DNA of 64,000 nt from NCBI RefSeq assembly GCF_009650765.1, contig NZ_CP045740.1, positions 3,038,001-3,102,000 of the forward strand, read 5' to 3'. Within the stretch, counting starts at the first letter, position 1, and each line of letters begins with the position of its first letter. Positions 1 through 64,000 of the stretch are shown here, one piece after another. The translations under genes were made by a program, and so were the position numbers. Under the pieces are notes generated by a model, which worked only from the letters and a program-made list of their open reading frames with translations, was not told the origin of the DNA and did not search any database. The stretch is from Streptomyces sp. SUK 48. Lineage in GTDB: Bacteria > Actinomycetota > Actinomycetes > Streptomycetales > Streptomycetaceae.

Positions 1-474
1 CTGATGGTGCTGTCCGACGCGATGAACGGCCGGGACGAGAACGGCCACTACAGCAACATCGCCTCGGCGAACGTGGCGATCAACTGCGCCGACGAGAAGC
101 CCCGTTACACCGTCGCCGACGTGCAGCGCGCGCTTCCCCGGTTCCGCGCCGCCTCGCCGCTGTTCGGGGACTTCCTCGCCTGGGGCATGGTCGGCTGCAC
201 CGACTGGGCCGTGCCGGGCGCCGCCTACCACCCCGATGTCAGCGCCCCCGGATCGGCGCCGGTCCTGGTCGTCGGCAACACGGGCGACCCGGCCACCCCC
301 TACGAGGGCGCGCGGCGGATGGCGGAGGCCCTCGGCAAGGGCGTCGGCGTCCAGCTGACGTTCAAGGGCCAGGGGCACGGCGCGTACGACAGCAAGGACC
401 CGTGCGTGCAGAGCAAGGTGAACGCGTACCTGCTGCACGGCACGATCCCGAAGGCGGGTGCGGTCTGCGGCTGA
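1..474 (+). CDS. C-terminal part of a TAP-like alpha/beta-hydrolase peptidase (5' end outside window)
   Basis: The frame is already open at base 1, so only the last 157 residues are visible. They match the C-terminal part of the Streptomyces secreted tripeptidyl aminopeptidase (TAP/SlpD-type) family, in which this TAP-like domain supplies the acidic and histidine members of the Ser-Asp-His triad. The segment NTGDPATPYEGA holds the probable catalytic Asp and GQGHGAY the probable His. Paired Cys residues in the visible part fit an exported, disulphide-bonded protein. The nucleophile and any signal peptide lie upstream and cannot be checked. Family-level assignment is good; the exact substrate is not known. 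Confidence 0.85.
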   Translation: MMVLSDAMNGRDENGHYSNIASANVAINCADEKPRYTVADVQRALPRFRAASPLFGDFLAWGMVGCTDWAVPGAAYHPDVSAPGSAPVLVVGNTGDPATPYEGARRMAEALGKGVGVQLTFKGQGHGAYDSKDPCVQSKVNAYLLHGTIPKAGAVCG

Positions 475-486
475 GCCGCGCGCGAA

Positions 487-518
487 CCGGCCCGTACGGG
501 AGAACCCGTGCGGGCCGG
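487..518. terminator. Bidirectional hairpin between convergent hydrolase genes
   Basis: Arms at 487-500 and 505-518 pair over 14 bases with one weak position around an AGAA loop. The hairpin sits between the stop codons of two convergent genes. No U-tract follows, which is usual for Streptomyces terminators. Confidence 0.7.
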
Positions 519-540
519 ACGCCGTAGTGGGGCCCCCGGG

Positions 541-1524
541 TCACACCGTGCCGAGCGCGGTGCGCAGGACGGCGACGGCCTGGGCGATGGCGGCCTCGGC
601 GGCGTGGGTCGCGCGCAGCGCGTCGAGCATCACGAAGTCGTGGATGATGCCCTGGTAGCGCACGGCGGTCACCGGCACCCCGGCGGCCCGGAGCCGGGCG
701 GCGTACGCCTCGCCCTCGTCCCGCAGCACGTCGGCCTCGCCGGTGACGACCAGCGCCGGGGGCAGTCCGGTGAGCTGCTCCAGGGTGGCGCGCAGCGGCG
801 ACGCGGTGATCTCGGCGCGCTGCTTCTCGTCGGTCGTGTACTGGTCCCAGAACCACCGCATGGCGTCGCGGCGCAGGAAGTAGCCCTCGGCGAACTCGTG
901 GTACGACGGGGTGTCGAAGGACGCGTCGGTGACCGGGTAGAACAGCACCTGCTGGAGCAGCGGGACGTCGCCGCGCTCCTTGGCCATCAGGGTGAGCGCG
1001 GCCGACATGTTGCCGCCGACCGAGTCACCGGCGACCGCGATCCGGGTGGCGTCCAGGCCGCGCTCGGCGCCCTCACGGACGACCCACTGGGCGACGGCGT
1101 AGTTCTGCTCGATGGCGACCGGGTAGCGGGCCTCGGGCGAGAGGTCGTACTCGGGGAAGACGACGGCCGCGCGGGCGCCGACGGCCAGTTCGCGGACCAG
1201 GCGGTCGTGGGTGTGGGCGTTCCCGAACACCCAGCCGGCGCCGTGGATGTAGACGATCACCGGGAGGGTGCCGGTGGCTCCGGCCGGGCGGACGACGCGG
1301 GCGCGGACGGAACCGGTGGGCCCGCCCTGCACATTCACCCACTCCTCGTCCACGGCCGGCTTCGCGGTCTCCCCGGACTGCACCTCGTCGACGGCCTTGC
1401 GGCCCTCGACCGGACCGAGGTCGAAGAGGTACGGCGGGTTCGCGGTGGCCTCGGCGAAGGCGGCGGCGGCCGGCTCCAGCACCGGGCGGGCGGCAGTCTC
1501 GGCGGACTCGGTGATCTCGGACAC
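541..1524 (-). CDS. HSL-family (hormone-sensitive-lipase-like) alpha/beta hydrolase / carboxylesterase
   Basis: A 327-residue esterase. It has the oxyanion motif HGAGW (residues 94-98, normally HGGG), the nucleophile elbow GDSVGG (Ser168), an Asp in EADVLRDE (Asp265) and a His in IIHDF (His295), which together form the triad of the HSL/arylacetamide-deacetylase family. It would hydrolyse short-chain esters in the cytoplasm; there is no signal peptide. I chose GTG at 1524 because AGGAGC precedes it at good distance; an upstream in-frame ATG at 1671 would overrun the promoter/operator and adds a non-conserved extension. It is divergent from an OhrR-type repressor and separated from it by a long palindrome, so it is probably controlled by that repressor. 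Confidence 0.88.
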   Translation of the reverse strand: MSEITESAETAARPVLEPAAAAFAEATANPPYLFDLGPVEGRKAVDEVQSGETAKPAVDEEWVNVQGGPTGSVRARVVRPAGATGTLPVIVYIHGAGWVFGNAHTHDRLVRELAVGARAAVVFPEYDLSPEARYPVAIEQNYAVAQWVVREGAERGLDATRIAVAGDSVGGNMSAALTLMAKERGDVPLLQQVLFYPVTDASFDTPSYHEFAEGYFLRRDAMRWFWDQYTTDEKQRAEITASPLRATLEQLTGLPPALVVTGEADVLRDEGEAYAARLRAAGVPVTAVRYQGIIHDFVMLDALRATHAAEAAIAQAVAVLRTALGTV

Positions 1525-1597
1525 GAGGAGCTCCTGACGGTCGGGCCGGCGGTCGGATCGGCCGGCCGGCGGGTACGAGAAGAAAGGTACCGCCCAA

Positions 1598-1632
1598 TTA
1601 GATCGCGCGCAACTAAGTTGTGCACGATCTAA
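1598..1632. promoter_or_regulatory. 35-bp near-perfect palindrome, probable OhrR/MarR operator
   Basis: The left arm begins TTAGATCG and ends CAACT; the right arm begins AGTTG and ends CGATCTAA. Of 17 positions per arm only two or three fail to pair. Each half also starts with TTAG and ends with CTAA, so two overlapping sites are possible. It lies in the only AT-richer stretch between the divergent esterase and MarR genes, where it would cover both promoters. This is the usual arrangement for autoregulated MarR-family repressors. Confidence 0.75.
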
Positions 1633-1694
1633 TCGCGATCGATGGACCACTGTTAAAATGGGACTTTTCATTCACCCGAGGGAGGACGCCCGTC

Positions 1695-2189
1695 ATGGAC
1701 CAGGTCACCCACCCCGAGGCGGGCACCCCCGACCCCGAGCCGGGCACCCCCGCCCTCGCGCCGGGCTCGCTCCTGCTCCAGGACCAGCTGTGCTTCGCCC
1801 TGTACGCGGCCTCGCGCGCGGTCACCGCGCGCTACCGGCCCCTGCTGGACGAGCTGGGCCTGACCTATCCGCAGTACCTGGTGATGCTGGCCCTCTGGGA
1901 GCGGGACGCGCTCTCCGTCGGCGACCTGGGCGGCGCGCTCCAGCTGGAGTCGAGCACACTCTCCCCGCTGCTCAAACGACTGGAGTCGGCCGGTCTGGTG
2001 CGCCGCGAGCGCCGCCCCGACGACGAGCGTTCCGTCACCGTCCGGCTCACCGGGTCCGGCGGCGCCCTGCGCGAGCGGGCCCGCGCGGTCCCCCTGGCCA
2101 TCGGCGACGCGATGGGCCTCACCGCCGAGCAGGACGCCACGGCCAAGCACCTGCTGCGGCTGCTCACCACGAACGTGACGGCCGGATGA
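1695..2189 (+). CDS. MarR-family transcriptional regulator, one-Cys OhrR type
   Basis: A 164-residue winged-helix repressor. After a Pro/Glu/Gly-rich extension of about 25 residues the sequence QLCFALYA carries a single Cys (Cys33) in the position of the reactive Cys of Bacillus OhrR, and YRPLLD and TYPQYL supply the two Tyr residues that hydrogen-bond to it. The recognition region SSTLSPLLKRLE and the wing DERSV are typical. There is no second Cys, so it is the one-Cys class, sensing organic hydroperoxides through mixed disulphide or overoxidation. ATG at 1695 follows GGGAGG; an upstream ATG at 1620 lies inside the operator. The usual partner, an Ohr peroxidase gene, is absent; the partner here is an esterase. 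Confidence 0.88.
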   Translation: MDQVTHPEAGTPDPEPGTPALAPGSLLLQDQLCFALYAASRAVTARYRPLLDELGLTYPQYLVMLALWERDALSVGDLGGALQLESSTLSPLLKRLESAGLVRRERRPDDERSVTVRLTGSGGALRERARAVPLAIGDAMGLTAEQDATAKHLLRLLTTNVTAG

Positions 2190-2195
2190 CACGAC

Positions 2196-2236
2196 GAAGC
2201 CCGCGACCCTGAACGCGAGTTCGGGGCGCGGGCTTC
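2196..2236. terminator. Hairpin terminator between convergent marR and moeZ
   Basis: Arms GAAGCCCGCG (from 2196) and CGCGGGCTTC (to 2236) pair perfectly over 10 bases, with further partial pairing inside. It lies in the 67-base gap between two convergent stop codons and can serve both strands. Confidence 0.75.
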
Positions 2237-2256
2237 TCGACGCAGACGGAGGCCGC

Positions 2257-3435
2257 TCAGTAGACCGGCTTGTCCGGCTCGATCTGGTTGACCCAGCCGA
2301 TGACGCCGCCGCCGACATGGACGGCGTCGGAGAAGCCCGCGGACTTCAGGACCGCGAGGACTTCCGCACTGCGGACACCCGTCTTGCAATGCAAGACGAT
2401 CTTCTTGTCCTGGGGCAGCGTCTCCAGGGCGGTGCCCATGAGGAACTCGTTCTTCGGGATCAGCGTGGCACCCGGGATGGAGACGATCTCGTACTCGTTC
2501 GGCTCGCGGACGTCGATGATCTCGATGTTCTCGCCGTCGTCGATCCACTCCTTGAGCTGCTTGGGAGTGATCGTCGAACCGGCCGCCGCCTCCTGGGCCT
2601 CCTCCGAGACGACGCCGCAGAACGCCTCGTAGTCGATGAGCTCGGTGACGGTCGGGTTCTCGCCGCAGACCGCGCAGTCCGGGTCCTTGCGGATCTTGAC
2701 CTGGCGGTACTGCATCTCCAGGGCGTCGTAGATCATCAGCCGGCCGACCAGCGGGTCGCCGATGCCCGCGAGGAGCTTGATGGCCTCGTTGACCTGGATG
2801 GAGCCGATCGACGCGCACAGCACGCCGAGCACACCGCCCTCGGCGCAGGAGGGGACCATGCCCGGGGGCGGGGGCTCCGGGTAGAGGCAGCGGTAGCAGG
2901 GGCCGTGCTCGGACCAGAAGACCGACGCCTGGCCGTCGAAGCGGTAGATCGAACCCCAGATGTACGGCTTGTTCAGCAGCACACAGGCGTCGTTGACCAG
3001 GTAGCGGGTGGCGAAGTTGTCCGTGCCGTCCACGATCAGGTCGTACTGGCCGAAGATGTCCATCACGTTCTCGGCTTCGAGCCGCTCCTCGTGAAGGACC
3101 ACGTTCACGTAAGGGTTGATGCCCTTGACGGTGTCGCGCGCGGACTCGGCCTTGGAGCGGCCGATGTCGGACTGGCTGTGGATGATCTGGCGCTGCAGGT
3201 TCGACTCGTCGACCTCGTCGAACTCCACGATGCCGAGCGTGCCGACACCCGCCGCGGCCAGGTACATCAGCGCGGGCGAACCCAGGCCGCCGGCGCCCAC
3301 GCACAGCACCTTGGCGTTCTTCAGCCGCTTCTGCCCGTCCATGCCCACATCGGGGATGATCAGGTGGCGGGAGTACCTGCGGACCTCGTCTACGGTGAGC
3401 TCGGAAGCGGGCTCGACCAGGGGTGGCAGCGACAC
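2257..3435 (-). CDS. moeZ: Adenylyltransferase/sulfurtransferase MoeZ (ThiF/MoeB domain + rhodanese)
   Basis: A 392-residue two-domain E1-like enzyme. It adenylates the C-terminal Gly-Gly of small sulfur-carrier proteins and transfers sulfur to form the thiocarboxylate used in molybdopterin, thiamine, cysteine (CysO-type) and thiolated natural-product synthesis. The N-terminal ThiF domain has the nucleotide loop GAGGLGS (47-53), zinc Cys pairs C180/C183 and C254/C257, and a candidate catalytic Cys197. The C-terminal rhodanese domain has the active-site loop CKTGVRS (Cys350). GTG at 3435 has GGAG upstream. It is transcribed alone, convergent with the marR gene. Confidence 0.95.
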   Translation of the reverse strand: MSLPPLVEPASELTVDEVRRYSRHLIIPDVGMDGQKRLKNAKVLCVGAGGLGSPALMYLAAAGVGTLGIVEFDEVDESNLQRQIIHSQSDIGRSKAESARDTVKGINPYVNVVLHEERLEAENVMDIFGQYDLIVDGTDNFATRYLVNDACVLLNKPYIWGSIYRFDGQASVFWSEHGPCYRCLYPEPPPPGMVPSCAEGGVLGVLCASIGSIQVNEAIKLLAGIGDPLVGRLMIYDALEMQYRQVKIRKDPDCAVCGENPTVTELIDYEAFCGVVSEEAQEAAAGSTITPKQLKEWIDDGENIEIIDVREPNEYEIVSIPGATLIPKNEFLMGTALETLPQDKKIVLHCKTGVRSAEVLAVLKSAGFSDAVHVGGGVIGWVNQIEPDKPVY

Positions 3436-3498
3436 GGGGACTCCGTTGGTCGGTCGATCACTACATTTGTTCTCCTGGTAACACTGCCACGCCCTTCT

Positions 3499-4263
3499 TC
3501 ATTCCGAGACACCCGGTCCGAGGCGCGAGACGATTTCGTCCCAGTAGCCGGGCATCGCCTCCCAGGGGTCCCCCGAGCCACGGCCTCCGGTGCGGTCCGT
3601 GAAGTAGACCGTGGCCGCGCCCTGCCAGCGCGCGACGCGCAGCGCCTCCTCCAGATGCCCGCGCGGCACCCCGTGCACGAAGTGGCAGAACCGCTCGGGC
3701 GGATGGTCGGCGGTCCACTCCGCGACCTGTGACCAGCGGTAGTCGGACCAGGAGCCGGAGAAGGTCACCAGCTGGTCGGCGTGGTCCGCGTAGCCCGGGT
3801 GCGGGTGGGTGCCGTGGCCGAGGACGAGACGGGCACTGTCGTTGATCGCCCGCAGCTCCCCGAGTACCCGGCGGACGCCGTCGAGTTCGGCGCGGCCGTG
3901 GGGGCAGCGGTCGAGGAGGAAGCCGTCGACCCGGTACCAGTCGAGGTAGCGGTGGGCGTCGCGGACCAGGTCGGCGTGGGCGCGGACGCCCTGCGCGAGG
4001 TCGAGGCGGCCGAGGACGCGCGTGCCCGCGTGGTGCAGCGCCTGAGCCGCCGTCAGGCAGTGCGGGTCGGGGCGGGCGCCGGGGCCGCCGGCCACGTCGA
4101 GCGCCACCCAGTCCAGCGGGGTGCCGGGGCGGGCGAGCGCGGCCCACTGGGCGGGGGCGACGAGCGGGTGGGCGAAGCCGGGGACGCCGAGGGCGGTGCG
4201 GACGGCGGTGCCGGTGGCGCCCAAGGCGTCCTCGGTGGTGCCGGTGCTGGTCAGATGCGGCAT
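3499..4263 (-). CDS. Spherulin-4-like / GH135-GH166-type glycoside hydrolase
   Basis: A 254-residue protein resembling spherulation-specific family 4, a TIM-barrel family related to the polysaccharide hydrolase domains of Sph3 and PelA. The barrel strands VALDVAGG (near 53-60) and VDGFLLD (112-118) are the visible hallmarks. No signal peptide is present, so it is predicted cytosolic or exported by an unknown route. In characterised relatives the Asp of the second strand is followed by Glu; here Asp118 is followed by Arg119, so catalysis may be altered or lost. Its start overlaps the end of the epimerase gene by 13 bases, so the two are co-translated. The family call is an inference from motif and fold pattern. 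Confidence 0.72.
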   Translation of the reverse strand: MPHLTSTGTTEDALGATGTAVRTALGVPGFAHPLVAPAQWAALARPGTPLDWVALDVAGGPGARPDPHCLTAAQALHHAGTRVLGRLDLAQGVRAHADLVRDAHRYLDWYRVDGFLLDRCPHGRAELDGVRRVLGELRAINDSARLVLGHGTHPHPGYADHADQLVTFSGSWSDYRWSQVAEWTADHPPERFCHFVHGVPRGHLEEALRVARWQGAATVYFTDRTGGRGSGDPWEAMPGYWDEIVSRLGPGVSE

Positions 4264-5210
4264 GCCGCCTCCATCCAGATGTCGGCCAGGGACTCTTCGA
4301 GGTTGATGCGCGGCCGCCAGCCGAGCCGGTCGCGCGCGGTGCGCACATCGGCCTGCTGCCAGCCGCCGCAGCCGTCCGGGTAGGGGAACGCGGCCGGGGC
4401 AGTGTGCTCCGACTCGGCCCGGGGGTGGCCGAGGCCGCCGCGCAACACCCCGGACGGGGCGTCGAGTTCGTGCAGCGCGCCGCCGTAGCCGGCCACGCGG
4501 GCCAGGATTCCGGCGGCGTCCCGCAGCCGTACGGCACGGCCCGAACCGATGTTGATCACGCCCTGCGCGGCGGAGAGCGAGGCGGCGTGCACGGCGCGGG
4601 CGACATCGCGTACGTCCACGAAGTCGCGCTGCACACCGAGTCCGGCGAGTTTCAGTTCCCCGTCGCCGGACTGCATCGCGCGGCGCATCGCCTCGGCGAG
4701 CCGGCCGAGCGGGGAGCCGGCCGGGGTGCCGGGTCCGCAGGGCGAGAAGACGCGCAGCACCACGGCGTCCAGACCGGAGCCGAGGACGAGTTCGGTGGCG
4801 GCGAGCTTGCTGACGCCGTACGGACCGCCGGGCCGCGGTACGGCGTCCTCGGCCGTGGACGAGCCGGGCTGGCTGGGCCCGTACTCCGCGCCGCAGCCGA
4901 TCTGCACCAGCCGCGCGCCGCAGCCGCTGCGCCGCAGCGCCTCGCACACGGTGGCCACGGCGACGGTGTTGTGCCGGGTCAGCTCGCGGGCACCGCCGCG
5001 GGTGGCACCGGCGCAGTTGACGACGACCCCGGGGTGCACCGCCCCCAGGAACCGGGTGAGCGCGCCCGGGCTGCCGGTGGCGAGGTCGAACCGGACGTCC
5101 GCGTCGTCGCCCCGCCCGAGCGCGGTGAGCTGTACGGCGGGGTCGGCGAGCAGCCGCTCGGCCACGAACCGGCCGAGGTAACCATTGGCTCCGATCAGCA
5201 GGACCCTCAT
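4251..5210 (-). CDS. NAD-dependent nucleotide-sugar epimerase/dehydratase (extended SDR)
   Basis: A 319-residue extended short-chain dehydrogenase. GANGYLG (7-13) is the NAD-binding loop and YGVSK (Tyr131, Lys135) the catalytic pair. The third triad residue, usually Ser/Thr shortly before the YG, is not evident: the segment reads IGCGAEYG. In context it may make the nucleotide sugar for the neighbouring glycosyltransferase, comparable to PelX (UDP-GlcNAc 4-epimerase) beside pel genes, but the sequence alone does not give the substrate. Its ATG shares four bases (ATGA) with the stop of an 18-codon mini-gene and its end overlaps the spherulin-like gene, so all three are probably translated as a coupled unit. 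Confidence 0.85.
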   Translation of the reverse strand: MRVLLIGANGYLGRFVAERLLADPAVQLTALGRGDDADVRFDLATGSPGALTRFLGAVHPGVVVNCAGATRGGARELTRHNTVAVATVCEALRRSGCGARLVQIGCGAEYGPSQPGSSTAEDAVPRPGGPYGVSKLAATELVLGSGLDAVVLRVFSPCGPGTPAGSPLGRLAEAMRRAMQSGDGELKLAGLGVQRDFVDVRDVARAVHAASLSAAQGVINIGSGRAVRLRDAAGILARVAGYGGALHELDAPSGVLRGGLGHPRAESEHTAPAAFPYPDGCGGWQQADVRTARDRLGWRPRINLEESLADIWMEAACRI

Positions 5211-5263
5211 CGGGCGGCTCCCTGGGTGAGGGCTTCGGGGGCTCCCTGGTGGGAGGTGGACAT
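5207..5263 (-). CDS. 18-residue mini-ORF translationally coupled to the epimerase
   Basis: ATG at 5263 is preceded by a strong GAAGGAGA site about 8 bases upstream, better than the site in front of the epimerase itself. The peptide reads MSTSHQGAPEALTQGAAR and its TGA overlaps the epimerase ATG as ATGA. This architecture suggests a translational-coupling leader or a genuine micro-protein. I do not recognise a family. A simple alternative is that it only delivers ribosomes to the epimerase start. Confidence 0.5.
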   Translation of the reverse strand: MSTSHQGAPEALTQGAAR

Positions 5264-5322
5264 CTGGAGGTCTCCTTCAACGGGGTGGTGCTGTTGGTTC
5301 GGGGGGCGGCGCGAGCCGGTGC

Positions 5323-6459
5323 TCACCCGGGTGCTCCGGTGGGTGCGTGGGCGGAGGCGCGGGTGAGGGTGCGGCCGGCGTGCAGCAGCAGGGCCAGGGC
5401 GGCGGTGCCGCAGGCGAGGGCCGGTACGGCGGGTTCGCCCACGGTGTCCGTGAGGGTCCGCACGGGCAGCGCGAGCAGCCGGCAGTGGGGCAGCCGCCCG
5501 GCGAGGGGCAGCGCGAGGGCCATCGCCTCGGTGACCGCGGCGGCGCCGAGGGCGAGGACGGGGGCGCGCCGGTGCCGGTACGCGATGAGCAGCCGGGCGA
5601 GCAGGAGCAGGGCGCCGAGGGTGAGCGCCTGCGGGAGGGCCGCGGGTTCGCCGAGGACCTTTCCGCACGCCAGGAGGAGCGCGGCGAGCGCGCCGAGGAA
5701 CAGGGCGAAGGCGCCGAGCAGCAGGGGGCGCGCGGCGGCCGTGAAGTCGTCGAGGCCCCGGCTGCCGGCGAGTGTGCGCCGGGCGCCCGCGGCGAGGAGA
5801 TGGGCGCACCAGGCGGCGGGCGCGAGGGCCAGGGTGAGGGCGAGCGCGGGCGCGGTGGTGGTGGGCCAGGCGCCGCCGGGCGCGCCGTCGGGCAGCGCGT
5901 CGGGGCCGCCGGTGAGCACGTCGTGCAGCAGGCCGTCGCCGAACAGCGCGTAGCCGAGGAGCCAGAGGGTCCAGCTGACGAGGGATCCCTGCCAGGGGCG
6001 GGGGCGCCGGTGCCCGTCGCGCACGGCCAGGGGTCCGGTGCGCAGCGCCGCGCGGGCCGTGAGGGCGACGACGACGATCCCGGCCGCGGCCACGAGCAGC
6101 CGCGGCTGTCCCTGGGTGAGCCGCGTCCCGGCCGCGGTGCCCGCCGCGGCGGCCCCGGGCAGCAGGCTCAGCAGCGCCCACGCCGCGTTGATCCGGGGCA
6201 CGGGGACGGCCGGCTTCGGCTCCGGCGGGGGCTCCCCGGTCCGCGGCACCCGCGCGTACAGCTCCTCGGCCAGCGAGAAGACGTCCCGGTGCCGGAACCG
6301 CGCCGCTGTCCGGTCGGTGATCCCCTGTGCCTCCAGCCCGGCCGCGATCTCCAGCGCGTCGACGGCCTGTTCGCACAGGTCGCGGTGCCGGTGGAGCAAC
6401 GCCTTGACGGGGTCGCCGGAGGGGCGGCGGGGGGTGGCGCCATGGGAGGGGGCGGGCAT
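5323..6459 (-). CDS. Polytopic integral membrane protein of the Pel-like cluster (downstream part of a possibly split gene)
   Basis: A 378-residue protein with a cytosolic N-terminal region of about 95 residues (VKALLHRHRDLCEQAVDAL..., predicted helical) followed by about eight hydrophobic segments from residue 95 to the C-terminus. It sits between the PelF-like glycosyltransferase and the epimerase, where an exporter or polymerase partner would be expected, but it is shorter than PelG and I cannot assign it to a flippase family. ATG at 6459 has no good ribosome-binding site, and an in-frame stop at 6526-6528 limits extension. The preceding frame (see 6168-7052) looks like its missing N-terminus after a one-base shift. 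Confidence 0.7.
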   Translation of the reverse strand: MPAPSHGATPRRPSGDPVKALLHRHRDLCEQAVDALEIAAGLEAQGITDRTAARFRHRDVFSLAEELYARVPRTGEPPPEPKPAVPVPRINAAWALLSLLPGAAAAGTAAGTRLTQGQPRLLVAAAGIVVVALTARAALRTGPLAVRDGHRRPRPWQGSLVSWTLWLLGYALFGDGLLHDVLTGGPDALPDGAPGGAWPTTTAPALALTLALAPAAWCAHLLAAGARRTLAGSRGLDDFTAAARPLLLGAFALFLGALAALLLACGKVLGEPAALPQALTLGALLLLARLLIAYRHRRAPVLALGAAAVTEAMALALPLAGRLPHCRLLALPVRTLTDTVGEPAVPALACGTAALALLLHAGRTLTRASAHAPTGAPG

Positions 6460-7052
6460 GGGCGCAGACGGCCCGCTCGCGGGGCGGGCGGCGGGTGGTC
6501 GACGAGGGCCGCGGAGGTACGGGGCTCACCGGCACGGGACTTGGCGAGGACCACCCCGGAACCGGAGGACGCGGGCACGGAGCGGGGGGTCGCCGCCGAG
6601 GCGCCCGGCCGCTCCGGGGAGGTCGCGCCCGTGCGAGGGAAACCCTCGGCCGAACTGGGCATGTCAGAAGGGGGGTTGAAGCCAGGGGGGTTGACACCAG
6701 AGGTGTTGAGGCCAGGGACGTTGACGCCAGGCATGTCGAAGCCAAGCGCCCCGGCACCGGGCGCGGAGGGCACGCCGTCGGCGGCGTCCGGCCAGCTCAC
6801 GGGGTCCTCGCCGCCGTACGGGCCGGCTACAGGGGCCCCCCGGTTCACTCCGACCGGCGCCTGCGGCCACTCCCCCACGTCCGACGCCACCCCGGCCGAG
6901 GATCGCTCTCTCGCCCCCGGAGCCGCCCCGGCCGAAGGCCGCTCCCCCGACTCCGAGGCCACCTTGGCCGGTCCCGGAGCCATCCCGGCCGAGGGCCCCG
7001 CTTCCGCGCCCCACGGCACCCCGCCGCTCGGCTTTCTCGGTGTGTCGCTCAT
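6168..7052 (-). CDS. Pro/Gly/Ala-rich N-terminal portion, apparently frameshifted into the membrane protein
   Basis: The frame starts with ATG at 7052, overlapping the glycosyltransferase stop as ATGA, and reads MSDTPRKPSGG. Residues 1 to about 195 are low-complexity and predicted disordered, with five pentapeptides of elastin-like type G-hydrophobic-x-x-P at residues 104-128. Codon usage is coding-like down to about 6470, after which the -1 frame (the membrane protein starting at 6459) takes over and this frame becomes a shadow until its stop at 6168. The simplest explanation is one gene, 5323-7052, broken by a missing base in the C-rich stretch near 6440-6470, by a real mutation, or less likely read by -1 slippage. 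Only the region above about 6460 should be treated as real coding sequence. Confidence 0.5.
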   Translation of the reverse strand: MSDTPRKPSGGVPWGAEAGPSAGMAPGPAKVASESGERPSAGAAPGARERSSAGVASDVGEWPQAPVGVNRGAPVAGPYGGEDPVSWPDAADGVPSAPGAGALGFDMPGVNVPGLNTSGVNPPGFNPPSDMPSSAEGFPRTGATSPERPGASAATPRSVPASSGSGVVLAKSRAGEPRTSAALVDHPPPAPRAGRLRPCPPPPMAPPPAAPPATPSRRCSTGTATCANRPSTRWRSRPGWRHRGSPTGQRRGSGTGTSSRWPRSCTRGCRGPGSPRRSRSRPSPCPGSTRRGRC

Positions 7053-8719
7053 CGGGCGGGCTCCGTGGTCGGGAGGGCCCAGGTGGGGGTGGCGGGCCAG
7101 TGGGCGGGGACGTGGGATTCGGCGGGGGCGGCGAAGGGCAGCGGCGCGCCGGACGCGTCGAGGAGGTCGCGGCGGACCGGGCAGTGCGAGACGATCTCCA
7201 GGTAAATGCCGTGAAACGCCGCGATGTTCTGCTCGACGGTGAACAGTTCCAGCGCCCGGGCCCGCGCGGCCGCCCCGAGCCGCGCACGGCGCTCGGGGTC
7301 GCGCAGCAGCGCCACACACGCGTCGGCGAGCGCTCGCGGATTGCGCGGGGGCACGACCAGTCCCGTACCGCCGATCACCTCGACCACCGCGCCGGCGTCC
7401 GTCGACACGGTCGCCCGGCCGCAGAACATGGCCTCGATCAGCCCGGTGGGGAAGCCCTCCACCACGCTGGAGAGCACGACGACGGCGCCGGAGGCGTACA
7501 CCTCGGGCAGCGTGGGCGCGTACGGGCTGCCGATCTCCTCGAAGGAGACCGGGTTGCAGCCGACCGTGTGCGCCCCCTCCGCCTCGTCCGGGAAGAGCTG
7601 CGCGGCGAGCGCCCGGCAGTGCCCGAGGTACGCCGTTGACTCGGGTCCGTCCACCGTACCGACGATGCGCAGCCGGGCCCGGGGCTCCCGCCTGCGCACC
7701 TCGGCGAAGGCGTGCAGCAGCGCGACCAGGTCCTTGGCGGGTTCGACGCACCCGACCCAGACCAGGGTGTCCGGGTCCGCCCGGTCCGGTGACTCGCCGG
7801 CCTCGGCGAAGCCGTCGGCGGCCATGCCCGGGTACACGGTGCGAATCCTGGCCCGGTCCGCACCGCACCGCTCCTGCCAGCGGCGGGCGTGCGCGTTGCC
7901 CGGGGTGAGGATCTCGGCGCGCCGGTAGGTCTCGGTGGCGAGCCGTCCGTGGAACGCGGCGAGCAGGGCGCGCACCGCGGGCGCCGCCCCGGGCCCCCGG
8001 TCCAGGTACTGGGCGCGCAGATGGACGCCGTACTCGGTGACCAGCAGCGGCACCCCGCGAAAGTGCCGGGCGAGCAGCCCGGGGAGGGCGGCGGGGCCGC
8101 CGGACGTGGCGTGGCAGAGGTCGGCCGCGCCGAGCGCGTCGTCGCCGTACCAGTCGAGGGACAGGGGGCGCAGGGCGCGTTCGAGATGGCCGGTGACGGT
8201 GAGCAGGTCGGCCACGCGCGCCTCGCGCGCCGTGCGCGGCGCACCGGGCGCCCGGCAGGCGCGCTCCAGGGTGCGGACGCCGAGGTCGGAGCGGAGCGCC
8301 GCGCCGAGTCCGCCCTCCTCACGGGCGAGTTCGGCGAGCCCGTACAGGGCGTTGGCGAAACGGTCCGCCACGGCACCGGAGGCGCTGTGGTCCGCGGCCG
8401 TACCGCCCGTGCCGCCGTCCGCCGCCGTGCATACCGCGGCGGCCAGCTCGCCGTAGTGCTCGGTGAAGCGCCGGCGCGCGCGCCGTCCGTACCCGACCGC
8501 CCCGCTCTCGCCCCCGGCCGTCCACAGCGGTGCCGTACGGACCCGGGTCACCTGGGGCGGGAGCGGGAGCAGGCCCGCTTCCTCCTGGTGCCTGCTGCGG
8601 CTGAGCGCGTAGAGGTCGAACTCGTGCTGTCCGAGCCCGCGCACCAGCCGGTCGCACCAGAGGCCGGCGTCCCCGCCCGCAAACGGATAGCCGCCTTCTG
8701 TCAGCAGTCCCGTGCGCAC
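7049..8719 (-). CDS. PelF-like family 4 glycosyltransferase (DUF3492 N-terminal domain)
   Basis: A 556-residue GT-B enzyme. The N-terminus TGLLTEGGYPFAGGDAGLW matches the start of PelF/DUF3492 proteins (LLxEGxYPxxxGG). A mid-protein DLCHATSG...LLVTEYGVHLRA segment and, in the C-terminal Rossmann domain, VWVGCVEPAKD and EVYASGAVVVLSSVVEGFPTGLIEAM follow the PelF pattern; the last contains the donor-binding E-x7-E-type region. PelF polymerises amino-sugar exopolysaccharide at the inner membrane from UDP-sugars. GTG at 8719 starts the conserved sequence; an AGGAGG lies 18 bases upstream and a G-run closer. Its stop overlaps the next gene, so it heads a 3.5-8.7 kb operon. Confidence 0.82.
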   Translation of the reverse strand: MRTGLLTEGGYPFAGGDAGLWCDRLVRGLGQHEFDLYALSRSRHQEEAGLLPLPPQVTRVRTAPLWTAGGESGAVGYGRRARRRFTEHYGELAAAVCTAADGGTGGTAADHSASGAVADRFANALYGLAELAREEGGLGAALRSDLGVRTLERACRAPGAPRTAREARVADLLTVTGHLERALRPLSLDWYGDDALGAADLCHATSGGPAALPGLLARHFRGVPLLVTEYGVHLRAQYLDRGPGAAPAVRALLAAFHGRLATETYRRAEILTPGNAHARRWQERCGADRARIRTVYPGMAADGFAEAGESPDRADPDTLVWVGCVEPAKDLVALLHAFAEVRRREPRARLRIVGTVDGPESTAYLGHCRALAAQLFPDEAEGAHTVGCNPVSFEEIGSPYAPTLPEVYASGAVVVLSSVVEGFPTGLIEAMFCGRATVSTDAGAVVEVIGGTGLVVPPRNPRALADACVALLRDPERRARLGAAARARALELFTVEQNIAAFHGIYLEIVSHCPVRRDLLDASGAPLPFAAPAESHVPAHWPATPTWALPTTEPAR

Positions 8720-8800
8720 GCGTGCACCCCCGATCTTCCTCCTGGTCGGCCGCCGTTGGTCCCGGCGGCTCACAGCGGGACGAACGTAAACGGACAAGAG

Positions 8801-8834
8801 GGTGGCGCGACGGACGGTTGTCCGTCGCGCCACC
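8801..8834. terminator. 15-bp perfect hairpin after the peptide ABC operon
   Basis: Arms 8801-8815 and 8820-8834 pair perfectly around a four-base GGTT loop. The hairpin lies 106 bases beyond the stop of the ATPase gene and upstream of the glycosyltransferase, insulating the two minus-strand operons. The rest of 8720-8939 holds only the presumed promoter of the glycosyltransferase. Confidence 0.8.
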
Positions 8835-8939
8835 AAAAGGGGTGAACGCGCGTAACTTTCTCGTGCGGAACGCGTTTTGTCGCGCTAGGCGTTCACGCGG
8901 GCACGGGACGTCACACCGGGCGCGCCGTCCGGCGCCCGG

Positions 8940-10541
8940 TCAGGCCGCCGCCGGCTCGCCGCGCGCGGCCCGGCGCCGGGCCGCCAGCTCCGGATCGAGG
9001 GCGGGTACGGCGGCCAGCAGCTGCCGGGTGTACTCCTCGCGCGGGCTGTCGTAGACCTCGTCGGCAGGGCCGTACTCGACCAGCCGGCCCCGGCGCATCA
9101 CCGCGAGCCGGTCGCTGACCTGGCGGACGACGGCGAGGTCGTGCGCGATGAAGACCAGCGCGAGGCCCAGTTCCCGCTGCAACTCGCCGAGCAGGGCGAC
9201 CACCTGGGCCTGGGTGGTGACATCGAGCGCGGAGACGGGTTCGTCGCAGACGATGACGCGCGGGTCGGCGGCCAGCGCGCGGGCGATGCCGATGCGCTGG
9301 CGCTGGCCCCCGCTGAACTCGTGCGGGTAGCGGTCGTAGTGCGCCGCTTCGAGCCCCACGCGCTCCAGGAGTTCCCTCACCCGCCCTCTGATCCGTTCCT
9401 CGGCCCCCGCGCCCTTCCCGCCCCGGGCGCGCAGCGGGTCGGCGATGGACTCGCCCACGCTGCGGCGGGGGTTGAGGGAGGAGACGGGGTCCTGGAACAC
9501 CATCTGGACGGCCGGGTTCACCCCGGTGTGCGGCTCGCCCGCGTACCGGATCCGGCCCGCGGTGGGCTCCAGGAGGCCGACCAGCATCCGGCCGAGGGTG
9601 GTCTTGCCGCTGCCGCTCTCGCCGACGACGCCGAGGGTCTCGCCCCTGCGCACGGTCAGCGAGACGTCGTCCACGGCCGCGAACGCCCGTTTGCCGCGCC
9701 CGAATTCGCGCCGCAGGCCGGTGGCCTCCAGGACCACCTCGCCGGTGGCCGGGGAGCCGGTGCGGCGGGCGTCCAGGCGCGGGACGGCGTCGAGGAGTTC
9801 GCGCGTGTACGACTTACGGGGCGCCGCGAGGACCGCCCCGGCCGGACCGTGCTCGACGGCCCGGCCGTGCCGCATGACCAGTACCTCCTCGACGCTCTCC
9901 GCGGCCACGCCCACGTCGTGGGTGACCAGCAGCAGGCCCATGCCCGTCTCGGTGCGCAGGGTGTGCAGCAGGTCGAGGATCTGGGCCTGCACGGTGACGT
10001 CGAGCGCGGTGGTGGGCTCGTCGGCGATCAGCAGTTCGGGCTCGCAGGCCAGCGCCATGGCGATGAGCGCGCGCTGGCGCATGCCGCCGCTGAACTCGTG
10101 CGGGCGCGCGCGGGCGCGCCGGGCGGCGTCCGGGATGCCCACCCGGTCCAGGACCTCGACGGCCCGCGCGCGGGCGGCGCGGCGCCCGGCACGGGTGTGC
10201 ACCCGGTACACCTCGGCGATCTGGTCGCCGATGGCGTAGTAGGGGTCGAGGGAGGACAGCGGGTCCTGGAAGACCATGGCGGCCTTGGCGCCGCGCAGCC
10301 GCCGCAGCTCGCGCTCGCCGGCCTCCTGGACATCGGTGCCGGCGACGCGCACGGTGCCGTCGACCCGGGCGCCGGTGCCGCGGTGCAGGCCCAGCAGGGC
10401 GCCCGCGACCGTGGACTTGCCGGAGCCGGACTCGCCGACCAGGGCCAGCGCGCCGCCCTCGGCCAGGCTGAAGGAGAGATGGTCGACGGCCTTCAGCGCG
10501 CCGAACCCGACGCTCAGACCGGTCACTTCCACCAGGCTCAT
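8940..10541 (-). CDS. Fused dual ATP-binding protein of a peptide/nickel-type ABC importer (DppD-DppF fusion)
   Basis: A 533-residue protein with two complete ABC ATPase domains of the OppD/OppF type in tandem. Domain 1 has Walker [10 protein letters not shown] (near 36-44), signature FSGGMRQR and Walker B LLIADEPT; domain 2 repeats them as GESGSGKTT (near 305), FSGGQRQR and VIVCDEPV. Most homologues are two separate proteins; fusions are common in actinobacteria. ATG at 10541 overlaps the stop of the upstream permease (ATGA). It powers uptake by the permeases encoded just upstream on the same strand. Confidence 0.93.
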
Positions 10542-11536
10542 GCGAGCACCACCCGTCGGTCGGCCACCGCGTACAGCACGTCCGCGACGGCGTTGGCGAG
10601 CACCACGAAGAACGCGATGACGAGGACCATGCCGACGACCACCGGCAGGTCGACGACCTTCACCGCGTGCACCAGCTCCTGGCCGATGCCGGGCAGCCCG
10701 AACAGGGTCTCGGTGAGGACGGCGCCGCCCACGGCGGAGCCGACGTTGTTGGCGTTGAGCGCGATGACCGGGGCGAACGCGCCGCGCAGCGCGTGCCGCC
10801 CGACGATGGCCCGCTCGCCGACGCCGTACGCGCGGAAGGTGCGTACGTGGTCCTCGGCGAGGGTCTCCAGCATCGCGGCGCGGGTCAGCCGGGCGAAGGT
10901 CGCGGCCTCGATCAGGGCCAGCGACAGCCAGGGCAGCAGCAGGTTCCAGGCCCACTGCTGGGGGTCGTCGGTGAAGGCGACGTACTCCGGGAAGGGCAGC
11001 AGCTGGAGTTCGCCGCAGACGACGATCATCAGCACCAAACCGATGACGAACACCGGGGTGGCGGTGCCCGCGAGGGTGATCGCGGTGAGCACCCGCTCCG
11101 AGACGCGGCCGCGCCGCCAGGCGGAGAGGATGCCGGTGCCGACACCGAGGGCGAGCCACAGCACCATGCCGCCGAGCACCAGCGAGAGGCTGACCGGCAG
11201 CTTGCCGAGGATGATGTCCAGGACCTGCTGCCCGGTCTGGTACGACTGCCCGAGGCAGGGCGCCGCGCAGTGCTCCACGGAGGTGCCGGTGGAGAAGTCC
11301 TGGCCGGCCAAAAGGCCCTGGAGGAAGTGCCAGTAGCGCACGTAGAGGGGGTCGCCGAGGTGCAGCTGTTCGGCGACCTGGTGCACCTGGGCGGGCGAGC
11401 AGCGCGGGCCGCAGGTGATCTGGGCGACGTTGCCGGGGGTGACGTAGAAGACGACGTAGACGATGACCGAGACGGCGAGCAGGGTGATGACCGCGCCCAC
11501 GGCCCGGCGCAGCAGGAATCCGCCGAAGCCGCTCAC
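10538..11536 (-). CDS. Peptide ABC transporter permease, DppB/OppB type
   Basis: A 332-residue inner-membrane permease. It has an N-terminal membrane segment (AVGAVITLLAVSVIVYVVFY), a large extracytoplasmic loop containing two Cys-rich stretches (CGPRCSP; HCAAPCLG), and the five C-terminal membrane segments of the family, with the ATPase-contacting loop around TRAAMLETLAEDHVRTFRAYGV and the conserved ALRGAFAP segment. It overlaps both neighbours by four bases (ATGA), which implies equal, coupled synthesis with its partner permease and the fused ATPase. Confidence 0.92.
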   Translation of the reverse strand: MSGFGGFLLRRAVGAVITLLAVSVIVYVVFYVTPGNVAQITCGPRCSPAQVHQVAEQLHLGDPLYVRYWHFLQGLLAGQDFSTGTSVEHCAAPCLGQSYQTGQQVLDIILGKLPVSLSLVLGGMVLWLALGVGTGILSAWRRGRVSERVLTAITLAGTATPVFVIGLVLMIVVCGELQLLPFPEYVAFTDDPQQWAWNLLLPWLSLALIEAATFARLTRAAMLETLAEDHVRTFRAYGVGERAIVGRHALRGAFAPVIALNANNVGSAVGGAVLTETLFGLPGIGQELVHAVKVVDLPVVVGMVLVIAFFVVLANAVADVLYAVADRRVVLA

Positions 11537-12618
11537 AGGGTCGCCTCCTTCTTGACCGCGTCCTCGGCCGTGCCCTTTTCCGTGCCCCTGGACGTCTCCG
11601 TGCCTTCCGTGCCCTTGGCCGTGCCCGTGCCCCTGGCCTTCTTCTTGCGGCCGGTGCCGACCCGCAGCCGGGAGGCGGCGCGCGGGTCGAGGGCGGTGCG
11701 CACGCCGTCGCCGAGCACGGTGAGGGCGAGGATGGTGACGAACAGGGCGCCGGCCGGCAGCAGCAGGTACTGCGGGGCGGCCTGGTACCAGACGTCGGCG
11801 GCGGTGAGCATCTGTCCCCAGGAGGGCGTGGGCGGCTTGACGCCGACGCCGAGGAAGGACAGGGCCGATTCCGCCGAGATGTTCGAGGGCACGAGGAGCG
11901 CGGCGTACGTGATGATGGGCGCGGCGAGGCCGGGCAGCAGCTCCCGGTGGGCGATCCGCCAGGTCCGCCAGCCGCTGAGCCGGGCGGCACAGACGTAGTC
12001 GAGGCCCTTCAGGGACAGGGCCTGCGCGCGCACGATCTTCGCGATGCCGCCCCAGCCGATCAGGCCGAGGACGAGGGTGACCAGGACGGGCCGCGGGAAG
12101 CTCGCCGGGACGACCGCGAGCAGCGCCAGCGACATGATCATCAGCGGCATGGCGACGATGATGTCCGTGATCCGGCTCAACACTTGATCAACCCATTGAT
12201 TGCCGAGGGCGGCCGCCACGCCGACGGCCACGCCGATGGTGATCTGGATGACGGTGGCGGCCAGGGCGACGCCGAGCGAGACCCGGGCGCCGTAGACCAG
12301 GCGGGCGAACAGGTCGCGGCCGGTCTGGGGTTCGACGCCCAGCCAGTGCTCCGCGCCGATGCCCCCGAGGGAGCCGACCGGCACGCCCCCGCGCGCGGAG
12401 TCGATCAGGGACGGGTGGTAGGTGAAGGGGTCCTGGCCCTCCAGGGCGGTGAGCAGCGGCGCGGCGAGCGCGACCAGGACGAGCAGCGCGACGACGGCCG
12501 CGGCGACCAGGGCGGCGCGCTGCGCCCGCAGCCGCCGCCAGAACCGGCGGGCCCCCGCGGCCGCCGGGACGGGGAGGTCCGTCCCGGCGGCCGGGGTGGC
12601 GAGGAGTGACTCGGTCAC
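11533..12618 (-). CDS. Peptide ABC transporter permease, DppC/OppC type
   Basis: A 361-residue permease. It has a short cytosolic N-terminus, a first membrane segment near residue 35 (LVAAAVVALLVLVALAAPLL), the OppC_N domain and five further membrane segments, with the ATPase-coupling loop around VRAQALSLKGLDYVCAARLSGW. The C-terminal 45 residues are a charged Lys/Thr/Gly/Glu tail with irregular GTxKGTE repeats, unusual for the family and probably a disordered cytosolic extension. It forms the heteromeric pore with the DppB-type protein encoded immediately downstream (four-base overlap). Confidence 0.92.
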   Translation of the reverse strand: MTESLLATPAAGTDLPVPAAAGARRFWRRLRAQRAALVAAAVVALLVLVALAAPLLTALEGQDPFTYHPSLIDSARGGVPVGSLGGIGAEHWLGVEPQTGRDLFARLVYGARVSLGVALAATVIQITIGVAVGVAAALGNQWVDQVLSRITDIIVAMPLMIMSLALLAVVPASFPRPVLVTLVLGLIGWGGIAKIVRAQALSLKGLDYVCAARLSGWRTWRIAHRELLPGLAAPIITYAALLVPSNISAESALSFLGVGVKPPTPSWGQMLTAADVWYQAAPQYLLLPAGALFVTILALTVLGDGVRTALDPRAASRLRVGTGRKKKARGTGTAKGTEGTETSRGTEKGTAEDAVKKEATL

Positions 12619-12622
12619 GGCG

Positions 12623-14341
12623 TCACTTCACCGCGACCTGGGAGATGTCCAGCACGCCGGTCCAGTCGCTGATGACGACATTGCGGATGTCCTTGCCGAC
12701 CAGGCGCTTGTAGACGGGGTGGAACAGCGGCACCACGACGGCCTTCTCGCCGATCTTCTTGTCCAGGGCGCCCCAGCGCTTGGCTGCCGCGTCGAGGTCG
12801 GTCAACTTGTTGATCGAGTCAATCTCGTCATTGACCGACGTGTCGTCGAGCTGGCTCGCGTTGAAGTTCGCGCCGTCCTTGACGATCTGCCGGCCGTCGA
12901 AGATCGGGGCGAGGAAGGGACCGCCGGAGGGCCAGTCGGCGCCCCAGCCGGCGAGGAAGAAGCCGGGCTCGGTCTTCACGCCGTGGACGGTGTCCCGGTA
13001 GTCGTTGTCCTCCAGGCCCTGGAGCCTGACCGTGATACCGGCCTTCTTGAGGGCGTCCTGGAGGGCGGTGGCGATCTCCGGGCTGGTCGCGAAGTCCTTG
13101 GCGTTGGAGTGCGTCAGGGTGACGGTGAGCCCGTTCTTGTAACCGGCCTGCGCCAGCAGCTTCTTGGCCTTCGCCGGGTTGCCGGACGCGCCCGCCGGGA
13201 ACGGGTCGTACGGCGTGTACCCGAAGGACTTCTGGTTCGGCAGGAAGGTCGTGGCGGGCTCGGCGAGCGCGCTGCCGCCGGCCGCGTTGACCACCGAGGA
13301 GCGGTCCACGGCGTACGCGATGGCCTCACGCACCCTGGGGTTGTCGAACGGCTTCACCTTCGGGTTGAACGCGATGTAGTTCGTGTAGCCGAAGTGGCCG
13401 GTGCCCACGCGCGCGGCCAGCTCCTTGTCGCCGGTCACCTTGGCGAGCTCGGCCGGGCCGAGGTTGGTGTCCGTGGTGACGGCGGCGGCGTCCGCGCCCT
13501 GGGAGGCGGAGAGCCGCTGGTCGATCACCGAGGAGTCGAGGCCGGAGCGGACGTCGATGGTGTCCGGGTACGCCTTGCGCTGGTCGTCGGTGGCCGCCGA
13601 CCAGTTCGGGTTGCGCCTGAGCAGCACGTGCTCGCCGTCGTTCTCGTTCTTCACGACCTCGTAGGGGCCGGACGAGACCGGGTGCTCCTCGTACTTGGTG
13701 CCGGTGTCCTTGGCCTTGGGCACGGGCGCGAACTGCGTCTGGGTGGCCAGGAACGGGAACTCGCCCTCGGGCTTGTTCAGATGGAAGACGAGGGTCCGCT
13801 CGTCCGGCGTCCCGATCGCCGACAGGCCCTTCTTGTCCTTGTACGGCCCCTGGTAGTCCGCCGCGCCGGTGAGCCAGTCGCGCAGGTAGGGGGCGCCGCC
13901 GGAGAGCTCGGGGGCGAAGGAGCGCTCGATGCCGTACTTGATGTCGGCCGAGGTGATCGGGGTGCCGTCCTCGTACTTCAGGCCCTTCTTCAGGGTGTAC
14001 GTCCACACGGTCGCGTCCTTGTTGGGACGCCCGGTGTCGGTGGCGAGGTCCGGCACGACCTTGGCGCCGGCCGCGCCGTTCGCCCGGTTGCGCGTGGTCA
14101 GGGTGCGGAAGACCAGCGAGGGGACGTTTCCGCCGCCGGAGGTGTACAGCCGCGCGGGGTCGAAATCGGTCTGCGGCTCGGCGTTCAGGACCGTGAGCGT
14201 GCCGCCCTTGTGGGGCGTCACGTCGCCACCGGAGCCCTTCGCACCGCTGTCCTTCGGACCGCAGGCGGCGGCGCCCGCGGCCACGACCAGGCTGACGGAT
14301 GCCGCTGCCACGCGGCGCGCTATGACGGACGGTTGACGCAT
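12623..14341 (-). CDS. Peptide ABC transporter substrate-binding lipoprotein (SBP_bac_5 family)
   Basis: A 572-residue extracytoplasmic binding protein. It has an Arg-rich N-region and hydrophobic core, and Cys27 in AAGAAAC is the probable lipidation site, so it is anchored outside the membrane. The mature part shows family 5 features: the N-terminal GGTLTVLNAEPQTDFDPARLY, then YEDGTPITSADIKYGIERSF, and HSNAKDFATSPEIATALQDA toward the C-terminus. It delivers oligopeptides or a similar ligand to the permeases. It is the first gene of the transporter operon; the next start is only 4 bases beyond its stop. The 5' region contains a leader peptide and hairpins (see 14410-14659). Confidence 0.93.
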   Translation of the reverse strand: MRQPSVIARRVAAASVSLVVAAGAAACGPKDSGAKGSGGDVTPHKGGTLTVLNAEPQTDFDPARLYTSGGGNVPSLVFRTLTTRNRANGAAGAKVVPDLATDTGRPNKDATVWTYTLKKGLKYEDGTPITSADIKYGIERSFAPELSGGAPYLRDWLTGAADYQGPYKDKKGLSAIGTPDERTLVFHLNKPEGEFPFLATQTQFAPVPKAKDTGTKYEEHPVSSGPYEVVKNENDGEHVLLRRNPNWSAATDDQRKAYPDTIDVRSGLDSSVIDQRLSASQGADAAAVTTDTNLGPAELAKVTGDKELAARVGTGHFGYTNYIAFNPKVKPFDNPRVREAIAYAVDRSSVVNAAGGSALAEPATTFLPNQKSFGYTPYDPFPAGASGNPAKAKKLLAQAGYKNGLTVTLTHSNAKDFATSPEIATALQDALKKAGITVRLQGLEDNDYRDTVHGVKTEPGFFLAGWGADWPSGGPFLAPIFDGRQIVKDGANFNASQLDDTSVNDEIDSINKLTDLDAAAKRWGALDKKIGEKAVVVPLFHPVYKRLVGKDIRNVVISDWTGVLDISQVAVK

Positions 14342-14409
14342 CGGAATGACGACCTCTCGGGGGAGATTCGAGGGTTTCTCGAAAAGTGAGACAAAGAGAC
14401 GAGGAGTGA

Positions 14410-14470
14410 GACGTCTCTGGACAGACGTCGGCCCCGGCGTCGGGTCGTCGAAAAATCCGTGACCGGGGCC
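14410..14470 (-). promoter_or_regulatory. Two consecutive hairpins in the leader of the peptide ABC operon (candidate attenuator)
   Basis: Reading the minus strand, a hairpin with arms GGCCCCGG (14470-14463) and CCGGGGCC (14437-14430) encloses an ATTTTT loop region and is followed at once by a second hairpin with arms GACGTCT and AGACGTC (14429-14410). Both lie between the stop of the leader peptide and the start of the binding-protein gene. The arrangement fits transcription attenuation or a pause/terminator pair; no function is proven. Confidence 0.5.
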
Positions 14471-14519
14471 ACGGAGGGGAAAAGGAAAAGGTCGCGACGC
14501 GAACGCCAGAGGGGCGGCG

Positions 14520-14615
14520 TCAGCGACAGTGGATGTCGGCCACGCAGAGCGCGGTCACGCCGATCAGCGCCAGCTCGATGGCGGCGCTGAAGGAGACGGC
14601 ATGACTAGACCACAT
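14520..14615 (-). CDS. 31-residue leader peptide upstream of the peptide ABC operon
   Basis: ATG at 14615 opens a 31-codon frame that begins MWSSHAVSFSAAIE, continues with a hydrophobic LALIGVTALCVAD stretch and ends in His-Cys-Arg before TGA. It has no ribosome-binding site but starts 8 bases after a -10 element, so translation would be leaderless. It ends 178 bases before the transporter start, with two hairpins between. The C-terminal Cys residues and the terminal HCR recall the small Cys-containing leaders that actinobacteria place before sulfur or amino-acid uptake genes. I infer a nutrient-sensing leader; it could also be a small membrane peptide with its own role. Confidence 0.6.
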   Translation of the reverse strand: MWSSHAVSFSAAIELALIGVTALCVADIHCR

Positions 14616-14622
14616 GCGCAGA

Positions 14623-14651
14623 AATATGAACGAACTCGCGGCTCATGTCAA
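14623..14651 (-). promoter_or_regulatory. Promoter of the leader peptide/peptide ABC operon
   Basis: On the minus strand TTGACA (14651-14646), a perfect -35 hexamer, is separated by exactly 17 bases from CATATT (14628-14623), a four-of-six -10. The start point would fall at or next to the A of the leader ATG at 14615, giving a leaderless transcript. Confidence 0.7.
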
Positions 14652-14659
14652 TGTGACAT
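14645..14659. promoter_or_regulatory. 15-bp palindromic operator over the -35 box
   Basis: The sequence ATGTCAATGTGACAT is a perfect inverted repeat with arms ATGTCA and TGACAT and a 3-base centre. It covers the -35 hexamer of the leader promoter, a position typical of repressor binding. No adjacent regulator gene is an obvious partner. The rest of 14342-14671 holds only the leader features described and the start-proximal region of the binding-protein gene. Confidence 0.55.
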
Positions 14660-14671
14660 AAGCGCAGGTCG

Positions 14672-16189
14672 TCAACTCCTGGGATAGGGCCAGGCGTTGG
14701 GCAGACAGTGGATCCCGTCGTGGTCGAGGAACTTGGTCTGCTGCTGCATGACCGGCGCCAGTTCGCCGCTCTTCTCGCAGGTGACGTGGTTGTGGCCGAG
14801 CCGGTGGCCGACTTCATGGTTGATCAACATTTGCCGGTACATATGGATTTTGTCGCCATATGTCTTGCTTCCTTGAGCCCACCGGTACGCATTGATCATC
14901 ACGCGCTGGGTGGCGGCCGAGTCGCAGGAGACGTTGTCCTCGGTGGTGTCCAGGCCGGACTTGGCGCACCAGGTGGCGGTGGTGCCGGGGCTGGCCAGGG
15001 TGATCACGAAGTCGGGTTTGCCGGAGGAGACCCGCTCGAAGGTACGGGTGCCGCCGTGCCCCCAACTCCGGTCGTCGTTCAGCGTCTTCTGCACGGCCTC
15101 GGCGAACAGCGCGCCGTCCAGGCCGAGTCCCTGCTCGATGTCCACCCGGTAGCGGTACTTCTGGCCGGTACCGGGCGCCTTGTCGAAGCCGGGGACGGTG
15201 CCGAACGCCCCGGACGCCTTCAGGGTGGCGCTCAGCGGGTACGTACGGTCCATCTTCTGCTCGTACGTCAACGGCGCCGCGTTCGGTTTCGCGGCGGACC
15301 CGGCCTGCGCACCGGCGCCCTGGTCCGCCGCGGAGTGCCCCGCCTTCGCGCCGTCGTCGCGGCTCTCGGTCACCTGCCCGGCGACGACCACCGCGAGCAC
15401 GGTGGTGACGGCGGCCGCGGCGATACCGGTGAAGGCCCGCCCCTTGTTCCCGCGCGGCAGCCCCGCCTTGTCCGCACCGGCGGCCGGCGTCTTCTCCGTC
15501 GGCTCAAGATCCGGCTGCGACTTCTCCTCCGGCTTCTCCTTCGACTTCGGCTTCTCCTTCGACTTCGGCATCGGCTTCGACTTCGGCCTCGGCTCCTCGC
15601 CCGGCTGCTCCTTCGTCCGGAGGTCTCCGGACGCCCCGCCGCCGCCGGCGCCGCCGTCGAAAGCGTCCAGATAGTCTTGCCGGGGCCCACGCCGGGCAGG
15701 CCCCGCGGAGCCGCCCGGCCCGGCGGGTCCCGCCTGCCGCTGCCGGGGCAGCACGGCCCCGTGCCCACCGGCCCCGGACCCGGTGCGCTCCGGGAACTCC
15801 CCCCAGCCGCCGCCGGGTTCCCGCTGCTCGGGATGCCCGCCACGCGCGGCGCCCCTACCGGAAGCACGCGGCACGCCGTGCACGGGCAAACCGTCGGACA
15901 CCTTGTCGACCCCGCCGGGAGGCGTGCCGTCGGGCAGCCGCGGCTTGCTGCGGGCCGGAGTCCCCTCGGGACCGCGCGCGGCAGCGCGCCCCGCCGCCCC
16001 CTCGGGACCGCGCGGCGCGCCACGCCCCGCCGCGCCCTCCGGGGATCTCGGCACCGCGGGGCCCGGCTTCTTCTCCGGCGGTCTCGGCGTGCCGCGGCCC
16101 GCCGCCCCCCGCTCACTCTTCGCCGCTATCTCCGGACCCTCGTCCTGCGCGGCCGGTTCGGCCGGTCCTCGGCGGCTGTGGCGTCCCAC
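14672..16189 (-). CDS. DUF3152 membrane-anchored protein with metzincin-type zinc motif
   Basis: A 505-residue protein in three parts. Residues 1 to about 245 are cytosolic low-complexity sequence (Arg/Pro/Gly-rich, with Lys-Pro-Lys-Ser-Lys repeats near 200-225). One membrane segment follows (AFTGIAAAAVTTVLAVVVAG, near 252-272), then an extracytoplasmic DUF3152 domain. That domain contains HEVGHRLGHNH at 458-468, an exact match to the HExxHxxGxxH metzincin signature, with a downstream APVMQQQ that could give the Met-turn. I therefore infer a secreted-side zinc metallopeptidase, though the family is named only as a DUF. GTG at 16189 has GAAGGA six bases before it. It lies 8 bases after an alpha/beta hydrolase gene on the same strand. 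Confidence 0.82.
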   Translation of the reverse strand: MGRHSRRGPAEPAAQDEGPEIAAKSERGAAGRGTPRPPEKKPGPAVPRSPEGAAGRGAPRGPEGAAGRAAARGPEGTPARSKPRLPDGTPPGGVDKVSDGLPVHGVPRASGRGAARGGHPEQREPGGGWGEFPERTGSGAGGHGAVLPRQRQAGPAGPGGSAGPARRGPRQDYLDAFDGGAGGGGASGDLRTKEQPGEEPRPKSKPMPKSKEKPKSKEKPEEKSQPDLEPTEKTPAAGADKAGLPRGNKGRAFTGIAAAAVTTVLAVVVAGQVTESRDDGAKAGHSAADQGAGAQAGSAAKPNAAPLTYEQKMDRTYPLSATLKASGAFGTVPGFDKAPGTGQKYRYRVDIEQGLGLDGALFAEAVQKTLNDDRSWGHGGTRTFERVSSGKPDFVITLASPGTTATWCAKSGLDTTEDNVSCDSAATQRVMINAYRWAQGSKTYGDKIHMYRQMLINHEVGHRLGHNHVTCEKSGELAPVMQQQTKFLDHDGIHCLPNAWPYPRS

Positions 16190-16197
16190 GGTGTCCT

Positions 16198-17256
16198 TCA
16201 GCTCCCCGCTTCCGTGCCCTCGGCGGCTCCCCGGCCGCCCGTCTCCGTGCTGTCGTCGTCTTTGCCGCCGTCATCTCTGCCGCCGGGCTCCGCGCCGCCG
16301 TCTCCCCCGGCCTGCGCCATCAGCTCCCGGAAGGCCCGCGCCACCACGCCCGGGTACTCCATCATCGCCACGTGCCCGGCGTCCGGCAGGGACAGCAGCC
16401 GGGAGTCGCGGAAGGAGCGGGCGGCCTTGCGGGCCATGCGGTAGCCGACGAGCTGGTCCCGGCCGCCGTAGACGAGCAGGGTCGGCGCGAGCACCCGCTC
16501 GGCCTGCCGCCACAGTCCGTGCTGCCCGCCGAGCGTGTACGCGTTGACGATGCCGCGCGCGGAGCGGGCCATCGCGTCCCAGAAGTACGGCAGCTGCAAC
16601 CGCCGCTCCAGCTCCTCCACGGCCTGCCGGAACGCCTCCGGCGTCACCGTACCGGGATCGCCGTAACAAAGGCCCATGACCCCGCGCACCCGCTGCTCGG
16701 CCGTCCAGTCCTTGCTCATCCGGGTGAACAGGGCCGCGATGCCGGGCACCCCGAGCAGCCCGGTCGGCACCGCGCTGCGCTGGATCCGCAGCTCCGGCAG
16801 CGCGGGCGAGATCAGCGTGAGGGTGCGCACCAGATCGGGGCGTACGGCGGCCACCCGCGTGGTGACCGCGCCGCCCAGCGAGTTGCCGAAGAGGTGGACG
16901 GGACCGTGCCCGCAGGCGTCCAGGTAGCGGATGACGGCCCGCGCGTGCCCGGTGACGGAGTAGTCGCCGTCGTCCGGGGGCGGGGAGTCGCCGAAGCCCG
17001 GCAGGTCGACCGCCTCGCCGGCCACCACGCCGTCCAGCTCGGCCATCAGGTCCGACCAGTTCTGCGAGGAGCCGCCGAGCCCGTGCACGTACAGGGCGCG
17101 CGGCAGGTCCTCGCGCGCGGGCGGCCGGCAGCGCACCGACAGGGTGACCCCCGGCAGGCCCACCGTCCGCAGCCGCTCCCCCTCGCCGACCCGGACGGGC
17201 GCCACCCGGGGGAGGACGCTGGCGGCCGGCGCGGAGGGCGACTCGGTGGAAGACAT
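16198..17256 (-). CDS. Alpha/beta-fold hydrolase
   Basis: A 352-residue hydrolase. It has the oxyanion region VHGLGGSSQNW, the nucleophile elbow GNSLGG, an Asp in YGGRDQLV and a His in DAGHVAMMEYP, so the Ser-Asp-His triad is complete. The last 40 residues are an acidic, Gly/Asp-rich tail without structure. There is no signal peptide and no membrane segment, so it is cytosolic. The family is broad (esterases, C-C hydrolases, haloperoxidase-like enzymes) and the substrate cannot be told. It is the first gene of a two-gene unit with the DUF3152 protein, and ATG at 17256 faces divergent genes on the other strand. Confidence 0.85.
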   Translation of the reverse strand: MSSTESPSAPAASVLPRVAPVRVGEGERLRTVGLPGVTLSVRCRPPAREDLPRALYVHGLGGSSQNWSDLMAELDGVVAGEAVDLPGFGDSPPPDDGDYSVTGHARAVIRYLDACGHGPVHLFGNSLGGAVTTRVAAVRPDLVRTLTLISPALPELRIQRSAVPTGLLGVPGIAALFTRMSKDWTAEQRVRGVMGLCYGDPGTVTPEAFRQAVEELERRLQLPYFWDAMARSARGIVNAYTLGGQHGLWRQAERVLAPTLLVYGGRDQLVGYRMARKAARSFRDSRLLSLPDAGHVAMMEYPGVVARAFRELMAQAGGDGGAEPGGRDDGGKDDDSTETGGRGAAEGTEAGS

Positions 17257-17459
17257 GCGGGCAATGTTACGAGGTGATCACACCGGGGTTCGTGTGTTCG
17301 CCGTCACAGAACGAGCCGTTCCGCCGGGGGACGACCGGTGCGGCGATTCGGGCGCGCACGGCATGGCGTCCGAATCGGCCGTCTCCTAGGCTCGTACCAG
17401 AGGGCACCCGCGTGTGGCCCCTGCCGTGCCCAGGGACGTTCGTAGGAAGGGAGCCCATC

Positions 17460-17684
17460 ATGGCCCAGGATCCGACCGAGCCCGACACCATCGAGGAACT
17501 GGACGACGAGACGGCCCCCGAGCTGGGCGTCGAGGACCCGGAAGTGGACGCCGTCGAGCAGCAGGCCGATGTCCGGCCCGAGCGCGACGACACGTTGACG
17601 GCGGAGAAGAAGGACCGGGCGAACGAGGCCGATCTGCTCGAACAGGCGCGCGTGGTCTCGCTCGACGAGGACGACTACCGCTGA
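17460..17684 (+). CDS. Small acidic DUF5709-type protein
   Basis: A 74-residue, strongly acidic protein (MAQDPTEPDTIEELDDETAP...) rich in Asp and Glu and ending LDEDDYR. It is predicted soluble and largely disordered, with one short amphipathic region (EADLLEQARVVSL). ATG at 17460 has GGAAGGGAG in good register. It resembles small acidic proteins widespread in streptomycetes (DUF5709-like); the function is unknown. It stands alone in front of a tetR gene. Confidence 0.75.
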   Translation: MAQDPTEPDTIEELDDETAPELGVEDPEVDAVEQQADVRPERDDTLTAEKKDRANEADLLEQARVVSLDEDDYR

Positions 17685-17816
17685 TCGCCCGTGCGGCTCG
17701 GCTTTCGCCGTCGTCCGGTACATGAAATTCTGCGTTCGCACCGCGCACACCACGGTTACCCAAAAGTACGATGGCCGCGCGGTCGACACCGCATGTGGAC
17801 GACATTGGGAGGCGGC

Positions 17817-18458
17817 GTGACAGCCATCGAGCAGACAGAGGCAGCACGCCCGCGCGGCACCCGGCTGCCGCGCCGAGCCCGACGGAACCAGTTGCTGGGC
17901 GCGGCCCAGGAGGTCTTCGTCGCACAGGGCTACCACGCCGCGGCGATGGACGACATCGCCGAGCGGGCCGGCGTCAGCAAGCCGGTGCTCTACCAGCACT
18001 TCCCGGGCAAGCTCGACCTCTATCTCGCGCTGCTGGACCAGCACTGCGAGTCGCTGATCCAGTCGGTGCGCGGCGCGCTGGCGTCGACGACCGACAACAA
18101 GCAGCGGGTGCGGGCGACCATGGACGCCTACTTCGCCTATGTGGAGGACGACGGCGGCGCCTTCCGGCTGGTCTTCGAGTCGGACCTGACGAACGAGCCC
18201 GCCGTGCGCGAGCGCGTCGACAAGGTGACCACCGAGTGCGCCGAGGCGATCTGCGAGGTGATCGCGGAGGACACCGGCCTCTCGCGCGCGGAGTCCATGC
18301 TGCTCGCCTCGGGTCTCGGCGGGCTCGCGCAGGTGGTGGCCCGTTCCTGGCTGCACAGCGACCGCAGTGTGCCGCGCGACAACGCGGTGCACCTCCTCGC
18401 CTCGCTCGCCTGGCGCGGCATCGCGGGCTTCCCGCTGCACGGCAACGAGCACCACTGA
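17817..18458 (+). CDS. TetR-family transcriptional regulator
   Basis: A 213-residue regulator. The N-terminal helix-turn-helix is clear: RNQLLGAAQEVFVAQGYHAAAMDDIAERAGVSK, then PVLYQHFPGKLDLYLALL, with the typical LYQHF recognition helix. The C-terminal ligand domain has Cys residues at HCESLIQ and TECAEAICEV. GTG at 17817 follows GGGAGG and is preferred over an upstream ATG (17793) that overlaps that site. It lies 142 bases before a DUF3107 gene on the same strand. No operator next to it is obvious, and the target genes are unknown. Confidence 0.92.
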   Translation: MTAIEQTEAARPRGTRLPRRARRNQLLGAAQEVFVAQGYHAAAMDDIAERAGVSKPVLYQHFPGKLDLYLALLDQHCESLIQSVRGALASTTDNKQRVRATMDAYFAYVEDDGGAFRLVFESDLTNEPAVRERVDKVTTECAEAICEVIAEDTGLSRAESMLLASGLGGLAQVVARSWLHSDRSVPRDNAVHLLASLAWRGIAGFPLHGNEHH

Positions 18459-18600
18459 GTCGCGTCACGCTGTTCATTCCCGGACGGTGTTCGCTGTTGG
18501 CGTGCCCGGCCGGACGCGTGCGCGTCCCCTCACCGGGCTAATGTGTGCTGGTACGGCGCGGATGATCGCGCACACAACTGACCGTCGGAGGGACAAAGCC

Positions 18601-18828
18601 GTGGAGGTCAAGATCGGCGTGCAGCACGCGCCCCGCGAGATCGTTCTGGAGAGCGGCCAGAGCGTCGAGGAGGTCGAGCGTCTGGTGTCCGACGCGCTCG
18701 CCGGGAAGACGCAGCTGCTGACCCTTGAGGACGAGAAGGGCCGCAAGGTCATGGTGCCGACGGACCGGCTGGCGTACGTGGAGCTCGGCGCGCCGGCCGT
18801 GCGCAAGGTGGGCTTCGGCGCGCTGTAG
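18601..18828 (+). CDS. DUF3107 family protein
   Basis: A 75-residue cytosolic protein (EVKIGVQHAPREIVLESGQSVEEVE... ending AVRKVGFGAL) that matches DUF3107, a small actinobacterial family with an alternating beta-strand and helix pattern usually found beside tetR and rhodanese/helicase genes, as here. GTG at 18601 has GGAGGGA upstream. No catalytic residues are evident and its function is unknown. A strong terminator follows directly. Confidence 0.9.
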   Translation: MEVKIGVQHAPREIVLESGQSVEEVERLVSDALAGKTQLLTLEDEKGRKVMVPTDRLAYVELGAPAVRKVGFGAL

Positions 18829-18840
18829 GCAAGGCCATGG

Positions 18841-18875
18841 CAAGGGCCCGGCGGCACTCGGCCGCCGGGCCCTTG
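18841..18875 (+). terminator. 14-bp perfect hairpin terminator after DUF3107
   Basis: Arms 18841-18854 and 18862-18875 pair without mismatch around a seven-base loop, beginning 13 bases after the stop codon. There is only a short T-containing tail, as is usual in Streptomyces. Confidence 0.85.
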
Positions 18876-19001
18876 TGCTGAGCGGATTCGCACACAGAGA
18901 CGGCACAACTCCCCCATAGCGGAGGATTGCAGTCCGCAGGTCAGGGGTATGACGGGCTACGACCGTTCAAGACAGACCGGCCGTGGGAGGGACCCCCCGT
19001 C

Positions 19002-19265
19002 ATGATCCTGGAAGCACTCGGCACCGGCGTTCTCGGTCTCCTGCTCGCCTGGGCAGCGACCGTCCGCCTCGCCCACCGCCTCCCGAACCGCCCCCTGGTC
19101 TATTCGACCGGCATCGCGGGCGCTCTGCTGGGCGACTTCGTCACCCGCAGCGCTGTGGGCCCGGGCTCCCTCGTGGTCCCCGTCCTGGGCGCGGCGATCA
19201 TCTCGGCCGCTTCCCTGTCCCTCCTCCTGCGCCCGTCACGAGCCCGCCGCTCCCTGACGGCATGA
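19002..19265 (+). CDS. Small integral membrane protein
   Basis: An 87-residue protein with three probable membrane segments: ILEALGTGVLGLLLAWAATVRLA, then a weaker segment around YSTGIAGALLGDFVTRS, and SLVVPVLGAAIISAASLSLLL before a basic C-terminus (RPSRARRS). The Gly-rich segments recall the GlsB/YeaQ/YmgE transglycosylase-associated family, but I cannot confirm this. ATG at 19002 has GGGAGGG upstream. It is convergent with the ferritin-like gene, 15 bases apart. Confidence 0.75.
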   Translation: MILEALGTGVLGLLLAWAATVRLAHRLPNRPLVYSTGIAGALLGDFVTRSAVGPGSLVVPVLGAAIISAASLSLLLRPSRARRSLTA

Positions 19266-19280
19266 CGGGCGCGCCTTTCG

Positions 19281-20024
19281 CTACGCCGCGAGGCCCAGCG
19301 CGGCCATCCGCTTCGTGTGCGCCTCCGTGATCCGCGTGAACATCCGCCCCACTTCGGCCAGATCGAACCCGTCGGCCACTCCGCCCACGAGCATCGTGGA
19401 CAGCGCGTCCCGGTCCGCCACCACCCGCTGCGACTGCGACAGCGCCTCGCCCATCAGCCGCCGGGCCCACAGCGCGAGCCGGCCGCCGACCCGCGGATCG
19501 GCGTCGATCGCGGCGCGCACCTTCTCCACCGCGAACTCCGCGTGCCCGGTGTCGTCGAGCACCGCGAGCACCAGCTCCCGCGTGTCGGTGTCGAGCCGCG
19601 CCGCCACCTCCCGGTAGAAGTCGCTCGCGATCGAGTCGCCGACGTACGCCTTGACCAGGCCCTCCAGCCAGTCCGAGGGCGCCGTCTGCCGGTGGAAGCC
19701 GTCCAGCGCCGCGACGAACGGGTCCATCGCGGCCGTCGGGTCCTCGCCGATCTCCGTCAGCCGGTTCCGCAGCCGCTCGAAGTGGTGGAACTCGGCCGAC
19801 GCCATCTTCGCCAGCTCGGCCTTGTCCCCGAGGGTCGGTGCCAGCTTCGCGTCCTCCGCGAGCCGTTCGAACGCCGCGAGCTCTCCGTAGGCGAGCGCCC
19901 CGAGCAGATCCACGACGGCGGCGCGGTAGTGCGGCTCGGCGGCGGCCTGCGCCCAGTCCTGCGCGGCGACACCGGTCCGTACGGGGGCGGCGGACGCGTT
20001 CTCAGGCTTGTCAGAGCTAGTCAT
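19281..20024 (-). CDS. Ferritin-like fold protein (tRNA hydroxylase/MiaE-like di-iron superfamily)
   Basis: A 247-residue all-helical protein. Carboxylate/His pairs that could bind two metals appear in LAYGELAAFERL, ASAEFHHFERL (an ExxH) and LDDTGHAEFAVEKV, the four-helix-bundle pattern of ferritin-like di-iron proteins. Streptomyces genomes carry this protein beside the DEAD-box helicase and DUF3107 genes; some homologues are annotated as tRNA-(ms2io6A)-hydroxylase-like, which would fit the RNA-linked neighbours but is unproven. ATG at 20024 has no ribosome-binding site and lies 8 bases after a -10 element, so translation is probably leaderless. Confidence 0.82.
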   Translation of the reverse strand: MTSSDKPENASAAPVRTGVAAQDWAQAAAEPHYRAAVVDLLGALAYGELAAFERLAEDAKLAPTLGDKAELAKMASAEFHHFERLRNRLTEIGEDPTAAMDPFVAALDGFHRQTAPSDWLEGLVKAYVGDSIASDFYREVAARLDTDTRELVLAVLDDTGHAEFAVEKVRAAIDADPRVGGRLALWARRLMGEALSQSQRVVADRDALSTMLVGGVADGFDLAEVGRMFTRITEAHTKRMAALGLAA

Positions 20025-20031
20025 GAGGCGC

Positions 20032-20059
20032 ACAATAGCCCGCTTGGCGCCCCCTTCAA
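20032..20059 (-). promoter_or_regulatory. Leaderless promoter of the ferritin-like gene
   Basis: On the minus strand TTGAAG (20059-20054) and TATTGT (20037-20032) are 16 bases apart, and the ATG follows 7 bases after the -10. This places the transcript start at the A of the ATG and explains the lack of a ribosome-binding site. Confidence 0.55.
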
Positions 20060-20434
20060 GCCCCCGGTCGATCACTGTGACCGCCACTACGTGACCTATT
20101 CGGCCATCGCATGTGCGCGAATCCGGGGTATGGTGGTAATGCGCCTGGGAGTGCGTCGACGATGTTCGACGTGTTCCGGTAGGGCGCACGCATGAGGATG
20201 CCCGGTCGGTGGCCCGATCGGCTCCGACCCGACAGACCTCCGTGGCCGTACGGCTGAGTACGTACGACGACCGGAGGGACACCCTCAGCGGTACGAGCGC
20301 TAGAGCGTCGGCAGAGGTCCCGTGCTTTACGGCGTGCCTTGACAGGTTCGCCCGTACGGCAGCCGACGTCCCGGCACGGTCAGCCATGACCCCCGCGCTC
20401 GCCTCGCACCGCGCCACACAGAAGAGGCAGCACC
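20060..20434 (+). other. 375-base region upstream of the DEAD-box helicase (probable long 5' UTR)
   Basis: No gene fits this stretch. A TATGGT -10-like element lies near 20130 and a TTGACA near 20338, so the helicase transcript could carry either a long or a short leader. An imperfect inverted repeat with arms CGTCGA and TTCGACG lies near 20155. Long untranslated leaders are common for cold-inducible DEAD-box helicases. The short open frames inside have poor starts and are not convincing. Confidence 0.4.
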
Positions 20435-23161
20435 CTGACTACGACGTTTCGAGACCTTGGGATTCTCCCCGAGACCGCCGAGGCCCTGGAGGCCGTCGGC
20501 ATCGTCAATCCCTTCCCCATCCAGGAGATGACCCTCCCCGTCGCCCTTTCCGGCACGGATGTCATCGGCCAGGCCAAGACCGGCACCGGCAAGACGCTGG
20601 GCTTCGGTCTCCCCCTCCTGGAGCGCGTGACCGTCCCCGCCGATGTCGAGGCCGGACGCGCCACCCCCGACGCCCTCACCGACGCCCCGCAGGCGCTGGT
20701 CGTCGTCCCCACCCGCGAGCTGTGCACGCAGGTCACCAACGACCTCCAGACGGCCGGCAAGGTCCGCAACGTACGCGTGCTGGCCATCTACGGCGGCCGG
20801 GCCTACGAGCCCCAGGTCGAGGCCCTGAAGAAGGGCGTCGACGTCGTCGTCGGCACCCCGGGCCGGCTGCTCGACCTCGCGGGCCAGAAGAAGCTCGACC
20901 TCAAGCACGTCAAGAGCCTGGTCCTCGACGAGGCCGACGAGATGCTCGACCTGGGCTTCCTGCCCGACGTCGAGAAGATCATCAACATGCTTCCGGTCCG
21001 GCGCCAGACCATGCTGTTCTCGGCGACCATGCCGGGCGCGGTCATCGGACTCGCCCGCCGCTACATGTCCCGCCCCACGCACATCCGCGCCACCGCGCCG
21101 GACGACGAGGGCGCGACGGTCGCGAACATCAAGCAGTTCATCTACCGCGGCCACTCCATGGACAAGCCGGAGATGATCGCCCGCATCCTCCAGGCCGAGG
21201 GCCGCGGGCTCGCGATGATCTTCTGCCGCACCAAGCGCACGGCCGCCGACATCGCCGAGCAGCTCCAGCGCCGCGGCTTCGCCTCCGGCGCGGTCCACGG
21301 CGACCTCGGCCAGGGCGCCCGCGAGCAGGCGCTGCGCGCGTTCCGCAACGGCAAGGTCGACGTCCTGGTCTGCACCGATGTCGCCGCGCGCGGCATCGAC
21401 GTCGAGGGCGTCACGCACGTCATCAACTACCAGTCCCCCGAGGACGAGAAGACGTACCTGCACCGCGTCGGCCGCACCGGCCGCGCGGGCGCCAAGGGTA
21501 CGGCGATCACGTTCGTGGACTGGGACGACATCCCGCGCTGGCAGCTGATCAACAAGGCGCTGGAGCTGGACTTCAACGACCCGGTGGAGACGTACTCCAC
21601 CTCCCCGCACCTGTTCTCCGACCTCAAAATCCCGGCGGGCACCAAGGGCATACTGCCCCGCTCGGAGCGGACCCGTGCCGGTCTGGACGCGGAGGTGCTG
21701 GAGGACCTGGGCGAGACCGGCGGCCGCGGCGCCCGTGGCCAGGGCCGTGAGCGCGACCGTGGCCGCGGTGGCCGGGGCGAGCGCCAGGACCGGCAGGGCC
21801 GCCCCGACCGTGCGGAGTCCCCCGCCGCCGAGGGCGAGCGCCCGGCGCGCACCCCGCGCCGTCGCCGCCGTACCCGTGGCGGCGCCCCGATGGACGCGGC
21901 GGCCACGCAGGCACCGGTCACCGAGTCCGCGTCCGCGGAGGAGCCGACGGCCCGCACCCCGCGCCGCCGCCGTCGCACCCGGAACGGCGCCCAGGCTCCG
22001 GCCGGGGTGACGCCGGCCGTCGAGGTGAGCACCGAGGCGCCGCAGGAGGCGCCCGTGTCCGCCCCGGCCCCGGTCGCCGCCGAGGTCGCGGAGAGTGCGG
22101 AGAAGCCGCGTCGCCGTCGTACCCGCAAGAGCGCGGAGACCGTGGCCGCGGAGCCGGTGGAGGCGACCGTCGTGGAGACCGCCACCGTCGCGGCCCCGCA
22201 GCCGGCCCCGGCCGTCGTCGCGGAGCCCGAGGCGGAGGCCAAGCCGCGCCGTCGCACCCGCAAGGCGGCCGAGCCGGTCGCCGAGGCCGTGGTGGAGACG
22301 GCGGAGGCGGAGGCCAAGCCGCGCCGCCGTACCCGCAAGGCGGCCGAGGCCCCCGTGGTCACCGCCGAGGCCGAGGTCGCCGAGACCGAGCCGAAGGCGC
22401 GCCGTACCCGTAAGGCGGCCGTCGTGAAGGCGGACGCGGTGGAGGCGGACGCGGTGGAGGCCGAGGCCAAGCCGCGCCGCACCCGCAAGACCGCCGCCGC
22501 CAAGCCGGAGGCCGACGCCCCCGAGGCCGAGGCCAAGCCCCGCCGCACCCGCAAGACCGCGGCGACCGCCGAGGCCACGACGGACACCGCCGAGGTCGCG
22601 GAGGCCAAGCCGCGCCGCACGCGGAAGACCGCCGCCGCCGTGGAGGCGACCGAGGACTCCGAGGCCGCGCCGCGTCGTCGTACGCGCAAGGCCGTGGAGC
22701 CGGTCGCCGAGGCCACGGCGGAGGAGGCCCCCGCGGCGGCCAAGCCGCGCCGCACCCGCAAGGCGGCCGTCGTGAAGGCGGACGCGGTGGAGACGGACGC
22801 GGTGGAGGCCGAGGCCAAGCCGCGCCGCACCCGCAAGACCGCCGCCGCCAAGCCGGAGACCGACGCCCCCGAGGTCGAGGCCAAGCCCCGCCGCACCCGC
22901 AAGACCGCGGCGACCGCCGAGGCCACGACGGACACCGCCGAGGTCGCGGAGGCCAAGCCGCGCCGCACGCGGAAGACCGCCGCCGCCGTGGAGACGGCCG
23001 ACGGGGTCGAGCCTGCGGCTCCGAAGGCGCGCCGGACCCGTAAGGCCGTCGCCGAGACGGCCACCGCGGAGATCCCGGCGCAGGCCACCGGCGAGCCGGA
23101 GGCCAAGCCGCGCCGCCGCACCCGCAAGGCGACCGCCGCCGTGGAGGCCCCGGACGCCTGA
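20435..23161 (+). CDS. DEAD-box ATP-dependent RNA helicase with long Lys/Arg/Ala/Glu-rich repeat tail
   Basis: A 908-residue RNA helicase. The core (1 to about 450) has the Q motif (FRDLGI...FPIQ), Walker A AKTGTGKT (47-54), the DEAD box (165-168), SAT, RGID and HRVGRTGRAG. From about residue 465 to the end comes a tail of about 440 residues with some 16 copies of (R)RTR-K/G/N separated by Ala/Glu/Val spacers; it is probably a disordered RNA-binding region. The conserved N-terminus (TTTFRDLGILPETAEAL) leaves only CTG at 20435 as start, with AGAGG about 8 bases upstream; the first in-frame ATG (20528) would delete the Q motif. It likely unwinds structured RNA in ribosome assembly or cold adaptation. 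Confidence 0.93.
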   Translation: MTTTFRDLGILPETAEALEAVGIVNPFPIQEMTLPVALSGTDVIGQAKTGTGKTLGFGLPLLERVTVPADVEAGRATPDALTDAPQALVVVPTRELCTQVTNDLQTAGKVRNVRVLAIYGGRAYEPQVEALKKGVDVVVGTPGRLLDLAGQKKLDLKHVKSLVLDEADEMLDLGFLPDVEKIINMLPVRRQTMLFSATMPGAVIGLARRYMSRPTHIRATAPDDEGATVANIKQFIYRGHSMDKPEMIARILQAEGRGLAMIFCRTKRTAADIAEQLQRRGFASGAVHGDLGQGAREQALRAFRNGKVDVLVCTDVAARGIDVEGVTHVINYQSPEDEKTYLHRVGRTGRAGAKGTAITFVDWDDIPRWQLINKALELDFNDPVETYSTSPHLFSDLKIPAGTKGILPRSERTRAGLDAEVLEDLGETGGRGARGQGRERDRGRGGRGERQDRQGRPDRAESPAAEGERPARTPRRRRRTRGGAPMDAAATQAPVTESASAEEPTARTPRRRRRTRNGAQAPAGVTPAVEVSTEAPQEAPVSAPAPVAAEVAESAEKPRRRRTRKSAETVAAEPVEATVVETATVAAPQPAPAVVAEPEAEAKPRRRTRKAAEPVAEAVVETAEAEAKPRRRTRKAAEAPVVTAEAEVAETEPKARRTRKAAVVKADAVEADAVEAEAKPRRTRKTAAAKPEADAPEAEAKPRRTRKTAATAEATTDTAEVAEAKPRRTRKTAAAVEATEDSEAAPRRRTRKAVEPVAEATAEEAPAAAKPRRTRKAAVVKADAVETDAVEAEAKPRRTRKTAAAKPETDAPEVEAKPRRTRKTAATAEATTDTAEVAEAKPRRTRKTAAAVETADGVEPAAPKARRTRKAVAETATAEIPAQATGEPEAKPRRRTRKATAAVEAPDA
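22412..22993 (+). repeat. 234-bp direct repeat inside the helicase tail
   Basis: Bases 22412-22645 recur at 22760-22993, an offset of exactly 348 bases (116 codons), with only a few substitutions. Each copy encodes three RRTRK modules and their spacers. The near identity indicates a recent in-frame duplication in the tail and a likely site of length variation by recombination. Confidence 0.85.
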
Positions 23162-23197
23162 TCCGGCGCCGCCCGCGCGGCGGCACCGCAGCCCCGA

Positions 23198-23229
23198 ACG
23201 GCCCGGTTCACCTCGGTGGACCGGGCCGT
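23198..23229 (+). terminator. Hairpin terminator after the helicase
   Basis: Arms 23198-23207 and 23220-23229 pair over 10 bases, and the inner TCACC/GGTGG extends the stem. It starts 36 bases after the helicase stop. Confidence 0.75.
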
Positions 23230-23267
23230 CGGCGTCCCCCCGGACCCCTCCGGCTAACCTCTCCCCC

Positions 23268-24149
23268 ATGAGCAGGCCCGATACCTTCGTACCGCCCCCC
23301 GGCGCCCGTGCGTACGCGCTGCGCACCGCGCGCGGGGAGTTCGCCGTCGTCGACGCTCCGGTGGCCGAGGGGGTCGAGGCGAAGGGGGTCGTGCTGCTGC
23401 TGCCCGGGTTCACCGGCAGCAAGGAGGACTTCAACCCGCTGCACGCGCCGCTGGCCGGGCGCGGGTACCGGACCGTGGCCGTCGACGGGCGCGGGCAGTT
23501 CGAGTCGGACGGCCCCGAGAGCGACGAATCCGCCTACGCGCAGCACGAGTTGGCGGCGGACGTGCTGGCGCAGGCCGCGGCCCTCGGCGGGCCGGTGCAT
23601 CTGCTGGGCCACTCCTTCGGCGGCCAGGTCGCCCGCGCCGCCGTCCTGCTGGACCACGCCCCCTTCAGGTCGCTGACCCTGATGGCATCGGGACCGGCGC
23701 GGATCTCCGAGGCCCAGCAGGAGCGGGTACGGCTGCTGCGCGACGCGCTCGCCGTGCTGACCATGGCCGAAGTGTGGGCCGCGATGCGGGAGATGGAGAC
23801 GCCCGAGCAGACCGGGACCCCCGAGCCGGACGACACCCCGGGCATCCAGGAGGACATGCGGCGCCGCTGGATGGGCACGAAGCCCGCCCAGCTCCTCGCC
23901 GCCGGGCGCCAGTTGGACGCGGAGCCGGACCGGGTCGCGGAACTGGCCGCGGTGGCGCTGCCGTTCCACGTCGTGTCGGGCGCCCACGACGACACCTGGC
24001 CGGTCCCGCTGCTGGACGAGATGGCGATACGGCTCGGCGCGCGCCGCACGATCGTCGACGGCACCGAGCACTCCCCCAACACCGAGCGCCCGCTGGAGAC
24101 CGCCCGCGCCCTCGCCGACTTCTGGGACGGCACCGGCGAGAACCGCTGA
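23268..24149 (+). CDS. Alpha/beta-fold hydrolase
   Basis: A 293-residue hydrolase with VVLLLPGFTGSKEDFNPL at the oxyanion site, GHSFGG as nucleophile elbow, an Asp in the SGAHDDTWP segment and a His in DGTEHSPNTERP. The triad is complete and the fold is of the proline-iminopeptidase/esterase type; the substrate is unknown. ATG at 23268 has no ribosome-binding site but lies 7 bases after TAACCT, a plausible -10, so the gene is probably leaderless. It is monocistronic, flanked by the helicase terminator and a convergent NYN gene. Confidence 0.88.
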   Translation: MSRPDTFVPPPGARAYALRTARGEFAVVDAPVAEGVEAKGVVLLLPGFTGSKEDFNPLHAPLAGRGYRTVAVDGRGQFESDGPESDESAYAQHELAADVLAQAAALGGPVHLLGHSFGGQVARAAVLLDHAPFRSLTLMASGPARISEAQQERVRLLRDALAVLTMAEVWAAMREMETPEQTGTPEPDDTPGIQEDMRRRWMGTKPAQLLAAGRQLDAEPDRVAELAAVALPFHVVSGAHDDTWPVPLLDEMAIRLGARRTIVDGTEHSPNTERPLETARALADFWDGTGENR

Positions 24150-24174
24150 TCCGGCCTGATCCAAACGAAAGACC

Positions 24175-25068
24175 CTAGTACTGCGCCTGCAAGTGGTCCC
24201 AGAACCCGTCCCTGAGGGCCCGGCGCAGATCGGCCTGGCCGCGCAGCGAGTACTGGAGCAGACCCTCGGCCTCGACCAGCAGGTCCTGGTCGACGGAGCC
24301 GGGCAGATAGGGGTGGCCCGGCAGCAGTTCGACCAAGGCGTCGCGGCCCCGGGAGGCCAGCCACTTGGCGGCGATCTGGGCGCCGACGAAGCGGACGTCG
24401 TCGCGGCTGGGCCGGGCCCCGGCGCCGGCCTCGTAGGCGGCGGTGCGCCGGGAGACGTACGGCTTGAAGAACTCCAGGTCCAGGGTGCGCTGGCTGTCGA
24501 CCTCCCACAGCAGCGGCTCGGCCTGGTTGCGGCCCTCGGGCGCCTCGATGCCCCACAGGTGGACGCGGGCGCCGTACCCCTGGGCGGCCTCGACCGCGGA
24601 GACCAGGTCCTCGTCCCCGCCGAGCAGGGCCGCGTCGCTGATGGCGCGGTGGCGGGCCAGCGACTCCAGGTCCGTGCGGATCAGCGAGTCGACGCCCTTC
24701 TGCTGGTTGTTGGCGTTGAGGTTGCCGAGGCGGACCTTGACGTCCGGGAGTTCGGCGATGGACTGCTGCTCGGCGGTGTGGATGCGGCGCCGGGCGCCGT
24801 CGTACCAGTAGACGCGCAGCAGCCGGCTGTCCGCGAAGACGGTACGGGCGCGGTCGATCAGCGCGTCGATCAGGCCCTCGGCGTCGACGTCGAAGGCCCT
24901 GCGGTCCTCCGTCCCGGCGATCAGGCGGCCCGCGGCCGCGTACAGATACCCGGCGTCCACGAAGATCGCGTGGGTCGAGGGCGTCTTCGCCACCTCGGCG
25001 AGCATGCGTTCCAGCAGCTCGTTCGTACGGTCGATGCGGGTGGCGAGATGCGCCAGGTCGTCGTTCAT
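24175..25068 (-). CDS. NYN-domain (PIN-like) putative ribonuclease
   Basis: A 297-residue protein. After a short helical N-terminus, the NYN/LabA-type nuclease domain begins at IFVDAGYLYAAAGRL, with acidic residues at VDAG, GVDSLIRTDL and LLGGDEDLVSAVEAA. This is the conserved Asp set that binds Mg2+ in PIN-like RNases. The C-terminal third is helical, without a recognised domain. ATG at 25068 has GAGGAGA upstream. The role is presumably RNA turnover or processing; the target is not known. Confidence 0.88.
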   Translation of the reverse strand: MNDDLAHLATRIDRTNELLERMLAEVAKTPSTHAIFVDAGYLYAAAGRLIAGTEDRRAFDVDAEGLIDALIDRARTVFADSRLLRVYWYDGARRRIHTAEQQSIAELPDVKVRLGNLNANNQQKGVDSLIRTDLESLARHRAISDAALLGGDEDLVSAVEAAQGYGARVHLWGIEAPEGRNQAEPLLWEVDSQRTLDLEFFKPYVSRRTAAYEAGAGARPSRDDVRFVGAQIAAKWLASRGRDALVELLPGHPYLPGSVDQDLLVEAEGLLQYSLRGQADLRRALRDGFWDHLQAQY

Positions 25069-25154
25069 CGCCCCCCATTCTCCTCGTCGTCACACTGTGA
25101 ACACAACTGGTCCCGGTGGGTCCCAGGCGAACTCATACGGTCACCATCGACTAC

Positions 25155-25256
25155 TTACCAGTGGGTAGTTAGACGTTCGAAAAATTTCTTTAGCGTAGGG
25201 AATGTTTGTAACACGCGGCACGTTGACTCAGTACGACGCCGGATACACATCCGGCG
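25155..25256 (+). promoter_or_regulatory. Regulatory stretch before the 50-residue peptide gene: TetR-like site and 8-bp tetraloop hairpin
   Basis: TTACCAGTGGGTAG (25155-25168) is an imperfect inverted repeat (TTACC/GGTAG) of the type bound by TetR regulators and lies in the AT-rich promoter area. At 25237-25256 arms CGCCGGAT and ATCCGGCG pair perfectly around an ACAC loop, about 35 bases before the ribosome-binding site of the small gene. Both are sequence observations; binding and function are inferred. Confidence 0.4.
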
Positions 25257-25304
25257 CACCAAGTAGTTCTCCGCAGGAGGATGACCAGACGAAGGGAGAA
25301 GCCT

Positions 25305-25457
25305 GTGCGCTTCGAAATCATGCGACTCGACGAGGTCGACGGCACCACCGTGGACAGCACCGTCGTGGACGCCGCCTCCGTCAACCGGATCGTTCAGCAG
25401 GCAGCCGCAGTGGGGCAGCGCCTGTGGATCCGCCCGGCCGAGACCCCGGCCTCATAA
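25305..25457 (+). CDS. Conserved 50-residue small protein
   Basis: GTG at 25305, with GAAGGGAG upstream, opens a 50-codon frame starting RFEIMRLDEVDGTTVD and ending RPAETPAS. Codon third positions are almost all G/C, as for real genes here. The sequence is rich in Asp and Val, soluble, with one predicted helix (ASVNRIVQQAAAVGQRLW). I believe near-identical peptides occur across Streptomyces, but no function is known to me. It has its own promoter region with a hairpin and stands alone between two minus-strand genes. Confidence 0.75.
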   Translation: MRFEIMRLDEVDGTTVDSTVVDAASVNRIVQQAAAVGQRLWIRPAETPAS

Positions 25458-25531
25458 CGGGGTTCCCGCTCAAGCCTTCCGGGGGAACCGAGTCGTGTAC
25501 GACGGCCCGGTCCCCCCGGATCACCTGAGCG

Positions 25532-26137
25532 TCAGCTCCCGTGGATCACCTGGGTGATCCCGTTGATGATCTGCTGCACCGCGATCGCGGAGAGCATCAT
25601 GCCCGCGAGCCGCGTCACCAGGACCACGCCGCCGTCCTTGATGATCCGGATGATCAGCAGCGAGTAGCGCATCACCAGCCACAGCACCACATGGATCGCG
25701 AGGATCGCGACCCACACGGATATCTGGGTGCTCACGCTGCCGGCCTTCTGCACGGCCAGGATGACGGACACGATCGCACCGGGCCCGGCGAGCAGCGGCA
25801 TGCCGAGCGGCACCAGGGCCACATTGACGTCCTTGGTCGCCTTCGGCTCGTCGTTCTTGCCGGTGAGCAGATCGAGCGCGATCAGCAGGAGCAGTAGACC
25901 GCCCGCGATCATCAGGGCGGGCACGGACACATGCAGGTAGTCGAGGATCTGGTGCCCGAGGACGCCGAAGACGGCGATGACCCCGAACGCGACGCAGACG
26001 GCCTGGAAGGCCATCCGCTTCTGCACCTTCGCCGGCCGGCCTGCGGTCAGGGCGAGGAAGATCGGGGTGATCCCAGGGGGATCCATGATGACAAAAAGGG
26101 TCAGGAACAGAGAGCCGAAGACGGCGATGTCGAACAT
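25532..26137 (-). CDS. MarC family integral membrane protein
   Basis: A 201-residue protein with six hydrophobic segments. The first (FGSLFLTLFVIMDPPGITPIFLAL) contains the DPPG-T-P motif typical of MarC/YchE, and LVPLGMPLLAGPGAIVSVI is the second conserved block. The family was once called multiple antibiotic resistance protein, but its transport function is unknown. ATG at 26137 opens the conserved N-terminus. It is 70 bases downstream of the PHP phosphoesterase gene and probably co-transcribed with it. Confidence 0.92.
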   Translation of the reverse strand: MFDIAVFGSLFLTLFVIMDPPGITPIFLALTAGRPAKVQKRMAFQAVCVAFGVIAVFGVLGHQILDYLHVSVPALMIAGGLLLLLIALDLLTGKNDEPKATKDVNVALVPLGMPLLAGPGAIVSVILAVQKAGSVSTQISVWVAILAIHVVLWLVMRYSLLIIRIIKDGGVVLVTRLAGMMLSAIAVQQIINGITQVIHGS

Positions 26138-26207
26138 GCGGAAGTACTGGCCTTGCTGAAAGAAGAAGAACTGAGGGTGTGGGCGCGCGTCGGCCGCCGG
26201 GGCGGCC

Positions 26208-27065
26208 TCAGACTCCGCCGGCCCCCGGGACCGGGAACGCGCCGGTGGCCCGGCGGGTGATCTCCCCGTACACCTCGGGGTCGGTGGTGTAGTCGCCGAG
26301 TGCGACGGTCTTGCGGCTGCCGTGGTAGTCCGAGGAGCCCGTGACCAGCAGGCCGAGCTCCTTCGCCAGGCCGCGCAGCCGGTCCTTGGCGGCGTCGTCG
26401 TGGTCCATGTGGTCGACCTCGATGCCGTCCAGGCCGGCCGCGGCCATCTCGGCGATCGCGGACTCGGGGACCGTGCGGCCCCGCTTGGCGGCGGCCGGGT
26501 GCGCGAACACACAGACCCCGCCCGCGCCCTTGACCAGCCGGATCGCCTCGAAGGGGTCGGTCTCGTGCTTCGGCGTGTAGGCGCGGCCGCCGTCGGCGAG
26601 CCACTCCTCGGTGAACGCGTCGCTCACCGTCTTCACCACGCCCAGCTCGACCAGCGCGGACGCCACGTGCGGGCGGCCCACGGAGCCGCCGGCGGCGATC
26701 CGCTCGACCTGCTCCCAGGTGACCGGCACACCCAGCGCGTTCAGCCGGGCGACCATGCCCTTGGCGCGCGGCACCCGGTCGTCCCGGACCAGCTCGCGCT
26801 CGGCGAGCAGGGCGGGCTCCTCGGGGTCGAAGAGGTAGGCCAACAGGTGCATCGAGACGCCGTCGATGCGGCAGGACAGTTCGGCGCCGGGGACCAGGGT
26901 GAGCCCGGCGGGCAGCGCGGCGATGGCCTCGGCGTGCCCGCGGGTGGTGTCGTGGTCGGTGAGCGCGACGACGTCCAGACCGGCCGCGGCGGCGTGGCGC
27001 ACCAGCTCGGCGGGGGTGTCCGTGCCGTCGGACGCCGTGGAGTGACAGTGCAGATCGATGCGCAC
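26208..27065 (-). CDS. PHP-domain metal-dependent phosphoesterase (RNase AM/YciV-like)
   Basis: A 285-residue PHP enzyme. The metal ligands lie at IDLHCHSTASDGTDTP, LTDHDTTRGHAEAI, GAELSCRIDGVSMHLLAY, FAHPAAAKRG, GSSDYHGSRK and LGDY. The family includes the E. coli 5'-3' exonuclease RNase AM (YciV/TrpH) and nucleotide 3',5'-bisphosphate phosphatases, so it probably degrades short RNA or nucleotides in the cytoplasm. GTG at 27065 is preferred: GGAG lies six bases upstream and the conserved sequence starts there, whereas ATG at 27101 adds an atypical extension. It is followed by marC. Confidence 0.9.
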   Translation of the reverse strand: MRIDLHCHSTASDGTDTPAELVRHAAAAGLDVVALTDHDTTRGHAEAIAALPAGLTLVPGAELSCRIDGVSMHLLAYLFDPEEPALLAERELVRDDRVPRAKGMVARLNALGVPVTWEQVERIAAGGSVGRPHVASALVELGVVKTVSDAFTEEWLADGGRAYTPKHETDPFEAIRLVKGAGGVCVFAHPAAAKRGRTVPESAIAEMAAAGLDGIEVDHMDHDDAAKDRLRGLAKELGLLVTGSSDYHGSRKTVALGDYTTDPEVYGEITRRATGAFPVPGAGGV

Positions 27066-27215
27066 GGTGACTCCAGACGGGCCAATGACGGAAGAGGACA
27101 CCTCAGGATAACCGCCCGGGACACCCGCTTTGTCACGACCGATCCGGGGGTACGCCCCCTACAGCACTCCCCGGCCCGCACCCTACGACCCCTTATGGCC
27201 CTCCCTTGTGGCCCC

Positions 27216-27857
27216 TTAGGGGCGCAGCAGCCGGGGGGACAGCGCGCCGCAGGGCACCAGGTCCAGTTCGGCGCCCACGTCGCGCAGGTCGGTCAGCACC
27301 AGCTCGTCGTACAGCAGCAGGCCCGCCGGCTCGGGCCACATCACCGCCCACAGCCACATGCCGAGCGCCTCGCCGGCGAAGACGGCGCGGTCGTCCGGGG
27401 TGCGGTAGACGTGCCAGAGGGGGGTGGGGCGGCCGGCGGCGAGCACCTTGGTCTGGGGCGGCTTCTCCACGTTCATGTACGGGCCCGGGTCCGGGCCGTC
27501 GAGTCCCGCGTAGTGCGCGCCGAGGCCGACGCCCATCTCCTCGGCGACCAGGATCAGTTCGCCGGGGCCGCCGAGCGGGCCGGGTCCGGAGCAGGCGACG
27601 GCGCTCGCGCGACCGCCGCTGCGCTCGTCACCCGCGTAGGCCACGCCCGTGAAGAGCCAGCCGACCGGCAGCGGCCACGGCATCCACAGCGGGACATGCA
27701 TGCGCTGCGCCACCGCACCGAGGGCCTCGACGCTGGGCGGGATCACGGGCTGTAGCGGAAACACCGCCCCGTGCACAGCGCACTGCCACGTGTCGGCGAA
27801 GAGACCGGGAGCCCTGACCCGGCCACCACACCGCGGGCAACTGGGTTCGCCCCTCAT
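27216..27857 (-). CDS. DUF6758-type protein with N-terminal zinc ribbon
   Basis: A 213-residue protein. It opens with CPRCGG followed by a WQCAVHG stretch, which gives a Cys-x2-Cys ... Cys-x2-His zinc ribbon, and continues with a Trp- and Pro-rich globular region of unknown fold. It is a known Streptomyces hypothetical family (I recall the name DUF6758) without assigned function. It is monocistronic, with the divergent MFS gene starting 200 bases away. The zinc ribbon suggests nucleic-acid or protein binding, which is inference. Confidence 0.78.
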   Translation of the reverse strand: MRGEPSCPRCGGRVRAPGLFADTWQCAVHGAVFPLQPVIPPSVEALGAVAQRMHVPLWMPWPLPVGWLFTGVAYAGDERSGGRASAVACSGPGPLGGPGELILVAEEMGVGLGAHYAGLDGPDPGPYMNVEKPPQTKVLAAGRPTPLWHVYRTPDDRAVFAGEALGMWLWAVMWPEPAGLLLYDELVLTDLRDVGAELDLVPCGALSPRLLRP

Positions 27858-27967
27858 AGGGCTCCACGGTCCTACCCCGGCCCGTCCACGTCAAGGACGA
27901 TCACCCGTCCGGGCGCCCCATCCGGGCACTCCGTCCGGGCGCCCCGACCCGGCCAAGTAGGTGCATC

Positions 27968-27997
27968 TTGCATTAATTAGCAGAGCTAACTTAGTAT
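27968..27997 (+). promoter_or_regulatory. MFS-gene promoter with palindromic operator in the spacer
   Basis: TTGCAT (27968-27973) and TAGTAT (27992-27997) are 18 bases apart. The spacer contains TTAGCAGAGCTAA (27977-27989), a perfect inverted repeat with arms TTAGC and GCTAA. A repressor bound there would block the exporter promoter. No regulator gene is adjacent, so the regulator would be encoded elsewhere. Confidence 0.6.
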
Positions 27998-28057
27998 GTG
28001 TAAACGCCAACTATCCATCAGCCCCCTACGCGCTATCCAGCAGAACGGGAGAAGCAC

Positions 28058-29281
28058 ATGGACCCCCTAGACGCGGGAGCCGGCAGCATCCTTCGGCAGC
28101 CCAAGGCCGTCTGGGCCACGGCCGGCGCCTCCGTCGTCGCCTTCATGGGCATCGGCCTGGTCGACCCGATCCTGCCGTCGATCGCGCAGGGCCTCGACGC
28201 CACCCCCAGCCAGGTGTCGCTGCTCTTCACCTCGTACTTCCTGATCACCGCGGTCGCGATGCTGCTGACCGGCTTCGTCTCCAGCCGTATCGGCGGCAAG
28301 AAGACGCTGCTGCTCGGCCTCGCCTTCGTGATCCTCTTCGCCGGTCTCGCCGGCACCTCGGACACGGTCGGCCAGCTGGTCGGCTTCCGGGCGGGCTGGG
28401 GCCTCGGCAACGCGCTGTTCGTCTCCACCGCGCTCGCGGTCATCGTCGGCGCGGCGGCCGGCGGCAGCGCGGCGGCCATCCTGCTCTACGAGTCCGCGCT
28501 CGGCCTCGGCATGGCCTGCGGCCCGCTGCTCGGCGCGGTCCTCGGCAACATCAGCTGGCGCTACCCCTTCTTCGGCACGGCCACGCTGATGGCGATCGGC
28601 TTCCTGTGCATCACGGTGTTCCTGAAGGAGCAGCCGAAGCCGGCCCGCAAGACCTCGATCCTGGACCCGCTCAAGGCGCTCGGCCACGGCGGTCTGGCCT
28701 CGGCGGCGGTCTCGGCGTTCTTCTACAACTACACGTTCTTCACCGTGCTGGCCTTCACGCCGTTCGTCCTGGACATGACCCCGTACCGCTCCGGCGCGGT
28801 GTTCTTCGCCTGGGGTGTGCTGCTCGCGGTCTTCTCGGTGCTCGTCGCCCCGCGCATGCAGGAGCGGTTCGGCTCGCTGAAGGTGCTCGGCGGCTCGCTG
28901 GTGCTGCTCGCGGCCGACGTCCTGGTGCTCGGCTACGGCAGCCACACGGCCGCGATCGTCTGCACCATCCTGTCCGGTGCCTTCATCGGCGTGAACAACA
29001 CCGTCTACACCGAGCTGGCGCTCGGCGTCTCGGACGCCCCGCGCCCGGTGGCGAGCGCGGGCTACAACTTCGTCCGCTGGTTCGCGGCGGCGGCCGCGCC
29101 CTACTTCGCGCCGAAGATCGAGGAGTGGACCGACATCCACATCCCGTTCGTGGTGGCCGCGGTCACCGCGCTGCTGGGCGCCGTGGTGGTCGTCGTACGG
29201 CGCCGCGCCCTCACCCACGAGGCCGCGGAGCTGGCGCCGCGGCACGCCACCGAGGACGGGGTCACGGTCTTCGCCAACTGA
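28058..29281 (+). CDS. MFS transporter (drug exporter type)
   Basis: A 407-residue, 12-helix major facilitator. The first helix contains the GIGLVDPILPSIAQGL sequence, and SRIGGKKTLLLGLAFVILF in the loop after helix 2 is the motif A region (R-x-G-x-K/R). The DHA1 drug:H+ antiporter group is the most likely class. ATG at 28058 has GGGAGA upstream. The promoter carries a palindromic operator (27977-27989), typical of efflux genes under a dedicated repressor. The substrate is unknown. Confidence 0.9.
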   Translation: MDPLDAGAGSILRQPKAVWATAGASVVAFMGIGLVDPILPSIAQGLDATPSQVSLLFTSYFLITAVAMLLTGFVSSRIGGKKTLLLGLAFVILFAGLAGTSDTVGQLVGFRAGWGLGNALFVSTALAVIVGAAAGGSAAAILLYESALGLGMACGPLLGAVLGNISWRYPFFGTATLMAIGFLCITVFLKEQPKPARKTSILDPLKALGHGGLASAAVSAFFYNYTFFTVLAFTPFVLDMTPYRSGAVFFAWGVLLAVFSVLVAPRMQERFGSLKVLGGSLVLLAADVLVLGYGSHTAAIVCTILSGAFIGVNNTVYTELALGVSDAPRPVASAGYNFVRWFAAAAAPYFAPKIEEWTDIHIPFVVAAVTALLGAVVVVVRRRALTHEAAELAPRHATEDGVTVFAN

Positions 29282-29302
29282 CCCCTGGCCCCGTGAGGTT
29301 GC

Positions 29303-29887
29303 TCACTCCAGCGGTACGGACCTGCGGACGGGATCCCGCAGGTCCGTACCGTGCGCCAGCCAGCGTTCCTGGAGCGCCTGGGCGCCCTGCACCCGCTTCC
29401 ACGCGGCCTCGTTCGGGGTCATCGGCAGCAGCGGCAGGAACCGTACGGGGTCCAGCGGACCGTCCAGCTCCAGGTCCTCGACCAGTCCGCCGGCCTCGCC
29501 CACCAGGACCGAGGTGAAGGGCGCGCCGGGCCACAGCGGATCGCCCACGTCCAGGGAGGCACCCGGGGCCACGACCAGCCCCTCGACCTGCGGGGAGGCG
29601 GCGAGCACGGCGAGCGGGCGGAGCACCTTGTCGGTGTCGGCGACGCCCGCGCGCACGGACAGGACCAGTTCGGCGCGGGGTCCCTCGACGGGGTCGGCGA
29701 CCAGCGCGGTGGGATCGCTCATCGGGTGCGCGGACATGCCGAGGGTCGCGTAGCGGACGACGTCCCCCTCGGTGAAGCGGAGTACCTCGATGCGGTCCGT
29801 GCCGAGGAAGGTGACGGCCGCGCGCGCGTCCGGGGCGCCCAGCGCGGTGGTCAACCGTGCCTCGACCAGAGGAAGAACATCAACCAT
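29303..29887 (-). CDS. Suppressor-of-fused (SUFU)-domain protein
   Basis: A 194-residue cytosolic protein resembling the bacterial SUFU-like family: VTFLGTDRIEVLRF, VRYATLGMSAHPM, ELVLSVRAG and near the end FLPLLPMTPNEAAWKRVQGAQAL follow the family order. In bacteria such proteins often act as immunity proteins in contact-dependent toxin systems or are of unknown role; no toxin gene is adjacent here. ATG at 29887 has no ribosome-binding site but is 6 bases after TATGCT, a good -10, so it is probably leaderless. It is convergent with the MFS gene. Confidence 0.78.
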   Translation of the reverse strand: MVDVLPLVEARLTTALGAPDARAAVTFLGTDRIEVLRFTEGDVVRYATLGMSAHPMSDPTALVADPVEGPRAELVLSVRAGVADTDKVLRPLAVLAASPQVEGLVVAPGASLDVGDPLWPGAPFTSVLVGEAGGLVEDLELDGPLDPVRFLPLLPMTPNEAAWKRVQGAQALQERWLAHGTDLRDPVRRSVPLE

Positions 29888-30389
29888 GCGGTGAGCATAG
29901 AACTCGTCAGCTGCGGGCAAAGCGGCACCTTGACAGCAAGGGCGGCTGGTACTCTGAGCCGGCGGTTCGGGGCGGCGCGCCAAGCGTGCTGTCAAGCCCG
30001 GAACCCTGGGAACTCCCTTACGAGGGACCGGCCGGAGGAGGTGGGGCTGTCATGGATCGAAGTCGACCTGGTAGTACCACTCGCTCTTCCGCCCGCTGAA
30101 TGTAGTCACTGGCTGTCGTAGCCACTGACCGGTTTCCGTTCTGGCCGGCTGCCGCCTTCCCGTGCGCGTCACTGTTCGGAAGAGCACTTCGTCTCGCTTT
30201 GCCTGATCTGCGTCAGTTCTGCATCAGCAGCGAAATCGCCACCGCGACGGCGCGGTGCTCCCCGCTTTGTGGACGAGCCGAACACCTTCCCCCGCCCCGG
30301 CCGGGGAAATTCCTTCAGGACGTCCCCATTCCGGGTAGTTCCACCCGTCTTCGGCGGTCTTTCGTTGCCTGTCGCAAAGGAGCCTGCCC
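29888..30389 (+). promoter_or_regulatory. About 500-base leader region of corA with upstream mini-ORF
   Basis: No conventional gene fits. TTGACA at 29930-29935 marks a possible promoter, but TACTCT follows after only 14 bases, which is short. At 30052-30099 a 15-codon frame (MDRSRPGSTTRSSAR) is preceded by GGAGGAG; an overlapping GTG frame 30041-30121 of 26 codons is also open. A hairpin with arms TTCCCC and GGGGAA lies near 30288-30312. The long leader with a translatable mini-ORF before a Mg2+ transporter suggests Mg2+- or translation-dependent control. I do not recognise a known riboswitch class. Confidence 0.4.
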
Positions 30390-31517
30390 ATGTCGATGAT
30401 CCGCGACCTGCGCGCCGTGGTCCGACCCTCCCGTGTCTCGCCGCGCAAGGCCACGAGCACGCCGTCCGCGTCGTACGACACCACGCGTGACCCCGCCACC
30501 CCGTCGGCCGTGGTGGACTGCGCCGTCTACCGCGACGGCCGGCGCCTGGCGAGCGCGAAGCCGCTCACCCCGCAGGAGGCGATGCGCCAGGTGCGGCGCG
30601 ACGGCGGCTTCGTCTGGATCGGGCTGCACGAGCCGACGGAGGCCGAATTCGCCGGTATCGCCGGCGAGTTCGGGCTGCACCCGCTGGCCGTCGAGGACGC
30701 CGTGCAGGCGCACCAGCGGCCCAAGCTGGAGCGGTACGACGACTCGCTCTTCACCGTCTTCAAGACGATCCACTACATCGAGCACGACCAGCTCACCGCG
30801 ACCAGCGAGGTCGTGGAGACCGGCGAGGTGATGTGCTTCACCGGCCGGGAGTTCTTCATCACCGTGCGGCACGGCGGCCAGGGCTCGCTGCGGGCGCTGC
30901 GGCACCGGCTCCAGGACGACCCGGAGCTGCTGGCCAAGGGCCCCTCGGCGGTGCTGCACGCGATCGCCGACCATGTGGTGGACGGGTACATCGCGGTCGC
31001 CGACGCGGTCCAGGACGACATCGACGAGGTGGAGACCGAGGTCTTCTCGCCCGGGCGGGGCGGGGTCTCGCGCGGTGTGGACTCCGCGCGGATCTACCAG
31101 CTCAAGCGCGAGGTCATGGAGTTCAAGCGGGCGGTGGCGCCGCTGCTGCGGCCCATGCAGCTGCTCAGCGAGCGGCCGATGCGGCTGATCGACCCGGACA
31201 TCCAGAAGTACTTCCGGGACGTCGCCGACCATGTCGCCCGCGTCCACGAGCAGGTGGTCGGCTTCGACGAACTGCTCAACTCCATCCTCCAGGCCAACCT
31301 CGCGCAGGCGTCCGTCGCCCAGAACGAGGACATGCGGAAGATCACCGCGTGGGCCGCGATCATCGCCGTGCCGACGATGGTGACCGGTGTGTACGGGATG
31401 AACTTCGAGCACATGCCGGAACTGCACTGGAAGTACGGCTACCCCATGGTGCTGACCTTCACGGTCGCCGTGTGTGTCGGCATCCACCGGGTGCTGAAGC
31501 GCAACGGGTGGCTGTGA
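30390..31517 (+). CDS. corA: CorA-family magnesium/cobalt transport protein
   Basis: A 375-residue channel. The large cytosolic N-terminal domain carries the typical GGFVWIGLHEPTEAEF and ISDxVVDGYI-type helices. Two C-terminal membrane helices follow, and the signature GMN lies at 336-338 in VYGMNFEHMPEL between them. CorA forms pentamers that move Mg2+ (and Co2+/Ni2+) down the membrane potential, gated by cytosolic Mg2+. The ATG at 30390 has AAAGGAG upstream and is preceded by an unusually long leader. Other Mg2+-related genes are near: the MgtE-N/CBS protein at 33072. Confidence 0.95.
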   Translation: MSMIRDLRAVVRPSRVSPRKATSTPSASYDTTRDPATPSAVVDCAVYRDGRRLASAKPLTPQEAMRQVRRDGGFVWIGLHEPTEAEFAGIAGEFGLHPLAVEDAVQAHQRPKLERYDDSLFTVFKTIHYIEHDQLTATSEVVETGEVMCFTGREFFITVRHGGQGSLRALRHRLQDDPELLAKGPSAVLHAIADHVVDGYIAVADAVQDDIDEVETEVFSPGRGGVSRGVDSARIYQLKREVMEFKRAVAPLLRPMQLLSERPMRLIDPDIQKYFRDVADHVARVHEQVVGFDELLNSILQANLAQASVAQNEDMRKITAWAAIIAVPTMVTGVYGMNFEHMPELHWKYGYPMVLTFTVAVCVGIHRVLKRNGWL

Positions 31518-31539
31518 GCGGCGCGGATAGGGTGGACGC

Positions 31540-32055
31540 ATGACTGGCGAGCTGCTCGAGAGGGCTCTCATCGAGGAGGCCGCGAAGAAGTCCGGCCTGC
31601 TGTGGGTGCGGGGCGCGGACGCGTCCGCCGCGCATGCCGTGTGGCATGTGTGGCACGAGGGCGCGGTGTGCCTGGTCGGCGACGGGCCCGGGGAGCAGCC
31701 GCTGACGGGGCTGGCCGACGGGGGCGTCGCCGAGGTGACCGTGCGCAGCAAGGACAAGGGGGGCCGGCTGGTCTCCTTCACGGCCGCGGTGAGCGAGCCG
31801 GCGCCCGGTTCGCCCGGGTGGGAGGCGGCGGTCGCCGAGCTGAAGGGCAAGCGGCTGAACGCCCCCGACGCCGAGGTGATGACGGACCGCTGGGCGCGTG
31901 AGTGCCGGGTGCTGCGGCTGGTGCCGACGGGTGCGGTGGCCGCGCTGCCCGAGGGCGACCTGGCGCGGAGACCGGTGCCGACCCCGGCGACCACGCGCCG
32001 CCCGGTGCCGGCGGCGCTGCCGAAGCTGCTCGCCAAGCGCCGCAAGGGGCGGTAA
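31540..32055 (+). CDS. Conserved hypothetical protein (small-barrel type)
   Basis: A 171-residue protein. The first 115 residues alternate beta-strands and helices (SGLLWVRGADASAAHAVWHV, AEVTVRSKDKGGRLVSFTAAV, MTDRWARECRVLRLVPT) and recall a flavin-reductase/PNPOx-like split barrel, but no cofactor motif is clear. The C-terminal 40 residues are Pro/Arg-rich and end in KRRKGR. It begins 22 bases after corA and may be co-transcribed with it. Convergent with the lipoprotein gene; a GC palindrome near 32057-32072 separates them. Confidence 0.72.
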   Translation: MTGELLERALIEEAAKKSGLLWVRGADASAAHAVWHVWHEGAVCLVGDGPGEQPLTGLADGGVAEVTVRSKDKGGRLVSFTAAVSEPAPGSPGWEAAVAELKGKRLNAPDAEVMTDRWARECRVLRLVPTGAVAALPEGDLARRPVPTPATTRRPVPAALPKLLAKRRKGR

Positions 32056-32077
32056 GCCCCCCGGGGGGCCTCCTCCG

Positions 32078-32821
32078 CTACGACGCCGGCAGCTGCTGCC
32101 CGTAGTCCACCGTCTCCGAGTCCTTCGGCTCCGTGACGGTGAAGTCCGCGCCCCAGTCGGAGAAGCGGAGCGTGCCCGCGTTGCCCGCGCGGGTGAGGGC
32201 GAGGGGGTAGGGGGTGCCCTTGAGGGAGACGTCGAGGGTGCCGCCCGAGCCGTGGTCGCCCGCGATGCGGATGGTCGGGGTACTCGCCTCGGTGTGCCGC
32301 CCGTCGGTCGCCAGCGAGCCGTGCAGTGTCAGCAGACCCGAGAGGAGGACGTCCTTGTCCGTGAAGCCGATGAACTTCTTGTACGCGGGGTCCCCCTGCG
32401 GCACCTTCACGTACTTCCCGTCGAGCTTGGCCGCCGCCCCGCTCCCGTCGCCGCCCTTGGCGTCCGGCTGTGCCCAGAAGGCCGCGTCGGCCTTCAGATA
32501 CAGCTGGGTGCCGACCCGCAGCAGCTTGAACGTGTCGGCGCCCGAGGTCACCGAGCCGGTCCCGCCGTCGTCCTTGAGCCGCATGTCGAGCCGGTACGTA
32601 CGGCCGCTGGTCACCACGGTCCCGGACAGCCGGACCGCCGAGGCGCCCCGCGCGGCCGATCGCGTGCGCGCCTGGATCGTTCCGGCGGACAGCTTGCCGA
32701 CCCCGTTCGTGCCCGCGTCCGGATCGCCGCCGCCGCATCCGGTCAGCACCGCCGCGCCCGTCACGGCCAGCGCGCACAGCGCGGTCACCGGGAGGGTACG
32801 GCCGAGGGGAATCGCAGTCAC
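32078..32821 (-). CDS. Lipoprotein of the LppX/LprG-like family
   Basis: A 247-residue exported lipoprotein. The signal peptide ends at a clear lipobox (AAVLTGCGGG, Cys near residue 25). The mature domain has long amphipathic strands (SGTVVTSGRTYRLDMRL, TFKLLRVGTQLYLKADAAFW, KYVKVPQGDP) in the LppX_LprAFG/LolA-like pattern, a half-barrel that binds lipids in mycobacteria. GTG at 32821 starts the signal peptide; the longer frame to 32917 would put 32 uncharacteristic residues before it. Its role here, perhaps in envelope lipid or glycolipid handling, is inferred. Confidence 0.85.
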   Translation of the reverse strand: MTAIPLGRTLPVTALCALAVTGAAVLTGCGGGDPDAGTNGVGKLSAGTIQARTRSAARGASAVRLSGTVVTSGRTYRLDMRLKDDGGTGSVTSGADTFKLLRVGTQLYLKADAAFWAQPDAKGGDGSGAAAKLDGKYVKVPQGDPAYKKFIGFTDKDVLLSGLLTLHGSLATDGRHTEASTPTIRIAGDHGSGGTLDVSLKGTPYPLALTRAGNAGTLRFSDWGADFTVTEPKDSETVDYGQQLPAS

Positions 32822-33071
32822 AGGTGAGGTCGCCTTTCCGACGGTTCCTTCAGCGGCGTACCGCAGCGTACCGGTGCTCCGGGCGCCCGGCGGAGCCAGT
32901 CCGTCCGGACCCCCCACCAGGGCGTATCCGAGCGGTACGGGCTAGCCTGAAGCGCAACCGTGCGGGCAAATCCGAGCAATTCACCGACAAAAGCAATCCT
33001 GGTCGCAAACCACTTCGCGCAGACCCCGATGTAAACCTCGTACGCACGTTCCCTGACAAGGAAGCAGAACC

Positions 33072-34370
33072 ATGGCAGCCGGCGCCCCCCGGATCTTCGT
33101 CTCGCACCTCGCCGGGGTCCCCGTCTTCGATCCGAACGGCGACCAGGTGGGGCGCGTACGCGACCTTGTCGTGATGCTGCGCGTGGGCAAGAGACCCCCG
33201 CGCGTGCTCGGCCTCGTCGTCGAACTGTCCACCCGGCGCCGCATCTTCCTGCCCATGACCCGGATCAGCGGCATCGAGTCCGGCCAGGTCATCAGCACCG
33301 GGGTGATGAACGTGCGCCGCTTCGAGCAGCGGCCCACCGAGCGGCTGGTCTTCGGCGAGCTGCTGGACCGGCGGGTCACCCTGGTGGAGACCGGCGAGGA
33401 GGCCACCGTCCTCGACATGTCCGTGCAGCAGCTGCCCGCGCGCCGGGACTGGGAGATCGACCGCGTCTTCGTCCGCAAGGGCCGCAAGGGCGGCGCGTTC
33501 CGCCGGGTCAAGGGCGAGACGCTGACCGTGGACTGGTCCGGCGTCTCCGGGTTCTCGCTGGAGGAGCACGGGCAGGGCGCCGAGAACCTGCTCGCCACCT
33601 TCGAGCAGCTGCGCCCCGCCGACCTCGCCAATGTGCTGCACCACCTCTCCCCCAAGCGGCGCGCCGAGGTCGCCGCCGCGCTGGACGACGACCGGCTCGC
33701 CGACGTCCTGGAGGAGCTGCCGGAGGACGACCAGATCGAGATCCTCGGCAAGCTCCAGGAGGAGCGCGCGGCCGACGTCCTGGAGGCCATGGACCCGGAC
33801 GACGCGGCCGACCTGCTCTCCGAGCTGCCGGAGGAGGACAAGGAGCGGCTGCTGAGCCTGATGCAGCCCGGCGACGCGGCCGACATGCGGCGCCTGATGT
33901 CGTACGAGGAGCACACGGCCGGCGGTCTGATGACCACCGAGCCGATCGTGCTGCGCCCGGACGCCACCGTCGCCGACGCGCTCGCCCGCGTCCGCAACCC
34001 CGACCTCTCCCCCGCGCTCGCCGCCCAGGTCTACGTCTGCCGGCCGCCGGACGAGACCCCGACCGGCAAGTACCTGGGCACCGCCCACTTCCAGCGGCTG
34101 CTGCGCGACCCCCCGTACACCCTGGTCAGCTCGCTCCTGGACGACGATCTCCAGCCACTGTCCCCGGACGCCTCGCTGCCGGTGATCGCCGGGTTCTTCG
34201 CCACCTACGACATGGTGGCCGCGCCCGTGGTGGACGAGGCCGGGTCGCTGCTGGGCGCCGTGACCGTCGACGACGTACTGGACCACATGCTGCCCGACGA
34301 CTGGCGTGAGACCGAGTTCCATCTGGAGGAGAGCCCCGAGGGCGACAAGGGGGCCGGCCATGGTTTCTGA
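33072..34370 (+). CDS. PRC-barrel/MgtE-N/CBS-domain protein
   Basis: A 432-residue cytosolic protein with three modules. Residues 1 to about 90 are PRC-barrel-like (VPVFDPNGDQVGRVRDLVV...). Residues about 170-280 hold the MgtE N-terminal superhelix, with repeats such as LADVLEELPEDDQIEIL and AADLLSELPEEDKERLL. Residues about 280-410 hold a CBS pair (MTTEPIVLRPDATVADALARV; VIAGFFATYDMVAAPVVDEAGSLLGAVTVDDVLDHM). The MgtE membrane channel is missing, so it is a soluble Mg2+- or nucleotide-sensing regulator rather than a transporter; the homologue in mycobacteria has the same layout. It overlaps the DUF1003 gene by 11 bases. Confidence 0.9.
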   Translation: MAAGAPRIFVSHLAGVPVFDPNGDQVGRVRDLVVMLRVGKRPPRVLGLVVELSTRRRIFLPMTRISGIESGQVISTGVMNVRRFEQRPTERLVFGELLDRRVTLVETGEEATVLDMSVQQLPARRDWEIDRVFVRKGRKGGAFRRVKGETLTVDWSGVSGFSLEEHGQGAENLLATFEQLRPADLANVLHHLSPKRRAEVAAALDDDRLADVLEELPEDDQIEILGKLQEERAADVLEAMDPDDAADLLSELPEEDKERLLSLMQPGDAADMRRLMSYEEHTAGGLMTTEPIVLRPDATVADALARVRNPDLSPALAAQVYVCRPPDETPTGKYLGTAHFQRLLRDPPYTLVSSLLDDDLQPLSPDASLPVIAGFFATYDMVAAPVVDEAGSLLGAVTVDDVLDHMLPDDWRETEFHLEESPEGDKGAGHGF

Positions 34371-34962
34371 GCGCGACCGCGAGCGTGACCGCACGCCCGC
34401 CGGTGCCACGGCCGCCGGCCGCCCGCGCGCGCCCCGGCTCGACCAGCCGCGCCCGCCCCGGCGCCGGTTCCTGCCCGAGTGGGACCCGGAGGCGTTCGGC
34501 CGGCTGTCGGAACGGATCGCCCGGTTCCTCGGCACCGGACGCTTCATCGTCTGGATGACGATCGTCATCATCCTCTGGGTGCTGTGGAACGTGGTGGTGC
34601 CCCGGCATCTGCGGTTCGACGAGTACCCGTTCATCTTCCTGACCCTGGCCCTGTCGCTCCAGGCGTCCTACGCCGCCCCGCTGATCCTGCTCGCGCAGAA
34701 CCGGCAGGACGACCGCGACCGGGTCAACCTGGAGCAGGACCGCAAACAGAACGAGCGGTCCATCGCCGACACCGAGTATCTGACCCGGGAGATCGCGGCG
34801 CTGCGCATGGGTCTCGGCGAGGTCGCCACCCGCGACTGGATCCGGGCCGAGCTCCAGGACATGCTCAAGGAGATGGAGGAGCGGCGCGGTCACGGCGGCC
34901 CGGTCGTATTCCCGGCGGAACGGACGGAACGCCCGCCGGGACGTGACGCAGACGACCGCTGA
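34360..34962 (+). CDS. DUF1003 family membrane protein
   Basis: A 200-residue protein with a Pro/Arg-rich cytosolic N-terminus, two membrane helices (FIVWMTIVIILWVLWNVVV and FIFLTLALSLQASYAAPLIL) and a charged coiled-coil tail (QNRQDDRDRVNLEQDRKQNERS...). This is the DUF1003 layout, with the conserved FDEYPFIFLTLALSLQASYAAPLILLAQNRQ core in two parts. The family is sometimes called cyclic nucleotide-binding-like, but its function is unknown. Its ATG (34360) lies within the end of the MgtE-N/CBS gene, which indicates coupled translation and a shared, probably Mg2+-related function. Confidence 0.9.
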   Translation: MVSERDRERDRTPAGATAAGRPRAPRLDQPRPPRRRFLPEWDPEAFGRLSERIARFLGTGRFIVWMTIVIILWVLWNVVVPRHLRFDEYPFIFLTLALSLQASYAAPLILLAQNRQDDRDRVNLEQDRKQNERSIADTEYLTREIAALRMGLGEVATRDWIRAELQDMLKEMEERRGHGGPVVFPAERTERPPGRDADDR

Positions 34963-35005
34963 GGAGCTACCCGGAGGGCCCTCGGCGCGCCGTACCATCG
35001 TCCTT

Positions 35006-36139
35006 ATGGCTACGGAAGACGCGGTGCGCGAGGCACTGGCGACGGTGAACGACCCCGAGATCAACCGCCCCATCACCGAACTGGGGATGGTCAAATCGGT
35101 GGAGATCGGGGAGGACGGCGCGGTCGCGGTCACCGTGTACCTGACGGTCTCCGGCTGCCCCATGCGCGACACCATCACCCAGCGGGTCACCGAGGCGGTC
35201 TCCCGCGTCGAGGGCGTCACCGGGGTGGACGTCACGCTCGACGTGATGAGTGACGAGCAGCGCAAGGAACTGGCGGCGGCCCTGCGCGGCGGCCAGGCCG
35301 AGCGCGAGGTCCCGTTCGCCAAGCCGGGCAACCTCACCCGGGTCTACGCGGTCGCCTCCGGCAAGGGCGGCGTCGGCAAGTCCTCGGTCACGGTGAACCT
35401 CGCGGCGGCGATGGCGGCCGACGGCCTCAAGGTGGGCGTCGTGGACGCCGACATCTACGGCCACTCGGTGCCCCGCATGCTGGGCGCGGAGGGGCGTCCC
35501 ACCCAGGTCGAGAACATGATCATGCCGCCGTCGGCGAACGGCGTGAAGGTCATCTCGATCGGCATGTTCACCCCGGGCAACGCACCGGTGGTCTGGCGCG
35601 GCCCGATGCTGCACCGCGCCCTCCAGCAGTTCCTGGCCGATGTGTACTGGGGCGACCTGGACGTCCTGCTCCTGGACCTGCCGCCGGGCACCGGCGACAT
35701 CGCGATCTCCGTGGCCCAGCTGGTCCCGAACGCCGAGATCCTGGTCGTCACCACCCCGCAGCAGGCGGCCGCCGAGGTGGCCGAGCGCGCGGGCTCCATC
35801 GCGGTGCAGACCCATCAGAAGATCGTCGGCGTGGTCGAGAACATGTCCGGGCTGCCCTGCCCGCACTGCGGCGAGATGGTCGACGTCTTCGGCACCGGCG
35901 GCGGCCAGCTGGTCGCGGACGGCCTCACCCGTACGACGGGTGCGAACGTGCCGGTCCTCGGCTCCATCCCCATCGACGTCCGGCTGCGCGAGGGCGGCGA
36001 CGAGGGCAGGCCGGTCGTCCTGACCGACCCCGACTCCCCGGCCGGCAACGCCCTGCGCTCCATCGCGGGCAAGCTGGGCGGCCGCCAGCGCGGCCTGTCG
36101 GGCATGTCGCTGGGTCTGACCCCGAGGAACAAGTTCTGA
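35006..36139 (+). CDS. mrp: Iron-sulfur cluster carrier protein Mrp/ApbC (NBP35 family P-loop ATPase)
   Basis: A 377-residue protein. An N-terminal MIP18/PaaD-like domain (VNDPEINRPITELGMVKSV, with VSGCPMRDTI) is fused to the P-loop ATPase, whose loop GKGGVGKSS lies at 119-127. The Cys pair C285/C288 (LPCPHCGE) binds the transferable Fe-S cluster at the dimer interface. It delivers [4Fe-4S] clusters to apo-enzymes in the cytoplasm. ATG at 35006 lacks a ribosome-binding site and lies 7 bases after TACCAT, so it is probably leaderless despite the close upstream gene. A strong terminator follows. Confidence 0.95.
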   Translation: MATEDAVREALATVNDPEINRPITELGMVKSVEIGEDGAVAVTVYLTVSGCPMRDTITQRVTEAVSRVEGVTGVDVTLDVMSDEQRKELAAALRGGQAEREVPFAKPGNLTRVYAVASGKGGVGKSSVTVNLAAAMAADGLKVGVVDADIYGHSVPRMLGAEGRPTQVENMIMPPSANGVKVISIGMFTPGNAPVVWRGPMLHRALQQFLADVYWGDLDVLLLDLPPGTGDIAISVAQLVPNAEILVVTTPQQAAAEVAERAGSIAVQTHQKIVGVVENMSGLPCPHCGEMVDVFGTGGGQLVADGLTRTTGANVPVLGSIPIDVRLREGGDEGRPVVLTDPDSPAGNALRSIAGKLGGRQRGLSGMSLGLTPRNKF

Positions 36140-36182
36140 GCCGTACGGCACGGGACGAGCCCTGAGCCGCACGGCACGGGAA

Positions 36183-36210
36183 AGGGGCGCCGGCATCACC
36201 CGGCGCCCCT
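36183..36210. terminator. Hairpin terminator between mrp and a convergent gene
   Basis: Arms AGGGGCGCCGG (36183-36193) and CCGGCGCCCCT (36200-36210) pair perfectly. Just before it an 18-base segment is directly repeated with one change (36138-36155 and 36164-36181), spaced 26 bases. Confidence 0.85.
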
Positions 36211-36226
36211 GAGGTTCCCGCTGGCG

Positions 36227-36889
36227 TCACACGTACGCGGAGACGTCCTGCACCACGGCGAACCCGAGCCCGTACGCGCTCATCCCCCGCCCGTACGCGC
36301 CGAGATGCACCCCCGCGTCCGTGGACCCGGCCAGCACCCAGCCGAACTCCGACTCCCGGTAACGGAAGGACGCGGCCACCCCGTCCACCGGGAGCGAGAG
36401 CTTGGACCACTCCGGCCCGTCGAGGTCGTCGGCCAGCTCCCAGGCCGCCTCGGTCTGCTGGGCCAGCCAGTCGTCGCGCAGCGCGTGGTCCATCTGCCCG
36501 GGCCAGGTGAAGGACAGCAGCCCCACGCCCGCCAGCCAGGCCGCCGACGACACGGACGTCGCCTCCAGCATCCCCGAGCCGTCGGCCACTTGCCGGGACG
36601 GATGCGCCGCGACGGTCACCACGGCCGCGAACTTCTCCCTGGGCTCGGCCAAGGCACTGTCGTGCAGCACGGACGGTGTGTCACCGTGCCCGATCGAACC
36701 GTGCTCCACGGCCCCGTCGGCCGCCATGCCGACCTGCATCAGCCAACGCGGCCCCGTGAACGCCTCGTCGAGCCCGTACCAGGGGAAGGGCGCCCGCAGG
36801 TAACCGTCGACCGTACCGCGGTCGGCGGCGAGGCCCTGTCCGCCCTCCGTGGCCGGCGCCGTCGCGCCCACCCGACTCGTCGTCTCCAT
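36227..36889 (-). CDS. Conserved hypothetical protein
   Basis: A 220-residue soluble protein. Trp-rich segments (FPWYGLDEAF, PRWLMQVGM, SFTWPGQMDHAL, EWSKLSLPVDG) alternate with beta-strands, and the C-terminus GMSAYGLGFAVVQDVSAYV is hydrophobic but too broken for a membrane helix. There is no recognisable catalytic motif. I know no function for it. ATG at 36889 has GGAGG about 12 bases upstream. It is isolated between the mrp terminator and the tatB operon end, so context gives little help. Confidence 0.65.
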   Translation of the reverse strand: METTSRVGATAPATEGGQGLAADRGTVDGYLRAPFPWYGLDEAFTGPRWLMQVGMAADGAVEHGSIGHGDTPSVLHDSALAEPREKFAAVVTVAAHPSRQVADGSGMLEATSVSSAAWLAGVGLLSFTWPGQMDHALRDDWLAQQTEAAWELADDLDGPEWSKLSLPVDGVAASFRYRESEFGWVLAGSTDAGVHLGAYGRGMSAYGLGFAVVQDVSAYV

Positions 36890-37122
36890 CTGCCCGGACG
36901 CCTCCTCGCGCTCGTCGGACCGAAGCGGCGGCCCGCCCCCCTTCGGGCGTACTCGTCCGGTCCGCACAACAACTCGGCAGCATATCCACACCGCTGAGAG
37001 CCGCCGGGCAGGCGCCTGTCGCCGGGGTCCCCCGAACGACCTGTTCAGGCCGTTCGGGACGGGCGCGGGCTATGACGCGCGTCACGTGCGCGTGTCGGGA
37101 GGCCGGACGGGAGGGGTGGGGC

Positions 37123-37587
37123 TCAGGTGGCGTCGAAGTCGAACGGCGGCCGGTCGTCCTTCTCGGACTCCTCGGGCTTCTTCGTCATGTCGATCTTCCC
37201 GCCGGCGGACGGCGCGGCCGCGGCGGAGTCGGAGGACGACGAGGAGGACGAGGACGACCTGACGTCATGGCCGTTCACCGCGTCGGTGAGCTCGGCCATC
37301 TCCTTCTTCAGGTCGAAGCCGTTGCGGATCTCCTGGAGTCCCAGGTCGTCGTTGCCGAGCTGCTTGCGCAGGAACGCCTTGGGGTTGAGGTCCTCGAAGT
37401 CGAAGTCCTTGAACTCGGGCCCCAGCTCGCTGCGGATGTCCTGCTTCGCGCTCTCCGAGAACTCGCGGATCTTCCGGATCGTGCGGGTGACGTCCTGGAT
37501 GACCTTGGGGAGCTTGTCCGGACCGAACACGAGCACCGCGATGACGATGATCGTCAGTAGCTCCATTGGCCCTATGTCATTGAACAC
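37123..37587 (-). CDS. tatB: Sec-independent protein translocase subunit TatB
   Basis: A 154-residue protein. The N-terminal membrane helix (GPMELLTIIVIAVLVFGPDKLPKV) ends in the FGP-x-x-L-P motif of TatA/B proteins, and an amphipathic helix (IQDVTRTIRKIREFSESAKQ) and charged cytosolic tail follow. The tail contains a run of nine Ser residues and an Asp-rich C-terminus. TatB receives twin-arginine signal peptides together with TatC. It is the last gene of the sigma/anti-sigma/htrA/tatB block, the same order as sigE-rseA-htrA-tatB in mycobacteria. Confidence 0.93.
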   Translation of the reverse strand: MFNDIGPMELLTIIVIAVLVFGPDKLPKVIQDVTRTIRKIREFSESAKQDIRSELGPEFKDFDFEDLNPKAFLRKQLGNDDLGLQEIRNGFDLKKEMAELTDAVNGHDVRSSSSSSSSSDSAAAAPSAGGKIDMTKKPEESEKDDRPPFDFDAT

Positions 37588-37671
37588 CTGACGCTCCTTG
37601 CGATGTCCTCGGTCGGTCCACGGTACCCGGCGTACTGGTCCGACCGGTACCGTCCCGAGGTGAGACTTCTG

Positions 37672-39291
37672 TCAGTTCTGCTCCGCGGTGCCCAGGACGA
37701 GTGAGACGTCCCGCTCGGTCCCGCCGCGTTCGACCGTCAGCCGCAGCCGGTCGCCGGGTTTGCGGGCGCGGATTCCGGCGATCAGTTCCGATCCGGTGTG
37801 CACCGGGGTGCCGTCCACCCCGGTGATCAGGTCACCCGCCTTGAGCCCGGCCCGCTCGCCCGGACCGTCCTTGAGGACGGCGGGGCCGCCGTCCGGGGCG
37901 CGGCTGCCGACGCGGGCGCCGTCGCCGGTGTAGCCCATGTCGAGGTTGACGCCGATGACCGGGTGGGTGGCGCGGCCGTCGTCGATCAGTTCCCCGGCGA
38001 CGCGCTTGGCCTGGTTGACCGGTATGGCGAAGCCCAGGCCGATGGAGCCGGCCTGGCCGCTCCCGGTCGCCGAGCCGCTGTCGGCGGAGCGGATGGCCGA
38101 GTTGACGCCGATGACCCGGGCCCGGGAGTCGAGCAGCGGCCCGCCGGAGTTGCCCGGGTTGATCGGCGCGTCGGTCTGGAGGGCGTCCACGTACGACACA
38201 TCGCTGCCGTCGCTCTTCTCGCCGCCCGCGGTGATGGGCCGTTCCTTGGCGCTGATGATGCCGGAGGTGACGGTGTTGGCCAGGTCGAAGGGGGCGCCGA
38301 TGGCGACGACGGGATCGCCCACCCGGACGTCGTCGGAGTCGCCGAGGGCCAGCGGGGCGAGTCCGTGCACGCCGCTCACCCGGACCACGGCGAGGTCGTA
38401 GCCGCTGTCCCGGCCGACGACGGTGGCCTTGGCGGAGGTTCCGTCGCTGAACGTCGCCGATATCGTGCCGCCGGACGCGGCGGGCGCGACGACATGGTTG
38501 TTGGTGAGGATGTGGCCGCGGTCGTCCAGCACGAAGCCGGTGCCGGTGCCGTCCTCGTCGGAGCCGGAGACATGCAGGGTGACGACGCTGGGCAGGGCGC
38601 GGGCGGCGATCCCGGCCACGCTGTCCGGCGCGCGCCCGGCGGGCACGCTCCCGGCCCGCGTCGGTCGCGTATCGCCGCCGGTCCCCGCGCGCTCGGCATA
38701 GCCGCCGACGAGCCCGCCGAGCGCGGCCGCGACCACGACGAGGGCGAGCGTCCGGCCGAGCGCGGCGCGCCGCCGCCGGGGCCGTCCGCCGTGCACCGGC
38801 ACGGTCCCGGGCTGCCGGAGCGGCCCCGCTTCCCAGGCGCCGTAGCGCGCCCAGGGGTCGGCCGGGGGCCGCGGGGCGGAAAGGGGCGGGGAGGCGGGCG
38901 CCGGGGGGACGGCGGGCACGGCTGCCGGGGGTGCGGCAGGCGCGGTGGCCAGGGGTACGGCGGGCGCGGGCGCGGAGGCCGGGGCCGGGGGTACGGCAGG
39001 CACGGGTGCCGGGGGTGCCGTGGGTGCCGGTGCGGGGTCCGGGGGGACGGCGCCCGCCGCCTGCGGTGCCATGGCCGTGCCGCGCGCCGGTGGTGCCGCC
39101 GGGTGCTGGACCGGTGGGGCGGGGGCCCAGGGGCCCGGTTCGCCGTAGGGCGGGGTGCTGTAGGGATCCGGTTCGTGCAACGGGCTGGGGCGCGCCGGCC
39201 TGGCCAGTTCGAAGTCACCGTCCGGCATCGGGCCGGCCCCCGCCGCTCCGGCCGGCTCCGCCCCCGGCGCCACGCCGTTCCCCTCGTCCAT
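37672..39291 (-). CDS. htrA: HtrA/DegP-type serine protease with PDZ domain, membrane-anchored
   Basis: A 539-residue S1C protease. The cytosolic N-terminal 175 residues are Pro/Ala-rich and unstructured, one membrane helix follows (ALVVVAAALGGLVGG, near 180-203), and the trypsin-like domain outside has His266, Asp299 and Ser382 (GNSGGP). A C-terminal PDZ domain (AGLKAGDLITGVDGTPVHTG) recognises exposed C-termini. It degrades or refolds damaged envelope proteins. ATG at 39291 has GGGGAG upstream. Its place between the anti-sigma gene and tatB suggests a role in the envelope-stress circuit. Confidence 0.94.
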   Translation of the reverse strand: MDEGNGVAPGAEPAGAAGAGPMPDGDFELARPARPSPLHEPDPYSTPPYGEPGPWAPAPPVQHPAAPPARGTAMAPQAAGAVPPDPAPAPTAPPAPVPAVPPAPASAPAPAVPLATAPAAPPAAVPAVPPAPASPPLSAPRPPADPWARYGAWEAGPLRQPGTVPVHGGRPRRRRAALGRTLALVVVAAALGGLVGGYAERAGTGGDTRPTRAGSVPAGRAPDSVAGIAARALPSVVTLHVSGSDEDGTGTGFVLDDRGHILTNNHVVAPAASGGTISATFSDGTSAKATVVGRDSGYDLAVVRVSGVHGLAPLALGDSDDVRVGDPVVAIGAPFDLANTVTSGIISAKERPITAGGEKSDGSDVSYVDALQTDAPINPGNSGGPLLDSRARVIGVNSAIRSADSGSATGSGQAGSIGLGFAIPVNQAKRVAGELIDDGRATHPVIGVNLDMGYTGDGARVGSRAPDGGPAVLKDGPGERAGLKAGDLITGVDGTPVHTGSELIAGIRARKPGDRLRLTVERGGTERDVSLVLGTAEQN

Positions 39292-39404
39292 GCTCTCCCC
39301 AAGCTGACCGGGGCCCCGCACCGCGGCGGCCCCGGAACATCGACTGCATGCCCGGATTCAACCAGGTCACGGGCCCCGGCGCAGGGCCCGTCGCGGTGCC
39401 CGGG

Positions 39405-40490
39405 TCAGGGCGTCCGAGGGGGTGTCGCCGGAGCCGCCAGGGGCGCCACCAGGGGGGTCGCGGACGCCGGAGGGCGCATGGGGTTGTGCGGGGCCGGTTC
39501 GGGGCCGGGGTCCGGGTCGGACAGCATGCCCGGGACCATGGGTGCCGTGGACCACTTGCCCAGCCGCAGGTCCAGGGCCTTGTCCAGCGGGCGTATCAGC
39601 GGCGTCACGGCGTTCACGCCCGCCCGCAGCGGTCCGGTGGTCCGGCCGCCGGTGTCCTCGGACGAGCCGGCCGCGATGTCCGACGCGCCCGGCACCAGGG
39701 GCGCGGTCACGGCGGCCGTCGGCGGTGCCGTGCGCCCGAGCGGTGCTCCGCCGCCCTGGGCCGTCAGCGGTCCCTGCCGGCGGCGCTGGGAGTCCGAGGA
39801 GGCCGTGGCGCCGGTGCCCCCGCCGGTGGTGCGGGCCGGGATCACATTGCTGCCGGAGCCCCGGGCGTCCGCGGCCGGGTAGCCGGGGATGGCGGTGGTC
39901 ACGCCGCCGAGGGCGACCGCGGCCAGCGACACCGCGCCGGCGGCGGCGAAGGCGAAGCGCAGCCCGCGGGAGGCGGAACGGCCGTCGTCCGGGCGGCCGA
40001 CCGGATGGATGCGGAAGCCGCCCTCGCCGAGCGGACCGCCGGGCCCGCCGAAGCCGGTCCCCTCGGCGAAACCGGTCCGCCCGGAGCCGGTGTCCTGCGG
40101 GCGCGCGGGGACATAGCCGAAGGAGAAGCCCCGGCGCATGCCGAAGGTGCCCGGGTCGCCCGGGGCCTGGTTCTCGCCGCCGGTACCGGCGCCGGGGCCG
40201 AACGGTCCGGCGGCCGGGGTGCCGGCGTCGCCGTCACCGCCCCCGGGAAGGCCCTGGAGGCGGGCCAGCAGGCTCGCGGAGGGCGGGGGCGGGGCCGCGG
40301 TCGCGAACTTGCTCTTCAGCGCGCGCTGGGCGTCCGCCTCCGCCTTGCAGCGGGCGCAGGTGGCCAGGTGCGCGAGGACGCGCTCGCGGGTGTCATGACC
40401 CAGCTCTCCGTCCACCAAGGCGGAGAGCCGGTCTCCCAGATGCTGCTCGGCGAGATGTGCCTCGACCGGTTTCTGTCGTGATCCGCTCAC
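39405..40490 (-). CDS. rseA: Zinc-finger anti-sigma factor (RseA-type) with membrane helix and Pro/Gly/Thr-rich tail
   Basis: A 361-residue anti-sigma factor. The N-terminal ZAS domain has the His-x3-Cys-x2-Cys motif at His41, Cys45 and Cys48 (HLATCARC), which binds the sigma factor and can sense oxidation. A Gly/Pro-rich linker leads to one hydrophobic helix near 177-199 and then a disordered Pro/Thr/Ala-rich extracytoplasmic tail of about 160 residues. The start GTG (40490) overlaps the sigma stop as GTGA, so the two are made in fixed ratio. The mycobacterial RseA is short and lacks the helix and tail, so regulated proteolysis from outside is possible here. Confidence 0.9.
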
Positions 40491-41272
40491 GCCGTCGCGC
40501 CCCCTCCCCCCAGTGCGGGGACCCGGGCCATGAAGGAGCGCCGCTCGGCCGCTCGGGCCTCCGGGGAGCGGTGCGCGAGCGCCTTGCGGAGCTGGGAGCG
40601 GCCGCGGTGGATACGGGAGCGGACGGTGCCGAGCTTCACGCCGAGGGTCGCGGCGATCTCCTCGTACGACAGCCCCTCGATGTCGCACAGGACGACGGCG
40701 GCGCGGAACTCGGGCGCCAGGGTGTCCAGGGCCTGCTGGACGTCGGCGTCGAAGTGCGCGTCGTTGAAGAGCTGTTGCGGGGTGGGTTCGCGGCTGGCCA
40801 GGCGCTCGGCCGCGTCGTCGCCGAGGGCGTCGAAGCGGATGCGCTGCTTGCGCCGGACCATGTCCAGGAACAGGTTCGTGGTGATGCGGTGCAGCCAGCC
40901 CTCGAAGGTGCCCGGCGAGTACGTCGACAGGGAGCGGAAGACGCGGACGAAGACTTCCTGGGTGAGGTCCTCCGCGTCGTGCTGGTTGCCGGTGAGGCGG
41001 TAGGCCAGGCGGTAGACGCGGGCGCTGTGGGTGCTGACGATCTCGTCCCAGGTGGGCGGGGTCCACGCCTGCCCGTCCGCGTCACTGGTGAAGGTCGCGG
41101 TCTGGGTGTCGCGCCCGGCGGTGCCGGTGGCGTGGCTGTCAGCAGCGGTGTCGGTCACGGATTTCGGCCTGCCCGCCGATCCGAGGAAGCGCCGTAGCAC
41201 TCCACCCCGGTCCTCGGGTGCGGCCGCACCTCCCCTGTCGGCTCTGGTGGTGTCCAGTGGAGCCCCTACCAT
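40487..41272 (-). CDS. sigE: ECF RNA polymerase sigma factor, SigE type
   Basis: A 261-residue ECF sigma factor, a little long because of a 95-residue N-terminal extension. Region 2 is [19 protein letters not shown] followed by [16 protein letters not shown]; region 4 is [25 protein letters not shown] with the helix-turn-helix. ATG at 41272 has GAGGTGG at ideal distance; a frame extending to 41377 is less likely. By gene order (O-methyltransferase divergent, then rseA, htrA, tatB) it corresponds to mycobacterial SigE, which responds to cell-envelope stress. The name sigE here follows mycobacteria and should not be confused with the Streptomyces cell-wall-stress SigE. Confidence 0.92.
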
Positions 41273-41503
41273 AGCCACCTCGCCCGTTAGCTCCGGATAA
41301 GCGTTTTTACGAGAATTTGATACTTGCTGCGCCGGCTCGTGCCGCTGCGTCAGCAGTTGTGCGGTGCCCTGCTCCACCTCTCGCCCCCCGGACCGTCCCC
41401 CACCCTTGTCTCTTCCCTATAAACGCCCGGTCCCATCTGCGGGTTCCCGACGCCAACGGATACAGTCACGCCGAGGCATCCATGGGGACGACAGGAGAGG
41501 GTC

Positions 41504-42136
41504 ATTACCGGCAACCGGCAGACGAGCTCGGCTTTCGCCGACGCCTTTGCCGCCGAGGACGAAGCACTGCTGTGGGCCCGCGACCGCGCCCTCGACGCAG
41601 GACTGCGCTCGGTGTCGCCCGGCACGGGTTCCGCGCTGCGCCTGCTCGCCGCCTCCGTGGACGCGAAGGCGGTCGCGGAGATCGGCACGGGCTGCGGGGT
41701 GTCCGGAATCCATCTGCTGCACGGCATGCGCCCGGACGGCGTGCTGACCACGGTCGATCCGGAGCCGGAGCACCAGCAGTTCGCCCGGCAGGCGTTCCGC
41801 GCCTGCGGCTTCGCCAGCAACCGGGCCCGCTTCATCCCCGGCCGCGCCCTGGAGGTGCTGCCCCGGCTCGCGGACGCGGGCTACGACCTGGTGTTCTGCG
41901 ACGGGGACCGGCACGAGTACTCGGAGTACCTCGCCGAGTCGCTGCGGCTGCTGCGGGCCGGCGGCCTGGTGGTCTTCGAGGGCGTCTTCGCAGGCGGCCG
42001 TACGGTCGACTCGGGGCCGCAGCCCTCGGAGGTGCTGCGGCTGCGGGAGCTGCTGCGCACGGTGCGCGAGAGCCAGGAGCTGGTGCCCTCGCTGCTGCCG
42101 GTCGGCGACGGACTGCTGTGCGCCGTCAAGCGGTGA
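41504..42136 (+). CDS. O-methyltransferase, SAM-dependent (COMT-like family)
   Basis: A 210-residue methyltransferase. The SAM motif I is VAEIGTGCGVSGIHLL, motif post-I VDPEPEHQQFAR, and DLVFCDGDRHEYSEYL carries metal-binding Asp residues, as in cation-dependent O-methyltransferases. Conserved N-terminal sequence TGNRQTSSAFADAF begins before the first ATG-like codon, and the only good ribosome-binding site (GGAGAGG) points to ATT at 41504, an unusual start; ATG/GTG alternatives in frame are absent upstream to a sensible distance. It is divergent from the sigma gene, as Rv1220c is from sigE in M. tuberculosis. The substrate is unknown. Confidence 0.88.
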   Translation: MTGNRQTSSAFADAFAAEDEALLWARDRALDAGLRSVSPGTGSALRLLAASVDAKAVAEIGTGCGVSGIHLLHGMRPDGVLTTVDPEPEHQQFARQAFRACGFASNRARFIPGRALEVLPRLADAGYDLVFCDGDRHEYSEYLAESLRLLRAGGLVVFEGVFAGGRTVDSGPQPSEVLRLRELLRTVRESQELVPSLLPVGDGLLCAVKR

Positions 42137-42193
42137 CGGCGGCGGGGTACCTCGCCCCGGCGGGTCCCGGCGGGCAGGCTCCGCCCGGGAACA

Positions 42194-42231
42194 CGGCCGC
42201 CCCGGCACCGCGTACGATGCCGGGGCGGCCG
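42194..42231. terminator. 14-bp hairpin terminator between convergent genes
   Basis: Arms 42194-42207 and 42218-42231 are perfectly complementary (CGGCCGCCCCGGCA and its complement) around a 10-base loop. It lies between the methyltransferase and the convergent DUF3117 gene. Confidence 0.88.
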
Positions 42232-42253
42232 CAAGGACCGACTCGTGCGCGCG

Positions 42254-42421
42254 TCAGACGACGACCTTCTTGAGCGCGTCGCCGAGCGCCTCGGCCTCGT
42301 CAGGGGTCAGCTCGACGACGAGTCGACCGCCGCCTTCGAGCGGAACGCGCATGACGATGCCCCGCCCCTCCTTGGTCACCTCGAGCGGACCATCGCCCGT
42401 CCGCGGCTTCATGGCCGCCAT
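42254..42421 (-). CDS. DUF3117 small protein
   Basis: A 55-residue protein (MAAMKPRTGDGPLEVTKEGR... ending ALGDALKKVVV), almost invariant in actinobacteria and equivalent to Rv1211. It forms a few beta-strands and a C-terminal helix; its function is unknown, though its mycobacterial homologue has been studied as a calmodulin-like protein. ATG at 42421 has GGAAGGGG upstream. It is monocistronic. The minus-strand promoter area around 42525-42540 contains GATAAT, a good -10. Confidence 0.92.
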   Translation of the reverse strand: MAAMKPRTGDGPLEVTKEGRGIVMRVPLEGGGRLVVELTPDEAEALGDALKKVVV

Positions 42422-42790
42422 GCTCGTTCCCCTTCCTGAAACCAGCTCATCGTCTGCCGATGGCCTGCGGGCACCCGCGGGACCGAACCGGACACGCGAC
42501 ACCGGCATCGAACACATTGCTTCTAAGCCATTATCCCGCATCTCAGGACCCGATGACCAACATCGGTCGGCATCGCTTGGGCAACGCGCGCGAGCAAAAC
42601 CACTCAATTCGGGGATGTGGCTGCGATACTGCGCCACCGCACGGACGCCCTCCGGCCACCCGGGCCCCGGTTTTCTTTGACGCAGCTCACACCCGCCGCC
42701 GGGCCCTTGGCCGGTGATCTCCGCCATGCTGTGATCGGACAGGGACGTACCGCGCGGTACGTCACCACCGCGAACCGGAGGGGATGCGCC
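42422..42790. promoter_or_regulatory. Divergent intergenic region with a perfect 20-bp palindrome (42744-42763)
   Basis: No further gene is visible in this 369-base gap between DUF3117 and the enoyl-CoA hydratase. At 42744-42763 the sequence GACGTACCGCGCGGTACGTC is its own reverse complement. It ends 27 bases before the hydratase ATG, downstream of the likely promoter (TTGACG near 42677), so it could be a repressor operator or a hairpin in the leader. Confidence 0.6.
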
Positions 42791-43594
42791 ATGGCCGACA
42801 CCGTGCTCTACGAGGTGAGCGACGGGCTCGCGACGATCACGCTGAACCGCCCCGAGGCGATGAACGCGCTGAACGTGGCGACCAAGGTCGCGCTGCGGGA
42901 GGCGGCCGAGGAAGCGGCCCGGGACACCGCCGTACGGGCGATCCTGCTGACCGCCGCCGGGGAGCGCGCGTTCTGTGTGGGCCAGGACCTCAAGGAGCAC
43001 ATCGGGCTGCTGGCGCAGGACCGGGAGACCGGTTCCGGGCAGACGATGAGCACGGTCGGCGAGCACTACAACCCGATCGTGCGGGCGCTGGCGGGGGCGG
43101 CCAAGCCGGTGGTCGCCGCGGTGAACGGCGTCGCGGCGGGGGCGGGCTTCGGGTTCGCGCTCGCGGCGGACTACCGGATCGTCGCCGACACCGCGTCCTT
43201 CAACAGCTCGTTCGTGGGCGTCGCGCTGACCGGGGACTCCGGGATCTCCTGGACCCTGCCCCGGGTGGTCGGACCGAGCCGGGCGCAGGACCTGCTGCTG
43301 TTCCCGCGCAGCATCGGCGCGCGGGACGCGCTGGAGCTGGGGATCGCCAACCGGGTCGTACCGGCGGCCGAGCTGCGCGCCGAGGCCGAGAAGGTGGCGC
43401 GCGGGCTCGCCGCGGGGCCGACGGTCGCCTACGCGGCGATCAAGGAGGCGGTGGCCTTCGGGCTGACGCACACCCTGGAGGAGACGCTGGAGAAGGAGGA
43501 CGAGCTCCAGACGCGCGCCGGGCAGTCCGAGGACCACCTGATCGCGGTGCAGGCGTTCGTGAACAAGGAGAAGCCCAAGTACCTGGGGCGCTGA
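42791..43594 (+). CDS. Enoyl-CoA hydratase/isomerase (crotonase family, PaaG/PaaB-like)
   Basis: A 267-residue crotonase. ITLNRPEAMNALN is the N-terminal signature, the oxyanion hole is formed by AGERAFCVGQDLKEH and NGVAAGAGFGFALAADYRI, and FNSSFVGVALTGDSGISWTLPRVVG carries the active-site region. The second catalytic Glu of true hydratases is replaced (LTGDSG region), which resembles the isomerase PaaG of phenylacetate degradation. ATG at 42791 has GGAGGG upstream. It stands alone, without other paa or beta-oxidation genes, behind a perfect palindrome. The substrate is therefore uncertain. Confidence 0.88.
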   Translation: MADTVLYEVSDGLATITLNRPEAMNALNVATKVALREAAEEAARDTAVRAILLTAAGERAFCVGQDLKEHIGLLAQDRETGSGQTMSTVGEHYNPIVRALAGAAKPVVAAVNGVAAGAGFGFALAADYRIVADTASFNSSFVGVALTGDSGISWTLPRVVGPSRAQDLLLFPRSIGARDALELGIANRVVPAAELRAEAEKVARGLAAGPTVAYAAIKEAVAFGLTHTLEETLEKEDELQTRAGQSEDHLIAVQAFVNKEKPKYLGR

Positions 43595-43601
43595 CGCGTC
43601 C

Positions 43602-44183
43602 CTAGCCGCTGTTCCTCGCCACGCACGTCTCCAGGTGGTCGTTCACCAGCCCGCACGCCTGCATCAGCGCGTACGCCGTCGTCGGGCCGACGAACTTCAG
43701 GCCCCGCTTCTTCAACTCCTTGGACAGGGCCGTCGATTGCGGGGTGACCGCCGGGACGTCGGCCAGGGTCCTGGGGGCCGGGCGGCCGGCCGGGTCGGGG
43801 GCGTGGGACCAGATCAGCTCGTCCAGGTCGCCGGCCGCCCAGCCGGCGAGGACGCGGGCGTTGGCGAGGGTGGCGTCGATCTTGGCGCGGTTGCGGATGA
43901 TGCCCGGGTCGGCCAGCAGGCGCTCGCGGTCCTCGTCGGTGAAGGCCGCGACCTTCTCGATGCAAAAACCCGCGAAGGCGGTACGGAAGCCCGGCCGGCG
44001 GCGCAGGATGGTGATCCAGGACAGGCCCGACTGGAACGCCTCCAGGCTGAGCCGCTCGAAGAGGGCGTCGTCGCCGTGGACCGGGCGGCCCCACTCCTCG
44101 TCGTGGTACGACACGTAGTCGTCGGTGGACAGGGCCCAGGGGCAGCGCGGCGCGCCGTCCGGGCCCACGACGGCGGCGGTCAC
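43602..44183 (-). CDS. tag: DNA-3-methyladenine glycosylase I
   Basis: A 193-residue base-excision repair enzyme. The family hallmarks are present: RCPWALSTDDYVSYHDEEWGRP near the N-terminus, SLEAFQSGLSWITILRRRPGFRTAF, and VNDHLETC at the C-terminus. One Cys and one His near the N-terminus and the His and Cys of DHLETC form the zinc snap. It removes 3-methyladenine from alkylated DNA. GTG at 44183 overlaps the stop of the DivIVA-like gene (GTGA). It is convergent with the enoyl-CoA hydratase, only 7 bases apart. Confidence 0.94.
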   Translation of the reverse strand: MTAAVVGPDGAPRCPWALSTDDYVSYHDEEWGRPVHGDDALFERLSLEAFQSGLSWITILRRRPGFRTAFAGFCIEKVAAFTDEDRERLLADPGIIRNRAKIDATLANARVLAGWAAGDLDELIWSHAPDPAGRPAPRTLADVPAVTPQSTALSKELKKRGLKFVGPTTAYALMQACGLVNDHLETCVARNSG

Positions 44184-44611
44184 TGCTGGTCCTCCGGGTG
44201 CCGGGACTTGTCCAGGGTGGGGCGCGGGGCGGCGGCGCGGGCGCCGGCCAGCGCGGACTCCAGGCCCGCGATCCGGGCGTCGCGCTCGGCGAGTTCGGCG
44301 CCGAGGCGGCCGAGGGCGTCGTCGACGTCGGACATGCGGTAGCCGCGCACGGCGAGCGGGAAGCGCAGGCTCTCCACGTCCTCGCGGCCCACCGGCCGGT
44401 CGTCGGGCAGCGGGTCCCGGAGCCGCTCGGGCGCGGCGTCCGGCAGCGGGCCGTCACCCTCCTTGCCGCCGCCCACCACGGCGAGGGTCACCGCGGCGAC
44501 CACGACGGCCAGTGCGACGACCAGGAACAGGAACATCACCATCGTCGAGGCCCCCAGCTCGGGTGCCGGCACGCTGCCGGACGCGGAATCTGTCAGCTCC
44601 GATCGTGCCAT
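44180..44611 (-). CDS. Small membrane protein with DivIVA-like domain
   Basis: A 143-residue protein. One membrane helix (MVMFLFLVVALAVVVAAVTLAVVG, near 24-47) is followed by a Pro/Asp-rich linker and a DivIVA-type segment, LRFPLAVRGYRMSDVDDALGRLGAELAERD, with a coiled-coil tendency. DivIVA proteins mark curved or polar membrane and direct polar growth in actinobacteria; this short version is equivalent to Rv1209 and probably targets or recruits partners at the membrane. It is co-translated with tag. ATG at 44611 is divergent from the folP2-like gene 66 bases away. Confidence 0.85.
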   Translation of the reverse strand: MARSELTDSASGSVPAPELGASTMVMFLFLVVALAVVVAAVTLAVVGGGKEGDGPLPDAAPERLRDPLPDDRPVGREDVESLRFPLAVRGYRMSDVDDALGRLGAELAERDARIAGLESALAGARAAAPRPTLDKSRHPEDQQ

Positions 44612-44677
44612 GCGCGTCTGACAGTTAGGGTCACTGGCGGTCGCAGTGCCGGACGTACGAGGAAGAGGTCACAGCGG

Positions 44678-45538
44678 ATGCTCAGGCTGGGCAGGCGGGA
44701 ATTCGGACCGCACGAACGAGTGATCATGGCGATCGTGAACCGGACCCCCGACTCCTTCTACGACCGCGGGGCGACGTTCAGCGACGAGCCGGCCCTGGCG
44801 CGGGTCGAGCAGGCGGTGGCCGAGGGTGCCGCGATCATCGACATCGGCGGGGTGAAGGCGGGCCCCGGCGAGGAGGTCTCCGCCGAGGAGGAGGCGCGGC
44901 GCACGGTCGGCTTCGTGGCCGAGGTGCGGCGCCGGTTCCCGGACGTGGTGATCAGCGTGGACACCTGGCGGGCCGAGGTCGGCGAGGCGGTGTGCGCCGC
45001 GGGCGCCGATCTGCTGAACGACGCGTGGGGCGGCGCGGACCCGGGCCTGGCCGAGGTCGCGGCGCGCCACCGGGTGGGCCTGGTGTGCACGCACGCGGGC
45101 GGTGCCGAGCCGCGCACCCGCCCGCACCGGGTGACGTACGACGACGTCATGGCGGACGTGCTGGACGTGACCGTGGGCCTCGCGGAGCGCGCGGTGGCGC
45201 TCGGGGTGCCCCGGGAGTCGGTGCTGATCGATCCCGGGCACGACTTCGGCAAGAACACCCGGCACAGCCTGGAGGCGACGCGGCGCCTGGACGAGATGGT
45301 CGCCGCGGGCTGGCCGGTGCTGGTGTCGCTGTCCAACAAGGACTTCGTCGGGGAGACGCTGGACCGGCCGGTCAAGGAGCGGCTGATCGGGACGCTGGCG
45401 ACGACGGCGGTGTCCTCCTGGCTCGGGGCGATGGTCTACCGCGTGCACGAGGTCGCCGAGACCCGCCAGGTCCTCGACATGGTCTCGTCCATCGCGGGCC
45501 ACCGCCCCCCTGCGGTGGCCCGGCGCGGGCTGGCCTGA
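44678..45538 (+). CDS. folP2: Second dihydropteroate synthase homologue (FolP2-like)
   Basis: A 286-residue TIM-barrel protein. MAIVNRTPDSFYDRG replaces the canonical VNVTPDSFSDGG pterin loop, GAAIIDIGGVKAGPGEEVS and ISVDTWRAEV are the following conserved blocks, and LIDPGHDFGKNTRHS replaces DPGIGFGK. It has the same departures from the canonical enzyme as M. tuberculosis FolP2, which reportedly lacks DHPS activity. It probably is not the folate-pathway enzyme. ATG at 44678 has GAGGAAGAGG upstream. Neighbours are the same as around Rv1207. Confidence 0.88.
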   Translation: MLRLGRREFGPHERVIMAIVNRTPDSFYDRGATFSDEPALARVEQAVAEGAAIIDIGGVKAGPGEEVSAEEEARRTVGFVAEVRRRFPDVVISVDTWRAEVGEAVCAAGADLLNDAWGGADPGLAEVAARHRVGLVCTHAGGAEPRTRPHRVTYDDVMADVLDVTVGLAERAVALGVPRESVLIDPGHDFGKNTRHSLEATRRLDEMVAAGWPVLVSLSNKDFVGETLDRPVKERLIGTLATTAVSSWLGAMVYRVHEVAETRQVLDMVSSIAGHRPPAVARRGLA

Positions 45539-45553
45539 GCCGGACGGGAGGTC

Positions 45554-46312
45554 CTAGCGGCCGGCCTCCTTGGAGACCAGGGCGACCGCCTCTTCCACGT
45601 CGTCCGTGACGTGGAAGAGCAGGAGGTCCTTCTCCAGGGCCTTGCCGCCGGCCACCAGGGTGTTCTTGAGCCAGTCGACCAGTCCGCCCCAGTACGCGCT
45701 GCCGAACAGGACGATCGGGAAGCTGGTGACCTTCTGGGTCTGCACCAGGGTCAGCGCCTCGAACAGCTCGTCCAGGGTGCCGAGGCCGCCGGGCAGCACG
45801 ACAAAGCCCTGGGCATACTTCACGAACATCATTTTCCGGACGAAGAAGTACCGGAAGTTCAGCCCGATGTCGACGTAGGGGTTCAGCCCCTGCTCGAAGG
45901 GCAGCTCGATGCCGAGCCCGACCGAGACGCCGTCCGCCTCGCTCGCGCCCTTGTTGGCGGCCTCCATCGCGCCGGGGCCGCCCCCGGTGATCACGGCCCA
46001 GCCGGCCTGCGCGAGGCTGCGGCCGAGCCGCACCCCGGCGTCGTACTCGGGCGAGTCCACGGGTGTGCGGGCCGAGCCGAACACGCTGATCGCGGGCGGG
46101 AGTTCGGCCAGCGTGCCGAAGCCCTCGATGAACTCCGACTGGATGCGCAGCACCCGCCAGGGGTCGGTGTGCACCCAGTCGGAGGGGCCGCCCGCGTCCA
46201 GCAGCCGCTGATCGGTGGTGCTCCGCGTCACCTGGCCCCGCCGCCGCAGGACGGGGCCGAGCCGCTGCTCGTCCGGCGGCTGCTTCTTACCCTCGGGGTT
46301 CCCGGTAGGCAT
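45554..46312 (-). CDS. TIGR00730-family Rossmann protein (LOG: nucleotide 5'-monophosphate phosphoribohydrolase)
   Basis: A 252-residue protein with the LOG-family motifs GGGPGAMEAANKGASEADG and PGGLGTLDELFEAL, the nucleotide-binding and catalytic P-G-G-x-G-T-x-x-E signature. Such enzymes split AMP-type nucleotides (in plants and some bacteria, cytokinin ribotides) into base and ribose 5-phosphate. An N-terminal 70-residue extension is basic and variable. ATG at 46312 has GAGGGA upstream. It is convergent with the folP2-like gene, 15 bases apart, and corresponds to Rv1205. Cytokinin release is possible but not shown by sequence. Confidence 0.9.
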   Translation of the reverse strand: MPTGNPEGKKQPPDEQRLGPVLRRRGQVTRSTTDQRLLDAGGPSDWVHTDPWRVLRIQSEFIEGFGTLAELPPAISVFGSARTPVDSPEYDAGVRLGRSLAQAGWAVITGGGPGAMEAANKGASEADGVSVGLGIELPFEQGLNPYVDIGLNFRYFFVRKMMFVKYAQGFVVLPGGLGTLDELFEALTLVQTQKVTSFPIVLFGSAYWGGLVDWLKNTLVAGGKALEKDLLLFHVTDDVEEAVALVSKEAGR

Positions 46313-46418
46313 ATGCGCTCCCTCCGCTTGCCGGTGGTTCGCTCCCAGCCTAGATCTACGCGGGTTAAGCAGGGGGGACATATGCGTGTCCGCCAGGCGT
46401 GCGCCGGGCTCGGCCGTA

Positions 46419-47498
46419 CTACGCGGTGAGCCAGTCGGCCAGCCGCTCCTCGGCCTTGAGGATCTTGGCCGTCTCCACCCGCTCGTCCCGCTTGTGCGCC
46501 AGGTGCGGGTTGCCGGGGCCGTAGTTGACCGCGGGGATGCCGAGCGCGGCGAAACGGGACACGTCCGTCCAGCCGTACTTGGGGCGCGGGATGCCGCCGA
46601 CCGCCTCGATAAAGGCCGCCGCGGCCGGGTGGGAGAGGCCGGGCAGGGCGCCGCCGCTGTGGTCGTCGACCGTGAACTCGGCCACCCCGCAGTCCGCGAA
46701 CACCTCGCGCACGTGCGCGATCGCCTCCTCCTCGGTGCGGTCGGGGGCGTAGCGGAAGTTGACGGCGACCACGCACTCGTCGGGGATGACGTTGCCCGCG
46801 ACCCCGCCGCCGATGCGCACGGCGTTCAGGCCCTCGCGGTACTCCAGGCCGTCGATCACCGGGTAGCGGGGCTCGTAGGCCGCCAGCCGGGCCAGGATCG
46901 GCGCGGCCGCGTGGATGGCGTTGGCGCCCATCCAGGAGCGCGCCGAGTGCGCCCGCTCGCCCTCGGTGCGCAGCAGCATCCGCAGGGTGCCCTGGCAGCC
47001 GCCCTCGACCTCGCCGTCGGAGGGCTCCAGAAGCACCGCGAAATCGGCCGCCAGCCACTCGGGGTGCGCCTCGGCGACATGGCGCAGGCCGTTGAGGTGG
47101 GCGGCGACCTCCTCGTTGTCGTAGAAGACGAAGGTCAGATCGCGGTTGGGGGCCGGGACGGTGGCCGCGAGGCGCAGCTGGACCGCCACGCCCGACTTCA
47201 TGTCGCAGGTGCCGCAGCCCCACAGCACGCCGTCCTCGTCCAGGCGGGAGGGCACGTTGTCCGCGATCGGCACGGTGTCGATGTGCCCGGCCAGGACGAC
47301 ACGCTCGGCGCGGCCCAGGTTCGTACGGGCGATCACGTTGTTGCCGTAGCGGTCCACCGCCAGGTGCGGCAGGGCGCGCAGCGCGCTCTCGATCGCGTCG
47401 GCGAGCGGCTTCTCGGAGCCGCTCTCGGAGGCGAAGTCCACCAGCCGCGCGGTGAGCGTGGCGGCGTCCAGCGTGAGGTCAAGCGAGGTGTCGGCCAT
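46419..47498 (-). CDS. dapE: Succinyl-diaminopimelate desuccinylase
   Basis: A 359-residue M20 metallohydrolase. GHIDTVPI (zinc His/Asp), GCGTCDMKSG (bridging Asp), FYDNEEVAAHLNG (general-base Glu pair) and a C-terminal His (NYGPGNPHLAHKRDE) are all present, with the dimerisation lid in the middle. It releases succinate from N-succinyl-L,L-DAP in the lysine and peptidoglycan pathway. The partner aminotransferase dapC lies 2 kb away. ATG at 47498 follows TAGGGT by 7 bases with no ribosome-binding site, so it is probably leaderless. Confidence 0.94.
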   Translation of the reverse strand: MADTSLDLTLDAATLTARLVDFASESGSEKPLADAIESALRALPHLAVDRYGNNVIARTNLGRAERVVLAGHIDTVPIADNVPSRLDEDGVLWGCGTCDMKSGVAVQLRLAATVPAPNRDLTFVFYDNEEVAAHLNGLRHVAEAHPEWLAADFAVLLEPSDGEVEGGCQGTLRMLLRTEGERAHSARSWMGANAIHAAAPILARLAAYEPRYPVIDGLEYREGLNAVRIGGGVAGNVIPDECVVAVNFRYAPDRTEEEAIAHVREVFADCGVAEFTVDDHSGGALPGLSHPAAAAFIEAVGGIPRPKYGWTDVSRFAALGIPAVNYGPGNPHLAHKRDERVETAKILKAEERLADWLTA

Positions 47499-47595
47499 GG
47501 CCCCGACCCTAGCGCGCCGCCCCGGGGCACCCCGTTCCCGCGCACGGCGGCGGACCACTGGTGAGCGGTGGTGATCGCTCCGCTACCTTGTACGC

Positions 47596-48588
47596 GTGTC
47601 ACAGCCGTCCCCCACCCGTCCCAAGCGCCGCGGCCGTCTTCTCCGGTCCTGTGCGGCCCTGTTGGTCCTGTGCGGCGTCGCCGCCTACCTCGTGGTGCAG
47701 TACGTCACCGGAGGCGGCGGTTCCCGCGGCTGCAAGGTGGTCTCGGCCACCGGCGCCGGGGCGTCGTACGACTTCACGCCCGAGCAGGCGGCGAACGCGG
47801 CGACGATCGCCGCGGTCGGCACCGGCCGGAACATGCCCGAGCGGGCCGTGACGATCGCGCTCGCCACCGCGCTCCAGGAGTCGGGGCTGCGCAACATCGA
47901 GCACGGCGACCGTGATTCGCTCGGCCTGTTCCAGCAGCGGCCCTCGCAGGGCTGGGGCACCGAGCGGCAGATCATGGACCCCACGTACGCGGCCGGGATC
48001 TTCTACGCCCACCTGGCGAAGGTGCCCGACTACTCCGCTCTGCCGCTCACCGTGGCCGCGCAGAAGGTGCAGCGCAGCGGCTACCCGGAGGCGTACGCCA
48101 AGCACGAGCCGGACGCCGAGCTGCTGTCGGCGGCGCTGACCGGCCAGGCGGCGGCCACGCTGACCTGCGACGGGCGCTTCGACCCGGCGGCCGGGGCGAT
48201 CGGCCCGGACGCGGTACGGGCCGCGCTGGTGCGGGACTTCGGGCGGGACGCGCTCCAGGAGACCGGCGCGGAGGTGGGCGGGGCACCGGTGCCCTCGCCG
48301 TCCCCCTCGCCGAGCGTGACGGCGACCGCGAGCGGGCGGACGGTGACCGTGCCGGTGCCGCTCGGGACGCGGACGGACGCGAGCGGGCGCGACGAGCGGG
48401 AGCGGGGGTGGCAGCTCGCGCACTGGGCGGTCGCCAACTCCTCGGCGCTGCACATCCACCGGGTGACGTACGCGGGCCGGGTGTGGACCGCCGGCAGCGA
48501 CGGCGGGGCCTGGCAGCAGGTGCGCCCGCAGGGGGCCGCGGGGGCGGAGAAGTCCGTCGGCGTTGTCCAGATCGTGACCGGACAGTAG
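47596..48588 (+). CDS. Secreted lysozyme-like (SLT-fold) protein
   Basis: A 330-residue protein. An N-terminal membrane/signal segment (SCAALLVLCGVAAYLVVQYV) is followed by a lysozyme-like domain: ATALQESGLRNIEHGDRDSLGLFQQRPSQGWGTERQ, where the Glu of LQESG is the likely catalytic acid. Then come a Pro/Ser-rich linker near 235-250 and a C-terminal region of unknown fold (HIHRVTYAGRVWTAGSDGGAW). It probably acts on peptidoglycan outside the membrane. GTG at 47596 follows TACCTT by 6 bases without a ribosome-binding site, so it is likely leaderless and divergent from dapE, which is also leaderless. Confidence 0.82.
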   Translation: MSQPSPTRPKRRGRLLRSCAALLVLCGVAAYLVVQYVTGGGGSRGCKVVSATGAGASYDFTPEQAANAATIAAVGTGRNMPERAVTIALATALQESGLRNIEHGDRDSLGLFQQRPSQGWGTERQIMDPTYAAGIFYAHLAKVPDYSALPLTVAAQKVQRSGYPEAYAKHEPDAELLSAALTGQAAATLTCDGRFDPAAGAIGPDAVRAALVRDFGRDALQETGAEVGGAPVPSPSPSPSVTATASGRTVTVPVPLGTRTDASGRDERERGWQLAHWAVANSSALHIHRVTYAGRVWTAGSDGGAWQQVRPQGAAGAEKSVGVVQIVTGQ

Positions 48589-48742
48589 TACGGGTCATCG
48601 CGCCGACGGGTGGCGTCGGCGTTTCACACGCGGCCAAACGGGCGAGCCGGGGAACCCGGCCGGGAGCCCTTGGGGCGCAAGGGGCGGAAGGATTCTGCCG
48701 GGCGCCCTCACGGACGCCCTTTGCCCGTTTTTATCCCCACCT

Positions 48743-48761
48743 GATAATGCGATGCGTTATC
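48743..48761. promoter_or_regulatory. 19-bp imperfect palindrome upstream of the Ala-rich secreted protein
   Basis: Arms GATAATGC (48743-48750) and GCGTTATC (48754-48761) pair at 7 of 8 positions around a GAT centre. They lie in the only AT-rich part of the 289-base gap 48589-48877, about 117 bases before the next ATG. It is a candidate operator; nothing else is evident in the gap. Confidence 0.45.
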
Positions 48762-48877
48762 GGTTCTTTACCCGGGGCGTCCGCAACCTTCGGCGGCTTC
48801 GAGCGGTAGTCATGGCGTCCGACCCGGTGCCGGGTCCGGACGACAGAGAGCGTTCTTCTCCCGTCGAATGGAGCATC

Positions 48878-49294
48878 ATGTCCCTCCCCCTGACCCGCCG
48901 GATCGCCCGTGCCGCGCTGCTCGTCGCAGCGGGAGCGGCCGCCGGGGTCGGTGCGGCCGGCTCCGCCGGTGCGGCCACGAACCTGCCGGCCACCGCGAAC
49001 CTGGGCGGCCTGACCGCGCTGGACGCGGCGCACGTCGGCGACACCGTCGACGGTGCCGCGCAGCACACCACCTCGCTGGCGGGCAACGCGGGCGGCAACG
49101 CCGTGAAGTCGGCCGTGCCGACCGCGGGCAAGACGGCCGGCGGTGCCGTGAAGAAGGCCGCCCCGGCGGCCCAGCAGGCCGCGGGCGGCGTCGCCGGCGC
49201 CGCGGGCAACGCCCTGGGCGACGCGGCCGCCGGCGCCACGAAGGGCGGCCTGCCGACCGCCAACCTGCCGATGCAGGGCCTGCCCCTCACCTGA
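48878..49294 (+). CDS. Ala/Gly-rich exported small protein
   Basis: A 138-residue protein with a classical signal peptide (RRIARAALLVAAGAAAGVGAAGSAGA, cleavage likely after AGA-A near residue 33). The mature part of about 105 residues is low-complexity Ala/Gly/Asn/Thr with repeated AGNAxGxAVK, AGKTAGGAVKK and GAAGNALGDAAAG motifs, which could form a flexible or amphipathic structure. I recognise no domain. GGAG precedes ATG at 48878. It ends with a strong terminator and is probably monocistronic, under a promoter with a palindrome. Confidence 0.75.
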   Translation: MSLPLTRRIARAALLVAAGAAAGVGAAGSAGAATNLPATANLGGLTALDAAHVGDTVDGAAQHTTSLAGNAGGNAVKSAVPTAGKTAGGAVKKAAPAAQQAAGGVAGAAGNALGDAAAGATKGGLPTANLPMQGLPLT

Positions 49295-49312
49295 GCCGCG
49301 GCCGGCCGGTGA

Positions 49313-49348
49313 AACGGGGTCCAGGGGACGTTCCCCCTGGACCCCGTT
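49313..49348. terminator. 15-bp perfect hairpin terminator
   Basis: Arms 49313-49327 and 49334-49348 are fully complementary around an ACGTTC loop. It lies between the Ala-rich protein gene and the convergent dapC and can serve both. Confidence 0.9.
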
Positions 49349-49385
49349 CGGCGTTCACGGGAGCGGCGCCGGGCGCGGGCGGAAC

Positions 49386-50477
49386 CTACAGCCGCGCGAC
49401 CGCCGCCGCGATCCGCTCGTCCGTCGCCGTCAGCGCCACGCGGACGAAGGTGTCGCCCGCCGGGCCGTAGAAGTCGCCGGGGGCGACCAGGACGCCCAGG
49501 TCGGCGAGGTGGGCGACGGTGGTCCAGCAGGGCTCGTCGCGGGTGGCCCACAGGTAGAGGCTGGCCTCGCTGTGCTCGATGCGGAAGCCGTGGGACAGCA
49601 GGGCGGCGCGCAGGGCCTCGCGGCGGGCGGCGTAGCGGGCCCGCTGCTCGTGCACATGGCCGTCGTCGCCCAGCGCGGCCACCACGGCTGCCTGGGTCGG
49701 CGCGGAGGTCATCATGCCGCCGTGCTTGCGGATCTCCAGGAGCGGGCCCAGGACGGCCGGGTCGCCCGCGATGAAGGCGGCGCGGTAGCCGGCCAGGTTG
49801 GAGCGCTTGGAGAGCGAGTGGACGGCCACGACGCCGTCGTAGGAGCCGCCGTTGACGTCCGGGTGCAGCACCGAGACCGGGTCGGCCTCCCAGCCCAGCT
49901 CCAGGTAGCACTCGTCGGAGACGACCAGGACGCCGTGGGCGCGGGCCCAGGCGACGATCTCCGTCAGCTCCTCCTTGGCCAGCACCCTGCCCGTCGGGTT
50001 GGACGGGGAGTTCAGCCAGAGCAGCTTCAGACCGGCCGGGTCGAGGTCGCGCGGGTCGTCGTACGTCTCGTACCCGGCGCGGGCCAGCCGCGCGCCGACC
50101 TCGTACGTCGGGTACGCGAGGCGCGGGTAGGCCACCCGGTCGCCGGGGCCGAGGCCCAGCTGGGTCGGCAGCCAGGCCACCAGCTCCTTGGAGCCGACGA
50201 CCGGCAGCACATGCCGGTGGGTCACCTCGCGCGCGCCCAGGCGCCGCTCCAGCCAGCCGCAGATCGCGTCCCGCAGCGCGGGCGTGCCCCAGACCGTCGG
50301 ATAGCCCGGCGAGTCGGCCGCGTCGACGAGGGCCTTCTGGACCAGCTCGGGGACCGGGTCGACCGGGGTGCCGACGGAGAGGTCGACGATGCCGTCCGGA
50401 TGGGCCGCGGCCGTCTTCTTGTACGGCTCCAGCTTGTCCCAGGGGAAGGTGGGAAGCCGGTCGGAGACTGCGGACAC
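49386..50477 (-). CDS. dapC: Succinyldiaminopimelate transaminase
   Basis: A 363-residue fold-type I aminotransferase. The PLP lysine lies in VHSLSKRSNLAGYR, the Asp-x-x-Tyr pair in VVSDECYLELGW and the substrate-Arg region near the C-terminus; the N-terminal LPTFPWDKLEPYKKTA is specific to the actinobacterial DapC group. It makes N-succinyl-L,L-DAP, the substrate of DapE encoded 2 kb away. GTG at 50477 has AAGTGAG upstream. It lies downstream of the ferredoxin gene on the same strand, separated by a hairpin, as in M. tuberculosis (Rv1177-Rv1178). Confidence 0.93.
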   Translation of the reverse strand: MSAVSDRLPTFPWDKLEPYKKTAAAHPDGIVDLSVGTPVDPVPELVQKALVDAADSPGYPTVWGTPALRDAICGWLERRLGAREVTHRHVLPVVGSKELVAWLPTQLGLGPGDRVAYPRLAYPTYEVGARLARAGYETYDDPRDLDPAGLKLLWLNSPSNPTGRVLAKEELTEIVAWARAHGVLVVSDECYLELGWEADPVSVLHPDVNGGSYDGVVAVHSLSKRSNLAGYRAAFIAGDPAVLGPLLEIRKHGGMMTSAPTQAAVVAALGDDGHVHEQRARYAARREALRAALLSHGFRIEHSEASLYLWATRDEPCWTTVAHLADLGVLVAPGDFYGPAGDTFVRVALTATDERIAAAVARL

Positions 50478-50512
50478 GATCAGTGGCTCACTTTCGTCTG
50501 GTGCGGCAAACG

Positions 50513-50565
50513 CCTCGGTCCCGTGCGGCGGCGATCTGGGCGATCGGGGCCGTACGGGACCGAGG
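50513..50565 (-). terminator. 12-bp stem between ferredoxin and dapC
   Basis: Arms CCTCGGTCCCGT (50513-50524) and ACGGGACCGAGG (50554-50565) pair perfectly around a GC-rich loop of 29 bases. It may be a partial terminator or an mRNA-processing element that makes ferredoxin more abundant than DapC. Confidence 0.6.
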
Positions 50566-50599
50566 CGGCGCGTTCGCGGGCCGCTTGGGCGCTAAACGG

Positions 50600-50920
50600 T
50601 CACTCGCCCTGCGGCGGCAGCGCGGCGACGAAGGGGTGGTCGCGCTCGATCAGCCCCAGCTTGCTGGCGCCGCCGGGCGAGCCCAGCTCGTCGAAGAACT
50701 CGACGTTCGCCTTGTAGTAGTCCTTCCACTCCTCCGGAGTGTCGTCCTCGTAGAAGATCGCCTCGACCGGGCAGACCGGCTCACAGGCACCACAGTCGAC
50801 GCATTCGTCCGGGTGGATGTACAAGGACCGCTGGCCCTCGTAGATGCAGTCGACCGGGCACTCCTCGATGCACGCCTTGTCCTTGACGTCGACACAAGGC
50901 TGCGCGATGACGTAGGTCAC
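50600..50920 (-). CDS. fdxA: 7Fe ferredoxin ([3Fe-4S][4Fe-4S])
   Basis: A 106-residue ferredoxin. The first half has Cys-x7-Cys-x3-Cys-Pro (QPCVDVKDKACIEECPVDC), the pattern of a 7Fe type whose first cluster is [3Fe-4S], and DECVDCGACEPVCP holds the canonical Cys-x2-Cys-x2-Cys-x3-Cys-Pro for [4Fe-4S]. The acidic C-terminus is typical of the family. It is a cytosolic electron carrier. GTG at 50920 has GAGGAGG upstream. Same order as Rv1177 (fdxC)/dapC. Confidence 0.95.
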   Translation of the reverse strand: MTYVIAQPCVDVKDKACIEECPVDCIYEGQRSLYIHPDECVDCGACEPVCPVEAIFYEDDTPEEWKDYYKANVEFFDELGSPGGASKLGLIERDHPFVAALPPQGE

Positions 50921-51060
50921 GCTGTCGTTCCTCCTCGATAGGGCGCTGGCGGGCCTCTCCAGGCTCCGCCGCCTGGCGCGCGGGAGCGCGGCGTCGTCGA
51001 TGCCCGCCCCTAGTATCTCCGTTCCGGAGCACGATCCGAACAGGAGGGGTGAACTGACCG

Positions 51061-52134
51061 GTGGAAATCTCGGCACAAGGGCGCCTGGAAGTCCGAATCA
51101 CCCCCGCTGACGTGGGAAAACGCGTCTCCGTACGGCGGTTGAGCGAACCCGGTGCGGCGCGGGAGAAGTTCACCGACACGGTAGGCGTTCTCACATCTTG
51201 GGATCATGGCGTGCTCATGATCACACAGCGGGGCGGTACGAGTGTCCGGTTCCCGGAAACCTCGCTCGTGGCGGGCAAGGTCGTACCGGCCGCCCCGGCG
51301 CGCCGCAGGGGCCCGGCGGCGGGCTACGCGGAGCTGGCGCGGGTCACCTCGCGCGGCTGGCCCCCGCTGGAGAGCGAGCGGCTCGGCGAGTGGGAGCTGC
51401 GGGCCGCGGTCGAGGAGGGGCCGCGCGAGGCGCGTCCGGCCCAGGTGGCGGCCGGGCGACGGGAGGGCTACACCCGGCGGGCCAACAGCGTGCTGCCGCT
51501 GGGGGACCCCGGGCGTCCGCTCGACGCGGCCCTGACGGCCGTACGACGCTGGTACGGCGAGCGCGGGCTGCCCGCCTACGTGCAGGCCGCGACGGGCGCC
51601 GAGGGCACGCAGGAACTGCTCTGCGCGGAGCTGGAGCGGCGCGGCTGGGTGCGGGAGGTGAGTGCCGAGGTGTGGATCGGCGCGCTCGCCCCGCTCGCGG
51701 ACCGGCCCGAGGGCGCGGACGTGGTCCTCGGCCGCGAGGCGGACGAGGCGTGGCTCGCGCGGTACCGGCGCAAGGGGGTGAGCGAGGTGGCCCTGCGGGT
51801 GCTCTCGGGAGGCCCCTCGGTGTGGTTCGCCACCGTGCCGGGCGAGCCGGGCGGGGCCCCGGCGGCGATCGGGCGCTGTGTCGTGGACGGCCGCTGGGCC
51901 GGTTTCGCCGCGGTCGAGGTGGACCCCGCGCGGCGGCGGCAGGGCCTGGCCACCGAGGTGATGGCCGCGCTGGCCCGCCGGGCGCTGGCCGAGGGCGCCT
52001 CGGCCGGCTGGCTCCAGGTGGAGAGCGACAACGAGCCCGCGAGGGCCCTGTACACGGCTCTGGGCTTCTCCCGGCACCACGCCTACCACCACTTCCGGGA
52101 GCCCCGGGAACAGCCCGCTCACGGCCCGTCGTAG
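51061..52134 (+). CDS. GNAT acetyltransferase with N-terminal SH3-like domain (Rv0428c-like)
   Basis: A 357-residue protein. The first 75 residues form a small barrel (VRITPADVGKRVSVRRL, ...DTVGVLTSWDHGVLMITQRGG), like the SH3-type domain described for Rv0428c-like acetyltransferases. The C-terminal GNAT domain has the acetyl-CoA loop EVDPARRRQGLATEVMAALARRA and the WLQVESDNEPARALYTALGF beta-bulge and Tyr typical of GNATs. The substrate is unknown; an earlier half-GNAT domain seems present in the middle. GTG at 51061 has AGGAGGGG upstream. It is followed by a SirB1-type gene 29 bases away. Confidence 0.88.
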   Translation: MEISAQGRLEVRITPADVGKRVSVRRLSEPGAAREKFTDTVGVLTSWDHGVLMITQRGGTSVRFPETSLVAGKVVPAAPARRRGPAAGYAELARVTSRGWPPLESERLGEWELRAAVEEGPREARPAQVAAGRREGYTRRANSVLPLGDPGRPLDAALTAVRRWYGERGLPAYVQAATGAEGTQELLCAELERRGWVREVSAEVWIGALAPLADRPEGADVVLGREADEAWLARYRRKGVSEVALRVLSGGPSVWFATVPGEPGGAPAAIGRCVVDGRWAGFAAVEVDPARRRQGLATEVMAALARRALAEGASAGWLQVESDNEPARALYTALGFSRHHAYHHFREPREQPAHGPS

Positions 52135-52163
52135 ACATCCTCCCGGAAGGGCGAGAACCCGCC

Positions 52164-53030
52164 ATGTCCCATCCCTACCTGCCGCCCCCGTATCCGCCGC
52201 CGCCCGAGCGGTCCGCCGAGCTGCGGGCGCGGTTCGCCGAGGAGGCCCGGTCCGAGCGGCCGGACCTGGCGGCGCTGTGCCTGCTGATCGGCGCGGAGGC
52301 GGACGGCTCGCTGGACGAGGCCGGGATCGACACCGCGCAGGCCGAGCTGGACCGGCTCGCGGGCGAGCTGCCGTACCGGCCCGGCGGGCCGCGTGCCTGG
52401 GCCGAGGCGGTACGGCGGCTGCTCGGCGGACGCTACGAGTTCCACGGCACGCCCGGCGACTACCAGCGCCTGGAGTCCTCGCTGCTGCACGAGGTGCTGC
52501 GGCGCCGGCGCGGCCTGCCGATCCTGCTGTCGGTGGTGTGGCTGGAGGTGGCCCGGCGGGCCGGGGCCCCGGTGTACGGGGTGGCGCTGCCCGGGCACTT
52601 CGTGGTCGGGTTCGGCCCGGCCGGGGAACAGGTGCTGGCCGACCCGTTCGAGGGTGGGCGGGTGCTCACCGGACCGGACGCCGAGCTGCTCGTGGTGGGG
52701 GCGACCGGGGCCCCGCCGGACCCCGGGATGCTGGAGCCGGCGCCCCCGCTGGAGGTCGTCCAGCGCATCCTGAACAACATCCGCGCGTGGGCCGCGGCCC
52801 GCCCCGAGCGCTCGGACGTGGCGCTGCGCGCGGTGGAGCTGTCGCTGCTGATCCCGGCCCACCCGGCCCGGCTGCGCTACGAGCGCGGGCAACTGCTGGT
52901 GCAGCGCGGACAGTTCACGGCCGGGGCGGACGAACTGGACGCGTACGCCGAGCTGATCGAGGTCGTCGACGAACCGGCCGCCGAGCGGGTACGGCAGCAG
53001 GCCCGCACCGCCCGGTCCAAGCTCAACTGA
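52164..53030 (+). CDS. SirB1-type transglutaminase-like/TPR protein
   Basis: A 288-residue protein. RYEFHGTPGDYQRLESSLLHEVLRRRRGLPILLSVVWLEVARRAG and GVALPGHFVVGF form the transglutaminase-like core of the SirB1/YchA family, although a clear catalytic Cys is missing (Ser-Ser-Leu at that place), so it is likely non-enzymatic. The C-terminus has a TPR-like helix pair (LRYERGQLLVQRGQFTAGADELDAYAEL). ATG at 52164. Co-directional with the GNAT gene. The function of the family is unknown. Confidence 0.85.
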   Translation: MSHPYLPPPYPPPPERSAELRARFAEEARSERPDLAALCLLIGAEADGSLDEAGIDTAQAELDRLAGELPYRPGGPRAWAEAVRRLLGGRYEFHGTPGDYQRLESSLLHEVLRRRRGLPILLSVVWLEVARRAGAPVYGVALPGHFVVGFGPAGEQVLADPFEGGRVLTGPDAELLVVGATGAPPDPGMLEPAPPLEVVQRILNNIRAWAAARPERSDVALRAVELSLLIPAHPARLRYERGQLLVQRGQFTAGADELDAYAELIEVVDEPAAERVRQQARTARSKLN

Positions 53031-53049
53031 GCCCCCGTACCGGCTGCTT

Positions 53050-53664
53050 CTACAGCCAGCCCTTCTCCCGCGCGGTGCGCACGGCCTCCGCCCGGTTGCG
53101 GACGGCGAGCTTCTGGATGGCCGTGGAGAGGTAGTTGCGGACCGTGCCCTGGGACAGGTGCAGGGCCTTGGCCAGTTCGGCGTTGGTGGAGCCGTCGGCG
53201 GCGGCGCGCAGCACCTCGCGCTCGCGTTCGGTGAGCGGGTTCGCGCCCCCGGCGAGCGCGGCGGCGGCCAGCGTGGGGTCGATGACCCGCTCCCCGGCCA
53301 GCACCTTGCGGACGGCGGCGGCGAGTTGGGCGGCGGGCGCGTCCTTGACGAGGAAGGCGTCGGCCCCCGCCTCCATGGCGCTGCGCAGATAGCCGGGCCG
53401 CCCGAAGGTGGTCAGCACGACCAGTTTGACCCCGGGGTGCTCCCGGTGGACCCGGGCCGCGGCCTCGATGCCGGTGCAGCCCGGCATCTCGATGTCCAGC
53501 AGCGCCACGTCCACGTCGTGCGCCGCGACCGCGCCGAGCACCTCGTCCCCGCGCGCGACCTGCGCGACGACCTCGATGTCGTCCTCCAGGCCGAGCAGCG
53601 CGGCCAGCGCCTCGCGGACCATGGACTGGTCCTCGGCCAGCAGGACCCTGATGGTGCTCGTCAT
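53050..53664 (-). CDS. NarL/FixJ-family response regulator
   Basis: A 204-residue two-component regulator. The receiver domain has the acidic pair in LLAEDQSMVRE, the phospho-acceptor Asp in VALLDIEMPG, the Thr in VVLTTFGRPG and the Lys in FLVKDAP. The C-terminal LuxR helix-turn-helix is NPLTEREREVLRAAADGSTNAELAKALHLSQGTV and on. Its ATG overlaps the kinase stop (ATGA). It very probably autoregulates its own operon through the tandem palindromes at 56678-56702. Confidence 0.95.
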   Translation of the reverse strand: MTSTIRVLLAEDQSMVREALAALLGLEDDIEVVAQVARGDEVLGAVAAHDVDVALLDIEMPGCTGIEAAARVHREHPGVKLVVLTTFGRPGYLRSAMEAGADAFLVKDAPAAQLAAAVRKVLAGERVIDPTLAAAALAGGANPLTEREREVLRAAADGSTNAELAKALHLSQGTVRNYLSTAIQKLAVRNRAEAVRTAREKGWL

Positions 53665-54863
53665 GCCCCGGATCCTACGTCCCCGGCGGGGGCCGCGGGC
53701 ACGCGGGCGACCAGCCGGAAGCCATGCCTGAACCGGCTCGCCTCCAGCGTCCCGCCGGCCTTCTCCAGGCGTTCGGTCAGCCCGGTCAGACCGTTGCCGA
53801 AGCCGCCGTTGCCGGTGCCCGATCCGTTGTCCTCGACGACGAGTTCGAACGTCGGGCCGTCCAGCGTCTGGCGGTGCGTGAGCCGTACCGCGCACCGGTC
53901 GGCGCCGCTGTGGCGCACCACGTTGGTGACCGCCTCGCGCAGCGCCCAGGCGAGCGCCGACTCGGCCTCCTCGGGCACCCCGGCGAGGTCGGGCTCGGCC
54001 GGCAGTTCGGCGGTGACGCCCGCGGCCGTGAGGGCCACCTGGGTGCCGGCCAGCTCGACGGCGAGCCGGGGGCGCCGGTAGCCGGTGACGGCCTCCCGGA
54101 CGTCCACCAGGGCCTGGCGGCTGACCTGTTCGATGTCGCTGACCTGCTGCGCCGCCTTCTCGGGGTGCTCGGGCAGCATCCGCCCGGCCAGCTCGCTCTT
54201 GAGCGTGATCAGGGAGAGCGAGTGGCCCAGCAGGTCGTGCAGATCGCGGGCGAGGCGCAGCCGCTCCTCGTTGGCGGCGAGCTGGGCGACGGTGGCCCGG
54301 GCCTTGCGCAACTCGCGGGTGGTGCTGATCAGTTGGCTGACGCCGATCATCGCGAACCCGATCAGCACGACCATCACCAGGCCCTCGTCGAGGGCGAAGT
54401 CGCCCCAGCGCGCCTGGACCAGGTACATCACGGTGGCGGAGCAGGGGATCGCGCAGGCCGCGACCCGCGGCGGCAGGGTCGCCCCGCAGGCCACCGAGAC
54501 GTAGATGAACAGCCCGGTCCACGGCAGGCCCAGGCCGAGGCCGAGGACGGTCGCGAGGACGGCGAGGACCCCCAGCAGCCCGATCACGGCCCGCTGCGAG
54601 AAGGGCCGCCCCATGCCCCGCAGCACCAGCGTCAGATAGGCGCCGACGAAGACGGCGAGGCCCACCGCTCCGGCCGCGGTGGCGGCCGTGGTGTGCCGGC
54701 CCCCGGTCAGATCGCGGATCGGGGAGCTGAGGAAGACCAGCCACACCCCGATCCACATGACCTTGATCAGCAGCTCACGCCGGTTGCGGGGGCCCTGTCC
54801 GATCCGGATCTGTGCCTCCGGCCGGTCCTCGGCCGTTCTCGGGTCGTCCGCCATGGTGCTCAC
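53661..54863 (-). CDS. Sensor histidine kinase (HisKA_3 type, DesK-like)
   Basis: A 400-residue kinase. Five to six membrane helices occupy residues about 30-185. The dimerisation/phospho-acceptor helix has RLARDLHDLLGHSLSLITLKSEL with the His of RDLHD; the ATPase domain has an N-box (LREAVTNVVRHSGA) and G1 (VVEDNGSGTGNGGFGNGLTGL). There is no extracytoplasmic sensing domain, so it probably senses the membrane or a transported ligand, like DesK or the BceS-type kinases that pair with ABC exporters. GTG at 54863 overlaps the permease stop (GTGA). Confidence 0.93.
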   Translation of the reverse strand: MSTMADDPRTAEDRPEAQIRIGQGPRNRRELLIKVMWIGVWLVFLSSPIRDLTGGRHTTAATAAGAVGLAVFVGAYLTLVLRGMGRPFSQRAVIGLLGVLAVLATVLGLGLGLPWTGLFIYVSVACGATLPPRVAACAIPCSATVMYLVQARWGDFALDEGLVMVVLIGFAMIGVSQLISTTRELRKARATVAQLAANEERLRLARDLHDLLGHSLSLITLKSELAGRMLPEHPEKAAQQVSDIEQVSRQALVDVREAVTGYRRPRLAVELAGTQVALTAAGVTAELPAEPDLAGVPEEAESALAWALREAVTNVVRHSGADRCAVRLTHRQTLDGPTFELVVEDNGSGTGNGGFGNGLTGLTERLEKAGGTLEASRFRHGFRLVARVPAAPAGDVGSGA

Positions 54864-55615
54864 GCCTTCAGCGTGTCCTTCCGGTACAGCCAGGCCGCGC
54901 CGCCCGCGAAGAGGACGAAGTACACGGCGAGGACGACGATGTCCGTGGTGTGCGGGGCCTGGCTCTGCTCGATGGCCCGGCCCAGCGCGGCGTACGCGTG
55001 GGTGGGCAGCCACTTGGCGATGTCCTGGAGGAACCGGGGGAACGAGGTCGTGGGCATCCACAGGCCGCCGAGGATCGACAGACCGAAGTACACGATCATC
55101 GTGAGGGGGCGGACCGCGTCACCGGAGGCGAGGTAGCCGATGGCCACGCCGAGCGCGGCGAAGACCAGGCTGCCGGCCCAGATGATCCCGGTGAGCGCGA
55201 GCCACTGCCAGGCGTCCAGCCGTACGTCCTTGACCAGGGCGGCGACCAGGAAGACCACCACGATGGACGGCAGGCTCACCACGGCGGCGCTGGCGGTCTT
55301 GGCGAGGACGTAGCCGCGCCCGGGCAGCGGGGTCAGCCGCAGCTGCCGTACCCAGCCGCTCTCGCGTTCCTTGGCGATGCGCTCGCTGTTGCCCATCAGT
55401 ACGGCGGTCAGGGCGCCGAAGGAGGCCATGGACACCATCATGTACGTGGCCAGGGTCAGCCCGGTGCCGTCGATCTTGGCGTTGTCGGCGTTGCCCGCGA
55501 TGATCAGGAAGAGGACCGCCGGGTAGAGCACCGAGAAGAACAGGAACTTCTTGTTGCGCAGGGCCCGGGTCAGTTCGAGCTTGATCAGGGCCCGCGTGGC
55601 AGAGGTGTTCATCAT
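54860..55615 (-). CDS. ABC-2 type transporter permease
   Basis: A 251-residue permease with six hydrophobic helices. It starts with an amphipathic region (ALIKLELTRALRNKKFLFFSVLYPAVLFLII), and the central VMGNSERIAKERESGWVRQLRLTPLPGRGYVLAK loop between helices is a hallmark of DrrB/NodJ-type ABC-2 exporters. It pairs with the ATPase encoded just upstream (four-base overlap) to export a drug, lipid or peptide. The kinase and regulator of the same operon presumably control it. Confidence 0.93.
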   Translation of the reverse strand: MMNTSATRALIKLELTRALRNKKFLFFSVLYPAVLFLIIAGNADNAKIDGTGLTLATYMMVSMASFGALTAVLMGNSERIAKERESGWVRQLRLTPLPGRGYVLAKTASAAVVSLPSIVVVFLVAALVKDVRLDAWQWLALTGIIWAGSLVFAALGVAIGYLASGDAVRPLTMIVYFGLSILGGLWMPTTSFPRFLQDIAKWLPTHAYAALGRAIEQSQAPHTTDIVVLAVYFVLFAGGAAWLYRKDTLKA

Positions 55616-56553
55616 GACTGCTTGGCCTCCTCGGCCTCCGTGATGGCGACGAACGCCTGTTCCAGGCCGAGGCCGGCGACCTCGAGGTTACGGGGGTAGA
55701 CACCCAGGCCGTACAGGGCGTGCACAGTGGCGTCGGCGTCGGAGGACTGGATGCGCACGGTCTGCCCGGACACGTCGATGCCGGTCAGGAAGGGCAGGGC
55801 GCGCAGGGCGGCCTCGTCGAGGGTGCCCTCCAGGTCGAAGGCGATCCGCCGGGCGCCCGCGCGGGCCTTGATCTCGGCGGCGGTGCCGTCGGCGAGGAGG
55901 CGGCCGCGGTGCAGCACCAGCACCCGGTCCGCGATGGCGTCGGCCTCTTCGAGGTAGTGCGTGGCGAAGAGGACCGCGCGGCCCTGGTCGGCCTGCTCGC
56001 GCATGGTGGCCCAGAACGCCTGGCGGGCGGTGACGTCCATGCCGGTGGTCGGCTCGTCCAGGATGATCAGGTCGCTGTCGCCGGCGGTGGCGAGCGCGAA
56101 GCGGACGCGCTGGGCCTGGCCGCCGGAGAGCTTGTTGACCTTGCGGTCGGCGATCTGCGCGATGCCGGCGCGGGCCATCACATCGGTGGCCTTGTACGGC
56201 CGCGGGTGCAGGGAGCAGGACAGCTTGACCAGCTCGGCCACCGTCACGTCGTCCATCAGGCCGCCGCTCTGCAGCATGGCGCCGACCCGCCCGGCCACGA
56301 TCGCCTCGCGCGGGCTGGTGCCGAACACGGACACCGTGCCGGCGTCGGGCTGCTTGAGGCCGAGGAGCAGGTCGAGGGTGGTGGACTTGCCCGCGCCGTT
56401 GGGGCCGAGCAGGGCCACGGTCTCCCCCGGGTGCAGCCGAAGCGAGAGCCCGTCGACGGCCCGTACCGTCCCGTATGTCTTGGTCACCTGGTCGAACCCG
56501 ACCACCTCGGTGGTGGAGGCGGCCGGTACCGCTGTCGTTGTCATGTCGTCCAT
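55612..56553 (-). CDS. ABC transporter ATP-binding protein (DrrA/CcmA-like exporter type)
   Basis: A 313-residue ATPase. Walker A is LLGPNGAGKSTTLD, the signature LSGGQAQRVRFALA, Walker B LIILDEPTTGMD, and the switch His follows in VLFATHYLEEAD. The C-terminal 80 residues are the DUF4162-like regulatory extension of DrrA-type exporters. ATG at 56553 (a second ATG at 56544) has no ribosome-binding site. It is the first gene of the ABC-permease-kinase-regulator operon. Upstream is a perfect 14-bp palindrome ATGACAGATGTCAT (56605-56618) and the tandem sites at 56678-56702. Confidence 0.93.
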   Translation of the reverse strand: MDDMTTTAVPAASTTEVVGFDQVTKTYGTVRAVDGLSLRLHPGETVALLGPNGAGKSTTLDLLLGLKQPDAGTVSVFGTSPREAIVAGRVGAMLQSGGLMDDVTVAELVKLSCSLHPRPYKATDVMARAGIAQIADRKVNKLSGGQAQRVRFALATAGDSDLIILDEPTTGMDVTARQAFWATMREQADQGRAVLFATHYLEEADAIADRVLVLHRGRLLADGTAAEIKARAGARRIAFDLEGTLDEAALRALPFLTGIDVSGQTVRIQSSDADATVHALYGLGVYPRNLEVAGLGLEQAFVAITEAEEAKQS

Positions 56554-56677
56554 GGTGCGGGTCCGGGGCGGGTGCCCGGCAGTGTCGGGGGTCCTGGGTG
56601 GCGGATGACAGATGTCATAGGGGTGGGGGTGACCGACCCCTGGGGGTCGCCGTCGGCGGGCCGTACCCGTAAGGGTC

Positions 56678-56702
56678 GTAGACCTACCGGGTGTAGTCCT
56701 AC
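56678..56702. promoter_or_regulatory. Tandem GTAG-N2-CTAC palindromes (candidate response-regulator operator)
   Basis: GTAGACCTAC (56678-56687) and GTAGTCCTAC (56693-56702) are two perfect small palindromes with the same arms, centres 15 bases apart. They lie about 125-150 bases before the ATPase ATG and just behind the terminator of the other operon. LuxR-type regulators usually bind such paired sites as dimers. Confidence 0.6.
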
Positions 56703-56722
56703 AGGTGTGCCGAAGAGCCCCG

Positions 56723-56754
56723 AGGGGCGCCCGGCATGCGTGCCGGGCGCCCCT
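56723..56754 (-). terminator. 14-bp hairpin with TGCG loop after the peptidoglycan-binding protein gene
   Basis: Arms 56723-56736 and 56741-56754 are fully complementary. The hairpin starts 20 bases after the stop of the 56775-58994 gene. Confidence 0.88.
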
Positions 56755-56774
56755 CACGGGCCGTGTCCGCGCCC

Positions 56775-58994
56775 CTAGTTGGGGTGGGTGCTGATCACCG
56801 CGACCCGGTTGGTCGTGCTGGTCAGCGCCTGGCGCATGGCCAGGTAGACGTCCTGGGGCGTGACCGGAGTCTTCTGGCCGTTGCCCCGGGTGATCAGGAC
56901 GCCGTCGAAGGTCTGCCCGTAGAGCTCCTTCAGGGCGGGGTAGTTCGGCTTGTCGGTCAGCTTGCCGTCGACCGCGGCCACGCCGAGGAACTTCCACAGC
57001 GACTTCTGCGGGCTGAACATGACGGAGTGCCCCGCGTCGGTGCGCACGGTCACCGGCGCCGACATGGCCGGCTGGGCGAACGCCTTCATCTCGCGGTCCA
57101 CCTCGGCGTCGGAGACCGCCGGCTGCCGGTTGGCGGTGGGCACCGTGACCGTCGTGGCGTTGTCCGTCTCCACCTCGGTGCGGTACGCCTGTTCGACCGC
57201 CTGGGTCGAGCGGGCCGCGTCGATGGCCGCACCCGCCTTGCCGTGCACGGCCACGGCCTTGCCCGCCTGGAAGGTGATGCCGCCGTCGACCACCGCGCCC
57301 GAGCCGGAGCCGCCGCCCGCCTGCTGGAGCGCGGCCTGGAGCTTCTCCTCGTCCACCGGCATGACCGGCTCGACCACGCGGTGCTGCCCGAAGAGCGTGC
57401 CGACCACCGAGACCGGGTTGTAGTCGCTCTTGGCGGCCGCGCTCGCGGTGGCCTGGAAGTCGAACTGGAGACCGGCGTTGGCCGGGGTGAGCATGACCGT
57501 GCGGCCGCCCACGGAGAGCTTGAGCGGCTTGGCGACCCGGGGGCCGAACACGTCGTCCAGCTTCTTGACCGCGTCGTCCCGGGTGCCGCCGCCGATGTCG
57601 ACGCCGAGCACGGTGGTGCCCTTGGGCACGTCGGTGTGGTTCATCAGCAGCCCGGCGCCGTAGACACCGCCCGCGATCACGACGAGGCCGACGCAGAGCA
57701 GGACCAGCTTGCTGCGGCCCTTCTTCTTCGGCTTGGCCGCCGCCTTGGGCGCGGTCGCGGCCGGCTCGGGCTTGGGCGCCACCGGAGCGGCCGGGCCGCC
57801 GGGACCGCCGGCCGGAGCACCGGAGCCGCCGGGAGCACCCGCGCCGAACGGGCCGCCGCTGCCGCCCGGGACCACCGGGATGCCGCTGGTGACGGTGTGT
57901 CCGGAGACGTTGTCCGGGGCCCGGTAGCCGGGCATGCCCGGTTCGGGGGCCGGCTTCTGCGGGGTGAGGATCGCGGTGTCGTCGCTGAGGCCGCCACCGG
58001 CGCCGACTCCGGCGCCCGGCACCCCGGCCGGACCTTCGAGGTCGGCGAGGCCGGTGCGGGCGCCGCGCCCGGCACCCTGAGTCCCGTAGGGGCTCTCGGC
58101 GCCCGGCCGCAGCGGGCTGTCGCCGGTGACCGGACCGCCGGTCGGCCCGGCGGGGCCCTGCGGACCGCCCTGGCCGCCCCGGCCGCCGGCGCCGTTCGCG
58201 CCGCCCGCGCCCGCGGTGCCGAAGGGGTCCTGGCCGCCCGCGGTGCCGTGCTCCGAGAAGTACGGCAGCTCGTCGCGGCGCGGCTCGCCGCCGCCCGCCT
58301 CGGCGGAACGGGAGCCGCCGCCCAGCGGGCCCGCGGCCAGCGCCTCGGTGACGTCGAAGGAGCCGGTGCCGCCGCCGTGCCCGGGGGCCACGGGTCCGCC
58401 GGTGGCGCCGGGCAGGCCCGAGCCGTTCGTCTTGCCGGAGGTGCGGCCGGGCACGCTCATGGAGCCGACCACACCACCGGGGCGGGCGCCGCCACCGGCC
58501 GCGCTCCCGGTCCCCTGGGCACCCGGACGGGCGCCCGGCGCGCCGGCGGGAGCGCCGGAACCACCGGGGTTCTTGCCCCCGTTGGCACCCGCGCCGCCCT
58601 TGGCGGGCGCGCCCGCCTTGCGGGGCGCGAACCAGTCGCTGGTCTTCTCCTCGGCCGGGGCCGCGGGCTCCGCCGGTGCCTCGGGGGCGGGCGCGGCCGG
58701 GGCGCTCTCCCCGGCGGCGGGCTTGTCGTCCCGGCCAGCGTCGGCGGACTCGCCGTCGCCCACGGGTGTGCGCACGACGACCGGCGGAATGGGCCGGGAC
58801 CCGGGGATGTTGATCCGGATCCGGGTCGTCAGCGTGGTCTCGGTCTTGCGTTCCTCGGACTGCGCGCCCGAACGGCCCGCGTCCGCACCGTCGTCGGAAG
58901 CCATGGGGGTCCCGTACGGCGGGGTGCCGGACGGGTATGCGGCTGTGCCGCGCCCGTTGGGCCCGGAGGACGGAGTGTCAGTTTCACGACTCAA
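56775..58994 (-). CDS. Large membrane protein with peptidoglycan-binding (PG_binding_4) repeats
   Basis: A 739-residue protein. Residues 1 to about 420 are a Gly/Pro/Ala-rich cytosolic region (many PGGxGGP-type stretches) of unknown purpose. One membrane helix (LVLLCVGLVVIAGGVYGAGLLM, near 430-452) follows, then an extracytoplasmic part with two PG_binding_4-like units (DVPKGTTVLGVDIGGGTRDDAVKKL...; VPVDEEKLQ...TGKAVAVHGKAGAAID) as in VanW-linked and L,D-transpeptidase proteins, but no catalytic domain. The conserved N-terminus SRETDTPSSGPNGRG points to TTG at 58994, with GGGAG upstream. It is monocistronic with a strong terminator. Confidence 0.82.
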   Translation of the reverse strand: MSRETDTPSSGPNGRGTAAYPSGTPPYGTPMASDDGADAGRSGAQSEERKTETTLTTRIRINIPGSRPIPPVVVRTPVGDGESADAGRDDKPAAGESAPAAPAPEAPAEPAAPAEEKTSDWFAPRKAGAPAKGGAGANGGKNPGGSGAPAGAPGARPGAQGTGSAAGGGARPGGVVGSMSVPGRTSGKTNGSGLPGATGGPVAPGHGGGTGSFDVTEALAAGPLGGGSRSAEAGGGEPRRDELPYFSEHGTAGGQDPFGTAGAGGANGAGGRGGQGGPQGPAGPTGGPVTGDSPLRPGAESPYGTQGAGRGARTGLADLEGPAGVPGAGVGAGGGLSDDTAILTPQKPAPEPGMPGYRAPDNVSGHTVTSGIPVVPGGSGGPFGAGAPGGSGAPAGGPGGPAAPVAPKPEPAATAPKAAAKPKKKGRSKLVLLCVGLVVIAGGVYGAGLLMNHTDVPKGTTVLGVDIGGGTRDDAVKKLDDVFGPRVAKPLKLSVGGRTVMLTPANAGLQFDFQATASAAAKSDYNPVSVVGTLFGQHRVVEPVMPVDEEKLQAALQQAGGGSGSGAVVDGGITFQAGKAVAVHGKAGAAIDAARSTQAVEQAYRTEVETDNATTVTVPTANRQPAVSDAEVDREMKAFAQPAMSAPVTVRTDAGHSVMFSPQKSLWKFLGVAAVDGKLTDKPNYPALKELYGQTFDGVLITRGNGQKTPVTPQDVYLAMRQALTSTTNRVAVISTHPN

Positions 58995-59192
58995 GGCAGG
59001 TTCTCCCAGTTGGCTCCGCCGCCCGACACTGACCTCACTGCTTCGGCGGTCCCCCCGACTCGAACGGGGTCGAGGACGCGGGGGAGGCTCGGCGGCGCGC
59101 ACCACCATACTGGCCGCCTCCGGCCCGTATCCCCTGACCTTTGAGGAAACCCACACCCGACTCGCACGTGGGCCGCACCGGAAAGCGGTACG

Positions 59193-59612
59193 TCACTTCC
59201 CAAGTCGGGCGGAGCCGAGGCGCGGTTGCCTCCCGGCGCCGAGGGTGGCGCAGATCACAGCGAGCGCCATGCCGCCGAACAGGAAGAGATAGGAGCCGCC
59301 ACCCGCGCCGAAGAGGAAGTCGCCCTCGGGGCGGGAGGTGGTGAGCAGGATGACGGTGACGATCCAGCCCGCCGCCGGGGCCATCGCGCCGCCCCGGGAC
59401 CGGGTGGCGTGGGCACCGCCGAGGAAGGCGCCGACGGCGCCCGCGAGGCCGAGCAGCAGCCCGCCGGGGAACCAGGCGGCCTGTACCAGGGACCCGGCGA
59501 GGGCGACGAGCGCGCCGAGCAGGAAGAGGCCGATGTGGGCCAGGGCGCGCCCGGGGGTCGGCGGGCGCAGCGGCTGGGCGAGCATCGGGCCCGGGGTGCC
59601 GGTGCCGCTCAC
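59193..59612 (-). CDS. DUF6113-type small membrane protein
   Basis: A 139-residue protein with four membrane helices ([73 protein letters not shown]). GTG at 59612 overlaps the mshB stop (GTGA), so it is co-translated with mshB. It is a conserved Streptomyces neighbour of mshB without known function; I recall the family name DUF6113. Confidence 0.8.
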
Positions 59613-60487
59613 GGCGCCTCCCCGGTGGCGATCCCGGCGAACAGGTCGCTCTCGCCGGGGACGGCGGTGCCGCGCACCAACTCGTAGTATTCGGTGGTGA
59701 ACAGCGGCTGGGCCAGTTCGTTCGAGAGCGCGAACCAGGGCTCGGCTACCTCGACCTGAGTGGCGTGGGCGCGCATCGCGGCGGCCTTCGCGGCGGCGTG
59801 GGCGGTGCCGTCGACGGCGGTGGTGACGCGGGCGTCGTCCACCACGCCGGGCACGTCGTCCAGGGCCGCGCTCTTCTCGAAGGGCAGGGCCGGCAGCTCG
59901 TCCTGGAGCCGGGCGAAGGCGTCCTCGGCGACGGAGCGCGGGGTGCGGATCCAGTAGACCTTGTCGATGGTGTGCCCGCGCCCGGCCGCGAGGTCGGCGG
60001 CGCGCATGGCGACGCGGTGGGCCTGGATGTGGTCCGGGTGGCCGTAGCCGCCGTTGTCGTCGTAGGTGACGAGGACCTGGGGGCGGGTCTCCAGGATCAC
60101 CTCGACGAGGTGTGCCGCGGCCTCGTCCACGTCGGCCTGCCAGAAGCAGCCGGGGTCCTCGTTGTCGGGGATGCCCATCATCCCGGAGTCGCCGTAGCGG
60201 CCCGCGCCGCCGAGCAGCCGGGCGTCGGTGACGCCCAGCTCGCGCAGGGCGGCGGCCAGCTCGCCGCGCCGGTGGGCGCCGAGCGCGGCGCCGGTCAGGT
60301 GCCGCAGCCCGGGCGGGATGCACTCGCCCCGCTCCCCGAGGGTGCAGGTGACCAGCGTCACCTGCGCGCCCTCGGCCGCGTACTTGGCCATGGTGGCGCC
60401 GTTGTTGATCGACTCGTCGTCCGGGTGCGCGTGCACCAGCAGCAGCCGCCGGGCGGCGCGCGGGCCGGAGGTGGGCAGTTCCGTCAT
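59609..60487 (-). CDS. mshB: N-acetyl-1-D-myo-inositol-2-amino-2-deoxy-alpha-D-glucopyranoside deacetylase
   Basis: A 292-residue zinc deacetylase of the LmbE family. [13 protein letters not shown] carries the zinc His21 and Asp24, and [15 protein letters not shown] the second His ligand and catalytic Asp region. It removes the acetyl group from GlcNAc-Ins, the second step of mycothiol synthesis, and is one reason to call this an actinobacterium. ATG at 60487. A DUF6113 membrane protein is co-translated. The same gene neighbours ferredoxin and dapC in mycobacteria at greater distance. Confidence 0.95.
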
Positions 60488-60527
60488 GCCACCACCCTAC
60501 GCAGGCCCGGGGCCGGCCGCCCGGCCG

Positions 60528-60722
60528 TCAGAACTTGATGCTGCCGATCATGCTCGCCACGTTCGTCGTCAGCTGGCTGATGGTGGGCGCGATGGTCGAG
60601 GAGGCGAGGTAGAAGCCGAGCAGCATGCAGACGACCGCGTGGCCGCCCTTCAGTCCCGACTTCTTCATCAGCAGGAAGACGATGATCGCCAGCAGCACCA
60701 CCGCCGAAATCGAGAGTGCCAC
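60528..60722 (-). CDS. Small two-helix membrane protein
   Basis: A 64-residue protein. A first helix (SISAVVLLAIIVFLLMKK) and a second, GHAVVCMLLGFYLASSTIA, are followed by a Thr/Ser-rich polar end (PTISQLTTNVASMIGSIKF). GTG at 60722 has GGAGGTGAG at perfect distance. It lies 40 bases upstream of mshB on the same strand. No family is known to me; similar short proteins are common next to peptidase or mshB genes in Streptomyces. Confidence 0.78.
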   Translation of the reverse strand: MALSISAVVLLAIIVFLLMKKSGLKGGHAVVCMLLGFYLASSTIAPTISQLTTNVASMIGSIKF

Positions 60723-60899
60723 GGCGGCTCACCTCCAAAGATCCCAGGGACACGGCTGTTCGGAAAGATCGGTAGAGCAAGTCCATGCGGACACCGGCAG
60801 GTTCATACCCACGCAGCGGTAGTGATCATAACTATCCGTGCTCGCGCATCTCTCGGCGCACGGCCGCACAAGGGGGCGCATGGCCAATATGGTCGGGGT

Positions 60900-63014
60900 A
60901 TGACGACCGAGTCCGACTCCTTCCCCCGCAGACACGCCAGGACCCAGCGATTCACCCTCGGCGCGCCGCGCGGGTTCACCGTGTCGCCCGACGGCGCCCG
61001 GGTGGCGTTCCTGCGTTCGAGCTCCGGTTCCGACCGGGCCAACTCCCTCTGGGTGCTGGACCTTCCGGACGGCACCGAGCGCCTCGCCGCCGATCCCGGC
61101 GCCCTGCTGGGCGGCGCCGGTGAGCAGCTCTCGCCCGAGGAACGGGCCCGCCGCGAGCGCAGCCGGGAGGGCGGGGCCGGCATCGTCGGCTACGCCACCG
61201 ACGCCGCCGTTGAGTTGGCCTCTTTCCCCTTGTCAGGGCGGCTTTTCACGGCGAGCCTGACGACCGGCGAGACCCGTGAACTCACCGTGCCGGGCCCGGT
61301 GATCGACCCCCGCCCGGCACCCGACGGCCGGCACATCGCGTACGTCTCCCGGGGCGCCCTGCGCGTGGTGGGCGCCGACGGCGAGGGCGACCGCGCGCTC
61401 GCCGAACCGGAGTCGGAGCAGGTCACCTACGGGCTCGCGGAGTTCATCGCGGCCGAGGAGATGAGCCGTACCCGCGGCTTCTGGTGGGCACCGGGCGCGG
61501 ACCGGCTGCTGGTGGCCCGCGCGGACGACACGCCGGTGACCCGGTGGTGGATCTCCGACCCGGCCCACCCCGAGCGTGAGCCAAATAACGTCGCGTACCC
61601 CGCGGCGGGCACCCCTAACGCGGACGTACGGCTGTTCGTGCTGGGCCTCGACGGGGAGCGCACGGAGGTGCTCTGGGACCGGGACCGCTACCCCTACCTC
61701 GCCCGAGTGCACTGGTCAGAGGCGGGTGCGCCGCTGGTCCTGGTGCAGTCCCGGGACCAGCGGGGCCTGTTGTACCTGGCGGTGGACCCGGACACCGGGA
61801 CGACGCGGATGGTGCACGCCGATGAGGACCCGATTTGGCTGGAACTGTTCGCCGGGGCGCCGTGCTGGAGCCCCTCCGGACAGCTGGTCCGGATCGCGGA
61901 CGAGGGCGGCGCCCGGGTCCTCGCGGTGGGCGAACGCCTCCTGACCAGCGGCCAGTTGCACATCCGTGCGGTTCTGGACGTGGGTGCGGACGACGTCCTC
62001 GTCACCGCCTCCGCCGGGGCCGACGCGGAGGAGTCCGAGATCGGCGAGATCCATGTGTACCGGGTGAGCGAACTGGGCGCGGAGCGCGTGTCCCGGGAAC
62101 CCGGTGTGCACGCGGCGGTGCGCGCCGGGGGCGTGACGGTGCTGGTGTCCGCGACGCCGGACAGTCCGGGCACCCGTGTACAGGTGCTGGCTGACGGAAA
62201 ACCGACGGCTACTGTCCGGTCGTACGCCGAAGACCCCGGTTTGTCCCTCCGGGTCACGCTCACCGAGGGGGGCGCACGCCGAATTCCGTGCGCCGTGCTT
62301 ATGCCACGGGACTACCACGGTGACACTCCCCTGCCGGTTCTGCTCGACCCCTACGGTGGTCCGCACGGTCAGCGGGTGGTCGCCGCGCACAACGCCCACC
62401 TCACCTCCCAGTGGTTCGCCGACCAGGGCTTCGCCGTGGTGGTCGCCGACGGCCGGGGCACCCCGGGCCGCTCGCCCGCCTGGGAGAAGGAGATCAAGGA
62501 CGACCTCGCCGAGATCGTCCTCCAGGACCAGGTGGACGCGCTCCGATCACTCGCCGAGCGGTTCCCGCTGGACCTCACCCGGGTGGCGATCCGGGGCTGG
62601 TCCTTCGGCGGCTATCTGTCCGCGCTCGCGGTGCTGCGCCGCCCGGACGTCTTCCACGCGGCGGTGGTCGGCGCCCCGGTGACCGATCTGCGGCTCTACG
62701 ACACCCACTACCAGGAGCGCTACCTGGGCGACCCGAACGAGCAGCCGGACGTCTACCGCCGCAACTCGCTGATCGACGACGCCGGTCTGGTCGACGCGGC
62801 CGGGCCGCACCGCCCGATGATGGTCATCCACGGCCTGGCGGACGACAACGTGGTGGTCGCGCACTCGCTGCGGCTGTCCTCCGCGCTGCTGGCCGCGGGC
62901 CGCCCGCACGAGGTGCTGCCGCTGTCCGGGGTGACCCATATGACCCCGCAGGAGACGGTCGCGGAGAACCTGCTCAACCTCCAGCTGGACTTCCTGCGGC
63001 GGTCCCTGGACTGA
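60900..63014 (+). CDS. S9 family prolyl oligopeptidase (DPP4-like dipeptidyl peptidase)
   Basis: A 704-residue serine peptidase. The N-terminal 400 residues form a beta-propeller of the DPP4 type (with YGLAEFIAAEEMSRTRGFWWAPGADRLLVAR, which contains the Glu pair that binds the substrate amino-terminus). The C-terminal alpha/beta domain has the nucleophile GWSFGGYLSA, the Asp in VIHGLADDNVV and the His in LSGVTHMTPQE. It removes Xaa-Pro/Ala dipeptides from peptides in the cytoplasm. The EE motif supports the dipeptidyl-peptidase rather than endopeptidase class. ATG at 60900 is leaderless (CAATAT 8 bases upstream). It lies next to a peptide ABC transporter. Confidence 0.92.
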   Translation: MTTESDSFPRRHARTQRFTLGAPRGFTVSPDGARVAFLRSSSGSDRANSLWVLDLPDGTERLAADPGALLGGAGEQLSPEERARRERSREGGAGIVGYATDAAVELASFPLSGRLFTASLTTGETRELTVPGPVIDPRPAPDGRHIAYVSRGALRVVGADGEGDRALAEPESEQVTYGLAEFIAAEEMSRTRGFWWAPGADRLLVARADDTPVTRWWISDPAHPEREPNNVAYPAAGTPNADVRLFVLGLDGERTEVLWDRDRYPYLARVHWSEAGAPLVLVQSRDQRGLLYLAVDPDTGTTRMVHADEDPIWLELFAGAPCWSPSGQLVRIADEGGARVLAVGERLLTSGQLHIRAVLDVGADDVLVTASAGADAEESEIGEIHVYRVSELGAERVSREPGVHAAVRAGGVTVLVSATPDSPGTRVQVLADGKPTATVRSYAEDPGLSLRVTLTEGGARRIPCAVLMPRDYHGDTPLPVLLDPYGGPHGQRVVAAHNAHLTSQWFADQGFAVVVADGRGTPGRSPAWEKEIKDDLAEIVLQDQVDALRSLAERFPLDLTRVAIRGWSFGGYLSALAVLRRPDVFHAAVVGAPVTDLRLYDTHYQERYLGDPNEQPDVYRRNSLIDDAGLVDAAGPHRPMMVIHGLADDNVVVAHSLRLSSALLAAGRPHEVLPLSGVTHMTPQETVAENLLNLQLDFLRRSLD

Positions 63015-63121
63015 GGCGGACGGCGGACGTCAACCGCGTTAACACACGGGCAACTTGACGGAAGCGGTTGCGATATACGGACGCGGCAGGCTGCACAGCG
63101 TACGGCCGTGCGGGTGCCGTG

Positions 63122-63142
63122 GACGGGCCGGGGTGCACCATG

Positions 63143-63157
<15 letters not shown>
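63122..63157. terminator. 14-bp hairpin between the S9 peptidase and the ABC ATPase gene
   Basis: Arms 63122-63135 and 63144-63157 pair perfectly. The right arm includes the stop codon of the ATPase gene, so the hairpin can terminate both converging transcripts. Confidence 0.82.

Positions 63158-64000
<843 letters not shown>

Follow-up and report, generated by a model that had tools for sequence, protein, structure and literature searches.

Does the gene cluster considered here, located in a 64,000-nucleotide window of the Streptomyces sp. SUK 48 genome, encode a reduced Pel-type system for a matrix polysaccharide, as was originally predicted, or has a machinery of similar parts been put to a different use?

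A conserved operon beside moeZ

Reading frames and profile matches confirmed the predicted one-strand succession of a PelF-like glycosyltransferase (GT), a multi-helix membrane protein (MP), a mini-ORF, an epimerase-type SDR (EPI) and a spherulin-like gene (SPH). All operon genes are real, lie on the minus strand, and are followed by moeZ:

8801..8834, strand not applicable: perfect 15-nt inverted repeat, terminator-like, between the upstream ABC gene and GT
7049..8719, minus strand: GT, PelF-like GT4 glycosyltransferase (DUF3492) of type I, with a GTG start at 8719
6460..7052, minus strand: low-complexity N-terminal tail of MP, whose ATG at 7052 overlaps the GT stop (ATGA)
5323..6459, minus strand: MP core, a soluble N-terminal domain and about nine TM helices
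5207..5263, minus strand: mini-ORF of 18 aa, putative leader, in ATGA overlap with the EPI start
4251..5210, minus strand: EPI, extended SDR (PF01370, 123.9 bits)
3499..4263, minus strand: SPH, Spherulin4/GH135-like, cytosolic-looking, whose corrected start (ATG 4263) overlaps the EPI stop
2257..3435, minus strand: moeZ, adenylyltransferase/sulfurtransferase (MoeZ equivalog 758.6 bits, cut-off 647)

From 496 relatives found, 80 Streptomyces loci were kept and fetched, and 75 of these show GT-MP-EPI-SPH-moeZ in identical order and strand; the other five run off their contigs. This arrangement is far beyond chance, and moeZ is a constant downstream neighbour that marks the locus. Co-occurrence of all four genes, a check set in advance, was found in each of the 75 complete loci, which bears out the predicted association of a PelF-related GT with an SDR and a spherulin-like gene in a conserved operon. 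All 63 Streptomyces genomes and 191 of the 200 Streptomycetaceae genomes sampled contain EPI, and dN/dS is well below 1 for all five genes, also in the three pairs that involve the window. Among the titles and abstract beginnings listed for literature on PelF, DUF3492/PF11997, spherulin, galactosaminogalactan and galactosamine exopolysaccharide with Streptomyces, none described a study on this moeZ-linked operon.

The mini-ORF product (MSTSHQGAPEALTQGAAR) is preceded by the Shine-Dalgarno sequence GAAGGAG. Its start, Shine-Dalgarno sequence and end are conserved, its length ranges from 11 to 237 aa, and the end overlaps with the ribosome site of EPI, which made a functional peptide less likely; in 75 of 75 loci it appears to be a translationally coupled leader. 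In all 75 complete relatives, the open frame of MP reaches back as far as the GT stop, with a long low-complexity tail in those that were read. In the window, tail and MP core lie in different frames, owing to a shift of about two bases that is most likely located near position 6490.

Kinship with Pel and agd3-type systems

The GT, whose N-terminus is VRTGLLTEGGYPF, matches DUF3492 with 91.2 bits (cut-off 23.3) and the PelF equivalog with 91.7 bits, under the cut-off of 100. On the latter profile its nearest relative (L004) scores 97.8, a paralogue in its own genome 165, and PelF proteins adjoining PelG 370 and 491 (L133: 490.7). An unrooted tree places the GT outside the PelF clade, an outcome named in advance as refuting the Pel-type prediction: a branch with 100/100 support separates three PelF proteins from the GTs of types I, II and III and three other actinobacterial GTs. 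PelG and PelD had not been evident in the sequence, and profile searches of the own genome agree, with best scores of 13.8 bits for PelG (cut-off 29; the T. maritima control matches) and 12.1 bits for PelD_GGDEF (cut-off 27; a weak control, as control genomes gave no match). No PelA/PelADA-type deacetylase gene was found among the proteins of the operon. In a class sample of 296 genomes, 11 contained PelG matches at E<=0.001; four of these were just above the cut-off (30.0-33.4 vs 29 bits), and the seven from Streptomyces covered only profile positions of about 321-446 in frames of more than 1200 aa, which suggests MurJ-like proteins.

Neither Pfam nor NCBIfam has a family that matches MP at E<=1, and a sequence search against solved structures gave no match at E<=10. 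MP joins the predicted helices to a conserved, soluble domain at its N-terminus (about residues 16-72), and its profile matched that of PelG with a probability of 0.1%, so that by sequence the membrane protein is a non-PelG protein, as had been suspected. Its structural model was tentatively likened to MOP-superfamily flippases; MP may share a MOP fold with PelG or with other MOP families.

The Gram-positive Pel operon pelDEADAFG (PMC7112168; example loci L133 and L134) shares a PelF/DUF3492-type GT4 with the locus, and a spherulin-like gene lies nearby in L133 and L134; the same paper describes GalE-like and PelA-hydrolase-like genes flanking pel operons of bacilli. Compared with the system as described there, type I differs in that no PelG, PelD or deacetylase was found, the GT remains under the PelF cut-off, and the spherulin shows neither a visible signal peptide nor the acid/base Glu. 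Membership in Pel was rejected on the PelF score below its cut-off, on PelG and PelD not being found in the own genome and on the lack of a deacetylase gene in the operon.

Sequence comparisons instead indicate a paralogue, here called type I and linked to moeZ, of the actinobacterial agd3/GAG-like operon (PMC7229062), in which a homologous GT, MP and SPH, and in type II also EPI, stand in one operon (type II: L003, L110-L112; type III: L104, L105). Such a paralogous operon is also found elsewhere in the own genome. The GT of the window matches that of L003 at 41%, the tree groups the GTs of types I, II and III together, and hhalign gave 98.6% for the MP profile against agd3-type MP; judged by these matches, the locus has the homologous GT and multispanning MP of an agd3/GAG-like operon. 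However, type I lacks the deacetylase, nucleotidyltransferase and second SDR of type II, is fixed beside moeZ, and has altered GT, EPI and SPH active sites. An Agd3-like (CE18) deacetylase is absent from the locus, such a gene occurring only in the distant cluster II, and genome-wide searches gave no Agd3-like match in 103 of the 190 Streptomyces having the MP family (199 searched).

The fungal galactosaminogalactan cluster (uge3-gtb3-sph3-agd3-ega3; PMC4817252 and PMC11356417) consists of the same kinds of parts, namely a synthase, an epimerase-type SDR and Spherulin-4, but contains, unlike the locus, agd3 and ega3. Fungal Sph3 is, according to PMC12054363, an active, membrane-bound hydrolase where the polymer leaves the synthase, whereas SPH of the window is cytosolic-looking and without the acid/base Glu.

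Altered active sites

In retaining GT4 glycosyltransferases, the EX7E motif and donor Arg/Lys have catalytic and donor roles. Both EX7E glutamates are retained in 81 of 81 Streptomyces GTs, with the donor Lys in 80 (one Arg) and the donor Arg in 77; in all 81, G[DE] stands in place of GGVS and Tyr in place of the His (GGDAG and TEYG instead of GGVS and TEHG in the window, whose EX7E is retained). The GT4 signature thus appears complete for the family and partial for the strain of the window, because its conserved Arg324 is Cys.

A different picture emerged in sister genera, where the GT of 31 out of 36 genomes lacks the donor Lys (changed to Arg in 15) as well as the first Glu of EX7E, and the donor Arg is lost in 29 of the 36. 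The second Glu is changed to Asp in 19 of these 31, most of which kept the His; in four g292 rows a Glu sits one residue off the aligned position, and five sister-genus GTs retain all four residues. The frames are open, with no internal stop among the matches listed, and dN/dS (median 0.43, maximum 0.75; 178 overlapping pairs) demonstrates that the sister-genus GT is under purifying selection despite the lost residues. In most of the sister genera examined the GT thus looks like a pseudo-enzyme, and the locus may therefore have turned to a non-polymerising role there.

The catalytic triad of extended SDRs includes Ser/Thr along with YxxxK. EPI retained GxxGxxG and YxxxK in 76 of 76 Streptomyces, but its catalytic Ser is replaced by Cys in all of them (Cys106 in the window), leaving the signature of SDR nucleotide-sugar enzymes incomplete; Ser was present in 6 of 11 sister-genus loci read. 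Among solved structures, EPI comes closest to NDP-4-keto-6-deoxysugar reductases; UDP-glucose 4-epimerases rank lower. In the top match, the GDP-6-deoxy-4-keto-hexulose reductase RMD (PDB 2pk3, E 1.6e-19), the catalytic Ser of IGSSEEYG corresponds to the Cys of IGCGAEYG in EPI. An SDR with nucleotide-sugar relatives is thus encoded as predicted, but the match to RMD and the loss of the Ser made the proposed role as UDP-GlcNAc epimerase less likely.

Similarly, SPH is clearly a spherulin-4 protein (64.9 bits against Spherulin4, cut-off 30.2; whole-domain profile match to the GH135 protein Sph3, PDB 5c5g, E 4e-15), but a function as hydrolase is not supported. The catalytic pair of Sph3 is represented in type I by the Asp in 66 of 76 and by the Glu in none of the 76 Streptomyces, the acid/base Glu being replaced by Ser, Arg, Ala, His or Cys (Ser169 in the window); it is present in 11 of 11 type II, type III, outgroup and pel-locus SPH rows. 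No signal peptide was visible by eye. Since the structure predicted for SPH was of low quality (mean pLDDT 50), the statement on its active site rests on alignments. Searches of 11 sister-genus loci gave no SPH in 9 of them, and the gene is absent at another locus (L113, genome G401).

Proposed working and alternative explanations

We give about even chances to a divergent glycan-assembly operon with changed chemistry, which is partly pseudo-enzymatic in sister genera. This reading builds on the observed gene order, agd3-type kinship, active-site changes, purifying selection and leader conservation. The cytosolic GT4 would transfer sugar from a nucleotide-sugar, in whose supply EPI would be involved, to a membrane-facing acceptor, and MP, flippase-like and with its conserved domain serving for cytosolic docking, would move the product across the membrane. 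SPH would remain cytosolic, binding glycan without hydrolysing it or acting as a scaffold subunit, and the mini-ORF would couple translation of EPI and the overlapping SPH to the upstream message. As the operon is without a deacetylase or working hydrolase, the product would be a neutral, unremodelled glycan or glycoconjugate rather than a cationic Pel/GAG matrix polymer. Because its enzymes lost or altered catalytic residues, a classic sticky biofilm polymer is probably not made by this locus in streptomycetes and their close relatives, and the operon may have been turned to another use. In the strain of the window, Arg324Cys and the frame difference in the MP tail may impair the locus.

More tentatively, the Streptomycetaceae locus could be a family-wide exapted Pel/GAG-type machine, a membrane complex with SDR and flippase-like MP as working core and with GT and Spherulin4 conserved as pseudo-enzymes (scaffolds, or sensors of sugar or nucleotide-sugar); lineages would have dismantled different active sites, GT in g303, g292, g293, g300 and g301, and EPI and SPH in Streptomyces. 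Slightly less probable still, and on the whole unlikely, is a former glycan synthase repurposed as membrane scaffold or sensor, in which GT and SPH would be non-catalytic binders of glycan or nucleotide-sugar and MP and EPI would form the conserved core. The residue losses in most sister-genus GTs, whose frames nevertheless remain open under constraint, are consistent with this, as are the SPH acid/base and EPI Ser losses in all Streptomyces and the fact that EPI (59-95% identity among the matches listed) and the MP N-terminal domain are the best-kept parts. However, two invariant EX7E glutamates in Streptomyces would be unexpected were catalysis dispensable; EPI retains YxxxK throughout Streptomyces and Ser in about half of the sister-genus loci read, and many GT changes are mild (Glu to Asp, Lys to Arg, His mostly kept), the displaced g292 Glu and the five complete GTs pointing in the same direction. 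A decaying relic of no important role in the strain of the window could account for its out-of-frame MP tail, Arg324Cys and the patchy occurrence of SPH, but is improbable considering the low dN/dS of all five genes, the gene order kept in every complete Streptomyces locus and the near-ubiquity of EPI. A reduced and divergent Pel system that produces a cationic matrix of GalNAc/GalN, despite the PelF-like GT and Spherulin4 fold in one operon and the flanking genes of bacilli (PMC7112168), is very improbable: the GT scores below the PelF cut-off, searches of the genome found neither PelG nor PelD, the cluster has no deacetylase gene, and SPH has lost its catalytic Glu.

Returning to the divergent glycan-assembly operon, a locus that, judged by EPI, occurs in nearly all sampled Streptomycetaceae reads as exopolysaccharide synthesis, and each of its soluble enzymes has altered or lost catalytic residues. 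Clean laboratory tests are possible in streptomycetes, with the agd3-type paralogue in the same genome, where present, as control. If true, bacteria would here provide an unusual example of a polysaccharide operon that was kept while its chemistry was changed or lost, and matches to PelF, an epimerase and a spherulin would not by themselves justify the prediction of Pel or GAG biofilms.

Layout and conservation of the cluster

To judge from its sequence, the locus is a conserved, moeZ-linked variant (type I) of the actinobacterial agd3/GAG-like (galactosaminogalactan-like) operons, with altered catalytic sites. The host genome (8.34 Mb, one contig) encodes it as follows:

8719-7049, minus strand: GT, protein-coding, PelF-like GT4 glycosyltransferase (DUF3492)
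6459-5323, minus strand: MP core, multi-TM protein
5263-5207, minus strand: mini-ORF, 18 codons
5210-4251, minus strand: EPI, extended SDR 'epimerase'
4263-3499, minus strand: SPH, Spherulin4/GH135-like protein
3435-2257, minus strand: moeZ

The GT end overlaps the start of the MP tail, a low-complexity N-terminal stretch upstream of the core, in an ATGA (7052-7049). A further overlap joins the stop of the mini-ORF to the start of EPI, and the SPH start codon falls within EPI. MP tail and core are in different frames in the window strain and in frame in L004, L005 and 75/75 complete relatives. This difference, like the Cys found instead of Arg at GT residue 324, could be a sequencing error or real. 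A perfect 15-nt inverted repeat with a 4-nt loop (8801-8834), located between an ABC gene and GT, is probably a terminator.

A protein scan yielded 496 stretches encoding a relative; from these the 80 best-ranked loci were kept, every one of them from Streptomyces. In 75 of these best 80, GT, MP, EPI, SPH and moeZ occur in identical order and strand, and the other five (L026, L036, L037, L066, L067) stop short of the later genes; the conserved co-occurrence of the first four across streptomycetes, which the original prediction had expected, is thus borne out. Of the loci exceeding 21 kb, all 66 contain moeZ and 45-48 contain the upstream ABC-transporter genes, so that the constant unit extends from GT to moeZ. 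For these five genes dN/dS ranged from 0 to 0.52 in nine Streptomyces pairs, with the lowest values usually for EPI and moeZ. One type I locus (L113, G401:C18) showed no detectable SPH between EPI and moeZ.

With all types pooled and some weak matches included, 190 of the 199 Streptomyces genomes sampled carried the MP family and 89 an Agd3-like protein (103 MP only, 87 both, 2 Agd3-like only, one of these weak, and 7 neither); type I loci in genomes without any Agd3-like gene appear to be common. In the class sample, the MP family occurred in 34/296 genomes and 4/105 genera. EPI was found at E<=1e-60 (rows counted by hand) in 191/200 Streptomycetaceae genomes, 15/17 genera and 63/63 Streptomyces.

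Upstream of EPI, an ATG with a Shine-Dalgarno opens a frame whose end shares an ATGA with the EPI start in the window and in 74/74 tested loci; with starts chosen by closeness to a Shine-Dalgarno, this mini-ORF comprises 11-237 codons, mostly 15. Only its two ends are conserved, for which reason it is best read as a coupling leader for EPI. In L023, L020, L009 and L011 the leader ORF is enlarged to 106-237 codons and is Ala/Gly-rich.

Relationship to Pel and agd3/GAG-like operons

The locus is not a Pel system, and the reduced, divergent Pel-type matrix polysaccharide locus originally proposed is not supported: GT scored 91.7 bits with the PelF equivalog (cut-off 100), and the best matches in the genome were 13.8 bits for PelG and 12.1 bits for the PelD domain. 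The nearest relative of GT reached 97.8 bits, the form of sister genus g303 66, GT2 of the type II cluster 165, and PelF proteins beside PelG 370 and 491. Placement of GT in the PelF clade failed as well, as a GT tree (23 rows, rooted for drawing only, with a long-branch warning) sets apart, across a 100/100 branch, three PelF proteins whose loci also encode full PelG; type I forms one group (100/100), joined with types II and III (93/94). At the sequence level, the suggestion that MP differs from PelG was supported, the profiles matching at only 0.1% probability (0.3% for type II/III MP). Full-length PelG was found in 0/296 class-sample genomes (partial matches in 11) and in 3/296 phylum-sample genomes. 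In an actinobacterium, L133 (G521) and L134 (G493) are loci of Pel type: they encode PelF and PelG together with a deacetylase, which in L133 is Agd3_CE/CBM87, and a Spherulin4 protein with a signal-peptide-like start. A close PelG hit (87%) carries the name Rubrobacter xylanophilus.

MP profiles of window-type and type II/III relatives matched at 98.6%. The own genome harbors a second, type II cluster (L003, G000:C1:7487500-7507000) encoding an Agd3-like protein, GT2, MP2, a GDP-mannose-dehydratase-like SDR, a nucleotidyltransferase, EPI2 and SPH2. Window proteins share 41-43% identity with GT2, EPI2 and SPH2, and MP shares 48% with MP2 over 57 residues. L110-L112 are also type II; type III (L104, L105) has the order Agd3-like-GT-MP-SPH, and three non-Streptomyces loci (L107-L109) also contain an Agd3-like match. 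The Agd3 label rests on homology to the L133 protein, itself at 85.8 bits with Agd3_CE; the L003 protein scored 19.5 bits (cut-off 27.6) and was not among the matches listed in a whole-genome scan with Agd3_CE. Bacterial agd3 operons with a cytoplasmic glycosyltransferase and a multispanning membrane protein have been described, as have Spherulin-4 genes in some Actinobacteria (PMC7229062). With GT2 above the PelF cut-off, two SDRs and an SPH2 containing the acid/base Glu, L003 is a candidate galactosamine-polymer operon. Two GH114 endo-galactosaminidase-like proteins (G000:C1:259615 and G000:C1:489528; 192 and 181 bits) are encoded outside both clusters.

Active sites in Streptomyces

The roles assigned to EX7E, GGxx and Arg/Lys in GT and to the SDR triad in EPI are the usual ones for these enzyme families. 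In type I GT (window plus 80 loci, n=81), the GGVS loop known from PelF, type II and type III has its second Gly changed to Asp (74) or Glu (7), and TEHG is TEYG in 81/81. EX7E is present in 81/81, the donor Lys is conserved in 80 with a single Arg, and Arg324 is retained in 77 (Cys in the window and L021, Gly in L006, His in L082). EPI (window plus 75 loci, n=76) contains GxxGxxG and YxxxK in 76/76; all 76 carry Cys at the position of the catalytic Ser, IGCGAEYG aligning with IGSSEEYG of RMD (2pk3). This Ser is present in 5/5 readable type II and outgroup EPIs; an outgroup EPI-like gene in L108 (G275, ~11294-12166) has the Ser, with the YxxxK Lys replaced by His.

The verified catalytic pair of Sph3 is Asp196/Glu222, according to PMC12054363, and was placed in the SPH alignment by motif rather than residue numbering. 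Type I SPH (n=76) never shows the Glu aligned with the acid/base Glu of Sph3 (Ser 56, Arg 10, Ala 8, His 1, Cys 1); the Asp is retained in 66. By contrast, the acid/base Glu is present in 11/11 type II, type III, outgroup and pel-locus spherulins, among which the Glu following the Asp in Sph3 is retained only in the two pel-locus rows.

Sister genera within the Streptomycetaceae

EPI adjoins moeZ in 11/11 sister-genus loci, the only sister-genus set in which this linkage was seen directly; with these queries, MP was matched in ten, GT in nine and SPH in two. The EPI position holds the catalytic Ser in six (g303, g293, g292, two of g300, g298) and Cys in five (g295, g296, g297, g301, g305). GT was read in 36 distinct genomes, from this set and a targeted search (33 genomes hand-picked from the EPI survey, 30 loci, 28 with an MP domain after GT), leaving out two duplicates (L175, L176) and L171, which in G776 is a second locus resembling type II. 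In 31/36 (g303 19/19, g292 7/7, g300 3/3, g293 and g301) the aligned positions hold neither the donor Lys nor the first Glu of EX7E; 29/36 lack the donor Arg and 25/36 both EX7E glutamates; all four residues are present in g296, g297, g298, g304 and g305. The second EX7E Glu of g303 is Asp in 19/19, its donor Lys is Arg in 15/19 and His is present in 18/19, and in four g292 rows a Glu sits one residue off the aligned position. The changes are in part milder than the bare counts imply.

Neutral decay of the sister-genus GT is unlikely, since the listed matches, some split in two, contain no internal stops and dN/dS has a median of 0.43 and a maximum of 0.75 (178 non-independent pairs, 23 sequences). 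The type I locus is probably glycan-related in Streptomyces and probably partly pseudo-enzymatic in the sister genera.
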